A program made the translations under genes and the position numbers. The notes below the pieces were generated by a model. That model saw only the letters and a list, made by a program, of their open reading frames with translations. It did no database searches and was not told the origin of the DNA. A stretch of 64,000 bases of DNA from Isoetes taiwanensis (taxonomy: Eukaryota > Streptophyta > Lycopodiopsida > Isoetales > Isoetaceae), in the NCBI GenBank assembly GCA_021234155.1, contig JAJEKV010000073.1, forward strand, positions 4,994,001 through 5,058,000, given 5' to 3'. Of this stretch, positions 1 to 64,000 are shown in pieces (position 1 is the first letter of the stretch; every line of letters starts with the position of its first letter).

Positions 1-31
1 GCCTATTCCAGTTCCTACCTTTGATCCAAGC

Positions 32-957
32 ATGAATGCCAACAACTTCCTCAAGACTTTTGAAGAGTACTACCAAGAATATGGTTACAAAAAAGGCTGT
101 AAGTTCTCTGAGTTTAAAGAATATTTTAAGAATGATGAAGTCAGGGCTTGGTTAGAATATGTTATAAGTTTAGGTGCCAATTCTTGGGATGAATTGGTTA
201 AAATTTTTTTGGCATGTTTTGGTAAACTTTTGGACCCCCAAGATCTAATATTTGAGCTGCAAACTTTTTGCATTAAGCATGGTGAAAGTGTGCACCAATA
301 TGTGGAAAGGTTTAATCTCTATCTTGTCAAATGCCAAATTAATCAGGTTCCTAACCATACCTTACATCTGGTGGCTTCTTTTATCAGAGGATTAAGTAGC
401 AGGCCAAGAATACACAGAAAGTTATTGAAGATTCAAAAACAAGAAGGATTTGACACGATACACAAAGCCTTCACCAAGGCCACTGAGATTGCAGATATGA
501 TTTCTTACTTGCCAGATGAAAGCAAGAATACATGGGACCAGGACCTGTACCTGTCTATGCTGTCCAGAAAGAGAAGAAAAAAGTAAAAATGGAAGATGTT
601 GAGGCTCCTGCAGCAGATGTAAGGGCAGAAATCACCAAAGTGTCTGAGGCACTGGTTAAGGTAATGAAGCAACTCCAAGAGTTGAAGAGCTCAAAATTTG
701 AGAAGAAAACTTATCCTCCATGTGTGCATTGCTTTAGAGATACTCACTCTTCTGACTATTGTTGGTATAGGCCATGTACAAAGTGTGGGAAAAGAGGACA
801 CTTTGGTAAAGAATGTCCTGTGTGTGCCTTTTGTAAAGCTGGACATTATGAGGATAGGTGCAGTGTGAAAGAATACTTTGCTAGGCAGGAAAAATCCAAA
901 ACTAATGAACAAAATGCATCCATAAGATTTGTGCAGGAAATTGAGGAACAAGAATAG
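32..957 (+). pseudogene. Gag of the first Ty3/gypsy element (retrotransposon gag domain plus zinc knuckles), frameshifted
   Basis: Residues 1-184 (32-586) form a retrotransposon gag domain: a Trp-containing helical core followed by a conserved block with FIRGL around residue 117. The reading continues in another frame from about 532 to 957. That part holds a Lys/Glu-rich coiled stretch and a cysteine-rich tail with a CX2CX4HX4C zinc knuckle (CTKCGKRGHFGKEC) and adjoining CX2C pairs. Gag would form the virus-like particle in the cytoplasm and bind RNA. The overlap of the two frames at 532-586 suggests a single indel. The true N-terminus may lie left of the window, because no upstream stop is visible in the first 31 bases. 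Confidence 0.8.
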
Positions 958-960
958 ATA

Positions 961-1149
961 ATGGCTGTCCATACCAGAAGAATGAATAATGCCAAAGAGA
1001 AAGAACCAGCTCATGCCAATGAGGAAGCTGACACCTTGAAACACAAGGAAGCTGAGCAGACAATGGTTGTGCCTCCTCCTCCTGCTCAAAAGTTTGTCAA
1101 AAGAGAAAAGGACTGTGAGGATTTTGAATATTTATTAAAAAAACTCTAA
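961..1149 (+). pseudogene. Gag-protease linker remnant
   Basis: A 62-codon open stretch lies three bases after the gag stop. It is rich in Lys, Glu and Ala, with a proline run (PPPPA) near residue 40. It has no recognisable domain. Its position suggests the C-terminal gag or gag-pol linker, cut off by a stop at 1147-1149 before protease begins at 1172. Low-complexity charged linkers are usual in this place in gypsy elements. Confidence 0.45.
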
Positions 1150-1171
1150 AATCTGTGTAGACCTTCTAACT

Positions 1172-1678
1172 TTGCTCAAGATAGCTCCATCTTACAGGAA
1201 GAAAGTTCTCAATTTGACCAGAGAGGATGAATTTGCTCTAACAAATCATATTGAAGAACATATGCTTACTCAGGAGGATTATGATCCAGGGGCTTTCACC
1301 TGTGTTGCCAAAATGGGGAAGAAGATCTTAACTAAAGTTTTGCTAGATGGAGGATCACCCTTGAATGTCATGCCTCATCATGTTATGAGGCTGTGTGGTC
1401 TTGAGATAGACAAGAAGGCTCCAATGATATTGAAATCTTTCTCAAACACGAAAATCAACCCTGTTGGAATAGTCAACAATGTGCCTATTGATGTTGAAGG
1501 AATAATGGTTGCAGCTAATTTTGTTGTGGTTGCTTTTGAAGGAATAGAAGACAAGTCAGACATATATGACTTACTCTTGGGGAGAAAATGGCTCTCTACA
1601 GTTGATGCCAGGCCTATATGGTCAAAAGGGGCCTATATGGTCTATTATACAATAAGCTGGGAGAATTTGAAAGCATGA
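1172..1678 (+). pseudogene. Retroviral-type aspartic protease of the first Ty3/gypsy element
   Basis: The fold is recognisable from the active-site-like motif VLLDGGSPLNVM around residues 57-68, where DGGS replaces the usual DTGS/DSGS, and from the flap and C-terminal block YDLLLGRKWL around residue 131, typical of the gypsy protease ILGxxWL segment. It would cleave the Gag-Pol polyprotein. The frame ends at 1678 because of a 19-bp tandem duplication: the 13-mer GGCCTATATGGTC begins at 1611 and again at 1630. This pushes the next domain into another frame. It is one of two 19-bp duplications in this element. Confidence 0.75.
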
Positions 1679-2290
1679 ATTTCATTGAAGAAGAAATGCT
1701 ATTATCAAATCCATGTGGGGAATTTGAGTTGAATGCAATAGAATTGGAGTCCAGCATGAAGATTCCCAAAGAATTAGCATCTCCTAAACCAGGTAATTTT
1801 GCATACTTATGGTTTGATGGTGGTGTCTCCAAAAGGCTTAATGTGGCTTCTTCTGCTGCTATTCTCAAAGATGCTTCCAATAGGTTGTTGGCCAAAGTAG
1901 GAAGAATCTATCCCAACATCACTTCTAACATGGCAGAGTATAAAGCATTGATTGCAGGTTTCCAAGAGGCAAGAAATTTAAGCATCAGTGAAATAATTAT
2001 CTTTGGAGATTCTCAGTTTGTCTGCAGGCAAATATTGGGAGAATATCAGGCTAAGAGTGAAGACGTGGTTCAGCTCAGAGATCAAGCTATGCAGGAACTG
2101 AAGAATTTTGAGACCTGGGAGCTTTGTCATGTGCCAAGGGAGCAGAATTGTGAGGCAGACTCTTTATGCAAAAGTGTTCTACTTGAACACTTGGCTGAAG
2201 GAGCAATACAAGAAGAAGAGCTGGAGAAGAAAGATCTGCAACAATTATACCATATTCTGGTAATCAATGCAAGTGAAGAAGGAAGGAAGG
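1618..2290 (+). pseudogene. RNase H domain placed between protease and RT (plant/archaeal-type)
   Basis: A 265-codon frame carries a full RNase H core at about residues 61-190. The sequence shows the four acidic positions of the DEDD site: D in YLWFDGGVS, E in NMAEYKALIAG, D in IFGDSQFVCRQI and D in NCEADSL. This is the type-I/archaeal-like RNase H seen as a second RNase H in Tat elements. It would degrade the RNA strand during reverse transcription. The last codons (about 2290-2415) belong to the inserted SINE-like element, not to the enzyme. The gypsy RNase H after RT in the same element lacks clear catalytic residues, so this domain probably supplied the activity. Its position upstream of RT is the odd feature. 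Confidence 0.75.
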
Positions 2291-2705
2291 AAGGAAGGAA
2301 GAAACTTTTAACGTCCACGGAGCCCAATCGGGCTATGGGACCACAAGTACAAAACGGGACCGAAGTCCCTTACCAGAACATGGGCCGAAGCCCTTACAAA
2401 CACAATAAAACATAATCACCCCGGCCCAGATTAAAAACCACCTGGGAAAAAACTGTTGCCAGGATGACTACATATCCAAAAATCCATGCTATTGCAAGAA
2501 GCAACAAGCATACCTCCAACAAACAGAACTTCACCAAACGCCTCCGAACCGTAACCTCTTCACAGCTGGGTGCTGAGAACTGGCCCGAACCTACGCACGC
2601 GCTAAGTCTCCATCTTCTCGCTAAAACCAGGGCAAATAGATGCTGGTGCAAAGATCCAGGTGCTGACCCACTGAAGGGGCTCGATCAAACCACTAGACCA
2701 TAAGA
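2285..2705 (-). mobile_element. SINE-like insert (or 5'-truncated LINE) with LINE-type 3' end
   Basis: Read on the minus strand, the insert ends with a GCCC-GATT-GGGC stem-loop, TCCGTGGACGTTAAAA, then a (TTCC)n tail at 2275-2300. The same 3' end closes five LINE copies elsewhere in the window. Its 5' end (near 2705) contains TGGTCTAGTGG, which matches a tRNA A-box, and GGTTCGGGCC about 100 bases downstream is a poor B-box. About 420 bp long, it interrupts the gypsy pol between RNase H and RT. The upstream part of its 3' region also resembles the LINE 3' UTR. A tRNA-headed SINE that borrows the LINE tail is my preferred reading; a 5'-truncated LINE is the alternative. No clear target duplication was found. 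Confidence 0.55.
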
Positions 2706-2751
2706 GCCGCCACCAAAAGAAATTAAAGTCAACAAGAGAGATCTAGACAGA

Positions 2752-4624
2752 GTGTTGTATGCTGGGGATTTGTTTAGAGAGGAGGATGATGCCTTTGTTA
2801 CTAAATTTTTTGATGATTGGAAGGGCATTTTTGCTTGGGATTATGATGAATTAGTTGGTGTTGACAAAAGCATTTGTGAGTTTGAAATTAAGATCAAGGA
2901 AGGTATGAAACCCGTTGTGCAAAAGTTAAGAAGAATTAATTCCTCTCTGTTAGGTCTAATCAAGGAAGAATTGTACAAAATGAAAGATGCAGGTGTGTGT
3001 GGTTGCAGAAATTGTGAATCTTGAGAGGCTATCTTGCATTGTTCCTGTTGAAAAGAAAAACAAGACCATTAGAATTTGCATTGATTATAGGGATCTGAAC
3101 AAGGCCACTATCAAAGATTGTTATCCATTGCCATTTCTGGAAGAAGTTTTGCATGCTGTTGCAGGGAAAGAAATTTATTCATTCCTAGATGGCTTCTCAG
3201 GTTTTAATCAAATAAGCATCAAGGAAAAGGATCAGCCAAAAACTTCATTTATTACACCTTGGGGAACGTTTGCCATGAAAAGGATGCCTTTTGGATTAAT
3301 GAATGCCTCTGCAACATTCCAGAGAGCCATGGACACAATTTTTAGAGATATGCCTGCTAACACTTTTCGTGTATTCTTAGATGACCTCTGTTTGGGAACT
3401 TCTCTTGAAAAACATTTTGATATGCTGACTATGTTGTTTGCCTTGTGTAGAAAAGGAGGAGTTAGTTTGAATCCAAAAAAATGTGTTTTCCTATCCTCAA
3501 AGGGGGAACTGCTTGAACATGTGGTGTCTACAGCAGGTATTCAAATAGCTGAAACCAAGATTGAAGCTTTAAAAAGGTTGGCACCTCCAAAAACCCTCAA
3601 GCAGGTAAAAAGTTTCATGGGGATGACCAGCTTGTTGAGAATGTATGTCCCTCATTTTTCTCACACTATGAGCCCAATCTCTAACCTCACAAAGGTTGAA
3701 AAATTTTCCAAAAGTGAAAGTAAACATATTCTGATAGATTGGGATGAACAATGCCAAGAGTCTTTTGATAAAATTATTGATGCCATTTGTAAATCCATCC
3801 TGCTCAAGCCTCCTGATCTAGAAAAACCATTCAAGGCTTATATTAGTGTCACAAAAAGAGCAATTGGATTGGCATTGCTGCAAGAGGATCATGTAATTGC
3901 TTTTGCAAGCAAGATGTGGTCTGACACTGAACTGAGATATCCCAGGTTGGAAAAGAGTGCAGCAGCCTTGATGTTCTTGATAGAGAGACAAGGACACTTG
4001 CTTCAAAACAGTCAAGTTCAAGTATTTATGAGGCGAAATCCTTTATCACTTCTTTTTGCAAAGAAACAACCAAAAGCTAAACTGTGCAGGTGGGCTTGTA
4101 AGGTCCAAGCTTATAATATTATTGTAAAAGTGGTAAAGCTGATTGAGAATCCCAGCTCTTATCTTCCCTATGTGCTCTTTGAGCATGAAGACCAAGATGG
4201 TTTATGCAATGATGATAATATGACTAACTTGGTTTCTTTTGATGCAGAAAATACAGACTGGCAGCATGCCATTAGAAATTATCTTGAGAACAATGAGGTA
4301 CCTGAAAATTTGAGCAGCAGTCACGAGAGGAGATTTAAAGACAAGTGCAAAAAGTTCAGGCTAATCGAAGGTGTTTTATGCAAAATTGATAAGGAAGGAA
4401 TCTTATTGAGGTGTGTGGATGAGAAAGAAGCCAGAATGATAATTGAAGCATGTCATGAAGGAGTATGTGGAGGACATTTTGCAGCAGACACAACTGCAAA
4501 AAAGATTTTGAGGTCAGTATATTTTTGGCCTACTCTTTTTAAGGATTGCTATAATACTATAAAGTGCTGTCATAAATGTCAGATTTTTGGTAGGAAAACT
4601 CTACAACCAGCAGCACTGCAATAA
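2752..4624 (+). pseudogene. Reverse transcriptase, degenerate RNase H and integrase zinc domain of the first Ty3/gypsy element
   Basis: An N-terminal pol segment (2752-3024) is followed, after a frameshift near 3000, by a 545-codon frame. Its RT shows ICIDYRDLNKATIKDCYPLP, FLDGFSGFNQI, MPFGLMNASATFQRAMD and the catalytic VFLDD (usual YxDD). The gypsy-type RNase H follows (about residues 250-380) but its first motif reads AYISVTKRAIGLALLQ, lacking the usual Asp. The C-terminus carries the integrase HHCC finger (H..H in HEGVCGGH and CCHKC near residue 535). It would convert element RNA to cDNA. Integrase continues in a different frame after the stop at 4622. Confidence 0.88.
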
Positions 4625-4653
4625 CATCTCCTGGACCTTTTCAAACATGGGGT

Positions 4654-5150
4654 TTGGACTTCATAGGCCCCATAGATCCACCCTCCTCAGCTCAACACCA
4701 ATTTATATTGGTGGCCACTGATTATTTTACCAAATGGGCAGAAGCAATTCCTTTGAGAGAAGCAAATGCTCAAGCTACTGCAAGATTCCTCCATGAGAAC
4801 ATTTGTGCCAGATTTGGCATTCCCTTCAAAATAATCTCTGAGAGGGGTAGCCAATTTATCAATCATACAATTGCACTCTTGCTCGCCACCTTGAAAGTCA
4901 AACACACCAAGAGTTCATCCTATTATCCTCAAGGCAATGGCCAAGCAGAATCAACCAACAAGGTTCTCAAATCTATTCTCAAAAAAACCATCAGTGTGTC
5001 AAGGAAAGATTGGCATTTAAAGGAAAGATTGGCATCTAAAGCTCCATGATGCACTTTGGGCATACAGGACCACTATCAAAACAGCTACAAAACATACTCC
5101 TTTTAGTTTGGTGTATGGCATAGAGTCAGTATTGCCTATTCTAGTAAATT
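4654..5150 (+). pseudogene. Integrase catalytic core of the first Ty3/gypsy element, truncated
   Basis: The core opens with MDFIGPI (first catalytic Asp). The second block reads IISERGSQF where SDxGxQF is expected, so the second Asp has become Glu. The third block YPQGNGQAESTNK keeps the catalytic Glu. A 19-bp tandem duplication at 5001-5038 shifts the frame. After it, HDALWAYRT and HTPFSLVYG (5048-5130) continue the integrase core in the new frame, up to a stop near 5150. No C-terminal domain is recognisable. The enzyme would insert cDNA into the genome; this copy is dead. Confidence 0.82.
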
Positions 5151-7560
5151 AACTTATACTTTTGAGTTTATGGCTTTTGTGCTAACTAGTTTCTAGTGTT
5201 GCAAGGACAAAAGGACTGTGCAAGTTATGGTCAAGTGAAGGACAGATCAAATACTAATCATGGCTCCATGCAGATACATCTGAAGATTGCACTCATACAT
5301 CTCTTTGATCACAACACACCATACGTCATCATCCAAAGTTGCTGCCAATTTTCCCACAACAGCAACTTGTCTAAACTAACAAGTTTTATTTCCACATGCA
5401 GGTGCATCCTAATATCCACGTTCATCTATCACCTGATCAAGAGTTGACCTCATTACATCTAGAGACCTTCCACATCCTCACAAATTCCCAAGCTGCTGTC
5501 ACACTTCCATCCAACAACTCTCTTCTCCTAAAGAGATTTATTTTCCATGCAGGTTCATCTGAAAAAGGCCACTTTCATATACACACTCATAGCACCATAT
5601 CTGTTTCTTTCAAATCCATTTGTAGGTTCATTGAGTTGCCAAACATATTCTCACATTGGCAACCAGCTGGAGTTATGTCATGAAGTACAAGCAGCAAGTC
5701 AAAGGGGCTGGTAGACCAGCCTTTTCTTTCAGCTTGGCATAATGCTGCCATGCTATGGCAGCATGGAAGAGCTAAGCATATTTTTGGACTGATCCTTACA
5801 CTTTGATCTGAATTGCAAGGCACTAGAAGAATGCTTCACTAGCATGCATTAAGAACTTGAAGAGCAAGGGAAGGACAATTGACTCAAGTCACTCAAAAGA
5901 GACAAGAGGAGAATCAAGCAAAGGAAAAGAAAAGAAGGAAAAAGAGAAGACCCCTTGAAGATCATCTCATGGTATGTGATCACTTGTGTTCTTGGCATCT
6001 TTGTGCATTTTGACCCCATTCCACATTCCCCATACCCTCCACCACCATAAAACACCCATTAGACTTTGATTCCATGCATACAACTCCTTCCAAAGTCAAA
6101 CTTGGCTTTAAAAATTCTTTCTAGTCAAAACATACCTTCATGAAATATCCATTTGCTACACACCACTCACACCACTTTATCACCATCCTAAAGTTCAAAA
6201 TTTCACTTGACTTGGTCATGCACGTGGTCAAAAGTCAACATTTCATGCAACTTGGTCAAAGAAAAAAGAAAAGTTGCAAAATCCCTAAGGGAAATGTTCA
6301 AAACTCAAGTGTGCCCTAGGGAATGCCAAAAAGTTGCATTTCAAAAAATTGGCCTATGAAAAATGCATTTTATGTGCCAAGTCACCTTGCACTTCATTTC
6401 ATATGCCAAGTCACCATACACATCATCATTCTAGCCATGCCATGTCATGCTTTCATTTCCATGTTCAAAATCTAAATCTATGTCAAAGCATCAAACTTGC
6501 ATCCATAAGATGACACATCACTTTGCCACATCATCATTGCCACTTCACTATCCACTTGTCACACACATCATCTCCACATCATTTGCAATTTTGACTAGAA
6601 AGAATTTTCCAAGTTCAAGTTGGCTGACACGTCATCATCACCATTTGCCATGTCATACTCACCTAGCCTTGTCAGTATTTCCATATGCCACATCATTCAT
6701 TCCTCAAGCTTTATTAGGCCAAAATCAAAAGTGCCCTATTGCAAGAGAAGATTCCAGAATCTTCTAGAATGCAAAAAAAAGATTCCCATAGAAAAAAAGA
6801 AAATTGAAAAAAGGTTTTATTTTGAGCCTTATATTTGCCTCCTAGGGAATCGTGTAATAGACCCTTGGGGTACAATTTTTTTTTTTTTTTATCTACCCCC
6901 GCGTCTATTTTCTTCCCCAAGCCAATCTCCCCATGCCACGTGGAACATCCGGGCGCTAGGGGCGGTTGAGGTACCGAATCCCACGTGGATATTGCACGTT
7001 ATAATTATAAATCTTTTGATTTATTTCTTGTTATATACCTTGGGCGTAGAAAGAGAAAAAAACACACGTGGGATATTTCACTGTGTTTTTATGAACCCTA
7101 AAACACAGGCGCCAAGATCCGGCCTAATCGGGCCTAACTAATCATTCAATCATGACTTAAACCTCTTGGGATCACCATGTTTGATGCCAAGAATACCAAT
7201 TGTCGACTAAAAAGACAGAGAATCGAGAGGAATTGATCAAGAACTCAACAAAACAGAGCATCTACAAAAAGGGGCTTTTGGACAGAAGGAAGATTCGAGG
7301 GCTTTGAGGCAGAGAAGCGATTCCTTGCTTTGAAGAAAGACCGGCTTGATCATCTTGAGCTTGATTCCGACCTCCAAAGTTTATTTGCAATCTGGATTAT
7401 TGACTAACTTCTCTAGATTGACTTATTGTTTACCTATTTGATCCTGCGCCCAAGACCCTGAGCTTGGGATTTATGTTGTTATCTTTTGAGGATTTGAATC
7501 AATTGAAAATCCGACCCTTGTTGTGAAGTATTCATCTCACTTGGTGTTATATTCCCAAAA
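5151..7560 (+). other. Non-coding 3' region of the first gypsy element, probably including its 3' LTR
   Basis: No conserved coding region is seen. A long purine tract at about 5925-5951 could be the polypurine tract, followed by a possible LTR start (TGAAGATC near 5959). A TATA-like TTATATACC stands at about 7031, and a possible LTR end (ATCTCA near 7540) precedes unrelated sequence. This would give an LTR of about 1.6 kb. The other LTR is outside the window, so the boundaries cannot be verified. Many short words such as CACATCA and CATGCCA recur between 6100 and 6700. The open frames here are compositional. Confidence 0.35.
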
Positions 7561-8263
7561 AATAGTAGTTATCAGAAGCCTTTTGCAGTATTTTATTCTA
7601 GTAGCCAAATATTATCAGTGTGTCAACTTAATATGTCCTCTGTAAGGGCAGAAACAATCCTGTTGTCAATCCAATTCATCAATGCAAGATTGAGTCAGCA
7701 AGTCTAGATCTACTCTAGCAGAAATTGGCATTGGGCATCTGAGCAAAGGATAGCAATGCTAGGGATATTAATATTGCCAACTAGTGCATGTTAAACGTAA
7801 AAGCATTAGGTTAGTGTGCACTCCTCCCTTAGAAAGTATTCTATTCACAATTGTCCATTTTCCATAGCACTCAGCAAAAACATCAAAAAAGAAAAGGATT
7901 TAGAGTTCCACTTGCAAAAAGACATCTTGGCCTCTGGTGTGCAGACCTTTCCAAAAGAGGTGAAGCTTACAAAACAAGAAAATTCATTGCCAATATCGAG
8001 ATCATAAATCAAGCTCTCTGCCAGGGATATTGACCAGAAATTGACTGGGTCAGAAGCAGGAATTTGGCCTATCTAATCCTTTCAGATTCGATCTGACTTT
8101 TGTAGCCTGACAAATATGGTGTTGAGCATCTTTGAGGACAAAAATCATGTTCAAAACTTGAATGGTGTGCATGCTGCAGACATTCTTTTGAGGCAGACTT
8201 TTTAGCCTTTAGGGAAAGATGTTTCCAGCAATTTTGTGAGCATTATTTCTGGAATCTTGACAC
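7561..8263. other. Gene-free stretch with short unrecognised open frames
   Basis: Two short overlapping plus-strand frames (7816-8033) have no family features. The stretch lies where ORF2 of the minus-strand LINE should continue, but I could not recognise endonuclease or RT blocks on either strand. It is probably decayed repeat sequence. Confidence 0.3.
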
Positions 8264-8512
8264 TCAGAGTGGCTGCCTCAAGCAACCTGGAGGTTCTAAA
8301 CCACTAAGGTTGAGGGTTTTGCCAGGAACACCTTCAACACCTGTAGCTTCAATCCAAATGGAGGCACTGCCTGAGTTGGAACATTCAAATTGAGGTAACC
8401 TCAATTCTTGGAGCATGATAATATCAGCATTGTATTGTCTAATTTGGGCAATAGCTCGTCTTCTTTTAAGAGGGCCTTTAATGCCCCTTAAATTCCAAGA
8501 CAAGATGTTCAT
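8264..8512 (-). pseudogene. Plant L1-like LINE ORF2, endonuclease start
   Basis: The 82-codon frame begins MNILSWNLRGIKGPLKRR and continues NADIIMLQELRL. These are the first two motifs of the apurinic-type endonuclease of plant L1 elements: N in the SWNxRG block and E in the LQE block. The rest of the enzyme and RT are missing or unrecognisable. The start Met at 8512 is well placed, because plant L1 ORF2 often begins with this motif. ORF1 of the same element lies upstream on the minus strand, now separated by an inserted LINE 3' end. Confidence 0.75.
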
Positions 8513-8524
8513 AAAAAAAGAACT

Positions 8525-8968
8525 AAAATTTAAGAATAGAATAGAATAGAATAGTTTTTTTTAACGTCCACGGAGACCAATAGGTCATGGGACCCATACA
8601 ATGGGCTAGTACAATCATTACTACTAGGATTAAAAAACCCCTGCCTCGAGAGGTTTTCAAGGGAAAAACCTTTGCAGTAATGATGATACTAGACAAGCGG
8701 AGATAATGACTACTGAGGGCTCAGTAATTGCAGACGTTTATCTAGAACCTCAAGTATGTATAATGCCAAGTCATGCACAGATGGTGCTCTGAGAAGTTGT
8801 GGAAGCGTGGAATGGAATGCTAAGGTCAAAAAATGATTCCGGACTATCTCAAAAGCAGGGCAACTCAGAAGAGTATGGCTTTCATCTTCATTAACCTGTA
8901 ACTGGCAACAGACACATAGTCTCGCTTCTCGCGGCAATTGCGGCCGCTCCCATCTACCCGTCTCAGGG
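8525..8968 (-). mobile_element. 5'-truncated LINE (second family): zinc-binding RT tail and 3' end
   Basis: On the minus strand a 75-codon frame (8937-8710) carries a CxC...H...C finger typical of the region behind reverse transcriptase (REARLCVCCQLQ ... ESHTLLSCPAF). The 3' UTR follows and ends in a GACC-TATT-GGTC stem-loop, TCCGTGGACGTTAAAA and a (TATTC)n tail at 8531-8556. The same 3' region, about 85-90% similar by eye, forms 18541-18624 plus 26526-26900. The insert sits exactly between ORF1 and ORF2 of the plant L1-like LINE. Homology to the other copy ends at about 8968, which I take as the 5' truncation point. Confidence 0.8.
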
Positions 8969-11655
8969 CAGCCAGACTTAATGATTTCTCAATTTTTTTC
9001 TTTTGTCTGGTATTGGCTGCAGGAGTTTCAGATGAGGCTTGCCCTTTCTTATATTTTGGCTTTTTCCTCTTTTTATGGTTCCTTGGCTGACAAGAGTTTA
9101 ATTTATCAGCCTCTATATCAGAGGATTTTTGCAGATAGGTATCATCTTCCCAATTAGCTTCAATAAAAGCATTAGGATCCGAGTTTTCTTTTTCATTATT
9201 AAAATCTGCTAAGGAGTGTGAACATTCCCAAAATTTAGAATTGCAGCATTCATAATTTAATAAAGAATTAGAAGTCAAAATATCTAGGTTTTGAGATTTT
9301 TAAATTTGCCTGGGAATGAGTTGCTCCAAATCCTTAATATTTGCATTCAGTTCATGATTATCTTGATCTTGCATATCTTGTACATCCAGGAACATGTTAA
9401 CTTGAGCATCTGTATTGCTGACCAATTCTGCATTGGAGCTATATCTGTTTATTTTCAAAAGACCTGGACTTTTGTCTTCTTTTTCACATATTTGGTCCAT
9501 ACCTATATCTGTGCAATTATAAATCCCTTTATTGCTGTCCACATTCTCATTAGGCTATTCTGTCTTGAGATTCTGAGATCACTGCTCTCTTGAATACTGT
9601 CTTGAGAATCATTAATGACCATATTATTTAAATTTAGATCCTGCTGAAGTGCTGCTATCTGGTCTGCAATGACTGGGGAGAGGCCACCAAATTTATCTGT
9701 AGGAATTGTCTGTGAATTTGTATTTGGAGAAAGGTCAATGAGATCTGGTTCATGGAAAGTTGAAATAGGAGGATTTAAGGATGATGGGACAAAGGCAATT
9801 GGCTCCAATGTGTTTGCACAAAAATCCTCAGATAAATCAGTTAGAATGTTAAAGCTATTAGAACAGAAAACCTTAGATGTAGTGTCTTTGGATGAGTTGC
9901 TAGTAATGTCTTGGTGTGCTGATGAAGATATATCACGAGCTAGTGAGGTAGGAACTTCAGGAGACATACATAATTTTGAGCCAGGATGCTCAGTTTCCAT
10001 GTTTTGCTCAGTACTTTCTATATCTTTAATTAATGGAACCTCATTTCCATTGACTTTTGTTTTGACTGTATTCTTGTCACTGGAATTCTTGTCATTGGAG
10101 TCGAGTTTTCCAGACTGCTTTCCTTTATCTTTCGAAGATGGTCCAGAACCTGAATGTATAATAATTCCTTTGTTATACTGCTTATGTGGCAAGTTGTTCA
10201 TGAGATTGATTTTACTGGATTCTAGAATGGAATTCAAAGTGTTATGCAGATCAAAAGTATTGTGGATGACTGGAGCCTTTCCCTTTGAGAGAGTTCTGTC
10301 TTGATTTAATCTGGCTACTTGGTTTTGACCTTGCAATTTGGTATTCTCATTAGGTACTGTATTTTTCTTAAGTGCAGCCATATTGCCCCTGTTCAAGACA
10401 TTTATTTTGACAACAGGCTGAACCAGTGATGAATATCCAGAGAATTGGCTCTGCAATTGAGATTGGCCAGTGTTTGCTGCCATTTTTCCTTGAGCCATTT
10501 TCCTTTTCTTTTGAATTCTTCTGTAACTGCCATTGATATTCCAATAACTATTTTTTTCCATAATCTGCTTCTCTTTATGCTCAAAATGTTTGGCTTGCTG
10601 ACTTGAATCCTTTATTTAGAAATCATTCCTTCAAATATTTGAAAAATCTGCCTTTTCTGAAGAGCTCGAGCATTGTGAGCAGGAAAAATGCCTAGAATTG
10701 CAATTATGGCAAAGATTTGATAGACCTACCCATCTTAATTGCATAGAAACTTTGGATCCAAAATACTCAATGAATGGAAGAGAGGTTGGAATTGGCTTGG
10801 AAAAATCAATTTGAACATAGCATCTTGGGGGCTTGTATGAAGAAAACTCAGTTGCAATGTATGTTCCAATGGAATTGAAAATTTTTGAGAAACATTCTTC
10901 ATGCCAGTAAATTGGGCTGAGGTCATTCATTTGAACATGAGCAATGCATAATCTTTCAAAGTCAGGAAGAGAGAGATTGGGGCACCACTTAAGGAAATGA
11001 AGTTGAAAGGTGTCACAGATGGCTCGACCAGATTTAAGAAGATAATTGGCAGTTCTGGAGGTTCCACATTCAATCATAATGTATGGAAAATTTAGCCAGA
11101 AGATTGAGTTTATAATAATTCCTTTGTGGAGTTTTAGAAGCTGATCCCACATTCTCTCAATTTTTAACCCAACTTTATCAACCCTAACCAAGACAACAGT
11201 ATTTTGCAAAGATTGAATTCTTGAAGCAATAACATTGGAGTGTAGCTTAATACCTTTGAACACTGAGTCAGAGCTTTCAGACGATCCAAATTGTTTGCAA
11301 GGTCTTGGTCTGAGAGAATTTCTTCAGTTGGCCTTTGGGGTCCATTTCGGATGGGAACACCATTTGTATCAAGAGTTGGGACACCATTGTAACCTGGATC
11401 TTTGGAGAGATCATCCCAAATAGGAGTGGATCAATCGAGATGATACATTCCTTTTTGATGCAAGTCAAAGTTAGAGAAATCTCCAAATTTTATGAAGGTA
11501 GAGGGTTGTTCATGGAATTTACTTAACTGGGATAGCAGATCAGCTTGATCAATGGCAGGCAGGAGCATGAATTGGTGCAAAAATGAAATGGAACTAAAGT
11601 TTAGGGTTTTAGCAGAGGTATATTTTTCTTTTTTTGAATTTTCAGCCGGAGCCAT
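8969..11655 (-). pseudogene. Plant L1-like LINE ORF1 (DUF4283-like domain, zinc knuckle), frameshifted
   Basis: The probable start is Met at 11655 (MAPAENSKKEKYT). After a frame change, 11263-10631 carries the plant L1 ORF1 core with a DUF4283-like block ending in SPIYWHEECFSKIFNSIGTY and a zinc-knuckle LCHNCNSRHFSCSQC. The segment 10561-9503 and the one ending near 8969 are a long, low-complexity Ser/Asn/Lys/Gln tail without recognisable domains. The protein would bind element RNA in the retrotransposition complex. At least three frame changes are needed to read it through. ORF2 begins at 8512 beyond the inserted LINE fragment. Confidence 0.75.
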
Positions 11656-11743
11656 TAAAGATTGGAAAATTGCAGGGGAAAACAACAAGGGAGACAGAAA
11701 AAACGATAATTAAGAAGAGAGGGCTAAGAAATAGCCTGCTAGA

Positions 11744-12316
11744 TCAAAGAAGCTCCTTACGTCGTTGATGTTCTTTAGGGTCGGCCATTCCACTATCGCT
11801 TGGAACTTTGCTGGGTTGGTTGAAATACCTTCCTGCAAAATGATGTCCCAAATACTCTATTCTGCTTGTTGCAGAATGGCACTTAGTCAACTTAGCGTAG
11901 AGTTTATGCCTTCTCAACTTTTCAAGAACTTCCTTCAAATGTATCACATTCTCATCCAAGGTTCTGCTGTAGACCGAGATGTTGTCGAAGAAGACAATTA
12001 CAAAGTCGCTGAGGAACTCACGAAACACGTCATTCATAAGCCTCATGAATGTTACTGGAGCATTGGTCAACAAAAGGCATGACGTGAATTCATAGTATCC
12101 ATATCTTATTTTGAAAGCCGCCTTATGGACATTTTCCTTCTTGATTCGAATTTGATGATAACCTGACCTTAAGTCGATCTTGGAGAAAAACTTCCTTCCT
12201 TGGAGTTGGTCCATGAGGTCATCTGCTCTAGGTAAGGCATACCTATTCTTAATGATGTAGAGGTTGGAAAATCTTGCCAAAAGAGCACATGCCTGAGAAG
12301 GAATGAACTCTTTCAT
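11744..12316 (-). pseudogene. Chromovirus-type gypsy RT fragment
   Basis: The frame contains [47 protein letters not shown] and FFDNISVYSRTL, in the usual order of a Ty3/gypsy RT palm. The catalytic FFDD has become FFDN. It is closely similar to the RT at 56.5-57.0 kb, so both come from the same chromovirus group. No gag, integrase or LTR is attached: the fragment starts and ends abruptly next to LINE ORF1 (11655) and unrecognised DNA (12317). Confidence 0.85.
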
Positions 12317-13977
12317 GAAAGAGAAATAAATCTGAGCAGTTGAAAGTGTTGGCCTCGAAAATTGAAGTATTTAGAATACTGAAGGTTCAAATTTCATACT
12401 CCCACTCTCACCCACGATACATGACCAATTAGATCATGAGATCACATGGCATTTTTGCTTTCATCTTTCAAATATTTCAGAATTTTTTTTTTTTTAATTT
12501 ATCCCTTTTTATAGTCTTACATTAACACTCTAGATATTTTATTATCTCCTACTGGAATAAGTATGTCATAATCGCACCATAATTGCGGATCTCGATAAGA
12601 GCCCGTGACAAACATGTTAGCCTCTCAAGGCAGTTAGACCTTGAGGACACATGGACTTCATTTTTTTGAGTCCAATGCGAGCGATTTAAGATGTCGTGAT
12701 AAAATGTAGTGTGAGGCGAGCTCAGAGCAAGGGAACAAGGACAAGGCATAGGCTTGGATGAACCAAAGTCTTTATCATGTATTCCATTCTTCAAATCAAA
12801 TAAGAAAAGGAGGACCATTATATTAGCACTTTCAATCTCTGTACCACCTGCTTACTATAATCTTATCCTCAAATGTGTATCCTGGATTGATGGGCTGCTT
12901 CAGATCATTTTATATGTGAGCCACAACTCACTGAGCTGATTTCACTTCTGAAGAGCATGGCATGCAGAGAGATTATTCCAATTTGTTTCTTCTCGATTCC
13001 TTAGTATTCCTTTTATACCCAGTTATCAATCTCTCGCATATCTAGAATATTTCAACAGAGAAAACAAATGGAAAGAAATGAATAATCATCTCCATCCTTT
13101 TATTTTTCTATAATTAGAATCATGTGAGAGATGGGGAGAAACCACAAAGGAGGAGACAGCTATCAGAGTCGTGTTACTTAGCCATCCATTTTAAGTTGGA
13201 TATTGAGTCTCGTACAATTATCATGGATGGCATGCATGCATCTCTTCACTTTCTTGGGTGGATTCAATTCAATGCAATTCAATTCGCAAGACATCCATTC
13301 AATGCATTCTTAACTTGAAAGAAATTCAATCCAGTTGTAGGTTCCCCAACGACTATTTTGTTTTGACTTCACTCCCCACCAATGACCCCGCCGAAGTATC
13401 CATAATATAACCACCGGCTATGAAGGAGGGCTCCTGCTCGGGCACGTCCCATTTGACAGTGGGGTCAGCCCTGCACGTTGTAACCAAAGGGGATCATGGT
13501 TTCATATGGGCATGAAAGGCATGACTTAGAAATGTCTTTGTTTGAGTGTACTATGGGAAGAAAAGGAGGTCGGGTGGTTAGACTAATAATGCAAAATCCT
13601 ATTTTTTTCTATTAGATCAAAACATCAAATCTTTTAATTTGTATAGTCGAGCTTTTTAATGGGGAAGAGAGAGAGAACTTGGAAAGTGTGAATATTTATA
13701 TTTTTATTGTTGGAGAATCTTCAAAAATTTGGTTTGAAAATAAGATCAAATGAATCAATTATAGATTCTAAAACTGTCAAAATTTATAAAAAAGAAGATG
13801 ATACAGATATGAATATAGGGAAACGATATGCGATTGGCAAAGAGGATCTGGAAGGGCCATTTTTAGTTAATATTAAGTCAAATTTGGGATTCTAAATTTC
13901 TAAGGGTTAGGGGTTCAATCTATATAAGCATGTTTAATGTGCAATAAAAAGTATGTTCAGATTATTTTTAAATGATA
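12317..13977. other. No recognisable genes
   Basis: This stretch has A/T runs (poly-T near 12482), degenerate short frames and no conserved domains. The sequence at 12,560-12,750 could be LTR-like but has no partner in the window. A short direct repeat of CAATTCAATGCAATTCAATT-type words lies near 13265. Confidence 0.35.
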
Positions 13978-14262
13978 AAAAAGGTCATAAAGGCACTCAC
14001 ACCGTGCAAAACCCCTTTTCAAAGCATTTGTTGACCCCATTTGCGTGATCTATGTGACTTTCTAGGTTTTTGGCATAAAAACAATTAGTTCAGTTGAAAC
14101 TTCATAAGTAGACTTTAAATAAGCTCTCTATGCTAGTTAGTGAGTTACATTGTACAAAAGTTTTAAATGGTGCTCAAAAAGGTCATGAAGCCACTCACAC
14201 CACACAAAATCCTTTTTTCAAAGCGCTTGCAGGTCCCATTTGCGTGCTCTGTGTGACTTTCT
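13978..14262 (+). repeat. Direct repeat pair, about 85 bp, 200 bp apart
   Basis: The sequence around 13981-14064 (GGTCATAAAGGCACTCACAC ... TGTGACTTTCT) recurs at 14179-14263 with about 85% identity by eye. Both copies include TTTGCGTG and GTGACTTTCT. The pair looks like an old tandem duplication of a roughly 200-bp unit. Confidence 0.7.
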
Positions 14263-16230
14263 CCAAATTTCAGCTCCAACGTGACCAATTTGATAAAATG
14301 AACTTTAAAATCGACTTTCTTGACTTGTCAAATCACCCAAATAGGTATCATATAGCATACAAAAGAAAGATTCTTTTAGGGTTCTGGCACAAAACCTTAG
14401 AAATCCTTTGTCTATAAAAACAACCTTCATTTTCACACAAGTACTCTCAGTCTCTCTCACTCAGATAATTTTCTAGGATATTTGTAAACTTTCCTAGCTA
14501 TTATCTACTCTAGTTCTAGTTTCATGGCCGCAACCAACTTTGTTAGATGGTACTGACCATGTCAAAGAAACATCCATTGATGAAGTCTTCCAAGTCTTTG
14601 ACCGTGCCTTTGATCTTCATGATATCTTTTTTTAGACACCCTTCTATCCTTTTCTTGCTCACTACAATGAACAAGTGCAAGGTCATCAGACCAGACTCCC
14701 AAACAAGAGTGGCAAATGGGTCTCTCTCTGAGTCATGACATCAGTTCTTAGTGATGCAAACATCTCCAGCACACGGTCTGGACTAGAACTAGTAGAATGC
14801 TTGAGTACATGTCTTGTAGGGCTCAGTATCATAGGTATTTGTCAGCAACTTCTTCATTAGCAATCTTTATATCGTGTCAATTTGTCAATAGGCCATGTTA
14901 GCCCTCATTACAACCTCTTGATCTTGCATCTTTGAACAAAAGAGTTGACTAGTCACTAAGTCAAGAGCTCGACACTAGAGAGTATCTTATTATCATGACA
15001 TATTAGGAGGATGAAGACTATGAGAGGAGGCCACAATTTCAAAGATGAGGGCTCTTCTTAGAAGACATTCCAAGAAGGGTATTCAACCTCCCATGGGCAT
15101 TACAATTCTAATGCCAATCATCATCGAAGTTGAAGAATACCTTTGCAACTTCCTTACTGTCTAGAAGAAGGGCTCTATATCGATGAGCTCCTATCCATGC
15201 TCACAGACAGCCAGATGACTTTGTCGATTGCTCACATGAAGAATTCCCTCGTGAAGTAGTAGAGTGCCACTCATACGTCGGACTTACATTATCAGATATT
15301 GAGACCTATAATACCATTAGATACAGATTTCAATAGCAGATCCTTCTAATAAAAGAAGAATTTTAAGCCATCCAGACAAGACTATACACGAGCAAGAGCG
15401 AGAACAAGGCCAGAATGACCATCTTCTTCAGCACAATGAAGTCTTCGAGCGGGAGCTACATCAACCTCAATAGCACCACTTCAATGCAAGAGACCATGTT
15501 GCAGCAAGAAGAGGATTCAAGAACAAGAAGGGCAAAACCAGCCAAAGGAAAGGATATTATTTCCATCATTCATCCAAGATCAGATAATGGTTTTTCGTCG
15601 AGATTTAAGCCCAAAGGATGAAGAAGCAACTTTCTATTAATAGCCTTATCTGGATTTAGTATGCATGCCAAAATGTGGAACAACATCAATCATGACATTC
15701 TCATAAGAAAATCAGTAGTCTTGCTTGAGTTTTCTTGCGGAAAACTTTGAGATGCATTTTTAACAATTCTGACAGCCTGTGCACCTGACCTTCCGACCCA
15801 AAGGGTCGCTCAAGCATTGGAGAAGGGGTTCAACCCTACATCCTCAGGAACGTCAGCCTCAGCCTCAAGTTCAAAGATGTCATGAACCGACCATGATTAG
15901 CTCTAAGAGTGAACATATGATTGTATTAATATTTATATAACCTTTGAATGTATAACCCATGTTAATAATTATTATGATCAATATAAGTATATCTTTCGTT
16001 GATCATACCATGTTCTTGAACTGTTTCTTCTCCAATGCAAAGAATCAACTTCGAAACGACACCTTAGTTTAATAAAAATGCAGAACAAGTACGTGTGATC
16101 CAACTGTGTAGCTAGAACTCCAGGGTCAGCTTCACGTACCCCAGGCAGTCAAGCTCAAGCTTCCAATTGGCAAGCTAGGAATTTATTTGGTGAAGAGCCA
16201 TAGCCGGAAGAGCTCACTCTAGCAGAAACT
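14263..16230. other. Unassigned degenerate region with a TATA-like promoter or LTR signature
   Basis: TCTATAAAAAC at about 14411 is followed by CT-rich CTCTCAGTCTCTCTCACTC, the layout of a plant TATA box and initiator or of an LTR R region. Downstream, broken frames continue to about 15,880 (for example 15415-15621, a Ser/Thr/Arg-rich stretch) without recognisable domains. Nothing can be named. Confidence 0.3.
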
Positions 16231-16239
16231 AACCGCCGC

Positions 16240-18540
16240 TTGATTACCATGTGGAGACAAACGCATGACGTTGCCAATCTTGTGGCTCCTATTGTACAAG
16301 CAGAGGAGCATGGTCCTCACCACCACCTGCACTTGATGGAGAGAAGCAACTTGATAACTAGCCAGAACAGCCAACAATGGCAAGAGCACATGAGACTAAG
16401 AAGAAGAAAAGCAGAGTCAGGAAATTAACTAGTCCTTCAAGCTCCAACTCAAGTAGGAGCTCCAACAATAGCTCAATTCTCAGTTCAGGCGATAGATCAG
16501 AGAGCTCCCATGGCAGAAACAGGAATTGCAGAGCGGATGAATATTAGAAAAGATAGACAATGTTGTAAGCAACATATGAGAAACAAGAAAAATTGAGGAT
16601 TCTCAAGAAAGTCTAGATCAAATATGGAGGCTGAAGCATGGTTGGATGAAGGAGTAAAGAGTAAGGATAAAGGGAAGCTGGCAATTGGAAACTTGCAGGC
16701 AGCTCGAATCTGGTGGAAAAGGTATGCTAAAAGAAACACGCTGAAGAAAAATAATTGCAAATTCAAAACCTTTAGCAAGGCATGTTATACGCACTATGTG
16801 CAAAGTCATATACATGCAGGCAAATTTAGCAATTCTATTGCCTAGATCAAGGAACCTTTCAATGGAAGCTTATATGAGAATTTGGCTCTATGTGCCACAG
16901 AATAGCGGAAAGGCAAGAGTGGATGGATATATTGAGAAATTAAACAACAACATCAAGAAGTTAGTCCATGCAATCAACCCAAGAACTATAGGTAGAGTAG
17001 AAGATAAAGCATAGAGAATGATCATCACACTAATATACCATCAAAGAGGCAGGCAATTTTTAGCAACGGCAAGGCATCAGAGTCTTATCCCAGGCCAAAA
17101 AGCCCACCCCCAGCACAACAATTTCATGGAACATCACACGTGAAGGTATCTTTCAAGAAACCAATTACAACAGGCCCATATACTTTAAGACGACGTTACA
17201 AGAGGATAGCTATTTTTCATCCCTTTAATATCACCTAAATTTTCAAAAAGTATTAAGTGATATAAATAATGATATTCAAGGTATAGTGGCACCGGTCATC
17301 AGTGTTCTCTTGAGCTCCTTTTCATTCTACTCATTTCTGACTCCACAAGTTTATTCTACTCTATTCTCTTCTAGTTTCTCTCACGCGTGGTTTTTGCTAT
17401 CCGATCTTAGAATCTTGCATGAATTCACATGTTGGGGATGCTGGATTCTTGCATAGCCTTGGTGCCTTTGGCTTTCTACAGTGCAGTGCGACACTTCCTT
17501 GACATTATTCTCAAGGAGTAGAGGGACAAATGCATCAAGAAGAAATTATGTTTTCGATGTTTTTATCCAGATCATCAGACACGTAATTGTCCTTTCATAA
17601 TGCAAGTAGCCTTAACAAAGATTCAAGGATGGGAATCACCAGTGAAAGCCAAAGAGGAAGAGGTTAAAGACTACATTGAGGGTGAGTGCAAAATATTTGC
17701 AGCTGTTGAGACATAAAATGCCGAGAGTCAATACACCATCATTTCTGCGGAGGAAAAGAGATGATATATCCTTCAGAATGGCAGACATCTTAAGGCTTAA
17801 GACTCTCAAATCTAAACCCAGACTAGTAGTAATGGCAAGTGGAGCAAGGCACAATACCAAAGGCAAGAGAGTTAGCTTTGGCATTACTCTCAATAAAGTA
17901 AAAATTGGCATGGGGCCTGAAGTTATCAATATTGTCAAATATGACCACATAGAGAATTGAAAGTCAGCTAAGGTAATTATCGACTGCAATGAATAAGAAG
18001 TGTTTATCCTAGCACTGAATGGCAAGCGCTTTACAATAGAAAATAAGGAAGTCATTTTGGTCATGCAGTGCACGTATACTAAAAAGCTAGGTAAGTGCAT
18101 TAAGGGAGATGAAGTCGCATATATCTTTAAGCTAGAAGCCGTTGACCTCGACAGCAGCAGAAGAAGGAAGGCCCTAGTTTCAATCAGTTACATAAGACCA
18201 TTGCCAAGTTAATAAAAGAATTTAATCATGTTTTTCCAATGAAATCTGAGAGTCCTGCCCTATAGATGCGTCAAACGTGAGATTACTCTTACATCTTATG
18301 TAAAGTTGACAAGCAAAGCTCTATATAGGATGATTGTCCCCGAACTAACGGAAGTTAAAAAGCAACTAACATAGTTGTTAGAACTCGGCTTTATAAGGTC
18401 AAGTATCTACCCCTTTGGAGCACCCACAAGAAGAAGAAGAATGGGAATCTAATGTGCATAGAGAGATTATCGTCATCTTAACAAGCAGACAATCGAAAAT
18501 AATTATGCGTTGTCAAGGGCAGACGGTTTAATGGATCAAT
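16240..18540 (+). pseudogene. Decayed chromovirus gag, protease and RT start
   Basis: The remains align block by block with the element at 54.4-56.7 kb. Gag is at 16620-17014 (GNLQAARIWWKRYAKR, SMEAYMRIWLYVP, RVDGYIEKLNNNIKKLV). A zinc knuckle CFRCFYPDHQTRNC is at about 17553-17595. Protease-flank blocks (LKTLKSKPRLVVMASG, GMGPEVINIVKYD) are at 17790-17950. An RT start is at 18230-18540, ending in ADGLMDQL. About 310 bp near 17175-17488 separates two adjacent gag blocks and is probably an insertion. The RT is cut at 18541 by the 3' end of a LINE. It is full of stops and not functional. Confidence 0.75.
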
Positions 18541-18616
18541 TGTAAGAATAGAATAGATTTTTTAGAGTCCACGACGACCAAGAGGCCATATGGGATCCAT
18601 AAAATGGCCTAGTACA

Positions 18617-18624
18617 ACCATTAC
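18617..18624 (+). repeat. Left target-site duplication of the hAT element
   Basis: ACCATTAC, identical to 26526-26533, immediately outside the terminal inverted repeat. Confidence 0.92.
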
Positions 18625-18632
18625 CAATGTTG

Positions 18633-18800
18633 TACCGTACTTCCATACGTACGGAAGGTTTTAACGTTTTTTACGTACGATACCTCTTACCGTACTTCCC
18701 ATTATGAAATGTACCTAAAAAAAATTAAGTACGTTAAAAAGTAAGAGGTATTGTACCTCTAACGTACTTATAGTACGTACGGTATGTTTTTTATATAAAG
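18633..18800. repeat. hAT left subterminal CGTACG motif cluster
   Basis: Repeated TACGTACG, CGTACGG and CCGTACTT words occur in both orientations over about 170 bp. A matching cluster lies at 26340-26520. In hAT elements such subterminal repeats bind transposase (family knowledge). The stretch 18801-19142 is A/T-rich and holds three copies of a CCATGTCATCTGTCATAT-like word at about 18952, 19027 and 19072. Confidence 0.65.
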
Positions 18801-19142
18801 TACTTGCAGTTTGTATGTGTTTGTGAAAATATGTACATTTTTTTATAGTTTGATTTGGCTGGTTTGGTATAACACAATATTGTATGCATACAGTTTAGAA
18901 TGACAAGCATTTAGTTGGATTGGACTCTTGAAACATACCACTACTATACGATACCATGTCATCTGTCATATAATACATCAGATCAGACCAAAACCTTGGG
19001 TACCAAAACTCTATGATACCATCACCATGTCATCTGTCACATATTGGATCAGACCTTACATATTAAAACACCATATCATCTGTCATATGGATATCTACTT
19101 TGGATTATACATAACGCATATGGAAGTGAAAGAAAAGCATAT

Positions 19143-22100
19143 TTAAAGTGTTCGTATTGCCGCAGATAGAAAACATAATATAAAAAACACACTGAACAGA
19201 GCTTCACAATCTGCTGAGCTGCACACATTACCAAAGGGGGCAATAAACGAAAACCTGTTGGCGGAAATTGTTGGCGGAAACTGTTGGCGGCTTGACATTT
19301 TCGTAGAAGACAAGGAGGTACAGTAGCCATGATGGCTGGAGGACGTCGCAGCGCATTGACGTATAGCCTCCGTATAGCCTCTTCCATTATAACAAGTGAT
19401 AAAGATCTGATAGTAGTAGGATGTTACATCCCTCCAGCAGACCGAGAACAACAATTGGCAGCAATATTCAGACTTGGTTCTTTTGTATCCAGATGGAAGA
19501 ACAATTCAAATGTTTTGCTTGTTGGAGATTTTAACTGCTGGACAGGTGGATTGCAGGCAAATCAGATATATGTTGACGGATCACCTGATAATCTGGAAGT
19601 AATACAGCCAATAGAACATTTTCTTAGGAGGAGCGACCATGGGGAAGTTAATGAAGCAGGACGCCACTTATTACATCTCTGCGAATCATTGGACTTGATC
19701 ATTTTCAATGGGATTCGCCCCTGGAACTCCTCAGGCTTTACCTACCGAGGTGAAAATGCAGGTCAGTTTATATATTCTGTAGTAGATTACTTAATTGGAA
19801 GTACTGCATGCTTTGGATAGCTCCAGAACTTTGAGATAGATGTTTTCCATCCTGAGACTGATCATGCTTGCATTCATTTTGAATTGGGTATTAAGCCCAA
19901 AATGGCTGTAAGGAAGCACCTTCCAAGACTTCAGTATAAGACTGATAAAAGGGAACGATTTCAAAGTGAGATTGAAGCCGGTATCCATTCTCTTATATCC
20001 TTTGCTAATGTACACACGAAGGCGGCAGCGCTAAATAATCTGTTAGTAACAAGTGTAAGCAGAGTATATGGGAAATCGGTAGGTGGACATGGCAAGCAAC
20101 CTAGGAACGCCTCGTTTGATCAGGAACTAAAGGAAGCAAGAAAGCAAGTGGATACTGTAGCAGGCTTGAAGAAGTATCGCAAAATGGCCCGAGACAAGAA
20201 AAAAAGCTGGGAACATGCACAGCAAGATAAGATGTTAATGGAATTGGATACAAAGAGATTTTGGAAGAAGCTGTCACCCATTGTACAAGATATCTCTCTC
20301 ACAGATTTAGACACATGGTATGCATATGCGCTTCATCTCTATTTTAAAGGCATTGATAAACTGCAGATACCAGAATGCACATCTGCACACTTTTGTGTAG
20401 ATGCTAGTGATGTTGAGGAAGGAATTCGATTGTTAGCATATGGCAAAGCATGCGATATTACAGGCTTGAGAGTAGAACACCTGAAGGCAGGGGGGCCAAT
20501 TTTGACAGAAGTAATAGCATTACTTTTTAACCAAGTAATTTGGGAAGGGTTCCCAACCGAGTGGAGCATGAGCATTATCCAGCCCATTTATAAGAAAGGA
20601 GACGTAGAGGACCCCGGAAACTATCACACAATCATGATAAGTCCAATTCTAGCTAAACTATTTGGTAAAGTTTTTGATCTTAAGCTGACAAAATGGGCAA
20701 ATGAAAATGACATTAGAGCAAACGGGCAAGCAGGTTTCCGAGCCGGGTATGGAACTCTTGATCATTTGATCACACTTCGCACGATAGTGGAGGAAGCTAA
20801 GTCCAGGAACAAAGCTTTGATTTGCTGCTTTATTGATTTTGCAAAGGCCTTCGATACGGTTCCGCGGCAAAAATTAATAGACAGATTAACACAGTTGGGG
20901 GTGCCCGAAGAATGGATCATTGCAGTGGGAAGACTCTACCAAAATGTGCAAGGAAAAGTGGTCACTCCAATGGGTATGACAGGGGCAATACCTAGTGATG
21001 TAGGGGTGAAGCAAGGCTGCCCAATGTCACCTACTCTATTTGGTCTATATGTGGATCAGCTTGAAAGCTTTCTCCAAGCAAAAGGTTGCAAATTCCCACG
21101 GATACATGAGGAGCTAGTGGTGCTATTGCTTTTTGCCGATGATCTGCTGCTCAGCATATTCTCAGGAGGATATGCAAGGACAGTTGGATGCGCTTGCCGA
21201 TTTTTGCAACAGGTTTGACCTTACTGTAAATTTGAATAAGACTAAGCTTGTATGCTTTGGTAAAATTGAGGCTAATGTTATATATCAAAGAGAAAGAGTA
21301 GAACAGGTTAATTTTTACAAATACCTTGGGCATGAAGTGTATGAAGGCAGGAGAAGCTGGACCCAAGGAATTGACAGTAGGATTTCAGCTGCATTGAAAG
21401 CATTCTATGCGATGCTTAATCAGGGCAGGCAAGCAAATGTGCGGTCTTGGCCAATATGGAAGCGCTTATTTGACACATTAGTCATGCCAGTTGCTTTGTA
21501 TGCTTGTGATCTATGGGGGTCGTCCTTGCCAAAAGGGAAGTGGAATGCGTTGGAGCAAATACAAAAAACATTACTACATATGGGTTCTAAAGTAAAAAGA
21601 TCAGTGCCATATGAGATTCTGTTAATGGAAAGTGGATCATACCCATTGGAGATCCAAGCAGCTTGGCAAACTGCCCGATACTTGAATAAAAGAGTAGAGG
21701 GAACATCTTTGGCATGTGTGGCAATCCAGGCCTCCACGGCCTTGGGAGAGAGGGGAAAAGCAAGCTGGCATAAGGATGTAACACGATGGTTGAACCGATT
21801 ACATCTTACAATGGCTGATTGATTTTGGGGAAGATTTTAAACAAAAAGCATTTGAGCGGTACATTGGGTTCTGTGATAAGAAAAAGGTCAGATACTATTT
21901 GGAAGACTTTAATCCAGAAGCAAAACATGGCATTCAGTTATATCTTAGTCATAAGAGCATGTACCCGGGAATGGTACAAGCAATAGCTCGAATACGCATG
22001 GGTTCACATCATCTTATGATTGAAACAGGGAGATGGTCAGGGCTTCCTAGGGAAGAAAGGACATGCAGATGCAAGCAGGATATTGAAACAGAATCACATG

Positions 22101-22376
22101 TAACATTTCATTGCCCTCGGTTCCATTCACTTCGGGAAAAGTACTCCCAAGTGGATTGGGACCATGAGAACTTGGCAACTCTTTTTCAAAAATACTCTAC
22201 AATATGCCAAGTGGCAAAATTCATTAGAGAGCTCCTTGAGAACATTGACAATAGTGAAAAAGATACTCTTATCAGTAGAGAGTAGACGTAAAAATTGTAA
22301 GAGTTGTCCCATGGCCTACGGGTCTTTGTTGGACGTTAATAAATCTTATTATTATCATTATTATTATTATTATTAC
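19143..22376 (+). mobile_element. LINE (second family), plus strand, nested in the hAT element
   Basis: The copy begins near 19143-19240 and ends with a GGCC-TACG-GGTC stem-loop, TTGGACGTTAATAAA and a (TTA)n tail at 22346-22376. It contains a continuous endonuclease-RT-zinc-tail gene with few lesions and is the best-preserved LINE in the window. The absence of the first endonuclease motif suggests 5' truncation. The exact left boundary and target duplication are unclear; GCATAT words near 19137 and 22382 are a weak candidate. Confidence 0.82.
19329..22285 (+). pseudogene. LINE ORF2: endonuclease, reverse transcriptase, zinc tail
   Basis: In one frame from 19329 to 21218, broken only by a TAG at 19818, come the endonuclease blocks VVGCYIPP, VLLVGDFNCWTGG, VVDYLIGS and ETDHACIHFEL. 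RT follows with QAGFRAGYGTLDHLI, CCFIDFAKAFDTVPR, DVGVKQGCPMSPTLFGLY and the catalytic LLFADDLLL (about 21130). A frameshift near 21150 moves the thumb to 21133-21822 (NLNKTKLVCFGK, KYLGHEV). A second frame change gives the tail at 21899-22285 with ETGRWSGLPREERTCRC and SHVTFHCP. The protein would nick target DNA and prime cDNA synthesis. First-domain residues before the GDFN block are missing. Confidence 0.87.
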
Positions 22377-22751
22377 TTATCCTGCATATAATATCACAAA
22401 TTCACAATGTCATTAAATTTCAATCTTCCAAGGTTTATGGTTTCTATTCTATTGGTCATACATGTACATTTTTACATCAGAAATTTAGAATACATAACAG
22501 GAAAGAGAAATTGCAACCCTTTTCAGTTTTGCTGCTGCTACACATCTAGTCTCATAAATTCATAAGCTAGTTTAGTAGCGTAAAATCCAGCAAGGTTTAA
22601 AATACAAACTACATTGCATACCTGTGCCAATTCTAGTTAATGCTTGAAATATCTTCCACATCTGCACTACCTAATAAGAATAAATTGTGTGTTTATCATA
22701 TTGTCAGTTCACTTGTCATAATTCAGACTTTTTAGCAAACTTAAATTAAAT
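22377..22751. other. hAT internal non-coding sequence
   Basis: A/T-rich sequence between the nested LINE tail and the transposase 3' end. It probably holds the transposase 3' UTR and part of the hAT subterminal region. No genes were seen. Confidence 0.5.
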
Positions 22752-25661
22752 TCAGCAAGCACACCAATAGAAAATCCATTTTATACCTAGAATATTATCT
22801 TCGTTGCTCTCATTAGAAGAGCTTCCTTCAGTTGTTGAACTGTCCTCCATCTCCACCTCCCCATCTTCCTCATCAAGTGCCTCTTCCCCATGTTCCTTCT
22901 CCCATTCCTCTTCTTCCTCCTCTATCACATTCACAACAGCCCTTCCTCGTCCCCTTCCACGCCCTCGTCGTAGCCTCTGTGATCACCTACATGACCTTCT
23001 AGTGGCAGCAGATGTGCTAGCAGCAGCGGCTAATCTACTTTGGCTTCTAGTCATCCGCCTAGATGCGGTGCTTTCCTCAAAGACCTTTTTTACTAATTCC
23101 CTCTCTTGTTCAGTGAGCACATCAATTGGGGCAGGATTATAATTTGATGGATCGGTTCTCGTCAATTCAAGAGGATTGACCTGTAATATATCATATGTAT
23201 AAGATATGATAAAACAACAGATTATATGCAAAAACAAAAGATGTCGATGTACCTGCTTTGCTGATTTCGCCCTTGCTTCAAATTTGCTCATGAGCCTTAA
23301 ATTTTCCCTAATGAAAATTAAGCGCTCTAACTGTGCAGGTTTTAGCCGATTCCTCTTTTTCGTATGTGCAATAGCGTGTGCGCGCTCCAATTTCTCTCAC
23401 ATGCACCAGAAGAGCAATCCTACATAATATCATTTTTAGAAATAAACAATAATCACAAATATTAAAAAAAAAATCGAAGAAACTAAGATGTACTTGCCTG
23501 TGATAGCACTCGAAGAGCCAATTTCTGTAATTCAGGTGTATAGCCTCCAAAATGTTCCCACCATGAAACTGGTTTAGCTTGATAGCTCTCTGTTTGCGCC
23601 AAAGGGGACATGAACATGGATGAAGCATTATTACGGAATGCATCAAATTGTTCCAGCAGCTTGGCGCTCTCGTCCACGCTATAAACAACACTAATATAAG
23701 TTATCATACCTTCCATGAGTGCAGGAGGAACAAGAGAACTTCCTCGCCTCTATAGTGGATGTAGGAGATGTGCAACAATGGGGATTGGTTTTTTAAACCA
23801 TGTCCATCGTATCTCGAAGAGGTCTAGCACTTGATTGTACCTTTACACACGAAAGAAAATCATTTTAAGACCAATATCGTAATGTTAAACGCAACTTGCT
23901 GCTCTGAAATATTTGTAAGTTCCTTGCTGATCTGAAATATTTGTAAGTTCCTTGCAACTAGCAAGAACTACTTAAGTTGATGTTAATCTTTTTTACCCTG
24001 TGCTTTTTCACTGAATCAGCAGGCCGCAAGGACACTACTGCTCTCAGAATGTCAGTAGTCAATATTTCCAGAATTCCAACCTCTTCTCTAGTTTATGACA
24101 GTTTTACCAGCAGCCCATAATTCAAGATTTTGCAAATATAGATCAGGGATATAGAGTAAATCATATGAGTGCACAAAAAAACATTTAGAACATAAATTAA
24201 TAAAACACTAGTTCTTGAATGGTACTTACTTGTCTTTGTTTTCGGTATCAGATTCTTGTCCACCTTTGAGCACATCTTCACACCTTTGCATGAATTCAAA
24301 TAACAGGCCCATCGTGCAACCCTCAATAGTCAAGCGCAGCACACGATAAAGTGGCTCCATCACACTAACTACGCAATCAAAAGCAACCTTAGTTGTCGGA
24401 TCCAGGATATAATTTTGCACTGTTTTTGCCTCAGGAGTCTTGCTATCATTCCAGTTACGCCAAAAATCAGAAACTACTATTTGCTGCAATGCGGGCCAAA
24501 GCCTTATCAAATGCTGAATAACAATAAAAACAACACCAAATCTCGTTTTACTGGGTCTTAACATTGTAAGGTCAGGGCTGAAGTGTCTAAAAATGCTTTT
24601 GGCACTTTTCCTCTTCTTAAAAAATAGAGTGATCGTGTTAGCTTTACTTCGAGCGCTCTTCACCCAATCAAGATTTCCAATATCTTCTAATAGAAGATCA
24701 AGGCAGTGAGATGCACAAGGTGTCCTCACAATAGTTGGAAACTCTTTTTCAATAATCTTTCCCATGATCGACCTACAATTAGATGCATTATCTGTCACAA
24801 TTTGGACTACATTCTCTTTGCCTACTTCCATGATGGCCTCTTTCATTTTTTTAGCTAACCATTCTCCATAATGCTAATGCCAACGCCACTGCAGTCAACT
24901 GTTTTCAGAAACATAGTTCCATACGCACTAGAAACAATGATGTTTATTAGACCCCTGCCACACACATCTACCTATCCATCAGACATTATTGTGCAACCAT
25001 ATTTTGGCCGTGGCTTTCACATGGTCACACTTGACAGTCACATCTGCAAGTGTTTTTTTAGCCTTGAAGTCCGCATGGCAGTATGGGATACACCAGTACA
25101 AGTCTCTCCAATTTGAGAGAAAGCTTCTATCATCTTTGTCCAACGAGGAAGTTTCAACAAATTAAAAGATAGGTTTGCCTCTACAAAACATCTTGCTTCC
25201 ATCTCCATGGCATGCTCCATCCTTTTCATAGTCAAGACACTTCTCCCTTTTAACTTTGTTTGTAGTTGAGTCCTTTTTGGAACTGGTGGGTGATCAGAGG
25301 AATAAACAGGGGAAGATGGGCCTTCTGAAGGGAATGTTCCAGCTGATTCCATTCCATGACCAAGAGCAACAGGCAATTCCATTCCATAACTTGACACGCC
25401 CATATCAATATTATCTATTATACCAGCCTCATCTGCCACACCCACCTCTACCTTAGCTTCTTGGATAAGTTCAGGCGTTGATGCAAGACATGGGTTTGCA
25501 CCCTTGTTTGAGATGTGACCCACATGCGCTATCATCCTTGTCTTTGTTCCTCTTCCCTCTTTCCCACAAAACTTGCAATTCCATGATCGCATGTCACTGC
25601 CAATTTTAACAACGTTGATGCAATACTTCTCCCAAAACTCTGACTCCTTGCGAGGCATCAC
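22752..25661 (-). pseudogene. hAT transposase (BED finger, DUF659, hATC dimerisation domain), with introns
   Basis: The start MMPRKESEFWEKY is at 25661. A BED-type finger follows (WNCKFCGKEGRGTKTRMIAH, then a Cys at NPC). The DUF659/RNase H-like catalytic part runs from about 25000 to 24230: MSDG, LINIIVSS, then QIVTDNASNCRSI and TPCASHCLDLLLEDI. The hATC part (23716-23380) has WWEHFGGYTPELQKLALRVL and CERNWS. A Ser/Arg-rich, Glu-rich tail ends near 22760. Two introns are visible on the minus strand: 23497-23420 begins GCAAGT and ends TAG (GC-AG type), and 23252-23181 is GT-AG. The TGG normally following MSDG is TAG (24974-24972), and another TAG follows HPL, so the gene is dead. It moved the surrounding hAT element. 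Confidence 0.85.
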
Positions 25662-26339
25662 TCCTTAAACCTTTAACAAGCCTTAAAACCTATCATACAC
25701 AAACCATTAGCAGATTATAAAGTGCTGCTGCTAATAAATAAATGCTAAAATATTCTTTTGTAGTTCATTGCCAAAAGATCTAAGAGTTGCAGGAACATTA
25801 TGTTGCAACATTATAAACTAAAAATCTATGTCAAACACAAGAATACAAAACATACTTGATGTGCTGCTGTGATGCTGAAATTTCATCGAACAGCCCCTAC
25901 ATGCCGTTGCATTTTAGAACCTGGCCCCTACATGCCGTTGCATTCTTAAAACCTGTGTTGTATTTTCAGAACATGCTTTTCAATAAATTTATCTGAAGCA
26001 GAGTAAGTCTTGTTCTAAGAGCAGCAAGAGCATTTACATTTTTACTTTGCATTGGATCTCCTTCTGGGCTCCGAGTTGCTTTGCTCTGAAACAAAAACCT
26101 TGCTGTGGAAAAATCTTGCATGAATGCAAGCAAACTCACAATCATGAATACGTTCAAATCAACTTACATGCTTCAGAGCTTCAGAAATCGTGGCCAGAAG
26201 AACCGACGAAGATGAGCCAGAAGTTCGTTGAAATCGTGGCGGACTCAGACTCTAATCCAGAAGTTGGCGAGCGATGAAAAAATTTTGGCGGTCACAGATT
26301 TAGGTCGACGAAAAAATTATATTATTATGTTTCATACAA
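25662..26339. other. hAT 5' non-coding and promoter side of the transposase
   Basis: Sequence upstream of the transposase start within the hAT element. A near-repeat of CCCCTACATGCCGTTGCATT occurs at about 25893 and 25925. No coding region was recognised. Confidence 0.4.
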
Positions 26340-26525
26340 TATATTATAACGTACGTACGTATTGTAGTGTACGTACAAAACCTTTAAAAATGATACGTAC
26401 GCGTATGTTATTTGGTCTAAAAAATTTACAAAATGATACCTATAATTATAACGTATACGTATTGTACGTACAGTCCGGTACTATAAGTATTACAAAGGTT
26501 CCGTACGCGTACGGAACCTACACTG

Positions 26526-26533
26526 ACCATTAC
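26526..26533 (+). repeat. Right target-site duplication of the hAT element
   Basis: ACCATTAC, identical to 18617-18624. The LINE 3' UTR resumes directly after it (TACTAGGATCCAAAAACCCC). Confidence 0.92.
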
Positions 26534-27612
26534 TACTAGGATCCAAAAACCCCTGCCTCGAAAGGTTTTCAAAGGAAAACCTTTGCACTAATGATGATAC
26601 TAGATAAACAAGAATAAAATATAAGTAGGCGATGATGACTGTTGAGGCTCAATAATTAAAGACGCTCATCCAAAAACTCAAGTATGTATAATATGAAGTC
26701 ATGTACAGATGGAGATCTGAGAAGTTATGGAAGCGTGAAATGAAATGCTAAAGTCAAATAACGATTCTTGACCATTTCAAAAGCAGGACGTCTTAGCAGA
26801 GTATGGCTTTCATCTTCAATAACCTATAATTGGAAACATGCACATAATATCGTTTCTCGTGCCAATTGCGGCCGTTTCGATCTATCTGTCTCAATCCGTA
26901 GCTTGTGGGGCCCTGTGCAAATTGATGCAATAACTACAAGCTCTTTCCTGGATAAGGAAGCAAGCAAATAAGCTTGTGGTCCTGGTGTCAAAGTGGGATT
27001 TATATGTGCATGATAATGACCAGTTTTAACTTAGGCTAAGATAACTGCATCCCACATCTTCTGAGAAAAACGACCATTTAGATATTGTTGCAAAAGCTCA
27101 GGATCGGAACTAACAAGCACCATGCAGTGTTCCAGTTGCACAGACCAGCGCGCAAACCATGCATTACAATTTTTTTTCCAACATTCAAACGCTGGGAGAT
27201 TCAGCCATAGCAAGCGCGAGAAGAGGGTAGCTATCATCATCCATATGATGCACCCTACTGACATAGTGAAGATGGTGCTTCATGGCAAAATATTGAAGAG
27301 GCCAAAAACCTGTCTCCTATAAAAGAATAGCATAGGGCACCGTAGCTTTAACTCCTAGGCTGTAAGTGACAAAGGAATTTTGCACCCGTTCCAAGCTCTC
27401 CCAAGCACTAGTACTAATGGCAAGCCCCCATACTTCAGAACCATACAGTAAAACAGGTTTCTATCAAGCCCGAAACAAGTGGGCTTTTCGTGACCAATCA
27501 TGAATCTCTGCTTGAAAACAATTATTTTGCATTGCATAGAGTGCTCTCCAGCCAGCAGTCACATGTTTGGTAATACACTATTTTCAAAGTGTATTCTTAC
27601 AGAACTCTACAC
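26534..27612 (-). pseudogene. LINE RT thumb, zinc-tail and 3' UTR (part of the split LINE)
   Basis: On the minus strand, VEFCKNTL at the left-hand break (27612) matches the YLGVEF block of the LINE at 48.9 kb. LNLPAFECWKKNCNAWFARW and FSQKMWDAVILA follow (27264-27031). Then comes the decayed zinc region homologous to 8937-8710 (CATGCACATAATATCGTTTC side, 26825-26890) and the 3' UTR. Many stops are present. It connects to 18624-18541 across the hAT element. Confidence 0.7.
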
Positions 27613-28191
27613 CAGTGTTGTTTACGTACCCGTATTTTACGTTTACATACGTCCCGTACCTTCCTCACAGTACAATACGTACTATACCTATAGGTTGACA
27701 GGTCAAATTGAGCTCTTGTTTTATTAATACCGTACTTAACGTATTAATATATACTTAAAAAAAAAAAAACGTCCAAATGACATTAGACCAATAAAATTGG
27801 TGAAATTATAAATTAAAGAAAATACATTATTATATATTATAGAATAGGAGTAAAAAACACATTAGGAGACTTTAGACATTAGGGAAATTATGGAATTGTA
27901 GTTTAAAAAAAAAAACAATTTTCTTGCAAATAAAAACCCAAAACCTTTGCGTTTTCCCCCTCTTTCTTCTTACCGTAGCCGCAGAATCACAATGAAGATG
28001 AAGATGCAGACCCACCTTTCTCCTTCTTTTGTCATGGCAGGAGGCAGGCCTTCTCCTTAATACTTCAGTAGCTTTGCATTCATGCCAGGAAAGAAATACA
28101 GAGGTCAGCAGTAGTTAATAGCTTCAGATGCAACAAATGAGCAACATTACTTAAATATTTATCTGCTAACTAAATATTTACTTAAATATTA
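27613..28191. mobile_element. Fragment with a second hAT-like terminus, inserted in the LINE
   Basis: CAGTGTTGTTTACGTACC at 27613 matches the hAT terminal repeat of 18625/26525, and is followed by the same kind of CGTACG/TACGT words to about 27700. The insert breaks the LINE between VVDS (28197) and VEF (27610). Flanks CTCTACAC and CTCTACTA (6 of 8 matching) may be a decayed target duplication. No right terminal repeat was found, so the element may be deleted at that end. It has no transposase gene. Confidence 0.5.
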
Positions 28192-28660
28192 CTCTACTAG
28201 CTATCTACAACTTCAACTTCGTGGCTATCATAGTACAAAATTGGAACAATATGCCGACAAGACTGAACTACCAAGAGCTTGGTCTTTTGGAGATTAACAC
28301 GCAGACATGAGTTCTCATAAAAACTGTACAGAACATGTAAATGTTGTTCCATACAACTAGCAGTATATGCTAGAAGCGAAACATCATCAGCATACATAAG
28401 TTGCCTGATGATATATTCTGCTAAATATGGGTCTCCACCACCATAGTGATCAAGCCATTCTTCCAATTGATCAATGTACAAGCCAAAGAGTGCAGGAGAT
28501 AGAGGGCAACCCTGTCGTACTCCAATATTGCTAGTGATTTGGGTACCCGATGCTGGAAACTTAGCAAAAACCCTTTCATAGAGTCAGGCCAAACAAGGTT
28601 TTCTTTTAAATGCACTAATTTCCTGTGGTGCATTTTTCCTTCACAGAAAAATATGCAGGT
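28192..28660 (-). pseudogene. LINE RT palm fragment (5' end of the split LINE)
   Basis: Two frames together read NIGVRQGCPLSPALFG, then YIDQLEEWLDH and LMYADDVSLLAY, then LRVNLQKTKLLVVQS, the RT palm from the substrate-binding loop through the catalytic YADD. The match with 48.66-48.76 kb (IDQLEEWL, LIYADDVD) shows the same LINE family. Sequence before about 28640 has no RT homology, so this is the 5' truncation point. Confidence 0.8.
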
Positions 28661-29676
28661 AAATATCATCTAAATCCTAATGGGTCAAGGACAAAATGTA
28701 TGTATAATTCCATAAACGACAAATTTAAAATTATTATAATTTTAGCTATCGACTAGAGAGTTGGCTTTTGAAGAACAATATGAGAAGTTGTAGTACATGT
28801 TAATTGCCATTGCCCCATTTGAACAAGAAACAAAACTATAATGAGCATATAATAATTCATTATTTTGGCAACAACCAATTTGACAAACATATGGTGCAGA
28901 GGAGCTTGTTACCTGTTATATAGAGCAGATTGGTCATGATTAATTCATAAAGACTATGCCTAAAGTTACAACTATGTATTATACAGGACTGCCAATGCAT
29001 TGGAGTTCTTTTCTCTTTCTCACCCTTGTCTCCTAAATTCGCAGTTTTTGCAACACATTGATGTGAATTTCATCTTTTTGAATTGGGAATTGTCCATTTT
29101 CGTGATATTATCCATTATTAGAATCATTGAATGTTGAAAATTGTGCTTAAAACTATTTCCTTAAAGCAAGAGAAGGAATGGTAATTAGAAGGAAGAAAAG
29201 GTTCTCAATGAGGTAATTATAATGATAACATTAGGGCGGATTTGGGGTCTGAAAATGGCCCTTATCTTGGGCTAAAGATTTCCACGTCAGATTCGCCAGG
29301 ACCAATCAGGTTTGCGCCTTTTTTACGAAAGTCAGTATTACTTGGCAGGTAGAAGGATGAGCAGGCTTACTTGGCATCCACATGGCGTATTTTCATAGGG
29401 GATGCCCATGCTTTTATTGCAACCATTTTAATGGCCCGTATTTTTTCGGGAGTCGCCACCACCCAAAATAATGGTGACTTTGATCGCCCTCTTTGTCGCC
29501 ACCAACTCCCTTGTCAAATTTTGGTGCCAAACTTCAGATCACACTCCGGCCTACGTGCATCCTCTCCGCCTTCACTCCTCATCTGCAATCCATGTCTCCT
29601 GTAATTTCTGTGTTCTTGCCCCATTTACAGAACTCCCAAGGTCAAGAAGTGGGAGGTTTTGTCTCAATAGGTTCGG
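28661..29676. other. Intergenic region with possible promoter elements near 29280
   Basis: There is no conserved coding region from 28661 to about 29370. CCACGTCAG at 29282-29290 and CCAATCAGG at 29302-29310 resemble the ACGTCA and CCAAT boxes of plant promoters, including histone promoters. Open frames from 29371 to about 29700 may be 5' exon or leader of the first unit of the cluster (GTGAGT donor-like sequence at about 29670). No TATA box is convincing. Confidence 0.35.
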
Positions 29677-29906
29677 GTGAGTATGCTGCCATCAACGAGG
29701 GGCGAGCATAGAGTTAGCGACAAAGGCGATCAGACGTCGGCGGACACATTGATAGGTAGGATAAAAGAGTTCAAGTTGAATTCTAGCGGCCGGAAAGTGG
29801 AAAGTATAACAATACGACATGCATATACCCCTTCTGATATGGCCAAAGAGCTAATCTCCACCAAAAACAGCTTCCCAAAATTGCCCGCAAATGGTAACCA
29901 CCTTAA
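29677..29906 (+). CDS. Unrecognised open frame, possible exon
   Basis: About 75 codons with protein-like composition (SDKGDQTSADTLIGRIKEFK, HAYTPSDMAKELISTKNS). No family was recognised. It could be an exon, since a GTGAGT donor-like site lies just upstream and the frame runs straight into a 65-bp palindrome at 29910. The longer frame to 30183 includes the palindrome and is therefore unlikely to be all coding. Confidence 0.35.
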
Positions 29907-29909
29907 ACG

Positions 29910-29974
29910 GATCACACGACGCCGGGCTAGTCGTCGCTACTTAATCACAGAGATAGTTTCGCCGTCGTGTGATC
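29910..29974 (+). repeat. 65-bp palindrome A
   Basis: GATCACACGACGCC on the left and GCCGTCGTGTGATC on the right form 14-nt arms with one mismatch around a 37-nt centre. The right part keeps the TTTCGC word shared by the family. Confidence 0.85.
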
Positions 29975-30210
29975 TTCTTATCTTTTCATTTCTTTTCGTT
30001 GACACATGTTTACAAACAAATTTATTGTGCGTGTTTATGTTTATCGACGTCGTGGATGTCATTCCTACCGAAAGTATTAGTAGTGTACTTGTCGTGGTAT
30101 CACATAGACATCGGAATTGTCCTTTTCCAAGGTATGGATGCCGGACCTTGGGGGGTATAGGCATCCGGTTTTACTGGACATGATTATAACGTAAAGGTCG
30201 GAAACCGAGC

Positions 30211-30892
30211 TTGAGGCCTGTTGAATTGCCCCCTTTAAGTGAACTTTGTAAGCCACGGACTAATGAGAACAATGTAATTGCAATGAAGAAATGCATGGTC
30301 GACGAGGTGCAAGCGGGAATGTCCAAAAAACGGAGGCGTGAGGATGAGTTTCAAAATCTTCACACCGCTTTGAGGTATTTGCTAACATATTCCGATGGCG
30401 CAGAAGTTCGAAAAGCTCCAAGACATATAATGCTTTCTCCCCCTCCGATTTTGTGGATGGCTTATTTTTGGTTCCGACTGGATGTTCGATTCCACGAATC
30501 ATCCGGTCAACTAACGTAGGTCCGCTGCGTAGTTAAGTCCTCCTTTAAGTTCGGATACTTTCTTCCAAAACAATATTTATACTTTAATTGTCAACTAGAA
30601 CGAAGGAAACAGAAAAAGAGAGGTCGCACAACTTTTTGGGAGCCGCTTTGAGGACCATAAAAATGCATTTTCCGATGCGGTGGATATTCGAGTATGGAGA
30701 GGGGAGGAAGTCATTTATACGGCCACCATGGAAAGTTTAATGGCCATTATCGAGCTAAGAGTGCTAATGGAGACAGAGGAGATTGTCGACGACTTCCATT
30801 ATTTTATTGATGGCATTAGGGTTGGTTACGTGCAAGAGGGAAATGTAAAGTTTAGTGAGTTCGCGATCAACAAGAAATTGTCTATCGGCTAG
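30211..30892 (+). CDS. Unrecognised gene, probably two exons
   Basis: The first frame (30211-30519) has a basic KKRRR motif near residue 40 and ends at a GTAGGT donor-like site (30516). The second frame is open from about 30597, after a pyrimidine-rich stretch ending CTAG, to a stop at 30890: AQLFGSRFEDHKNAFSDAVD, MESLMAIIELRVLMETEEIV, FHYFIDGIRVGYVQEGNV. The intron would be about 80 bp; exact splice phase was not resolved. No domain is recognised. Neighbours are palindrome A upstream and the H3-like gene downstream, all on the same strand. Confidence 0.45.
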
Positions 30893-31047
30893 CGCTTTGA
30901 ATCTCGGTTTTTTTTATTTGTGTTTTTGTCCGATGTTTTTAGGGTTCCGTTTAATTATTTAAAAAACGCTACCATCATATTTTACTTTAACTTCTGTTTT
31001 TACTATTTATCTCTTGCCGCTTGTCTATTTTTGTCGTTGTTCAGTAG

Positions 31048-31066
31048 TATAAAGCGCCATCCGCCG
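31048..31066 (+). promoter_or_regulatory. TATA-containing 19-mer repeated at 39001
   Basis: TATAAAGCGCCATCCGCCG stands 7 bp before the ATG of the H3-like gene. The same 19-mer with one mismatch occurs at 39001-39019. The distance from TATA to ATG (26 bp) is too short for a normal leader, so either translation starts further downstream or this is not a promoter. Confidence 0.4.
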
Positions 31067-31073
31067 AGAAGCC

Positions 31074-31860
31074 ATGACAAGAACTAAGCAAACCGCAAGG
31101 ATCCATCCAAGTGGTGTAAGGCCAGTGATTACATTAGTCCGCCTTCTTCATCCGACTCAAGTCTCGATAGAGATTCTCCTCCTCCCACCATGCCTAACGT
31201 AAGACCCGAAAAGAAATCCGCATGACGATCGGGCGGATAAGCAGCCCGAGTAAGTAGGGAGGTGCACTCCGGTTCGGAGACGAGGATGAAAATGTGAGAG
31301 ACCGGCGAAAGCGTAATATGACGCCGGATTAATTATTGGGCAGCCGCCTCTTCTTGCTCTTTTCCTCGCTCCCTCCCTCCTCCCCCCTGGGAGGTGCCGA
31401 CCTTCAAATCAAAGGAGGAGGCCCAACGCCGTAAAGGGGAAGGCGACTTGTGAATGTGGAGGAGACGGCCGAAGAGTCGGCCGAGGAACAGCTTGCAGAT
31501 GTCGGGTGAGGAGGCGGCCGAAGAGTCGGCCGAGCAACAGCTCCAAATGCCGGGTGGGTGAGGGTAGTGGCCGGAAGCGAAGACGGCCTCGGCATTAAAA
31601 GAGCCATGAGATTAGGAAGTATCGTAAGAGCACCGAGATGGTCATTCCGCCTCCCATTTGCCAGCTCGTGGAGAGAGATTCTGCAAGAGTGTGGTGCGAT
31701 ACATCATACCGCCATGTAAATTCAAGCAACCGCCTTTAAATGCTCTTCAAATGGCTTCGTAAGGCTTGGTGTCGGTCTGTTCGAGGACTCGCAGCCTTTG
31801 CAAAGAATACATGCCAAGCGGGTGATCATTATGCCCAAGGACATGCTCGCCTTACGATAA
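31074..31860 (+). pseudogene. Histone H3-like gene, divergent and frameshifted
   Basis: The start reads MTRTKQTAR, the H3 N-terminal tail with one change, then diverges into a long Ser/Pro/acidic insert in several frames (31100-31595). The H3 core returns at about 31605 with HEIRKYRKSTEM (alpha-N helix) and ends with GLFEDS, IHAKRVIIMPKDM, LALR near 31855. The middle helix region is strongly altered (ICQLVERDSARV). It would be a nucleosome protein if functional. At least two frame changes and a roughly 500-bp insertion between tail and core argue for a pseudogene, or for unrecognised introns. A 65-bp palindrome follows at 32073. Confidence 0.75.
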
Positions 31861-32072
31861 GGGATCCCGAAACTATGGTCAAAATTTTATGGCTGAATAC
31901 AACAAGAAGAAAGACCCCCGTAAAAAAGGCCGGAAGTGCCTTTGTGTTTTTTTTTCATATGTATAATATTTCTTAATGTAATGGCTTTATAAGCTTAATC
32001 TCTTAGTCCATTTCTTTCTTAGAAGCCTAGCTTCAGACTTTGTATTTTTTTTTTTTAATGTTATAATGTGAG

Positions 32073-32137
32073 GATCACACGACGCCAAGAGAAGCATTGT
32101 GCTTTTTGTTGCAATATAGTAGTCTTCGCTGTGTGAT
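32073..32137 (+). repeat. 65-bp palindrome B
   Basis: GATCACACGACGCC on the left, CTTCGCTGTGTGATC on the right. Internal TTTTTGTTGCA and TAGTAGTCTTCGC words are shared with palindrome G. It lies after the H3-like gene and a poly-T stretch. Confidence 0.85.
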
Positions 32138-32164
32138 CCAACCCTAACCCTAACCCTAACCCTA
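32138..32164 (+). repeat. Short interstitial telomere-like array (AACCCT)4
   Basis: Four tandem CCCTAA units directly abut the right end of palindrome B. On the other strand this is TTAGGG, not the TTTAGGG typical of most plants. It is too short to be a telomere. Confidence 0.8.
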
Positions 32165-32195
32165 AAATGTACGGACAAATCTCCCCACAACGGCC

Positions 32196-32900
32196 GTGGT
32201 CCCTTTCATAATCGACAACGGCTACTTGAGTTCAAAAGTGATGGGGCTTTTACCGCCTCCTAAACATCTTCTTTGTTTTCGCTGCTTGCTTCGCCATGGA
32301 TTGTTATGTGAAGTTCCCGAATGGTATGCATCCGCCCCTCATGACAACGAGGAAGTTGCACCGATCGCGATTTATCCGTTCTATTGCAAGGAGTTGGACA
32401 TCATGGCAAACAAAAGAGCGAGCTTGATGCTATCGCGAGGTTGCCTTAGCTTTCACCCGACCGCTTTGGTCTCGCCAAGACGCCCTTTGCGTGATGTCCC
32501 CGCTCGTGGATTCCAAAACCAGCTCTAGAGGAGGCGGCTTCCCATTTGCAAACAGGGAAGATGTTTTTCAAGAATGCCGCGCAACAGTGCTCCTCCCCGG
32601 GCGCGCCCTTGTGCTTAAGAAGGTATCTTATTTCTCTTTGCCGCTTGCATTTGCTAGTTATTGCATTCTCGCCGCCAAACCGAAGATACACCGGAAACAA
32701 TGAAATCTTTAAGCCAAGGGGGGGTCAGCTTATGTGTGATGATGCCGACTATGACGAAAATGGAGATAGATCTACAAGAAGAAGAGCAAGAATGTAGAAG
32801 TTTTAGCTTCGACGACCGCCTTGGGGTGAACCGTAGGAGGGAGATGATTCTCAAGGTGATGAGGATGGGGATGAGGATGAAAAGAAGTTGTCCGACATAA
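32196..32900 (+). pseudogene. Unrecognised gene, broken frames, acidic C-terminus
   Basis: The first 110 codons (32196-32528) include HLLCFRCLLRHGLLCEVPEW and IAIYPFYCKELDIMANKRAS. The downstream frame near 32620-32795 gives DDADYDENGDRSTRRRARM, a charged tail. No domain is recognised. The frame changes near 32510 and 32600 could be indels or introns. It lies between palindrome B and the next unit on the same strand. Confidence 0.4.
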
Positions 32901-33211
32901 CGCCAATTTTAGTGGAAGGCAAAGAATACTTATTGCTAAGGATATAATCGAGGAACCCGCCTTTGTTACTTAATGTGTGCTAGGGAAGACGAAGCTTATG
33001 AGTACCTTGGCCTAATGGGTAAACTTAGGCCTAGATTTTGAAGAGGATTTGGACAAAGAGATGTTTGAAGTGTCTAATTATACCGCAATGCTATAAAGCT
33101 TAAAGAAGCCTGATGAGAGGTCGGAGTCTCGATTTGCTCAAGATGAGGCTTAATCTACCAACTAAGAAGAATTCCAAATGTCTCCGGTAAAGTCGCCAAC
33201 AGATCTACAGT

Positions 33212-33595
33212 TTGGCGTGCCCTTCACCAATCGCGGCAAAGATAAGCCCGGTAGATGAGGATAAATGTGAAGAAGATAATCTTGAGGGTTCTTATTTGTG
33301 GGAAGTAGATGATTTTTCTTGCCGACATGCACGCTGGGGACAGGAAAGATTGAAGGACTCTACATTGTTACGATATATCTCAAGATTCGCTAATGGGGAG
33401 ATAATCATCTTCAGCGAACTTTCAGTCCAAAAGGTGCAGAGTTTGTCTATTACATCCGCGGCATTATGCATGTTCGAACCATTCCCAATTGGCATCAAAC
33501 ACCGAAAGGGTGATAGCAATTCTACGGATGTTGTGTTACAATATTTTGACGACCAAGCCGGTCTCATGGGCGAAAGCAATATGTTAAATTTTTAG
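33212..33595 (+). CDS. Unrecognised 127-codon open frame
   Basis: The frame has an acidic N-terminal third (VDEDKCEEDNLEGSY) and a more hydrophobic remainder (RYISRFANGEIIIFSELSVQ, AALCMFEPFPIGIKHRKGD). No domain is recognised. The frame may extend upstream through a splice site. An A/T-rich 3' flank with TAATAAAAATTATT at 33780 precedes palindrome C. Confidence 0.45.
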   Translation: MACPSPIAAKISPVDEDKCEEDNLEGSYLWEVDDFSCRHARWGQERLKDSTLLRYISRFANGEIIIFSELSVQKVQSLSITSAALCMFEPFPIGIKHRKGDSNSTDVVLQYFDDQAGLMGESNMLNF

Positions 33596-33806
33596 TCAGC
33601 CGGCTTGACTCACCCAAGGTTGGAAGTCGGGTCGATAACATGGAAGTCATTGCCTTGTTGGATCAAGGTCTGGGGGATTGAAAGAGCATGAAATTGACGA
33701 CGGCTTGAGAAATTGGAAGTTATATGTTTTCCAACTTGTATCGGTAAAATTATTTATGTACGATTGTCCTTCCAAATTCCTAATAAAAATTATTTTATTT
33801 GTATTT

Positions 33807-33871
33807 ATTCACATCACGCCAAATACATCACCGATTTTTCATCATCATATCTAGGTTTTCGCCGTGTGATA
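33807..33871 (+). repeat. 65-bp palindrome C
   Basis: Left TTCACATCACGCC, right TTTTCGCCGTGTGATAT: a degenerate copy with the same length and right-end TTTCGC word. It lies about 25 bp after an AATAAA-like signal. Confidence 0.7.
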
Positions 33872-33924
33872 TCTATCTCAAGAAATGAAATATTATTGGA
33901 AAAGACAATTAATTTATTTATTCC

Positions 33925-33954
33925 TCACACGACGCCGAGAAGCAACTCGTGTGA
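33925..33954 (+). repeat. Short palindrome D (arms only)
   Basis: TCACACGACGCC and CTCGTGTGA enclose only about 9 nt. It looks like an internally deleted family member. The TATA box of the first paralogue begins 8 bp downstream. Confidence 0.65.
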
Positions 33955-33961
33955 CTCATGT

Positions 33962-34463
33962 TATAAATAGAAGACCGATGTCCACGCCGACCTCCGACGC
34001 TTCTTCCGCTTTCCTCGCTCATCTTTCTACTTCCGCCTCCGCCTTCCACCTTCTCGGCCCGATGGCATCATCATCTTCCTCTAGCAAGCGACCACGCCAA
34101 GATAGCACTCCCCAGCCCCGAGCTGCCCGGGACATCACCCTTGCAAAGTGGTGGTGATGAAGAGATTCAAGGAGATCCATGATGAAAACAACCGCCTCGC
34201 CGCCGAAACAATGAGGCGGTCGATGATTAGCCTTCACGAGGGAGCCGGGCCGCGACGAAGCTTAGATGTTGAGCTCGTGGAAACATTCGCCATGTACCAA
34301 GAGGCGACGATGAGCCGCAGGCCGGTGGTTTGAAACTCGCCACATGATTTCGCAGCCCTTAGAAGATATGGAGAAGAAGCTCCGAGTCATGAGGATGAGA
34401 ACGCAGCCCACGGCTTCACCGCAGGACATGAAAATCAGCTAGAGGATCATGAAGATCCCTAGC
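33962..34463 (+). pseudogene. Paralogue 1 of a three-gene tandem family (small, TATA-driven)
   Basis: TATAAATAGAAGACC (33962) is followed by a CT/CG-rich leader and ATG at 34062, coding MASSSSSSKRPRQD. The reading moves to another frame at VVMKRFKEIHDENN (34148), a charged probable coiled coil, and ends in an acidic stretch near 34460 (DENAAHGF, QLEDHEDP). Paralogues at 34.87-35.39 and 35.91-36.28 kb share TATA, the MASSSSS start and the VVM block. Function unknown; the layout (short basic head, coiled coil, acidic tail) is only descriptive. A frame change just before VVM occurs in all three copies, so an unrecognised intron or a systematic consensus error is possible. Confidence 0.5.
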
Positions 34464-34557
34464 CGTTGTATCTATCTATTTTTGCTTCAAAGAAAAAGTT
34501 TTCTATTTTTGCTTCTATCTATCCCGTTGTTCCAATGTATGTTCTGCTTTATTAAAA

Positions 34558-34623
34558 TATCACCGACGCCAAATGCCTTGCTTGCAATTAGGTAGCAATC
34601 AATGGATTTCGCGGCTGCAGATC
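34558..34623 (+). repeat. 65-bp palindrome K
   Basis: TATCACCGACGCC on the left, TTTCGCGGCTGCAGATC on the right, directly after TTTATTAAA. Almost identical to palindrome J because the whole gene unit is duplicated. Confidence 0.65.
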
Positions 34624-34782
34624 TCCATGCCGCTCTATTTTGCTTCAATGAGAAGTTCTATCTTTAGTTATGTATCAAGAAAATTACTTATGTATAGATT
34701 GTATCACCGAAATTATCAATAAAAAATTATCACACGAGCTTTCTCGAAGAAAAGACGTTAGAAGAAGTAACGGTCCTTTTTC

Positions 34783-34848
34783 CTCACACGACGCGAGATG
34801 TAACGGCCGATTTTCCCCACCCACGGCATCCTTCAAGGCCGTGTGACT
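34783..34848 (+). repeat. 65-bp palindrome E
   Basis: CTCACACGACGCG on the left, GGCCGTGTGACTC on the right, about 24 bp before the TATA box of paralogue 2. A lone left-arm word ATCACACGAG also occurs at 34729. Confidence 0.7.
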
Positions 34849-34871
34849 CAAGCTACTACGAAAATCCTGTT

Positions 34872-35395
34872 ATAAATAGAAGACCTTCTATCTTGCCTTC
34901 GACCTCCGATCCTCTTCCTCGCCTTCCGCCCGTCTGCTCATCTTCTCGCCTTCGCCCTTTACGCCTTCGCCTTCTCCTCCGTCCTCTTCCGCCTTCCGCA
35001 CTCATCTTCTCCTCCTTCCGCCTTTCCCTTCGCCTTCTCCTCGATGGCATCTTCATCCTCCTCCAACAAGCGACCGAGCTGCCGCGGACATCACCCTTCT
35101 TTGTGGTGATGAAGAGATTCAAGGAGGTTCACGACGAAAACAACCGGCCCGTCGCCGAAGATGGAGGCGTGGACATGTTAGAATTCACGAGGGGGGCGCT
35201 GCATGAGCTGAGACCTTGAGCTCGCTGCAACATTAACCCAGGTATGCCGAGGCCAATAGCCGTAGGGTCGAAAGGCGCTTTTAACTACACACAATATTTC
35301 GTGGGCGCTAGAAGATATGGAGAAGAAGCTTGAGTCGCGAGGATGAGAACGCAGCTTTACGGCTTCAGCCACAGGGATCATGAAGATCTGTAGCC
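34872..35395 (+). pseudogene. Paralogue 2 of the tandem family
   Basis: TATAAATAGAAGACC (34872) matches paralogue 1 exactly. A long CT-rich leader with repeated CGCCTTC words leads to ATG at 35044, MASSSSSNKRP. After a frame change comes FVVMKRFKEVHDENNRPVAE (35099), then a decayed middle and DMEKKLESRG-type and acidic remnants to about 35395. The unit (TATA to 3' palindrome) is a tandem duplicate of 33.93-34.62 kb, with more decay. Function unknown. Confidence 0.5.
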
Positions 35396-35476
35396 ATTGT
35401 ATATATATTTTTGTTTCAAAGAAAAATTTGCTCTGCTTTCTTGCTTCTATCTGTTCTCTTGTTTTGTTTTATTAAA

Positions 35477-35540
35477 GATCACCGACGCCAAATGCCATTC
35501 TTGCAATTAGGTAGCAATCAATGGATTTCGTCAGATGATC
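35477..35540 (+). repeat. 65-bp palindrome J
   Basis: GATCACCGACGCC on the left, TTTCGTCAGATGATC on the right, directly after TTTTATTAAA. Duplicate of palindrome K. Confidence 0.65.
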
Positions 35541-35909
35541 TCCACAACGCATACCTCGTTGTATGTATAAATTCATAATTTATTAATGGAAAAGTATATG
35601 TAACACAAAATATCTAGCTAGATTATGTGATAACTTGCGTGTAAAATGTGAATTTGCATGTGGATGACAACGCCTATTCACATACGTGGCTTGTGGATGA
35701 CAACGCCATGCCAAGGACGTGGCATCATGCCGCCACAAAAACATCGCTTTTGTACGGCCTGCATACAGTACGGCTAGGATATGACGGATCCCATGATGCG
35801 AACATAGGCTACCGTTGCCTAATTGCATGCTATAATTTCGCCTCGTAGGATTATTACACAACTTTATCGGTACTCGCAACCGTAGATTCCAACGTATCTC
35901 TAGTTTCTA

Positions 35910-36279
35910 TATAAAACGTCGGAGGCCTTTGTCTTCTCCTATCCGCCATCTCCTGTTCTACCACATCCGCCCTCAGCCATCTCTCCTGTTCTCCCATCAC
36001 TTTGAATGGCCTCCAGCTCCAGTTCCATCCCTGCCGACATGCCCCAACAACTGCACTGAGGTGGTTATGACGGCAACGAGGATGCTAATTCAGGCAGAAG
36101 AACACGTTGTGCTATTGGGACAGGAGTGGGACATGTACAAAGAGATGGTGGACAGATTGGAGGAACGTTTGGATAGGGTGATTGCTCGCTTGAGGGGAAG
36201 AGATGAAGACGAAGACGAGGACGGAGCTGATGATGATGATGAAGATAATGAAGAAGAGCTCGCACTGGAGCAACAATGA
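35910..36279 (+). CDS. Paralogue 3 of the tandem family, acidic C-terminus
   Basis: TATATAAAAC at 35908 precedes a CT-rich leader and ATG at 36006 (MASSSSSIPADMPQ). As in the other copies the frame then changes, to EVVMTATRMLIQAEEHVVLL, a probable coiled coil (MYKEMVDRLEERLDRVIARL), and a strongly acidic tail (GRDEDEDEDGADDDDEDNEE) ending at a TGA at 36277-36279. It is the best preserved of the three. The acidic tail resembles histone chaperones or other nuclear proteins in composition only. Two palindromes follow at 36362 and 36436. Confidence 0.55.
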
Positions 36280-36361
36280 GTCGTTGTATTTTGTTTTTCA
36301 ATGTAACATCTTTCACAACTTTAATCAAAAGTAACCCTTTTTTATTATTATCTTGTAAAGC

Positions 36362-36426
36362 TTCACACGACGCGAAGCCACATAAATGCAAGCAATAGCG
36401 AACTCCAATCGCTCGCTACCAGATGA
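36362..36426 (+). repeat. 65-bp palindrome F1
   Basis: TTCACACGACGCGAAGCCA matches the left arm of F2. The right arm is weak. F1 and F2 are tandem copies offset by about 75 bp. Confidence 0.6.
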
Positions 36427-36435
36427 TACAAATAA

Positions 36436-36502
36436 GATCACACGACGCGAAGCTACAGTTGTGCAAACAAGGTTGGAGGCAAGTACTTCGCGTCGTGTGA
36501 AC
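36436..36502 (+). repeat. 65-bp palindrome F2
   Basis: GATCACACGACGCGAAGCTA and TACTTCGCGTCGTGTGAAC give the longest arms of the family (about 17 nt nearly perfect). Confidence 0.85.
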
Positions 36503-38800
36503 ATGCTACACATTACAAGTATACTTTACCGATTCTTTGTCTCTTAGATCTCCACTGTTGCGATGCTAGTGGGGCCCTAGAATTTTGCCAAGCAACTTTC
36601 CGCTTTCTTCAAAGATTATGCCAATGGTGTTTACGACTTACGGGTTGCTCCTTAAAGCGACCTTCTTGTCGTGATTTAGCCATCGCCTTCTATAAAACCA
36701 CTCACATCATCCAGAGGGTTGGTTCCCACATTTCCACCCCCTCTTTGAGTGTTACGATGAAAGGCTATTTTAGCTTGTTTATGCGACTTCTCCATGCCTT
36801 CTCACTCCACCTTTGCTAGGCTTCCATACTTCCTAAAAACCAAGGTGCATGAGCCCAAAAGATGTGCAAGTAGTGCGTGACTTCATTCTCTCCCCATGCG
36901 CCTATGAAAGCTTTAATAAATTTGTTATTCGCTTGCACGAACATTTCTCAGATCTTCTCTTGTGAGGTCCATTCTCTCAATGTATGGGAACAATTCGCAT
37001 AATGCATCCCATGCTTTTTTTCTCAATGCCAAACGAACGCCATCTCGTGGCGGTCCTGCTCCGCATCAACCAGCAATTTTCCAAATTCATAGACCTTTTC
37101 TCCCATCCGGTTTCCGCTCGAGCCTCTCTATGATTCTTTATGAAGCCGTCGAGCTTTTACCCCTCCAATTGACACCTTACGAGGCACACTTGTTCTTCCC
37201 CGCCCATTTCTCATCGAGCTCTAATCTTACATTGCCACCATGCAAACCTCGCTTCGATAGAACATGTTCAACTCTACGAATTCCTTCCTCTCTTCTCTTC
37301 TTGTCTCGAAATGTTCCACACCTAATCTGCAGCTCTCAAAAATATCATCTTGTCGATGATTCTCACAAAGCCGTGCAAAGTGCGATATGAACCCTCTCTA
37401 ATGGAATGGGGAAAATGCCATGGAACTTGGGATCTTCTTCTCCTCTATTAGGAGCATTTGCTTGGTTAAGGGACAAGGTTGAAACAAATCTTCCCAAAGA
37501 CTTGACTTCCTTGCATGATTGCAAAGATGCATAACTTTTGCATGTTCCTTGTCCTCCTCCACTTATGTTGTACATTGCTTTCTCGCTTTTTAAATCAGAC
37601 GCCAAGTGAAAAATTACTTTGTAAGATCCATAGTGATCTACTTGCAATTTTTCCCTCCCTCGAATCTAGATATTAGACTCCTGGATGTCGGGTTTGATTG
37701 AACACCCATTTCAATACCTCGTGGGTTTCTTTTCTCGAACTTTAAAGAGACCTAACCACCAGGTGTCATCTTCGATTGACATGAGAACCATTTTTCCGCA
37801 CGCTTCTTCTCCTCGTCCACACCTCTACATCTTTTTTTTGTTATTCTTGTTGCTCTTTGATTTAGCATGTGCAATTGCATTCTCAATTGCTCTATTCATG
37901 ATGACAACGGATACCCTCTCATACTTCTCAAACTTGGTCAGGTTCCATTTCATCCAATTTTATGCAAACTTCAATCTCACCATTAGTTTCCTAATCGTTA
38001 AGTCATAATATTTTTGACAAGGAATTGTAAGAGAGTAACTGTGTCAACCCAAAGATTATTATGCTCATTCATTCCAACTATATCACAACAATCCTTGCCA
38101 TTCTTATCTTTTATGGCTATGGCAGGACCAGACATTCAACGTGGTGCATCTCTCCTAATATGGCATACACCATCTTTGTCCTAGTAACCCTTGTATTCTC
38201 GACAATTTGTGGACGTGGAGCTTAATACTTTTTGTGCCCATTCTTTTCAACGCTTCGTGGAATGGCTTGAATAGAGAACGGTAACCAAGCCTACCGATGC
38301 CTACATCATCACAAATAGTCTCAGACATCCGTCAGCTTCTAACTTCTTGTAGATCTCCCCTAGTACCATTTCCAATACCATCTTCTTGAGAGGAGAGTTG
38401 TAGGGTCGACAAATCATGTCCACTATCTCCCCGCTCGTCGCTAGGTTCTTCACTACGTAACCAAGATTGCTTCTAGTTTCCCCGGATCTTAACCGCCTTT
38501 TGCTAGTGTTGTAAACGGACCTTGTGGTCGTGACCCCAACGTCTGAATGCACCTGATCCAAACTTCCGTTCCTCTATCTACCGATAATGCTTCTTCCTTT
38601 CTCGCAAGCCAAGGGTGTTTTCTTCAAATTCTTTAACTTACATTGAAGCCCAAAGTTTGCTCTTTCGAGCTCTTGGATCTTTTCTTGCAGCTGCCCTATC
38701 ACCAATTTAGACTTGTCCACTTCAGATCTCAAAGAAGTTTCCTCTCCAAGTCCGCCATTCCTTTCCTTCATCACAAAGGAGTAATGAAGCGAGAAAAAAA
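36503..38800 (-). pseudogene. Decayed minus-strand gene of unknown family
   Basis: On the minus strand, 38774-38574 gives a coiled-coil segment (KLVIGQLQEKIQELERANFG). 38561-38301 is protein-like (LRSGETRSNLGYVVKNLATS, KKMVLEMVLGEIYKKLEADG). Further blocks run through NLWVDTVTLLQFLVKNIM (about 38060-38010), LQVDHYGSYKVIFHL (37647) and ERVHIALCTAL (37395-37363). Stops and frame changes are frequent. I do not recognise the family; the pattern of a multi-copy gene in a repeat-rich plant genome suggests a transposon-associated or amplified gene. It runs opposite to the cluster to its left. The stretch 36503-36900 has little that is recognisable. Confidence 0.4.
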
Positions 38801-39000
38801 GAGCTGGTTTAAGTTATAAATTCTCTTGTGACAATCCGGAAGCAGCTCATCTCAAGGAACTCAGATCGATTCGAATGCCTTCATCCTCTCTCAATCTCTC
38901 ACAATATCCCAAGAGGCCGAGTTACCGCCACCACAAAATCGGACTAAACTTGAAACGTCCCCGAAATGACGATTTCTTGCCACTCAACGGATCCAATGGA

Positions 39001-39019
39001 TATAAACCGCCATCCGCCG
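39001..39019 (+). repeat. Second copy of the TATA-containing 19-mer
   Basis: TATAAACCGCCATCCGCCG, one mismatch from 31048-31066. No clear gene starts here. Confidence 0.5.
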
Positions 39020-39165
39020 GATATGTCGACACTTTTTGAGCCTCGCAAGGCGCAACATGTCGAGGTCTAAGTTCTTATTTTTAGACCTCCTTTTTTGCGA
39101 TTGAAGACTGGAGCATATTCCCCGAGTCGGTTGGATCCTTATCCACACACATCATTTGGAGCTTC

Positions 39166-39510
39166 CATACCGCTGTGGATCGCATCGGCGAAATGAATGT
39201 GTACAATTTGTATGCCCCAAAGACAATTAAAACCGCTTTGAGGCTCAACCAGTTACTAACCTCGCTTTTGAAATTTGCAACGTGCATATGGAAATCGAAA
39301 AGTCCATTCTCCTACAATCCATGCTTTTATATTAAAGCAAATTCAAAAAATCGAATTGTAGGGGCGGGAAGCCCTCAGATTGGGATGAAGTAAAGATCTC
39401 TTGCTATTTAACTTTTAAGGCTAATCGCAAATACCAAAACGAAAGTCTAATACAAAGCTTCAACCTACACATTCAAATTTTGAAATGTAGAAGGAATGGA
39501 CTCTAAATGA
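39166..39510 (+). repeat. Left copy of a 345-bp direct repeat
   Basis: Shares long, near-identical blocks with 41172-41515: GAAATTTGCAACGTGCATAT, TCTCCTACAATCCATGCTTT, CGAATTGTAGGGG, and CAAAGCTTCAACCTACACAT. The end contains a hairpin, CTACACATTCAAA against TTTGAAATGTAG. A left-arm-like GATCGCATCGGCG occurs at its start. It could be a terminal repeat of a non-autonomous element of about 2.35 kb, but no TG...CA ends or target duplication were found. Confidence 0.65.
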
Positions 39511-39885
39511 AAATAGGGCAAGACAAGAATCGGTGATGCGCATGATTGGTATCCGACAAACCAAGAGACACCGCCATGAGTTGCCTGGTATGCTATAATG
39601 CAAGTGGCTTTTTAGAAGCGCCACGTGTTAAGGCCAATCTGTCGACAACAAGAGAATTAAATACATATGGCGCCATAGATATGCGATTCCCCTTATTCGG
39701 GAGAATATTCCAAGCAAATCTGACGGGAAAAAGGGGCGGAAATATGACGTGGAATGGCTGATAGGAGGCCATTTTAGTTCATAAAACATAATATAACTTG
39801 GAATGATAGATATTTTATATGCAAATGGGAGACTATTGACGAGAGACTTGTGTTTAATTTTAATTTGACAACAAATAAGAAAGTG

Positions 39886-39952
39886 GATCACACGATGCTA
39901 ATTTAGTGTGTTCCATTTTTGTTGCATATGTACTATTCGGCTTGGTGTGATC
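39886..39952 (+). repeat. 65-bp palindrome G
   Basis: GATCACACGATGC on the left, GGCTTGGTGTGATC on the right, with TTTTTGTTGCA inside as in palindrome B. No gene end is evident beside it. The upstream ACTTGTGTTTAA/TTTGACAACAA flank recurs at 41145. Confidence 0.75.
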
Positions 39953-41171
39953 CTTGAAAAATAATATGCTCTTTGAAAAGGGATAATGACTTATGTACTT
40001 AAGAGTGGTAACACATGTACAAGAAAAAAAAGTTAGGTATTCAAATGGAATTAGAAGCAAAAACTTTTACATTCAAAATTTTTTTATGGTCAGTATGGCT
40101 TTACATCATTTTGTAAATTTAAATGCCCTGAGGCTTCAACTATTCACAACAAAAAAGCCCTGAGGCTTGCAAAATATGGTAAGAAGTCGGAGGCAAGCTC
40201 GACTAAGAACAAGGAAAAAAAAATAAGAGGTGCTCTCGCCTAACAAATTTCATTCATCCGCTTCACCATCCGCAAAAAAATAAGAAATAACCAAGTTAGT
40301 TGAATGCTTAAGAAAAGAAAGAAAACATGCATGTACCATGAACTAACGCCATGAGCTCCTCGAAGTCAGCAGATTCGCCTTTCAACTTCTTCATCTTCTT
40401 CATCATCTTGACTTCTTCTCCGCTTCTGGTAGACCACTCATTTTTGAAGAATCTCCTATCCAGCCTTCAAGAACACTGTGATGAACTCCTGCTCGAAATT
40501 TCCTCGATTCCTCATTCTCGATTCCTCGTCAAAGGAATCGAGGAATCAGAGGAATCGAGAGGCATTCAGAGCAAGAACCGTGGGCAGGGGCCGGAGGGAA
40601 CTCATGGAGGGAACACCTCTCCCAAATTGTAATAGGCTTCTCTTGGAGGACACCTCCTCAGCTCTTCCAGTAGGCTGATCTCTTCATGGCGATGGACTAG
40701 AGAAATTGGGCGGAGGATCTAGCGAAGATTGGGCTGAGATTGGGGAGAATGGGCCAATCTAGGCTGGAATAGATATAGGCTGGATTAGACGTGAAAATCG
40801 TAGGGAATGATTCGTATTCCAGTCCCTATCAACCATCATTACATGCCATTATGTGCATATCTCAAATTTGAGCCATATATAATATCTTCCTTTTTTTAAC
40901 CTTATACCTAAATATCCAATATCTTCCTTTTTTAACCTTATTCCTAAATATCCAATATCTTCCTTTTTAACCTTATTCCTAAACCTATATGATTTGAGTT
41001 TAACCCTGAAAATGAACACCGATATAATTCAAATTTAACATACTATTTAATACCAAGATGCTACGCCACACTATGTCGATAATTGGGATTTAAAAAAAAC
41101 TCCAAACCCTCCTCGAAAACCACCACGTAAGTGCCGACCTCACTTGTGTTTAAGTTTAATTTGACAACAAG
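39953..41171. other. Mostly unrecognised; possible small minus-strand exon at 40335-40440
   Basis: A minus-strand stretch at 40440-40335 reads KMMKKMKKLKGESADFEELM and stops at a GTACATG donor-like site, so it could be an exon, but neighbouring exons were not found. A short tandem repeat of TAACCTTATTCCTAAATATCCAATATCTTCC-like words (three copies, about 40-bp period) lies at 40885-40985. Nothing else is recognised. Confidence 0.3.
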
Positions 41172-41515
41172 CAACTTCCATATCGTGTAGATCGCACGGC
41201 GCAAAAAATCAAGGTGTGGTATTTTTATGCCCCAACACAATTAAGCCTGTAAGCCAAACGTCCGTACTAACTTCGTTTTTGAAATTTGCAACGTGCATAT
41301 GGAAATCGAAAAGTCCATTCTCCTACAATCCATGCTTTTATACATTAAGCAAATTCAAATTTCGAATTGTAGGGGGCGGGAAGCCTGTATTAGGATGAAG
41401 TGAAGATCGGTTAAGGCGCAGCCGCAGCGCCTCGAAATGAGAGTCTGATCTGATACAAAGCTTCAACCTACACATTCAAATTTTGAAATGTAGAAGGCGG
41501 TGACGCGCACGCTTA
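41172..41515 (+). repeat. Right copy of the 345-bp direct repeat
   Basis: Collinear with 39166-39510 at an offset of about 2,005 bp, with a degenerate palindrome-like word GATCGCACGGCGC at 41190. The same terminal hairpin is present at 41470-41497. Confidence 0.65.
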
Positions 41516-41699
41516 CCAACAAGATGAAATTCATGATCATCCATAGGAACCAGCAATAGCAGCCATGGATGCCACACGCGAGCCAGAAACAAAGGCTCAA
41601 GATGCTACACACTCTACAGATTCAGACCATCGTGAGCAAGATCGGCACTAGAACCTACATATTGTGGGGGTTTAGGAAACAAGCTCTTGTTCTGGTACC

Positions 41700-42245
41700 A
41701 AGGCCACTACACAATTCTTTACAGAAAACATGCATATTGAAAGCCTGGGAACTTTTATAGCTCAGAGAGTGGGTGCTCGGTGGCCCGACAGGCCACCACA
41801 CCATCTTTTAGTACGTTTTCTAGTGTTCCAGGATAGTCTACACTTATTACAGTATGGGAGTCACCCTAAGGACACTCGATATTCGGTAAAAGAGGACTTG
41901 TCCTCAGTATGGTTGACTCGGCGATGTGACAAGCTCTGGAAGGTTTGAAAGGCGCGATTCCAAAGAAAATAGGTGGTATATCGAGGAGGCGGAGCATTTA
42001 TCCTCGACCAGTGGCCTTAAAACCCCTGGTTGCGTTTTTTCTAGCTGCTTCCCCATTTCGAGGGTTTTGCTATATTTGTTCTTTGTTTCTGTTTTTGTTG
42101 TCTTTTGTTAAATTTCTTGTCATGTTTTATATGGGGACTTGGTCCCCATGTTTCAGTTGGTCTAAGCCCTCTGTTCTGTACTATCTCATGGCCCCACGAG
42201 GGTCTTCGTGGACATAAAAAAACCTTGTCTTATCTTATCTTATTT
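41700..42245 (+). mobile_element. LINE 3' end (second family), 5'-truncated
   Basis: The end reads GGCCCCACGAGGGTC (stem-loop), TTCGTGGACATAAAAAAA, then a (TTATC)n tail at 42224-42242. This is the same arrangement as in the five other copies. The upstream part has frames with no firmly recognisable RT tail; the 5' boundary is approximate. Confidence 0.65.
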
Positions 42246-42602
42246 GTTAACAAATGGTTCCCCTTTGGTCGCAAGTTTGACTGCTCCTAAAATAATTGAT
42301 GCTCCATCCCCTTATATATACTCATTGTATCATAGATTATAAAGGCTCAAAAGGTAAAGGTAGCCTTTATATCTCGATGTCCTTCCTTAAAAAAACCCCT
42401 TGTTTTTATCTATTTCTTTGATGCCCTTTACTTAAAGGCCCATCAATAAAATAAAAGTCACGACCCTTTTTCTAAATGGCCAATAGCCATTTTCGTTGAT
42501 TCCATCCACCTTTTTGAGTTGCTTGAAGGGCAAAACTTTGATTGATGGGCCGATAGGTAGGTTTTTGTTTTGGACAACCGAGATCATTTTGGAGGGATTT
42601 TT

Positions 42603-42852
42603 GGATGATGGAGACTTTGATAACCTGCATTAGTCGATATTATTGGGTTGGGTCTTGCTACCATCAATTAACATGAGACGTAGTTACGTTCTAATCTGGT
42701 CGTTGATTGTGAGGGTTAGAAACCCTTTGGATGATGGAGACGTTGATAATCTACATTAGTCGATATTATTGGGTTGGGTCTTGCTACCATCAATTAACAT
42801 GAGACGTAGTTACGTTCTAATCTGGTCGTTGATTGTGAGGGTTAGAAACCCT
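42603..42852 (+). repeat. Tandem duplication, two 126-bp units
   Basis: GGATGATGGAGAC begins at 42603 and again at 42729. The two units differ at only a few positions and both end in GAGGGTTAGAAACCCTT. The near-identity indicates a recent duplication. Sequence 42246-42602 contains nothing recognised. Confidence 0.9.
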
Positions 42853-42953
42853 TGACCCCATTCGTCGTCGAATACGAAAATAGAGACTTGAACGGATTTA
42901 GGCAGGTGGGATAGAGTAGGCAGCCGATTATTGCAGAGCAGGTGGATGATCAG

Positions 42954-42958
42954 TCAGC
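42954..42958 (+). repeat. Left target-site duplication TCAGC
   Basis: Identical to 61094-61098, directly outside the 5' LTR. Confidence 0.9.
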
Positions 42959-44417
42959 TGTGACGTTCCAAGTATTTATACGATATACGTATAAATATAT
43001 TGACACGTCATGCAGTAAGGATATGCCACCATGGGGTATTTTAACCTAGGGGGTTGACCTAAAAGGGATTAATTTAGCTATGCTAAATTAATTATTAAAG
43101 GTTAATTACCTATAATTAAGGAAATAATATCTAATTGACTTAATTATGATAATTGATTAATTAGGAAGGTGCCACTTGGCCAAATTCGATTGGCCACCAT
43201 GGGAATGCTAACTTGGGTCATCAAACTGGATCCCTATCCCATTTGGCCCCAGAATCGAACCAGGAGGAGCAGCCTGAGCGCCCAAGTGTTGCTGAACACC
43301 CAAGTTGCTGAAGTTGTTGCTGAACACCCAAGTTACTGAAAGATGGAAGTGCCCCATGATAACGGATCTAGCAGAAACTCGGGTTAGTGGGTAGTCTAGT
43401 TTGAGCTTCTAGGATAGCTCCTCAGTTAGTCCTCTCTGGTTATCTCTGTTAAGATTAACCCTTCTTTGATACTTAGGATTATATTTCAATTATGGATTAT
43501 GCTTTGTTATGAATGGATGGATGAATCTATGATAGTATCTCTGTTAGTATTCCGAAAGGCAGGGATTAAAGGGGGGTAGAGACCTCTGTGCTTCATGTTC
43601 TTAGTATGCTCCTAGTAGTTTCCTTAACTCCCAACTAATGCGGCCTGTGCACAAGAGACCACCGAGTCGTGGATGCTATGGAATTGCTTAGCACCAGAGA
43701 AGGGACGTAGTGGTGAAGTGGGGGTGGGGTCTTGCACGAACATAAAAGGCTCCTGGGACTCCTACAGTGGGCTAGGCCTGATAGCCGGTCACGTAGAGGG
43801 CCGGGTATGGGTCTGACACTCCATGGGTGCAGAGTTGTGACCCGTATGGGGCATCCTGCACTTTGAAGATAAAGTTAGGGGAGTAGGTCTGCACGGATGC
43901 TGGGTCGCCGATGCGCACGTATTCTCTAGCTCACCCATGGAACCGCCAGGATCCCGAAGGGGACACTTCCCCGACTGCCTCATCGGACCAGGGCTTCATG
44001 AACCCCGAGTAGGCTCTAAGGGTGATACCTTGAGTCTCAAGGCTCCTGGAAGGCTATAGTGATGCCATAGCATGATTCACTCATCCGCAAAGTGTGCACC
44101 TGAGGGGCAAGATGGAGTGGACAACCCTAGCCGATGTCCTATGCCACCAACGCCATGCCAAGATTCGGTCCGGCCGATCTCTTGAGACCTAGCCGGCCGA
44201 CCGATCCTCACCGAGTCCGAGCCGGTGTAGAACCATGGGTTTGGGTGTTTTCCCCTAGTATTAAATGTATCTTCTCTCATATTATCGGTTGGATGGATGT
44301 GCCACCCTTCGTGGTGGTATTTATGATATGATTATGTTTGTATGCTAACCTTGTTATTCACGCTCACACATAGGAGCCCCATTGAAGGCGTAATAATGAC
44401 TTCTTCGCGGTCCTTCC
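42959..44417 (+). repeat. 5' LTR, left part
   Basis: Starts TGTGACGTTCC and aligns with 59503-60960 of the 3' LTR. The first 800 bp differ by about 1-2% by eye. From about 43750 on differences are much denser and often involve CCG against CTG/CTGG. The LTR is broken at about 44417 by the nested LINE. Confidence 0.92.
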
Positions 44418-44499
44418 CACGCCAGCAGAGCCCCTCGAAGACCATGAAGCTGGCCACCAAGGAAGAGACCCCGGCGAGGGAGAGACGCCTTCCATGAAG

Positions 44500-45700
44500 A
44501 GGGAGGCCCGAGCCAAGGCCGAAGCCGACCCGACAAAGGGCCACACATTGTGCAATCCGCCAAACCCTTGGAGCCGCATCCAGCGCAGGGTTGAGGCCAA
44601 CAAAGGCACGCCTTTGCGTGCCTCCCCGACGAGGTGGAGAACATAACATCTCTGGATGTTGCGCAGCAGCTTGGTGCCGTAAAACGACGAATCACGTAAT
44701 TGGAGGATCGCAGACGACAAAGCGATGATAGCATCCGCTTGCTACAATTTGAAAGACAGCAATACCGGCAGGAGCTTGCAGATATGAGGGGGCGTGTAGA
44801 CACCGTGTTGGCAGCTATGGAAGCTGGGACGCAGGACAGGAACCGGGTAGAGCAGGAGACACTCGTAACCCTGTCTCGGATCCAGGCCGAGGTTGAGGAG
44901 GCTAAGGCCACGGCACGAGGAGCACAGGCCGCCCTCCTGTCAGAGGTTGCGGAGGCCGCCACTGTGAGACAAGGAGTCCAGGCTGCTTTGGAAGCTAGCC
45001 AGGCAGAACTGAGCGCTCTTCGGAGTAAGGATTTAGCACGAGATCGGGAGCTACAGGAGCTTCGGGCGGCCGTTGCCCAGCAAGGCAAGGGCCTCCATGC
45101 CGAGGCACATGAGCAACTCTGCCATTGCACGCGGGAGATGGCAAGACATGACAACGTCCTGCAAGAGCTGAGCTCCAGACTCCGGAGAACAGAAACCACA
45201 GCAAAGAACACACCAACCCCGCGAACCCACCAACCTACAGGGCGTCAACCTGCAACACCACTGCCGACATATCAGGGATCACGCCGGCCGCCACCACCCG
45301 AGGCCCGGCCACGCGAAATTTATGCCTCACCCACCTCTACCAACACCTGGTGCGGCCCCCGCCGAACTCCAAGAACAGAGACACAGGAGCCACAATGTGG
45401 TAGTGCGAGGCCTGACTGAGGAGTCGGGAGAACATCTCACTTCCCGGACTCGCAACCATACGATCTTGGACGGATGATGTTCCCAAAGACTGTGACCATT
45501 GGAAAGGCGAAGTCGTCATGGAATTCAAGCGCCCGATTGCCCCGGTGGTCATCTTCACGCTTGAGAGCGTGCAGGCGGGTGGCCATCCCCGCATCGTGGC
45601 CGGAAGTTGAAGGGGACGGCTCTGTACGTTGACCGGGACTTGACCCCAGCACAGCAAGAGACCCGAAGGCGTGAGCTGGCCAAAGTCAGGGACTGCCGCA
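44500..45700 (+). pseudogene. LINE ORF1 (coiled coil, RRM-like C-terminus)
   Basis: The main frame 44700-45419 is a long heptad-rich coiled coil (QYRQELADMRGRVDTVLAAM, ELSALRSKDLARDRELQELR), followed by a Pro/Thr-rich linker (TPTPRTHQPTGRQP). After frame changes, 45540-45700 gives VVIFTLESVQAGG and LKGTALYVDRDLTPAQQETR, resembling the end of L1-type ORF1 proteins (RRM plus C-terminal domain). The protein would trimerise and bind element RNA. The 285-codon minus-strand frame over the same bases is a shadow of the GC-rich coiled coil. Confidence 0.65.
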
Positions 45701-47135
45701 GACATGGAGGGGCAGCGGGGCTGGTCCGAGGAAGGATGCGGGAATTAAGGCAGCCAAACAGGGGATGCAGCACACCGCCCCTCGAGTCCCCCTCTCGAGG
45801 GGGCCCCGGCGCAATGCATCCACATCTTCCGCTCCCCCTGGGATCACCACAACCACCGGACCTGAAGTGGCGATGCATGCCACTAAATAGGGATCGCGCC
45901 TCAGCGTGGTATCCTAGAATTGCCGTGGCTTTCCATGGCGTAAGGGGACATCTCAATTCCGCCGCCATGGACATGGACCTTATCTTCCTCATGGAAACAT
46001 GCGAACATGCCGGGTCACAGCTACCCGATTTGCCAGATACCAGGCTACTCCGTCTTCAATGAGTGCACCGAAACGAGGACACGGAGGAATTATGCGGTTA
46101 CTACCGCATGCCTTTGGCCCAATCGGTCTCCCCCAGGTAAAGGCGTATTGCAAAGCACAACAGATACCGGTGGGTACGAGTGCAAAGACGGCGATGGCAG
46201 CCCTCTTTTTGGCGGCTTGCTACTTCCCACATGCCGAGAGCAACTTTTCCACACGCACTTGGATGTGGGATTGTGCAGAGCCCTATGTCGATCTATATGA
46301 TGACATACAAAGCATTCTGCACAATTGGGCAAGGTCAGCTTTTGAGATTTCAATGCGCCGCATCGGGAGAAAGGTATCCCAAAATTCGCACCTCTAGCCG
46401 AGGATGTGTTGCAAATGGACCCCGCAGAGATGGTTTGGCCAAGGGCGCCGATGACGTACCGTGTGACACGGTATGGCCCGCCACCGCCGCTGGCCGGGCA
46501 AGATCTTTGACCCTGGTCATTTGCAATGGGTCGGCACGCTGGCCGGCCCTCCGCCGCTTCACTTGTAGACGGGAGAACCGAGGAGGCACCAAAGGTGGTG
46601 GATTACGTGCTAGCGCACGAGCAATGCCTACACTTGATCACTCGCCGCTGTTCCGGGGCAGTGGCCAGACGAGGGAAGTAGACTCAGACCATCAGCCCCT
46701 GTTCTTGCAGATAGATTGGCAGGCCAACCGAGCACCCATTGCCCCAACACCCCATGTACCACGGTTGCGTCTGGACTATGATCATGCGGTGGTCTATGCG
46801 AGGATGCTTGAGCATGAGCTGCGGGAGTGCCGCAACTCCCCACACTTCAACAAAGAGACGCCCGGTGAACCAGCTCTTCGAGGGTAGGGGATGATGCTTT
46901 GGGAGAGGCCGCCTCGACGATCCACGGGGGCTGCAACCACCTTCCCCGCAATCACCGGTTCGATGACGAATGTCGGAGTTGAAACGATGGCTCCGCCAAG
47001 TGCCGGACCCCACCATTCGCCAAGCAGGCCCGGCCCACAATACCGCCGCCTTCCTCAAGACCAAGAAAGCTGTGTACCTTTAAGAAAGCACCAAAGAATG
47101 ATATTTGGTCTACTAGACCGCCACCCTAGGGCCTT

Positions 47136-47143
47136 CTGGAGAA
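47136..47143 (+). repeat. Left target-site duplication of the 753-bp transposon
   Basis: CTGGAGAA, repeated at 47897-47904. Confidence 0.9.
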
Positions 47144-47896
47144 CATGGAATAAATTACTACTTCTACATTTTTAGTATAGCCACATAGGTTTAGCTAAAC
47201 TACCTTCGAATTGGAGCTAGAAGTTTCTAACACTTGGCTAAACTAAATGGTTTTTCTCCATCATGGTTTCTTGCCTTTGGCTAAACTTTCACAAAATGTA
47301 GGTCAAATATTAGCCATCACATTATCCTTATTTTAAAATATCCAAGCCTTTGGACAAAGACATTGAACTTATTGTTATTACAATGTAATTCAATATAGAA
47401 AAATAAATGGCGCAATTATAATCATTCTTATAACTTCCTTAATATAATAATAAAACAAAGACATAAATTGACGCATAATCATATACGCACATGTTCAAAG
47501 CTCAAAGAAAAAGTGTAGTGTTCCTTCTAGCTGTGATCCTCCCTCTGATAATTAACTTCATACTTGAAATAAGAAGTTTCTACTTCAACTTCGTACTTGA
47601 AACAAGTTCTTTAATGATTTCCTAAAGTTCCTATATATCTTGGTGTCGGCTACTAGGCTAATCCATCCATTTTTCCAAGTCCACTCTTTCTTAAGTTTGG
47701 CTAATTGTTGTCCTGGAGGAGTTGTCTGGAGGTGGAGGTTTGGCTATTCGATCTAAAAACTCACTTAGTCAGCAAAAAAATTGGGCTAAAATTTTCTTTT
47801 TTTGGGCAATTTTTTCCATTTACTTTAGCCGTTTTTCTCGGCAAAAATGCTACAAAATAGCCATTTGGCTAACCTTAGCCGTTATTTTATTCCATG
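47144..47896. mobile_element. 753-bp non-autonomous DNA transposon (hAT-like MITE)
   Basis: The ends CATGGAATAAA and TTTTATTCCATG are inverted repeats. Flanks CTGGAGAA (47136-47143) and CTGGAGAA (47897-47904) are identical 8-bp target duplications. There is no transposase gene inside; the interior is A/T-rich with several TTGGCTAA words. Removal of the element and one duplication restores the LINE RT reading frame. The 8-bp duplication suggests hAT; the terminal sequence differs from the hAT at 18625, so it is a different family. Confidence 0.9.
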
Positions 47897-47904
47897 CTGG
47901 AGAA
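47897..47904 (+). repeat. Right target-site duplication of the 753-bp transposon
   Basis: CTGGAGAA, identical to 47136-47143; the RT frame resumes here. Confidence 0.9.
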
Positions 47905-50121
47905 AGGTCTTGAGTAAGCCTGCACAGCCCACAGGAAATATTACCCCGGAACAATGGGTGAGATACTTGCAGCAGCTGTATGACCCAATGGGAAGCCGGG
48001 CACCAGTACCTCCGCAGACAGGCCTAGCACTGGTCATTACTGAAGGGGATGTCATAATGGGCCTGCAACACCTCGCTAACGGGAAGGCAGCAGATTTGGA
48101 TGGTATGCAGGCAAAGCTTCTCAAGTGGGCCGGGCCCCCAATGGTGCCGGTTCTCACAACACTCTTCAACAGGGCATTGCAAGAAGGCTTCCCCCCGCAC
48201 TGGACTACCAGTAGAGTTGTGCCCATATACAAAGCAGGGGGACCCCACCCACAACTAACTATCGCACCATTATGGTCGGGCTGTCTTTGCCAAGTTGCTT
48301 GCCGATTCTTGAGCAAATGAACGACACTTTGGGCAGAGGATGGAGAAGTGCGGGCTCTCACGCAGGCAGGCTTCCGCCCCCGGCATTCTACTATTGACCA
48401 TATCTTCACTCTGCGAACACTCATAGAGGATAGCCGGAATCAACGCCAGAATCTGTACTGTTGCTTTGTGGATTTCGCAAAGGCTTTTGACACAGTGCCT
48501 CGGGATAAGTTGTGGGACAGATTGAGACAGCCTAGGGACCCCACGACTTGCGGCAATGCTATATACGATCGTACGAGGCTTGCTCCGGCCGCCTCACACC
48601 GTCGGGAGCCCGTTGTTAGTAGCATTGGGGTGCGCCAGTGGCTGCCCTCTATCCCCGACGCCTTAAACGTACATTGACCAGCTAGAAGAATGGCTAGCCG
48701 AGCACCTGGGAGGCGCCGCTTGATGCACCACATAACGGCAACTCATATATGCCGATGATGTTGACCTGCCGCATATACCCCTGGAGGACATGCAACGCCA
48801 CCGGATGCTTTGGACACTTTCTCGCCAATTCACCGACATGAGAGTTAACTTGGCCAAGACAAGGGTGTCTGCTGGTCCCATCATCCCTAAGACCCACGCC
48901 TTCCCTCATTCACTTACCAGGGCGGTAGTGGAGGTGGCTCAGTCTTATAAGTATTTGGGCGTTGAGTTTTCTACTACCACACACCGGGATGCATCCATCG
49001 TTTACGGGTCACTCATGGGCTGGAAAGCCCCAGATGCAATGCAAAACAACAAATACAAGGCAAAGCTATATGCATGGGGTCACCAGCACACTTGTTCGTG
49101 GCCTTGGTTGAACCGGTCCTCCTCTATGGGGCGTAAGTATGGGGGCCAAAGACACTTGGAACGATCCGAGCAGTACGTATACCTTCTTGGCCCCGCACCG
49201 GGAGTGAAATCCACGGTCCCATATCAGATCTTGCTCCGTAAGACGTGCTTCCTTCCATTACGAGGGCTGCTACTGAACGCCACATTATTTACTTCCGTAA
49301 GGTGGTGGCTATGGATGAAGCCCGCTGCCCAACCTTGCTTTGGCGGTGGCGATGGGCCCGCAGCAACTCAAAGCCCGGCCGGAAAGACAAGCAAGCCCGC
49401 TGGTTCTCGCTATGGAATGTGCGTGCACATACGATGTGGACCAAGGCGGCATAATCGGCGGAACGCTACCCTTGAAGCAAGATTTGATGCTTGCTTCATG
49501 GCCAAGCTTTGGGATGCAGAGGCCCCGTCACATGTCAAGGTGGCAAATTATCGACAGCCAGGTTAATCCCATGCTCACGAGGGGCCCACACCACTACCTG
49601 CGCACCCATCTACCCATGAAAAGCGCAGGTGATTGCTTCCATTCAAGACAGTGCATACCACCTCCGCATTGAGACAGGGAGATGGATTTGGGAGCCGCGT
49701 GAGGACAGAGTCCGCCGATCTTTGTCCAACGGGGTGCCATTGAGGATGAAAGTTACGCCCTCCGGCCCTGTCCGCATACCAGATATCCGGGCTCTGTATG
49801 CTCTGTTAGTTGTGCCTCATCGCCTTGCATGAGCTAATGAGCACCTACCGACCTCTGTAGGCTTGTTGGGATCGTACCTCGGACGTAATGGATACGCGAC
49901 TCGCTTATGCCCCCGTCCGACATTAACCTCACCAGATTTGTGATTATGTATATAATCAGGCAAGATGTCAGCATCCTTATTGCTACTAAGGTTTTTCCCG
50001 AAAACCCTTGGTGGCGGGGTTTTTAATCCCGGTAGTAATACGCCTGCTGCTCTCTCTTTGTACTTGGGTCCCATAGGCCAGTTGGTCTCCGTGGACGATA
50101 AAATCATATTCTATTCTATTC

Positions 50122-50236
50122 TATAGATGGCCCGAGTTAGACGAAGGGCCCTGCTCATGGCGAGATGGTTGCCATGGGAGGGGGAAGTCCCCGTATGTAT
50201 ACGCCCGAGTGTCGTATATGTTCTGGGAGCGTCACA
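50122..50236 (+). repeat. 5' LTR, right part
   Basis: TATAGATGGCCCGAG to GGGAGCGTCACA, aligning with 60979-61093 of the 3' LTR with three differences by eye. Confidence 0.92.
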
Positions 50237-50237
50237 G

Positions 50238-50249
50238 TGGTATCAGAGC
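50238..50249 (+). other. Primer-binding site (initiator Met tRNA type)
   Basis: TGGTATCAGAGC starts one base after the 5' LTR. It is the usual PBS of plant chromoviruses and copia elements and fixes the element orientation. Confidence 0.93.
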
Positions 50250-50662
50250 CGTGATTTCGGTTGCCCGAAATCATAGCACTGGCCAAACTCTAACTCGCTA
50301 GTTCGGTAGTTAGGTGGGAGTTTAAGCTAGTGTGATTGTTTAACTCTTAGGTGTTTGGCTTTGTGTTAGGTTAATGTAATAAATTGTAAGTTTTAAGAAG
50401 TCTAGGGCGACTGGGGGACCCAAGTTTGGAAGGGCTACAACTTTTTGTAGGCAGCTCGGATGAAGGCGAAAATGGTTCCAATGGATCGGGCACCTCTCAA
50501 ATACCCTAGGGGCCACGTTATCCGAGGTCAAAATGGCGACAGCAAGGCGAAAAAGTCAAAGGGGCGCTGCTGTCGGATCGAGTGTTTTTCTCGGAAAAAT
50601 AAGGGCGTATAACGCTCACAGCGCCCCATACGGTCCATCGCTAGTTATCCATCGCTAGTGCC
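50250..50662 (+). other. Element leader region
   Basis: Untranslated sequence between the primer site and the first extra gene. No conserved ORF. It may hold the packaging signal. Confidence 0.5.
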
Positions 50663-51904
50663 ATGATGCCGCGCTTCAAGCTCACCGTGGACCTAAACAA
50701 GGCGACTGTCTTCCAGTTGTATAGTGTCCTAGTAGACCATCTTGCAGATGATAGTCCCATGATCGATACTGTTCTCAACCTACTTGTGACTCATTTTACT
50801 GAGGGCCGTAGATTATGAAGCTAAATGCTGCAGACCAACCTTACACCCTTGTAGAGCAGCCTGACCAAGCTTGGGCCATTGTTAAGTTTTACCCGCTAGC
50901 CGGGCCGGAGGAGGATTCCGCAGAGCTTATCAGAACAGAGCCCAACGAATTTTGCACCTTGCTAGGGTAGAGGACCTTCAGCAAATAGCTAGTGCCCTAC
51001 CAGAAGAGCGGGCTAGCCAATTCTATTACCTTGGTAAAGGCCATGTGCTTATGTACAGGGACCAATAAACCTTCCTCCTTTCTTTTGGAATGAGGAACTA
51101 TATAGTTTTATCTTCGAGAATGTTCCCCCTACCTTCACACAAGACCGCATGGACCTCGTGCAAGCTGACATGCGCGCTCACCCGGCCCGGTACCACACGG
51201 AGATTGCCAGGCGTACACAAGTGCGCCAGAACAAGGAGGCCCGGGATGCGGAGAGAGAGCGGCTCCGTAAGACAGAGGAGGATGCCCAAAACCAGCAGGG
51301 CGGGGATCAAAATATTGATCAAGGTGTAGATCAAACTGTTGTCCAGCAAGGAGATCAACTAGTGAATCAGGAAGGAGATCAGGCTGTCGTCCCGGATAAG
51401 AAGGAGCAGCTTTGGGGTAACCGAAAAAGGAAGAATACAAAACCTATAAGGGGAGGTGTGGATTACAGGACCCGATTGCAGAAGGATGCCACCATTGGCA
51501 AGAAAACATCGGCTCAGCGATGGGAGCAGATCGTTCAGCGGGCGAAACATCCGACGACCGGCGGGAAATCCATCCCATTGCTGAAGGCAACCGTCAAACC
51601 GCGGAAGCCTCATAGATTTCGACCAGGCACAGTAGCTCTTCGCGAGATACGTAAGTATCAGAAGACTACTGAGCCATTGATTCGTCGGCTACCCTTTCAG
51701 CGGCTTGTCCGGGAAATTGCCCAAGAATTCAAGACCGACCTGAGGTTTCAGGCTTTTGCTATCCTCGCACTCCAGGAGGCTGCCGAGGCTTACCTCATTG
51801 AGATTTTGAGTGACGCCAACCTCTGCGCCATCCATGCAAAGAGGGTTACCATAATGCCTAAGGATATCCAGCTCGCAAGGAGGATCCGAGGGGAGTTTCG
51901 GTGA
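50663..51904 (+). CDS. Histone H3-core fusion protein carried by the LTR retrotransposon
   Basis: The intact frame 51149-51904 (251 codons) has a charged helical head ([20 protein letters not shown]), a Gln/Asp repeat segment (GDQ/VDQ), then [20 protein letters not shown], recalling the H3 STGGK...KKPHR tail. A complete H3 core follows: [73 protein letters not shown], ending RIRGEFR. The tail start ARTKQTAR is missing and the loop GLFEDT is replaced by EILSDA. Upstream, from ATG 50663, a non-histone domain ([20 protein letters not shown]) continues in three frames with stops. The core would form nucleosomes with H4 if folded. The 3' flank looks like a normal UTR. Confidence 0.85.
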
Positions 51905-52160
51905 CTATGGGACTTCTTTGTTTTGTTGAAAAATTTTGTGGATCTATCTATGTAAAATATTCTTTTTGTAAAGCTGTGAATATAAAAGTGTCTTTTTTCC
52001 GCCACTTGGTGTATATTTAAGTCTAAATTATTAAATAATAAATTTCTTTCTAACCTAGGAAAGCGTGCTGAAAAGTATAAAGTCACTTTTGGCCCATTAG
52101 GGTTTCATTTTCGTTTTTGCTTTTAGAGTTTGTCTCCTCCTCCCTTGCGCCTTCTTCCTT
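51905..52160 (+). promoter_or_regulatory. 3' UTR of the H3 fusion gene and TATA-type promoter of the next unit
   Basis: A/T-rich 3' flank (AATATAAAAG, TAATAAATTTC at 52046), then AGTATAAAGTCAC at 52074 and a CT-rich leader ending at ATG 52161. This layout suggests separate transcription units inside the retroelement. Confidence 0.5.
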
Positions 52161-53542
52161 ATGGCTCGCCCGACTCTACAGCAGTGGTACTTGGATGGAG
52201 AGCACTGGGACCCTGCGGTCCCCTTTGACGTTCTTCATCCTTATCTGCTCCAGCACGTGGATCTCATCCAGAACATGCAGGCGCACCCCGACTATGCTGC
52301 TTTTCTTCAGCTTTAGTGTGAGGAAATCGTGCCTGCATGTGTCTTCAATGAAGACGACTCACAGCTCTACCTCGACTTCCACACCCTGCTCGAGATGTTA
52401 GGAGATGATGATCATGCCCGGAATGTTATCAAGGGCATAAGGAGGCGAGGGACCGACCTCCCCATTGTTATTATAGATCGTGAAGTCTGTTTTGAGGCGA
52501 TTTGCACTGGCCATCATCATGGACCAGCATATTAAAGATGAGCAGATAGCTGCCGAGCATTCTTCTACACCAGTTCCTCCTGACCCGGAAGACGATGAGG
52601 TCGTCGACGAGCAGGATTTTGCACGGTGGAGGGAGCTCGCCACCGAAGCCCCGGCAAGCCGAGAGAAAGCCCTCAAGCTCGAAGGGCTAAACCTTCTTCC
52701 TGCCGTACTCTTGAACAACCAAGAGTACTTGATTCTGGAGGACATCATGTGGGCCTACCGCGTTATTACTGATATGCGTGGCCGCCGCAAGATAGAGGTC
52801 CTCTATGACCTTACCGAGTACTGCCAGGATGATTTCCTCGACTTTACGACACCTGTTGTGCATCCGCCACCGGTCGAGAACCTGTTAGTATATCGGTCAG
52901 AAGAGCTAGAACCCGTTGAGACCCTTTTGTCTCTTCGGCAGTTCCTATTGACTGATGCACCCCAGCCTCTTGAGGAGTAGTTTGCAGCTCACATGCGGCC
53001 TTCTCCTGTAGTTCAGCCATTGCAGATCACGATGGGAGGGATGGAGCAAGAGGAGGAAGACCTTTGGGACATCAAGACGAGTCTTCGGGATGACAAGGAA
53101 GAGGCAGAGCAGGAGAAGATCCCTGTAAACTTGGAAAAGGAAGCAGAGACCTCCAGGGATCCGCAAATCAGGGCAATGGGCAACCGTTTGACCCGATTCT
53201 TCCTTTCAGCCTTCCGGCAAGGTGAGGTCTTGTTCTTCTCCAAGAACTTGGGGCCATCTTCTGAAGCTTCTTGGTGGGCGCTCCGTGCGTTATCCACCTT
53301 GGCGGGCCATAAGAAGATTGATTACCATGCCACCACTATCACTTTGGTCCGATGAGATCTGGCTATAGTGGCATTGGGGGGGCTGCGCTAATATGCGACT
53401 CCTTGTGGCGGCACCCTTGGCCACTTGCTTGCCACCGGAGGCAACAGCTCGAGCCGCCCTCTCTGCTAGCCCCAACACCACCTTGATGCGCTACCGACCA
53501 CCTCCTCAGCCTATGGACGAAGAGGAGGAACCTAGTCCTTAG
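52161..53542 (+). pseudogene. Second extra gene of the LTR element, related to the H3-fusion N-terminal region
   Basis: Starts MARPTLQQWYLDGEHWDPAV, then VDLIQNMQAHPDYAAFLQ, which parallels [15 protein letters not shown] in the H3-fusion gene, so the two look paralogous. The reading passes an in-frame TAG (52314), a frame change near 52500, and a TAG at 52978. It includes REKALKLEGLNLLPAVLLNN, RRKIEVLYDLTEYCQDDF and AFRQGEVLFFSKNLGPSSEA. After a TGA at 53353 it may end in PMDEEEEPSP (53542). No histone core or other domain is recognised. Its role is unknown. Confidence 0.5.
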
Positions 53543-53741
53543 ATATCTTTTTACCATTGTAAATCTTTATATTCCGTATGGATGTAATCTTTGATTGGCA
53601 TTTTTTTTAAGCCATCATATAATATATGTGCTATTTTCTTATGCTTTATAATTATTGTATCGTTGGCTACGACTTGTTTGTCTCTTTTGGAGTATAAGAA
53701 ATTGTTCGATATTGTATATTCATTCTTGTCGTCTTACAGAC

Positions 53742-54200
53742 GATGAGCTCGAGGAAATCGAGGACAGAATAACCAATGAATTACGAAGGGACGATCAGGG
53801 ACCTCCCGACCAAGATTATGGCCAGCGGTATGGGGAGTATCCGGATCGGGGTGATGATTACGAAGCAGGGGGACCCATGGAAGAAGGAGAGCCTTACGAT
53901 TCAACTAAGGGCTTGGAGATTGTCAATATCCTCCGGGGGCGTGCTTTCGAGCATCTACAACAAACTCTTCGTCGTACCTGGGATTACTGGGATATGACGA
54001 AGCACGAGGCTTACGCCGACGCAAATGATCACTTATGGCAGATCTTTTATGCGCTAAGAGACCTCTTCAATCTCCTTATCATTAGTTTCACGTTAGACTA
54101 CCAGTACGTTATCATCCAGGCATGGGCTCGCTACAAGGTAGTCAGGGCAGTACCGGAGAGCGTCCGTTACTCTATCATGTACCCTTTCGCGCAGCCCTAG
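53742..54200 (+). CDS. Third extra gene (exon) of the LTR element, unrecognised
   Basis: An exon-like frame starts after a pyrimidine-rich stretch and acceptor CTTACAG (53741): DDELEEIEDRITNELRRDDQ, an Asp/Gly/Glu/Tyr-rich middle, then a hydrophobic/aromatic C-terminal half (FEHLQQTLRRTWDYWDMTKH, LWQIFYALRDLFNLLIISFT) ending at TAG 54198-54200. The upstream exon could be in 52.2-53.5 kb, making one spliced gene of both units. The 3' flank has AATAAAG at 54339. No domain is recognised. Confidence 0.5.
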   Translation, partial: DELEEIEDRITNELRRDDQGPPDQDYGQRYGEYPDRGDDYEAGGPMEEGEPYDSTKGLEIVNILRGRAFEHLQQTLRRTWDYWDMTKHEAYADANDHLWQIFYALRDLFNLLIISFTLDYQYVIIQAWARYKVVRAVPESVRYSIMYPFAQP

Positions 54201-54453
54201 GCCTGATCTCTTCAGTTTCTCTTTTGTGGTTAAGTATATGTTGATAAAGAACTGTCCAATGTGTAATCACTATTTTTGTATTATATAACTTTAAGTATTG
54301 TACACCATCTTCAATGTAACTTCACTGTAACTTTATAATAAAGTTCTTTTCCTTAATTCTCTTGTATTGTCTTTATTAATTGTTTCCTAATACTACTTAA
54401 AATGATCTTCTTTGTGACACTGGGTTTCACAATAGTTCTGCTGATACCTTCTT

Positions 54454-57219
54454 ATGGTCAATATAGACGGTGCACGTAACGCCTCATGGCAGACACCTTC
54501 GAATGCTAGCAGATTAACACCTGAGCAGGAACTCATGTTGATGAAGCGACAGCTAGTAGAGCTGCAGGCTTATGTGTTAAATGCCAACCCACCACAGCAT
54601 ATGCAGGAGGACGGACCAGAGATACCTCCGTTACCCTAAAGTCCACCACCACGGTAGCCACTTGCACCGGAACCAGACCCTGTACCCGCACCAAGGAGGC
54701 ACCGTTCCAAACGTCGTCGAAGCTCGTCGACGGATAGTGCCACATCCTCACGATCAGCCACTTCTGTGTCTTCAGAGTCATCTATATCGTCTGGTGACCA
54801 TGCAAAGGCCAGGGACAAGGAGTACCGTAAGACGGTTGATACGACCATTACCAGTATATGGAAAAACAGAAAATTGGCTCAGTTTGATGGGAAATCCAGA
54901 GGCAGCCTGAACGCAGAGTCTTGGTTGAACAAGATGAAGGAGTTTGGGAAATCCTATGGGATGGCGGAGAAAGATACAGGAAAAGTTGCCACTACAAACC
55001 TTACAGGGGCCGCTCGTATTTGGTGGAAGGGCTATGCTAGAGCCAAGCATCTAAACAGAAGCAGATGCAAATTTAAAAAGTTTGCTAAGGCTTTTAAGTC
55101 GCATTATGTGCCCCGTGCGCACAAATGCCAACAGATTCAGACTTTTTACAGGTTCGAGCAGAAGGGTATGTCAGTTCAGGCCTACACAGATGAATTCATG
55201 CGCCTGAGGCTGTATGTTCCCGGTATGAACGAGAAGAGGGCGGTGGAGGGCTATATTGAAGGGTTGGCCCCCTCAATTAAACGAATGGTTAAGGCCATAG
55301 ACCCGAAGTCAGTTGCCGAGGCTGAGGCTAAAGCATTGAGCCTTGAAGAGGACACACCAAGAAACCAGTACCAACTCCCCGCCTCTTACTCCCAGCCGCG
55401 CTCGTACACACCTTACGAGCCCCGCTCACCAAGTCCTGGGCCTTCTCAGCAGAACTCTAATGGCCGCCAGGAAAAGAAAGTCACCTTCAGCATGCCCGAC
55501 AAACCGAGTAATGTCGGTAAGGAAGTTCGGAACCTCTTACAGTCTATTCCCAAAGAGACCCGAGAGCAGCTCCGCAAAGAGAAGGCATGTTACAGGTGTA
55601 TGCGGCCCGGGCACTTTATGCAGAATTGCCCTTATGTTACACAGACTGCCCAGCTGGCCATGGCCGACCTTGATTGGGACGAGCTCGAGGCTATACCACC
55701 TGCCGACGAGGAGGCTCCCGAGTATATCCATGGTGCGTTCCATATCCTTGCTGCCATTGAAACCGGCAATGCTGAAAGTCAGCTTGCCGTTATTTCTACT
55801 ATAGGTCAAGTAGACAGTAAGCCTTTCATAATTCTTATGGATACGGGAAGTACACATAATTTTGCTTCTCTTAGAATGGCCCAGGTATTGCAGCTTGAGA
55901 CTTTAAGGTCCCGACCGAAACCTGTGACTTTAGCCAGTGGTAAGATCAGACATACTCATGGCCGTCGCATTAACCTCAAAATGCAGTTGCTAGGTGCACC
56001 AGTTGCAATGGGTGCCGAGCTAATGGATATTGGCAAGTATGATCTGATTGTGGGCATGGAATTCTTGGCATCCGCAAAAGCTAATATAGACTGCGAAAAA
56101 TGGGAGGTTACCTTCAACGCAGCTAATGGAGCCCGCGTAACCATAAAAGGTGATCCATTCAACCCCATTATGCAGTCTATGTCCATCAGGCAGTTAGATA
56201 AAGCTATACGCAAGAATAAGTTACTTTGCGTCATCAGACTTGCCTCCATTGAGTCGGATGCCAAACAGAATCACGTAGTCGATGCATTGCCAGAGCATAT
56301 TGCTGATCTTCTCAACGAATTTAGCGATCTCTTTCCAGATGAGATCCAGAAACTTCCCCCTTTTAGAGGGGTAGAATGTGAGATAGCTTTGGAACCAGGT
56401 ACTAAGCCTACCAGTAAGGCCTCGTACCGTATGAGTCCCCCGGAATTGGCAGAGCTTAAGAAGCAACTTCAGGAGCTACTGAACCTAGGTTTCATTCGCC
56501 CTAGTGTTTCGCCTTTTGGCGCTCCTATCCTTTTTGTTAAGAAGAAGGATGGTTCCTTGAGGATGTGTATTGATTATCGGCAGCTCAATAAGCATACCAT
56601 CAAGAATCGTTATGCTTTGCCTAGGGCCGACGATCTTATTGACCAGTTGCAAGGGGCCAAGTACTTCTCAAAGATTGATTTACGCTCCGGATATCACCAA
56701 ATAAGAATTAAAGAGGAGGACATCCATAAGTGTGCTTTTCGCACTAGATACGGGCACTATGAATTTACAGTTATGCCTTTTGGATTAACTAATGCCCCCG
56801 CAACGTTCATGCGGTTAATGAATGATGTCTTCCGAGAATACTTGGATGATTTTGTTGTTATCTTCTTTGATGACATTCTCATCTATAGTAAAACCCTGGA
56901 GGAGCATGAGAAGCATCTACGGCTGGCCATGCAAAAGCTAAAACGTCACCAGCTCTTTGCCAAGCTCTCTAAGTGTAAGTTTGCCACTCCCAAGGTGGAC
57001 TATTTAGGCCATGTGATTTCAGCCGAGGGAATTGCAACCGATCCAGCAAAAATAGAGGCAGTCAAGGATTGGCCGATTCCAAGTAATGTGTCAGAAGTCC
57101 GAAGTTTCTTGGGACTGGCAGGGTATTATTGGAAATTTGTTAAGGATTTTGCAAAGATTGCAGCACCTCTTACCGACCTTACGAAGCATGAGAAAGTAAA
57201 GGATTGGATGGAACATTGA
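54454..57219 (+). pseudogene. Chromovirus Gag-protease-RT polyprotein
   Basis: One frame from ATG 54454 to TGA 57217, broken only by TAA 54637 and TAG 54655. The uninterrupted part from 54766 is 817 codons. Gag: [40 protein letters not shown]; zinc knuckle [14 protein letters not shown]. Protease: [68 protein letters not shown] and catalytic [11 protein letters not shown], followed by [10 protein letters not shown] and the thumb. The TGA at 57217 replaces a Trp expected in the RT-RNase H connection (WMEH followed by KAKVQ). Gag and pol in one frame is common in this lineage. It encodes the coat, processing and cDNA synthesis functions. Confidence 0.93.
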
Positions 57220-57891
57220 AAAGCAAAGGTCCAGGTCAGTTTTCAGAAGCTTAAGGATGCTTTGACGTCCGCACCAGTCCTCACATTGTTGGATCCAGAG
57301 AAGGATAAGTCAGTGGCAACAGATGCCAGTAAGATTGCTACCGGGGGAGTCCTCATGCAAGAAGGGAGGGTTATAGCCTACGATTCTAAGAAGATGAATG
57401 AGACCGAACAGCGATACCCTACCCATGATCAGGAATTGTTGGCTGTTGTTCGCACTTTGCGTATATGGAGACACTACCTTCTTGGTAGAAGATTCCAGCT
57501 TGATACGGATCATCAGAGTCTCCGTTATCTAACAACCCAGCCAAATCTCAACCTCCGTCAGAGAAGATGGATGGAATTTCTGGAGAAGTATGATTTTGAG
57601 ATTATGTATAAGCCTGGGAAACACAATGTGGTTGCGGACGCGTTATCACGCCATCCCTTGGTAATCCGGACCCATTGTAACGCAATTTCCACACTCACCA
57701 GCGAGTTCGAAAAACAAATAGGGCAAGCCTTAGCCACGGATCGAGAGTTCCGTGAAGTGTGGGATAGTTTGGCTAAGGAGGCACGCACAGATAAGGAACG
57801 TGAAGCTTTCCGTTCGTATAAGAAAGAGGGCAACTTGTTATATTACAAGGATAAGTTGTGTGTACCTGAGACTTCAGGAGTACGTAGCTAA
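57220..57891 (+). pseudogene. Gypsy RNase H and connection domain
   Basis: Same frame as Gag-RT after the TGA. FQKLKDALTSAPVLTLLD opens the tether; RNase H shows ATDASKIATGGVLMQ (first Asp), TEQRYPTHDQELLAVV (Glu) and LDTDHQSLRYL (Asp), then HNVVADALSRHP (last Asp). All catalytic residues are present. The frame closes at a TAG-containing shift near 57888. Confidence 0.9.
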
Positions 57892-59240
57892 TTCTCCATG
57901 ACACACACAACAGCCCTATAGCTGGACATGCAGGTTTTATGAAAACCTACTTTAAGATCCGCTCCAGTTATTTTTGGCCTTCTATGAAGAAGGACATTGC
58001 CCGGTATATTAAGCAGTGTCAGGTGTGTCAGCAAACCAAGGCTGAGCAACTAAGGATTCCAAGAGAGTTACAACCTCTGGACGTGCCCAATGCCAAATGG
58101 GAGGTAATAACCATGGATTTCGTTGTGGGCCTTCCACCCACTCTCCGTGGATATGATGCATTGATGGTAGTGGTTGACAAATTGTCGAAAATGGCTCATT
58201 TTTTGCCATGTCGTACCACGGATACAGCCTTCGATACTGCTTTGCTGTTTACAAAGGAGATCTTCAGATTGCATGGAATGCCACGGGTTATAGTATCAGA
58301 CAGGGATCCCAAGTTTGTAAGTGCATTCTGGAAAGATTTCTTTGCCACCATCCAGACCAAGCTTGCTATGAGTACGGCATATCACCCTCAGACGGATGGT
58401 CAGACAGAGCGTACCAATCGCATTATAGAGGATATGCTGCGAAGTTATGTGTGGAGTAAGCAATCACAATGGGTTGACTATATTTATTTGGTCGAGTTTG
58501 CCTATAACAGCATGAAACAGGAGTCTTCTAGAATGTCTCCCTTCATGATAAACTATGGTTATCAATGCCTTACTCCCGACACATGGCATAATCCTGTTTC
58601 TAAGGTGGAGGTTTCTCAACAACTCCTCTTAGAAATGCAAGATTTGGTTGAAGAAGTTCGTGGCTACTTATTGGCTGCATGCAGTCGTCAGAAGAGTGTC
58701 GCTGATAAGCACAGGACCCCACGGGTATTCCAGGTGGGCGAATCGGTTTGGCTCAAGATTAAGGTTAAACAAGCCAAGCTTAAGATTGGTAACTGCAAGA
58801 AGCTGGCACCCAGATGGGCTGGGCCGTTCAAGATCATTCAACGTGTTGGAAAACAGGCATATCGCTTGGATTTGCCACCCCGCTTGAAGATCCACAAGGT
58901 CTTTCACGTGAGTCTTCTGAAGCAACATACCCCAGATCCAGAGGAGATCTTGGATACACCCACCCTCCTTGAAATGACAGAAGAGCATTTAGATATAGTG
59001 CCTGAAGCTCTTCTTGATCGAGCTTATAAGCAGACCAGAAGGACTCAAATGTTGCAATACTTGGTTAAGTGGAAACACTTGCCAGTTGAAGATGCTACGT
59101 GGGTGATGAAGATAGGCCTTGAGAAGCACTATCCAGACTTCATGCGGGAATCTCAAGGCCGCACCATCAACGATACTATCAACCCCACATCGGCGGCCAG
59201 TGAGCAGTACGTGACCTGCCCATGTATAGAGGGTTGCTGA
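57892..59240 (+). pseudogene. Chromovirus integrase with C-terminal chromodomain
   Basis: The zinc finger begins in the shifted frame at HDTHNSPIAGHAGFMKTY and ends CQVCQQ. The catalytic core has ITMDFVVGLPPTLRG (Asp), VIVSDRDPKFVSAFWKDFF (Asp) and HPQTDGQTERTNRIIEDM (Glu). A GPY/F module follows (WAGPFKIIQRVGKQAYRLDL, HKVFHVSLLKQH). The C-terminus is a chromodomain: PEALLDRAYKQTRRTQMLQY, LVKWKHLPVEDATWV, LEKHYPDF. Chromodomains steer integration toward marked chromatin, classically methylated H3 (family knowledge). Only the frameshift near 57890 separates it from pol. Confidence 0.93.
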
Positions 59241-59490
59241 TGGCCCGACTTCTCCAGTTTTATCTTGTCTACATGTGTTACTTTTCTTTGTCACTGTGAT
59301 CTTTGGTATCGGACTTCGGTTCTTAAACCTTTTTATGATAAGTATGTGAAATGCACCTTGGTGCCTAAACTCTTATATGTCTTAAACTTTAATGTTATTA
59401 CCTTCGGAAATAAGGAATTATCTTCCTAATTTTATGTATAATCTCTTATCTTTTTAACTAACCCTAATGCTGAGGACAGCATTATTTCTA
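59241..59490 (+). other. 3' untranslated region of the LTR element
   Basis: A/T-rich stretch after the integrase stop up to the polypurine tract. No ORF. Confidence 0.6.
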
Positions 59491-59502
59491 AGGAGGGGAG
59501 AA
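59491..59502 (+). other. Polypurine tract
   Basis: AGGAGGGGAGAA directly before the 3' LTR TGTGACG; it primes plus-strand cDNA. Confidence 0.9.
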
Positions 59503-61093
59503 TGTGACGTTCCAAGTATTTATACGATATACGTATAAATATATTGACACGTCACGCAGTAAGGATACGCCACCATGGGGTATTTTAACCTAGGGGGTTG
59601 ACCTAAAAGGGATTAATTTAGCTATGCTAAATTAATTATTAAAGGTTAATTACCTATAATTAAGGAAATAATATCTAACTGACTTAATTATGATAATTGA
59701 TTAATTAGGAAGGCGCCACTTGGCCAAATTCGATTGGCCACCATGGGAATGCTAACTTGGGTCATCAAACTGGATCCCTATCTCATTTGGCCCCAAAATC
59801 GAACCAGGAGGAGCGGCCTGAGCGCCCAAGTGTTGCTGAACACCCAAGTTGCTGAAGTTGTTGCTGAACACCCAAGTTACTGAAAGATGGAAGTGCCCCA
59901 TGATAACGGATCTAGCAGAAACTCAGGTTAGTGGGTAGTCTAGTTTGAGCTTCTAGGATAGCTCCTCAGTTAGTCCTCTCTGGTTATCTCTGTTAAGATT
60001 AACCCTTCTTTGATACTTAGGATTATATTTCAATTATGGATTATGCTTTGTTATGAATGGATGGATGAATCTATGATAGTATCTCTGTTAGTATTCGAAG
60101 GCGTGGGATTAAAGGGGGGTAGAGACCTCTGTGCTTCATGTTCTTAGTATGCTCCTAGTGGTTTCCTTAACTCCCAACTAATGCGGCCTGTGCACAAGAG
60201 ACCACCGAGTCGTGGATGCTATGGAATTGCTTAGCACCAGAGAAGGGACGTAGTGGTGAAGTGGGGGTGGGGTCTTGCACGAACATAAAAGGCTCCTGGG
60301 ACTCCTACAAAGCTAGGCCCCGATGGCCCGGTCACGTGAGAGCCGGGTATGGGTCCGACACTCCCCCGTGCGAGGGTGTGACCCGTGATGGGGCATCCCC
60401 GCACTTTGAAGATAAAGTTAGGGGAGTAGGTCGGCACGGATGCTGGGTCACCGATGCGGCAGGTATTCTCTATCTCACCCATGGAACCGCTGTGATCCTG
60501 GAAGGGGACACTTCCCTGACCTGCCTCATCGGACTAGGGCTTCATGAACCCTGGAGTAGGCTCTAAGGGTGATACCTTGAGTCTGCGTCTCCAGAAGGCT
60601 ATAGTGATGCCATAGCATGATTCGACTCATCTGCAAAGTGTGCACGGGAGGGGCGGATGGAGTGGACAACCCTAGCCGATGTTCTATGCCAGCCAACGCC
60701 ATGCCAAGATTCGGTCTTCTGATCTCTTGAGACCTAGCCGTCAGTCGATCCTCACTGGAGTCCGAGCTGGGGTAGAACCATGGGTTTGGGTGTTTTCCCT
60801 AGTATTAAATGTATCTTCTCTGTTATTATCAGTTGGATGGATGTGCCACCCTTCATGGTGGTATTTATGATATGATTATGCTGTATGCTAACCTTGTATT
60901 CATGCTTCCGCGACATAGGAGCCCCATTGAAGGCGTGGGCCGAATGACCCCTCTGTGTCCTTCACTCGAGCATCTTTCTATAGATGGCCCGAGTTAGACG
61001 GAGGGCCCTGCTCATGGCGAGATGGTTGCCATGGGAGGGGGAAGTCCCCGTATGTATATGCCCGAGTGTCGTATATGTTCTGGGAGCGTCACA
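59503..61093 (+). repeat. 3' LTR (1,591 bp)
   Basis: Uninterrupted copy from TGTGACG to CGTCACA. It contains a perfect short repeat CTGAACACCCAAGTT (59837 and 59863). TTATACGATATACGTATAAATA near the start is palindromic. It serves as reference for the split 5' LTR. Confidence 0.94.
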
Positions 61094-61098
61094 TCAGC
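61094..61098 (+). repeat. Right target-site duplication TCAGC
   Basis: Identical to 42954-42958, directly after the 3' LTR. Confidence 0.9.
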
Positions 61099-61326
61099 TG
61101 AGCTGCAGATAGATATCACCAGGAAGGGGCTCCAGGTCAGAAACCTAGGCTCGGACTCTTGGCTACGGCTAGTGCAGTGCTAAAGACCAAGAAGAAGCTG
61201 AAGGAAACTTCCAGGAGATCGGGTGCTTCAATGTTTGCTGCAAATCTTGGGCTGAAGTGGCTAACAGGTTCACTTTATAGAGATGGAAAGGCATTTGGGT
61301 TGTCAAAGTTGAGCTCCATGTAACTT
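61094..61326 (+). CDS. Possible host-gene exon cut by the LTR element
   Basis: A frame reading LATASAVLKTKKKLKETSRR, SGASMFAANLGLKWLTGSLY and ending GLSKLSSM at 61323 has host-protein-like composition. Bases just left of the 5' LTR (42915-42958) can be joined across the removed element to an open frame EQVDDQSAELQIDITRKGLQ. The two frames differ, so at least one splice site (a CAGGT word at 61134) or indel would be needed. No family is recognised. Low confidence. Confidence 0.35.
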
Positions 61327-61819
61327 GATAATGGTGTTTATTAGATCGATAATCCGAACAAAGAGAAAGAGAAATTATGTAAATACTTCATTTTTGTGGC
61401 AACAGTTTCTTTTGGGTGGTCGATGTAGAGTCTGAGGCTTTGGGTTTAGGTTCTAGGCTAGCTCCAATCAACACTAATTTTCATAAGCTCAGTCGCACTC
61501 AGAATCTCTCTAGTTCTTCGTCATTCTGAGAATTTGTTATTCAACTGAATTTGTCCTCGATCATCTGCCTTGCGAAAAAAATTTCTTTCCTTTCAATCTC
61601 AAGGCTGATCGAACTCAATCATCTTTCTTTACCGGAATATCCACCTTTTTTCCAAAGCTAGTCACTTGACTATCTGCTTTGAAAGGCTCCATCCTTTTCG
61701 CAAAGCTAGTCACCTGACTATCTGCTTTGCCATGTTTTCTTAAGGCTTGTAACCTTACCATCTGCCTGTACGGCCTTGTACTAAAGGTCTGGCTTCTATA
61801 CTGCAATCAAAATGACCTC
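61327..61819. other. Mostly unrecognised, with a 48-bp tandem duplication
   Basis: CAAAGCTAGTCAC..TGACTATCTGCTTT occurs at 61653 and 61701 (offset 48 bp, about 33 matching bases). A/C/T-rich sequence, no gene. It is the left flank of the copia fragment. Confidence 0.6.
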
Positions 61820-63660
61820 CTTACCTTTTTACTCAAGAGCATTGATTGAATAGAAACAGCAAGGGGAATCAAAAGATGAGGAGATCATTGAACAAGAGGA
61901 CCAATCAAACAAAGCCAAGATTCAGTATACAAGAAGGGCAAGTGCACAAATTCTGCAAGATGAAACAAAAGAGGTCAGTCCTGAATTATATGGTAGAGAC
62001 TCAGCAGGTAAAAGTAGAAGGCTGAAACATAACATAACAGAGATAAATCTTATAGAGATTTTAGCCATGATGGATTTTGAAGTGCCTAAATCACATGAAG
62101 AAGCCTTGAGTAGTGCTAATGCAAGGGAATGGATAAATGTCATGGAAGAGAAAATAAATGCATTTAAAAGAACAGAAACATTTGAGCTAGTAGACTTGCC
62201 TAAAGGCAGAAATGCAGTTGGATGTAAGTGGATATTTAAGGTAAAACAAGGTAATGAAGAGGATGTAATCAAACACAAGGCGAGGTTAGTAGCACAAGGG
62301 TTTTCACAAAGGCAAGGGGTTGACTATGAGGATACATTTTCTCCCATTGTGAAATTGACAAGCATTAGAATGCTATTGGCAATGGCAAATGCTCAAAATT
62401 TGGAGGCACACCATATGGATGTTACAACATCATTTCTTAATGCAAAACTAGAGGAAGACATTTACATGAAACAACCTACTGGTTTTGAACAAGGGGAAAA
62501 CAAAGTCTGGAAACTCAAAAGGGCAAAGATTAATGGATTAAAACAATCACCAAGACAGTGGTATCTATGCATGGACACCTTTTTGAGAGAACAGGGATTT
62601 ACTAAACTTAAAGATGATGGGAACATTTATTTATTTAAAGAAGGTTCAGACTTTTGTTACATAGCCTTATATGTTGATGATAATGTTATGGTAAGTAGCA
62701 GCCTTAGCACACTTCAGAGGTGCAAAGATATTCTGAAAAACAGGTTTAAGATGACTGACCTAGGGGAACTCAAGAAGTTTCTGGGTATAGAGGTACATAG
62801 AGACAGGCAAAACAAAATTATGGCACTGTCTCAGGGTCAGAACATCATGGGAATCCTAAAAAGGTTCAATATGGAGAATTGTAAGGCAGTCAAAACACCA
62901 ATGGTTCCAGGAAATAAGTTAACAAAGGAACAATGTCCTCAAAATGACAAAGAAAAGGCTGAAGTGGAGAAATTGCCATATAGGGAATTGATTGGATGTT
63001 TACTTTACCTGGCAAATTGTATCAGACCTGATATATCATATGCTGTCAACATATTAAGTAGGTACAGTAACAACTTTGGAATCATGCATTGGTAGGCTGC
63101 AAAGAGGTTAATTAGATATTTGAAGGGAACCATGAATTTTGGAATTGTGTATGACTCACAAAATCTAAATCTAGAGTCTTATTGTGACTCAGATTGGGCA
63201 GGTGATCCTGATGAGAGAAAATCCACATCAGGCTTTATATTAATGCTTGGGGAGGGCCCATTTCTTGGAAATGCAAAAAACAGAATGCCATAGCTCTCTC
63301 ATCAGCAGAAGCAGAATATTCTACAACTACACTTGCAGCAAAGGAAATGGTTTGGTGTAGAAGGATATTAAATGAACTTGGAATGCAACAAAGAGATCCA
63401 TTAATGCTGAAGTCTGACAGTTTAAGTTGCATTGCCATGACCAAAAATCCCATCTTACATGAGAGAACTAAACACATCGAGCTTGAGATGCACTTTATCA
63501 GAGATTTAGTAAATAAGAATGTTGTAAAGGTTGAATATGTTCACACTGACCTACAATTGGCAGATATGTTTACAAAACCGTTGGCAGATTCAAAATTCAG
63601 TTATTTAAGGAGGTTGATAAACTGCAGAGATTATAATATGAAAGGGGAATGTGAAAGTTA
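61820..63660 (+). pseudogene. Ty1/copia pol: reverse transcriptase and RNase H
   Basis: Linker frames from 61850 lead to RT at 62067-63095: EEALSSANAREWINVMEEKI, VGCKWIFKVKQG, KARLVAQGFSQRQGVDYEDT, MDVTTSFLNAKLEEDIYMKQ, GLKQSPRQWY, and catalytic LYVDDNVMV (about 62680). A TAG at 63093 interrupts the same frame (HW then AAKRLIRYLKG). RNase H follows: SYCDSDWAGDPDERKSTSGF, a frameshift near 63240, SSAEAEYSTTTLAAKEMVW, HIELEMHFIRDLVNKNVV, ADMFTKPLADSKF, ending at a TAG (63659-63661) that overlaps the LTR start. Gag, protease and integrase are missing to the left. Only three lesions, so a fairly young copy. Confidence 0.9.
63641..63648 (+). other. Copia polypurine tract
   Basis: AAAGGGGA two bases before TGTGAAAG, within the last codons of RNase H, as is usual in copia elements. 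Confidence 0.7.
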
Positions 63661-64000
63661 GGTTCATATTATCATATGATAGTATGGTCTTCAGAGAAAA
63701 GCTATGAAAGACAATGCTAGAAGGAAAACCTGAAATTGGACACAGAGAATTATCCAGACAATTGAAAGACCTAGATAAGTTACAGATGTTCATGAAGATC
63801 AAAGTCCAGCACAAACAGAGTAAGAAGATCTGTGAAATACTGTGGAGACAAAGACATTACAAAGGTCATTAGGGAACTTAGGGAAATATCTAAGTTAACC
63901 GTCTAAGGTTCATTGACTTATGGAAAACCTAGTTCAATGGTTTGTGATGAAATTATATTATTGTGAACCATTAAGGTAAGGCATAGCTCGGTCGAATACA
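63650..64000 (+). repeat. Start of the copia 3' LTR (runs out of the window)
   Basis: Begins TGTGAAAGTTAGG after the polypurine tract. No CA end or second copy is in the window, so only the start is supported. No coding region was seen. Confidence 0.6.

Follow-up and report, generated by a model that had tools for sequence, protein, structure and literature searches.

The window, the whole stretch of DNA analyzed here, comprises 64,000 nucleotides of Isoetes taiwanensis contig JAJEKV010000073.1. It holds a Ty3 chromovirus with both ends present and a histone H3 gene upstream of gag; a LINE-type insertion interrupts the 5' LTR. The features of this chromovirus, in window coordinates, are as follows.

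42954..42958, no strand: target-site duplication TCAGC, 5' side, adjoining the outer end of the 5' LTR at 42959
42959..44425, plus strand: 5' LTR, first part (TGTGACG...), from a blastn match with the 3' LTR (42960-44391) plus alignment; the end at 44425 is approximate, is the start of the LINE insertion, and its last ~35 bp were placed by eye
44426..50118, plus strand: LINE-type insertion within the 5' LTR (RT fragment, TATTC-repeat tail), boundaries approximate
about 50115/50119..50236, plus strand: 5' LTR, last part (...CGTCACA), from the repeat search and blastn
50238..50253, plus strand: primer site (PBS) TGGTATCAGAGCCGTG, read in the window
50663..51904, plus strand: ORF A, consisting of an N-domain, a Q/D-rich linker, a short H3-like tail and an H3 core
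51545..51607, plus strand: short H3-like tail (KHP-S/T-TGGK ... RK), columns 345-365 of the 23-copy alignment
51608..51901, plus strand: histone H3 core, P38 to the final residue, from Pfam, PDB matches and copy alignments
52161..53542, plus strand: ORF B, orphan protein of ~440-460 aa, frame-broken in the window copy, matched in 10 of 10 other copies
53742..54200, plus strand: ORF C, orphan protein of ~150 aa, matched in 9 of 10 other copies, from alignment
54454..57891, plus strand: gag, protease, RT and RNase H (Retrotrans_gag, Ty3_capsid, RVP_2, RVT_1), with stops in the window copy
57888..59240, plus strand: integrase (Integrase_H2C2, rve, Chromo) with a C-terminal chromodomain at about 58998-59141
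59503..61093, plus strand: 3' LTR, 1591 bp, from blastn and alignment
61094..61098, no strand: target-site duplication TCAGC, 3' side, adjoining the 3' LTR end at 61093

An initial annotation, made from the letters of the window, had described both LTRs and a target duplication. The LTR pair and the duplication TCAGC are real, but the LTR (1591 bp) is larger than a 118-bp repeat and its 5' copy is split by a LINE. The 118-bp direct repeat was considered as a whole short LTR and rejected, being only the terminal stretch of a 1.6-kb LTR; only the last ~118 bp of the 5' LTR adjoin the PBS because the inserted LINE splits it. LTR homology breaks off and then picks up again around this insertion, which contains an RVT_1 match (E=4.3e-07, window:48321-48674). 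The LTR pair differs by 8 transitions over the first 590 bp (K2P 0.014), and the distance over all 1422 aligned positions is 0.064. Divergence is very uneven, the GC-rich second half (43770-44425 versus 60310-60970) showing numerous indels and clusters of differences, and this may be due to base-calling error in methylated sequence rather than to age.

The PBS of the window copy, upstream of gag and ORF A, reads TGGTATCAGAGCC and is presumably of the initiator-tRNA-Met type; its first 12 bases are matched exactly in seven of ten other copies. The distance from PBS to H3 core is 1370 bp in the window copy compared to 1638-1775 bp in the seven copies with a PBS found, and its leader or N-terminal region is shorter than in those seven. 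As had been annotated, the H3 frame sits downstream of the PBS (50238) and upstream of gag, in a Ty3 element for which Pfam matched gag, protease, RT, integrase and chromodomain. The order gag, PR, RT, RH, INT was found by Pfam in the window copy and likewise in several others (e.g., L017 and L066), and the Chromo match at the integrase C-terminus scored 31 bits against a cut-off of 25.1 (E=2.4e-07).

In the window copy, the frame 51038-51904 is open and its C-terminal part is a complete H3 core, borne out by matches to Pfam Histone (E=1.5e-43) and, as the top PDB match, to an H3.3 (E=1.5e-50), with H3.3 and H3.1/H3.2 chains the best. The sequence covers the full H3 histone fold with no gaps (Pfam, PDB), and Histone was matched in all 19 open ORFs scanned. 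The window core differs at 14 of 95 residues from the compared H3.3 and likewise at 14 of 95 from the compared H3.1. The N-terminal part of ORF A is frame-broken between about 50816 and 51037, and this copy is damaged in ORF A, ORF B, gag and pol. AlphaFold predictions from single sequences were poor (mean pLDDT of 48 for the ORF A piece and 57 for ORF C) and were not used.

The initial annotation had taken the intact core beside a broken N-terminus as a sign of constraint. The constraint itself stands in the comparison of copies described below, but intactness in one copy says little: with substitution low over the first 590 bp of the window LTRs, 98 codons free of stops would be expected in any case, and the stop-free core was rejected as a sign of constraint. 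In neutral runs with 14 replacements, about half contained no stop. Replacements as conservative as those observed relative to H3.3 arose in 7 and 15 of 2000 neutral runs under two transition weights, and in 65 and 122 of 2000 relative to H3.1. This pattern is supportive of constraint on the window core and is superseded by the comparison of copies.

To follow the gene across the genome, 1,658,258,908 bases in 1110 sequences were searched with the window H3 core. This query gave 8666 first-look candidates, a number that does not equal copy number, of which 150 were scored; all 150 matched at 91-100% identity. Other queries gave 9101 (canonical H3.3), 2843 and 9172 (L092) first-look candidates, again with 150 scored each. 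The matched core had no stop in 134 of the 150 scored loci, and in 35 loci the frame ran for at least 400 aa with no stop. From among the loci most like the window, 68 were fetched, none of them from the 16 with a stop in the core. ORF A is open from an RFKL motif near its start to the H3 end in 23 of these 68 copies (399-460 aa), with an ATG at most three residues before the motif in 22 of the 23; the N-terminal break of the window copy is not general to the family. The annotated fusion of the core to a non-histone N-terminal region recurs, as the same orphan N-domain was matched in 66 of the 68 copies, the two without it being L050 and L051.

Left and right flanking pieces were read for ten of the 23 open copies. 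All ten have LTR sequence upstream, nine in element orientation and one (L041) inverted. ORF B lies downstream in all ten, ORF C in nine (it is missing in L041), and the gag of the H3-bearing family in nine. The right-hand piece of L024 gave only 25-40% matches and is evidently another element, and L011 has gag with no pol of its own within the piece. That other copies of the family would carry the H3 ORF was thus borne out, and these sequence comparisons indicate that the H3 gene is a family-wide gene of the element and not a one-off capture.

Selection was measured as dN/dS by Nei-Gojobori with Jukes-Cantor correction, which is near saturation here and makes the values rough; ranges are 95% bootstrap. 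Pooled over the 23 open copies, dN/dS was lowest in the H3 core at 0.043 (0.027-0.063), with the N-domain at 0.109 (0.080-0.140), the short tail at 0.144 (0.067-0.263) and the linker at 0.202 (0.148-0.266). Among all 68 copies (2278 pairs), core dN/dS declines with synonymous divergence from 0.237 at pS<0.05 through 0.140, 0.084, 0.057, 0.051, 0.046 and 0.036 to 0.026 at pS>0.6, the pattern expected if the gene is selected while its element is active and decays afterwards; choosing loci close to the window and leaving out stop-bearing copies biases these values somewhat downwards, most of all in young pairs. The core is not neutral across copies, which had been posed as a decisive point for the family.

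We also compared dN/dS gene by gene in the ten elements plus the window, using rows where ungapped matches cover at least half of the piece. The H3 core and RT both gave 0.034 (11 and 5 rows), followed by integrase at 0.051 (4 rows), RNase H at 0.060 (6 rows), gag at 0.110 (7 rows), and ORF B at 0.122 (11 rows); ORF C was saturated. Constraint on the core thus appears about as strong as on RT, placing the core with the polymerase genes. The H3 fusion is almost certainly a constrained gene of the element. Since dN/dS is low in copies near synonymous saturation, this appears to be a gene long held by the element and not passive cargo.

The canonical H3.3 query separates host genes from element genes. 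Of its 150 scored loci, 15 matched at 98-99% identity over all 135 residues, and below a gap lay 135 loci at 71-86%. A phylogeny built on the H3 core sets the five canonical sequences apart from every element sequence (support 100/97), in a tree of few columns where many forks are unresolved; both results indicate that canonical host H3 genes are separate from element H3. The divergent H3 lineages L091-L093 fall between canonical and element sequences. Element cores share 78-85 of 96 amino acids with a host H3 gene at a DNA identity of 0.68-0.74, and synonymous sites between element core and host H3 are saturated. Both host genes read (L089 and L090) have E77 in place of D77, one with H87 and the other with S87. 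E77 is also found in 16 of the 23 open element copies, which fits, without proving, capture from an H3 gene of the element's own host lineage. When L092 (C1077:2561977) was used as query, all 150 scored loci of the 9172 first-look candidates matched at 84-100% identity, with open frames of up to 508 aa. The L092 type forms a second abundant H3-bearing repeat family, known here from its H3 loci.

In the element core, 41 of 96 positions are invariant across all 68 copies and both host genes. At positions 64, 86, 87, 102, 105, 107 and 134, all 68 copies depart from both host genes read, and changes are also present at 89 and within 101-107. Positions 86-89 are, we assume, part of the patch read by deposition chaperones (contacts at 87-90). 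Among the 23 open copies, the final loop and helix hardly vary, and D123 and R116, which we take to be H3-H3' contacts, do not vary at all. Residues R42, T45, R49, R63, R69, R72, R83, Q85, K115, R116 and T118, presumably DNA contacts, are each kept in at least 20 of the 23. Plant CENH3 is marked by a lengthened loop 1 and a divergent alpha-1. A CENH3 origin is disfavored, as loop 1 reads (E/D)FKTDLRFQ as in canonical H3 and has no insertion.

The canonical N-terminal tail with K4, K9 and K27 is absent, and in its place are a short STGGK-containing stretch and the long fusion. In its placement, the short tail, which has S/T-TGGK and then RK directly ahead of the core, is reminiscent of H3 10-27. 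Its score against the H3 tail was reached by 40, 209, 434 and 953 of 1000 shuffles in four copies and is not significant. Homology of the short tail to the canonical H3 tail is only suggestive, and the loss of K9 is read from position because the likeness was not significant by shuffling.

Searches of Pfam and PDB returned no confident relative for the N-domain, ORF B or ORF C, and hhalign found no homology between the ORF A N-domain and ORF B or between ORF B and ORF C. Weak N-domain matches to GNAT acetyltransferases (PDB E=0.015; NCBIfam E=0.095 in one of 21 members) are probably due to chance; a GNAT-like N-domain (e.g., L040:529-1128) was not accepted, with no acetyltransferase in Pfam and no acetyl-CoA motif in the aligned stretch. 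The presence of the N-domain in 66 of 68 copies, its open frame in 23 of 68 and its dN/dS of 0.109 suggest that it is not dispensable. No relatives were confirmed in IMG/VR viral contigs for the H3 core, the integrase or the ORF A profile. ORF B is open in two of the ten other copies, at 443 and 462 aa. In the spacer at window:52040-52161, a TATAAA box and a CATTAGGGTTT-like motif are conserved upstream of the ORF B start, with TATAAA present in all 11 aligned sequences (the window and ten copies), as if ORF B had its own promoter. ORF C has no start codon near and is preceded by an acceptor-like site; it is possibly joined by splicing.

The H3-bearing element resembles plant Ty3 chromoviruses (the Tcn1, Galadriel/Galahad, Tekay, Reina and CRM clades) in its TG...CA LTRs, PBS, gag-PR-RT-RH-INT order and C-terminal chromodomain, and differs from them in three extra genes between PBS and gag, of which the first is the H3 fusion. 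Ogre/TAT elements likewise carry a gene upstream of gag, an accessory ORF whose function is unknown. We know of no histone domain in the Ogre/TAT extra ORF, nor of a fused 200-aa domain in the bracovirus histone H4, CpBV-H4. CpBV-H4 is said to join host nucleosomes and to act through its N-terminal tail (PMC5423620); as described there, it is like the present case in that a viral genome encodes a host-type core histone, and unlike it in being an H4 of a polydnavirus rather than an H3 of a retroelement. Giant DNA viruses (Marseilleviridae, Medusavirus) encode histones, some fused and some forming nucleosome-like particles (PMC9145170, PMC11222145, PMC11500106). These are described as histone-histone fusions or separate histones, whereas the Isoetes element has a single H3 on a non-histone domain.

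Chromovirus elements are present in the lycophyte Selaginella (PMC3350952). In Dothideomycete fungi, hAT DNA transposons have amplified H3 to hundreds of copies, mostly truncated and RIP-inactivated, with all but the original broken by RIP in one clade, and with tens of possibly functional hAT-carried copies in Pyrenophora (PMC6710886). In both cases host H3 sequence rides on a mobile element and is present in hundreds of copies; the Isoetes case is unlike it in being an LTR element whose H3 is fused to a new domain, constrained, and far from host H3. In place of the hAT features (TIRs, 8-bp TSD, hAT transposase), the H3-bearing element has LTRs, a 5-bp TSD and RT/INT.

The initial annotation knew of no chromovirus with an H3-fold ORF, and the open-licence PMC literature yielded no paper recognized as describing a histone-encoding LTR retrotransposon; the qualification to be added is the captured H3 of fungal hAT elements (PMC6710886). 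The word "retrotransposon" occurs 0 times in a review of viral histones, as does "Histone" in the main text of the paper describing the I. taiwanensis genome (PMC8566536). That paper gives an assembly of 1658.30 Mb in 204 scaffolds and 909 contigs from Nanopore, Illumina and Bionano data, and a repeat library from which repeats with plant-protein similarity were removed before masking (PMC8566536). Filtering as described there would tend to drop H3-bearing families, and H3 ORFs may remain among the annotated genes. A captured histone on a mobile element is already known, and an LTR element with a constrained H3 fusion is the far end of that kind.

Transposons are kept silent by modification of histone H3, with K9 methylation foremost, and the chromodomains of chromovirus integrases are thought to read marks of this kind. 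A retroelement with its own H3 would, if it uses it, supply part of the chromatin that governs it. The anatomy and its recurrence are established, as are long-standing purifying selection on the core and the N-domain and the preservation of most residues of the H3 core. We propose that the coding sequence of a host H3 was acquired long ago by a high-copy lineage of Ty3 chromoviruses in Isoetes taiwanensis. The captured H3 would have become the first gene, ORF A, in which a 200-aa orphan N-domain is followed by an acidic/Q-rich linker, a shortened tail resembling that of H3, and the complete core. Since ORF A is kept with the polymerase genes and its nucleosome surfaces are largely intact, it most likely acts in chromatin. 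The ORF A protein would pair with host H4 and enter nucleosomes, putting its N-domain on chromatin, and we consider its incorporation probable.

Given a tail without the K9 context and a core altered at 86, 87, 89 and 101-107, we propose a special nucleosome, with altered tail and chaperone patch, that could shield or steer element chromatin. It would help the element if copies resisted K9-type silencing or if sites for integration complexes were marked. K9 methylation of H3 is central both to silencing and to what chromodomains read, so an H3 lacking the tail that bears it could leave the chromatin of the element open to expression or flag sites for insertion. We favor this account as a whole as the best explanation, with some reserve; that anti-silencing or targeting is the purpose of ORF A we hold at somewhat short of even. 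Our most far-reaching suggestion is tentative: the element may make its own nucleosome component, an H3 variant unable to carry K9 methylation with a new fused domain, loaded onto element copies to keep them expressible or to mark favored insertion sites in silent chromatin, a strategy that would be common to at least one further H3-bearing family (the L092 type). If true, a good part of the Isoetes taiwanensis repeats would be built on captured histones.

An alternative that we consider unlikely has the H3 domain working before integration, coating or condensing element cDNA or particle content together with H4, in the way that giant viruses use histones to package their DNA, and the N-domain binding capsid. 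The complete H3 core, the retention of ORF A in elements that also hold gag-pol, and the existence of giant-virus histones, some forming nucleosome-like particles (PMC9145170, PMC11500106), are consistent with such packaging. However, the frames scanned gave no match to any further histone, so that host H4 would be needed, and the N-domain has no link to gag. The H3 domain might also serve as bait for H3 chaperones or H4, leading the element complex to replication forks or open chromatin or disturbing host H3 deposition. Such a role would suit the fixed changes at 64, 86-87, 102, 105, 107 and 134 and the nearly invariant C-terminal loop and helix, yet the presumed DNA-contact residues are kept in at least 20 of 23 copies, more than pure bait needs, and we regard it as rather improbable.

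Very little probability attaches to a host variant H3 family (e.g., centromere- or gamete-specific) that merely lies beside repeats and is selected for the host. CENP-A-like residues (we take A107 of the element core to be one) and the existence of divergent H3 lineages (L091-L093) speak for it. Against it, the fusion and its neighbors recur in ten copies (LTR in 10, one inverted; ORF B in 10; own-family gag in 9), canonical H3 stands apart (15 loci at 98-99% versus 135 at 71-86%; tree split 100/97), and loop 1 lacks the insertion that marks CENH3. Passive gene capture, with the H3 sequence as unused cargo copied with the element, has a precedent in the hundreds of inactivated H3 copies described for fungal hAT transposons (PMC6710886), and the window copy is indeed damaged, with ORF A, ORF B, gag and pol all affected. 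This explanation is scarcely tenable against a dN/dS of 0.043 that goes down to 0.026 with depth, 78-85 of 96 amino acids identical to host H3 at 0.68-0.74 DNA identity, and 35 of 150 loci whose frames run for at least 400 aa with no stop. By these comparisons, passive capture appears already refuted at the family level and would be true only of single dead copies.

Further repeat sequences lie in the window outside the H3-bearing element. A second Ty3 RT fragment at window:11944-12254 (minus strand) has 71.5% DNA identity to the H3-bearing element. A LINE-type RT lies at window:19821-21215, a DUF659 fragment, presumably hAT-type, at window:24226-24873 (minus strand), and a copia-type RVT_2 at window:61854-63092.
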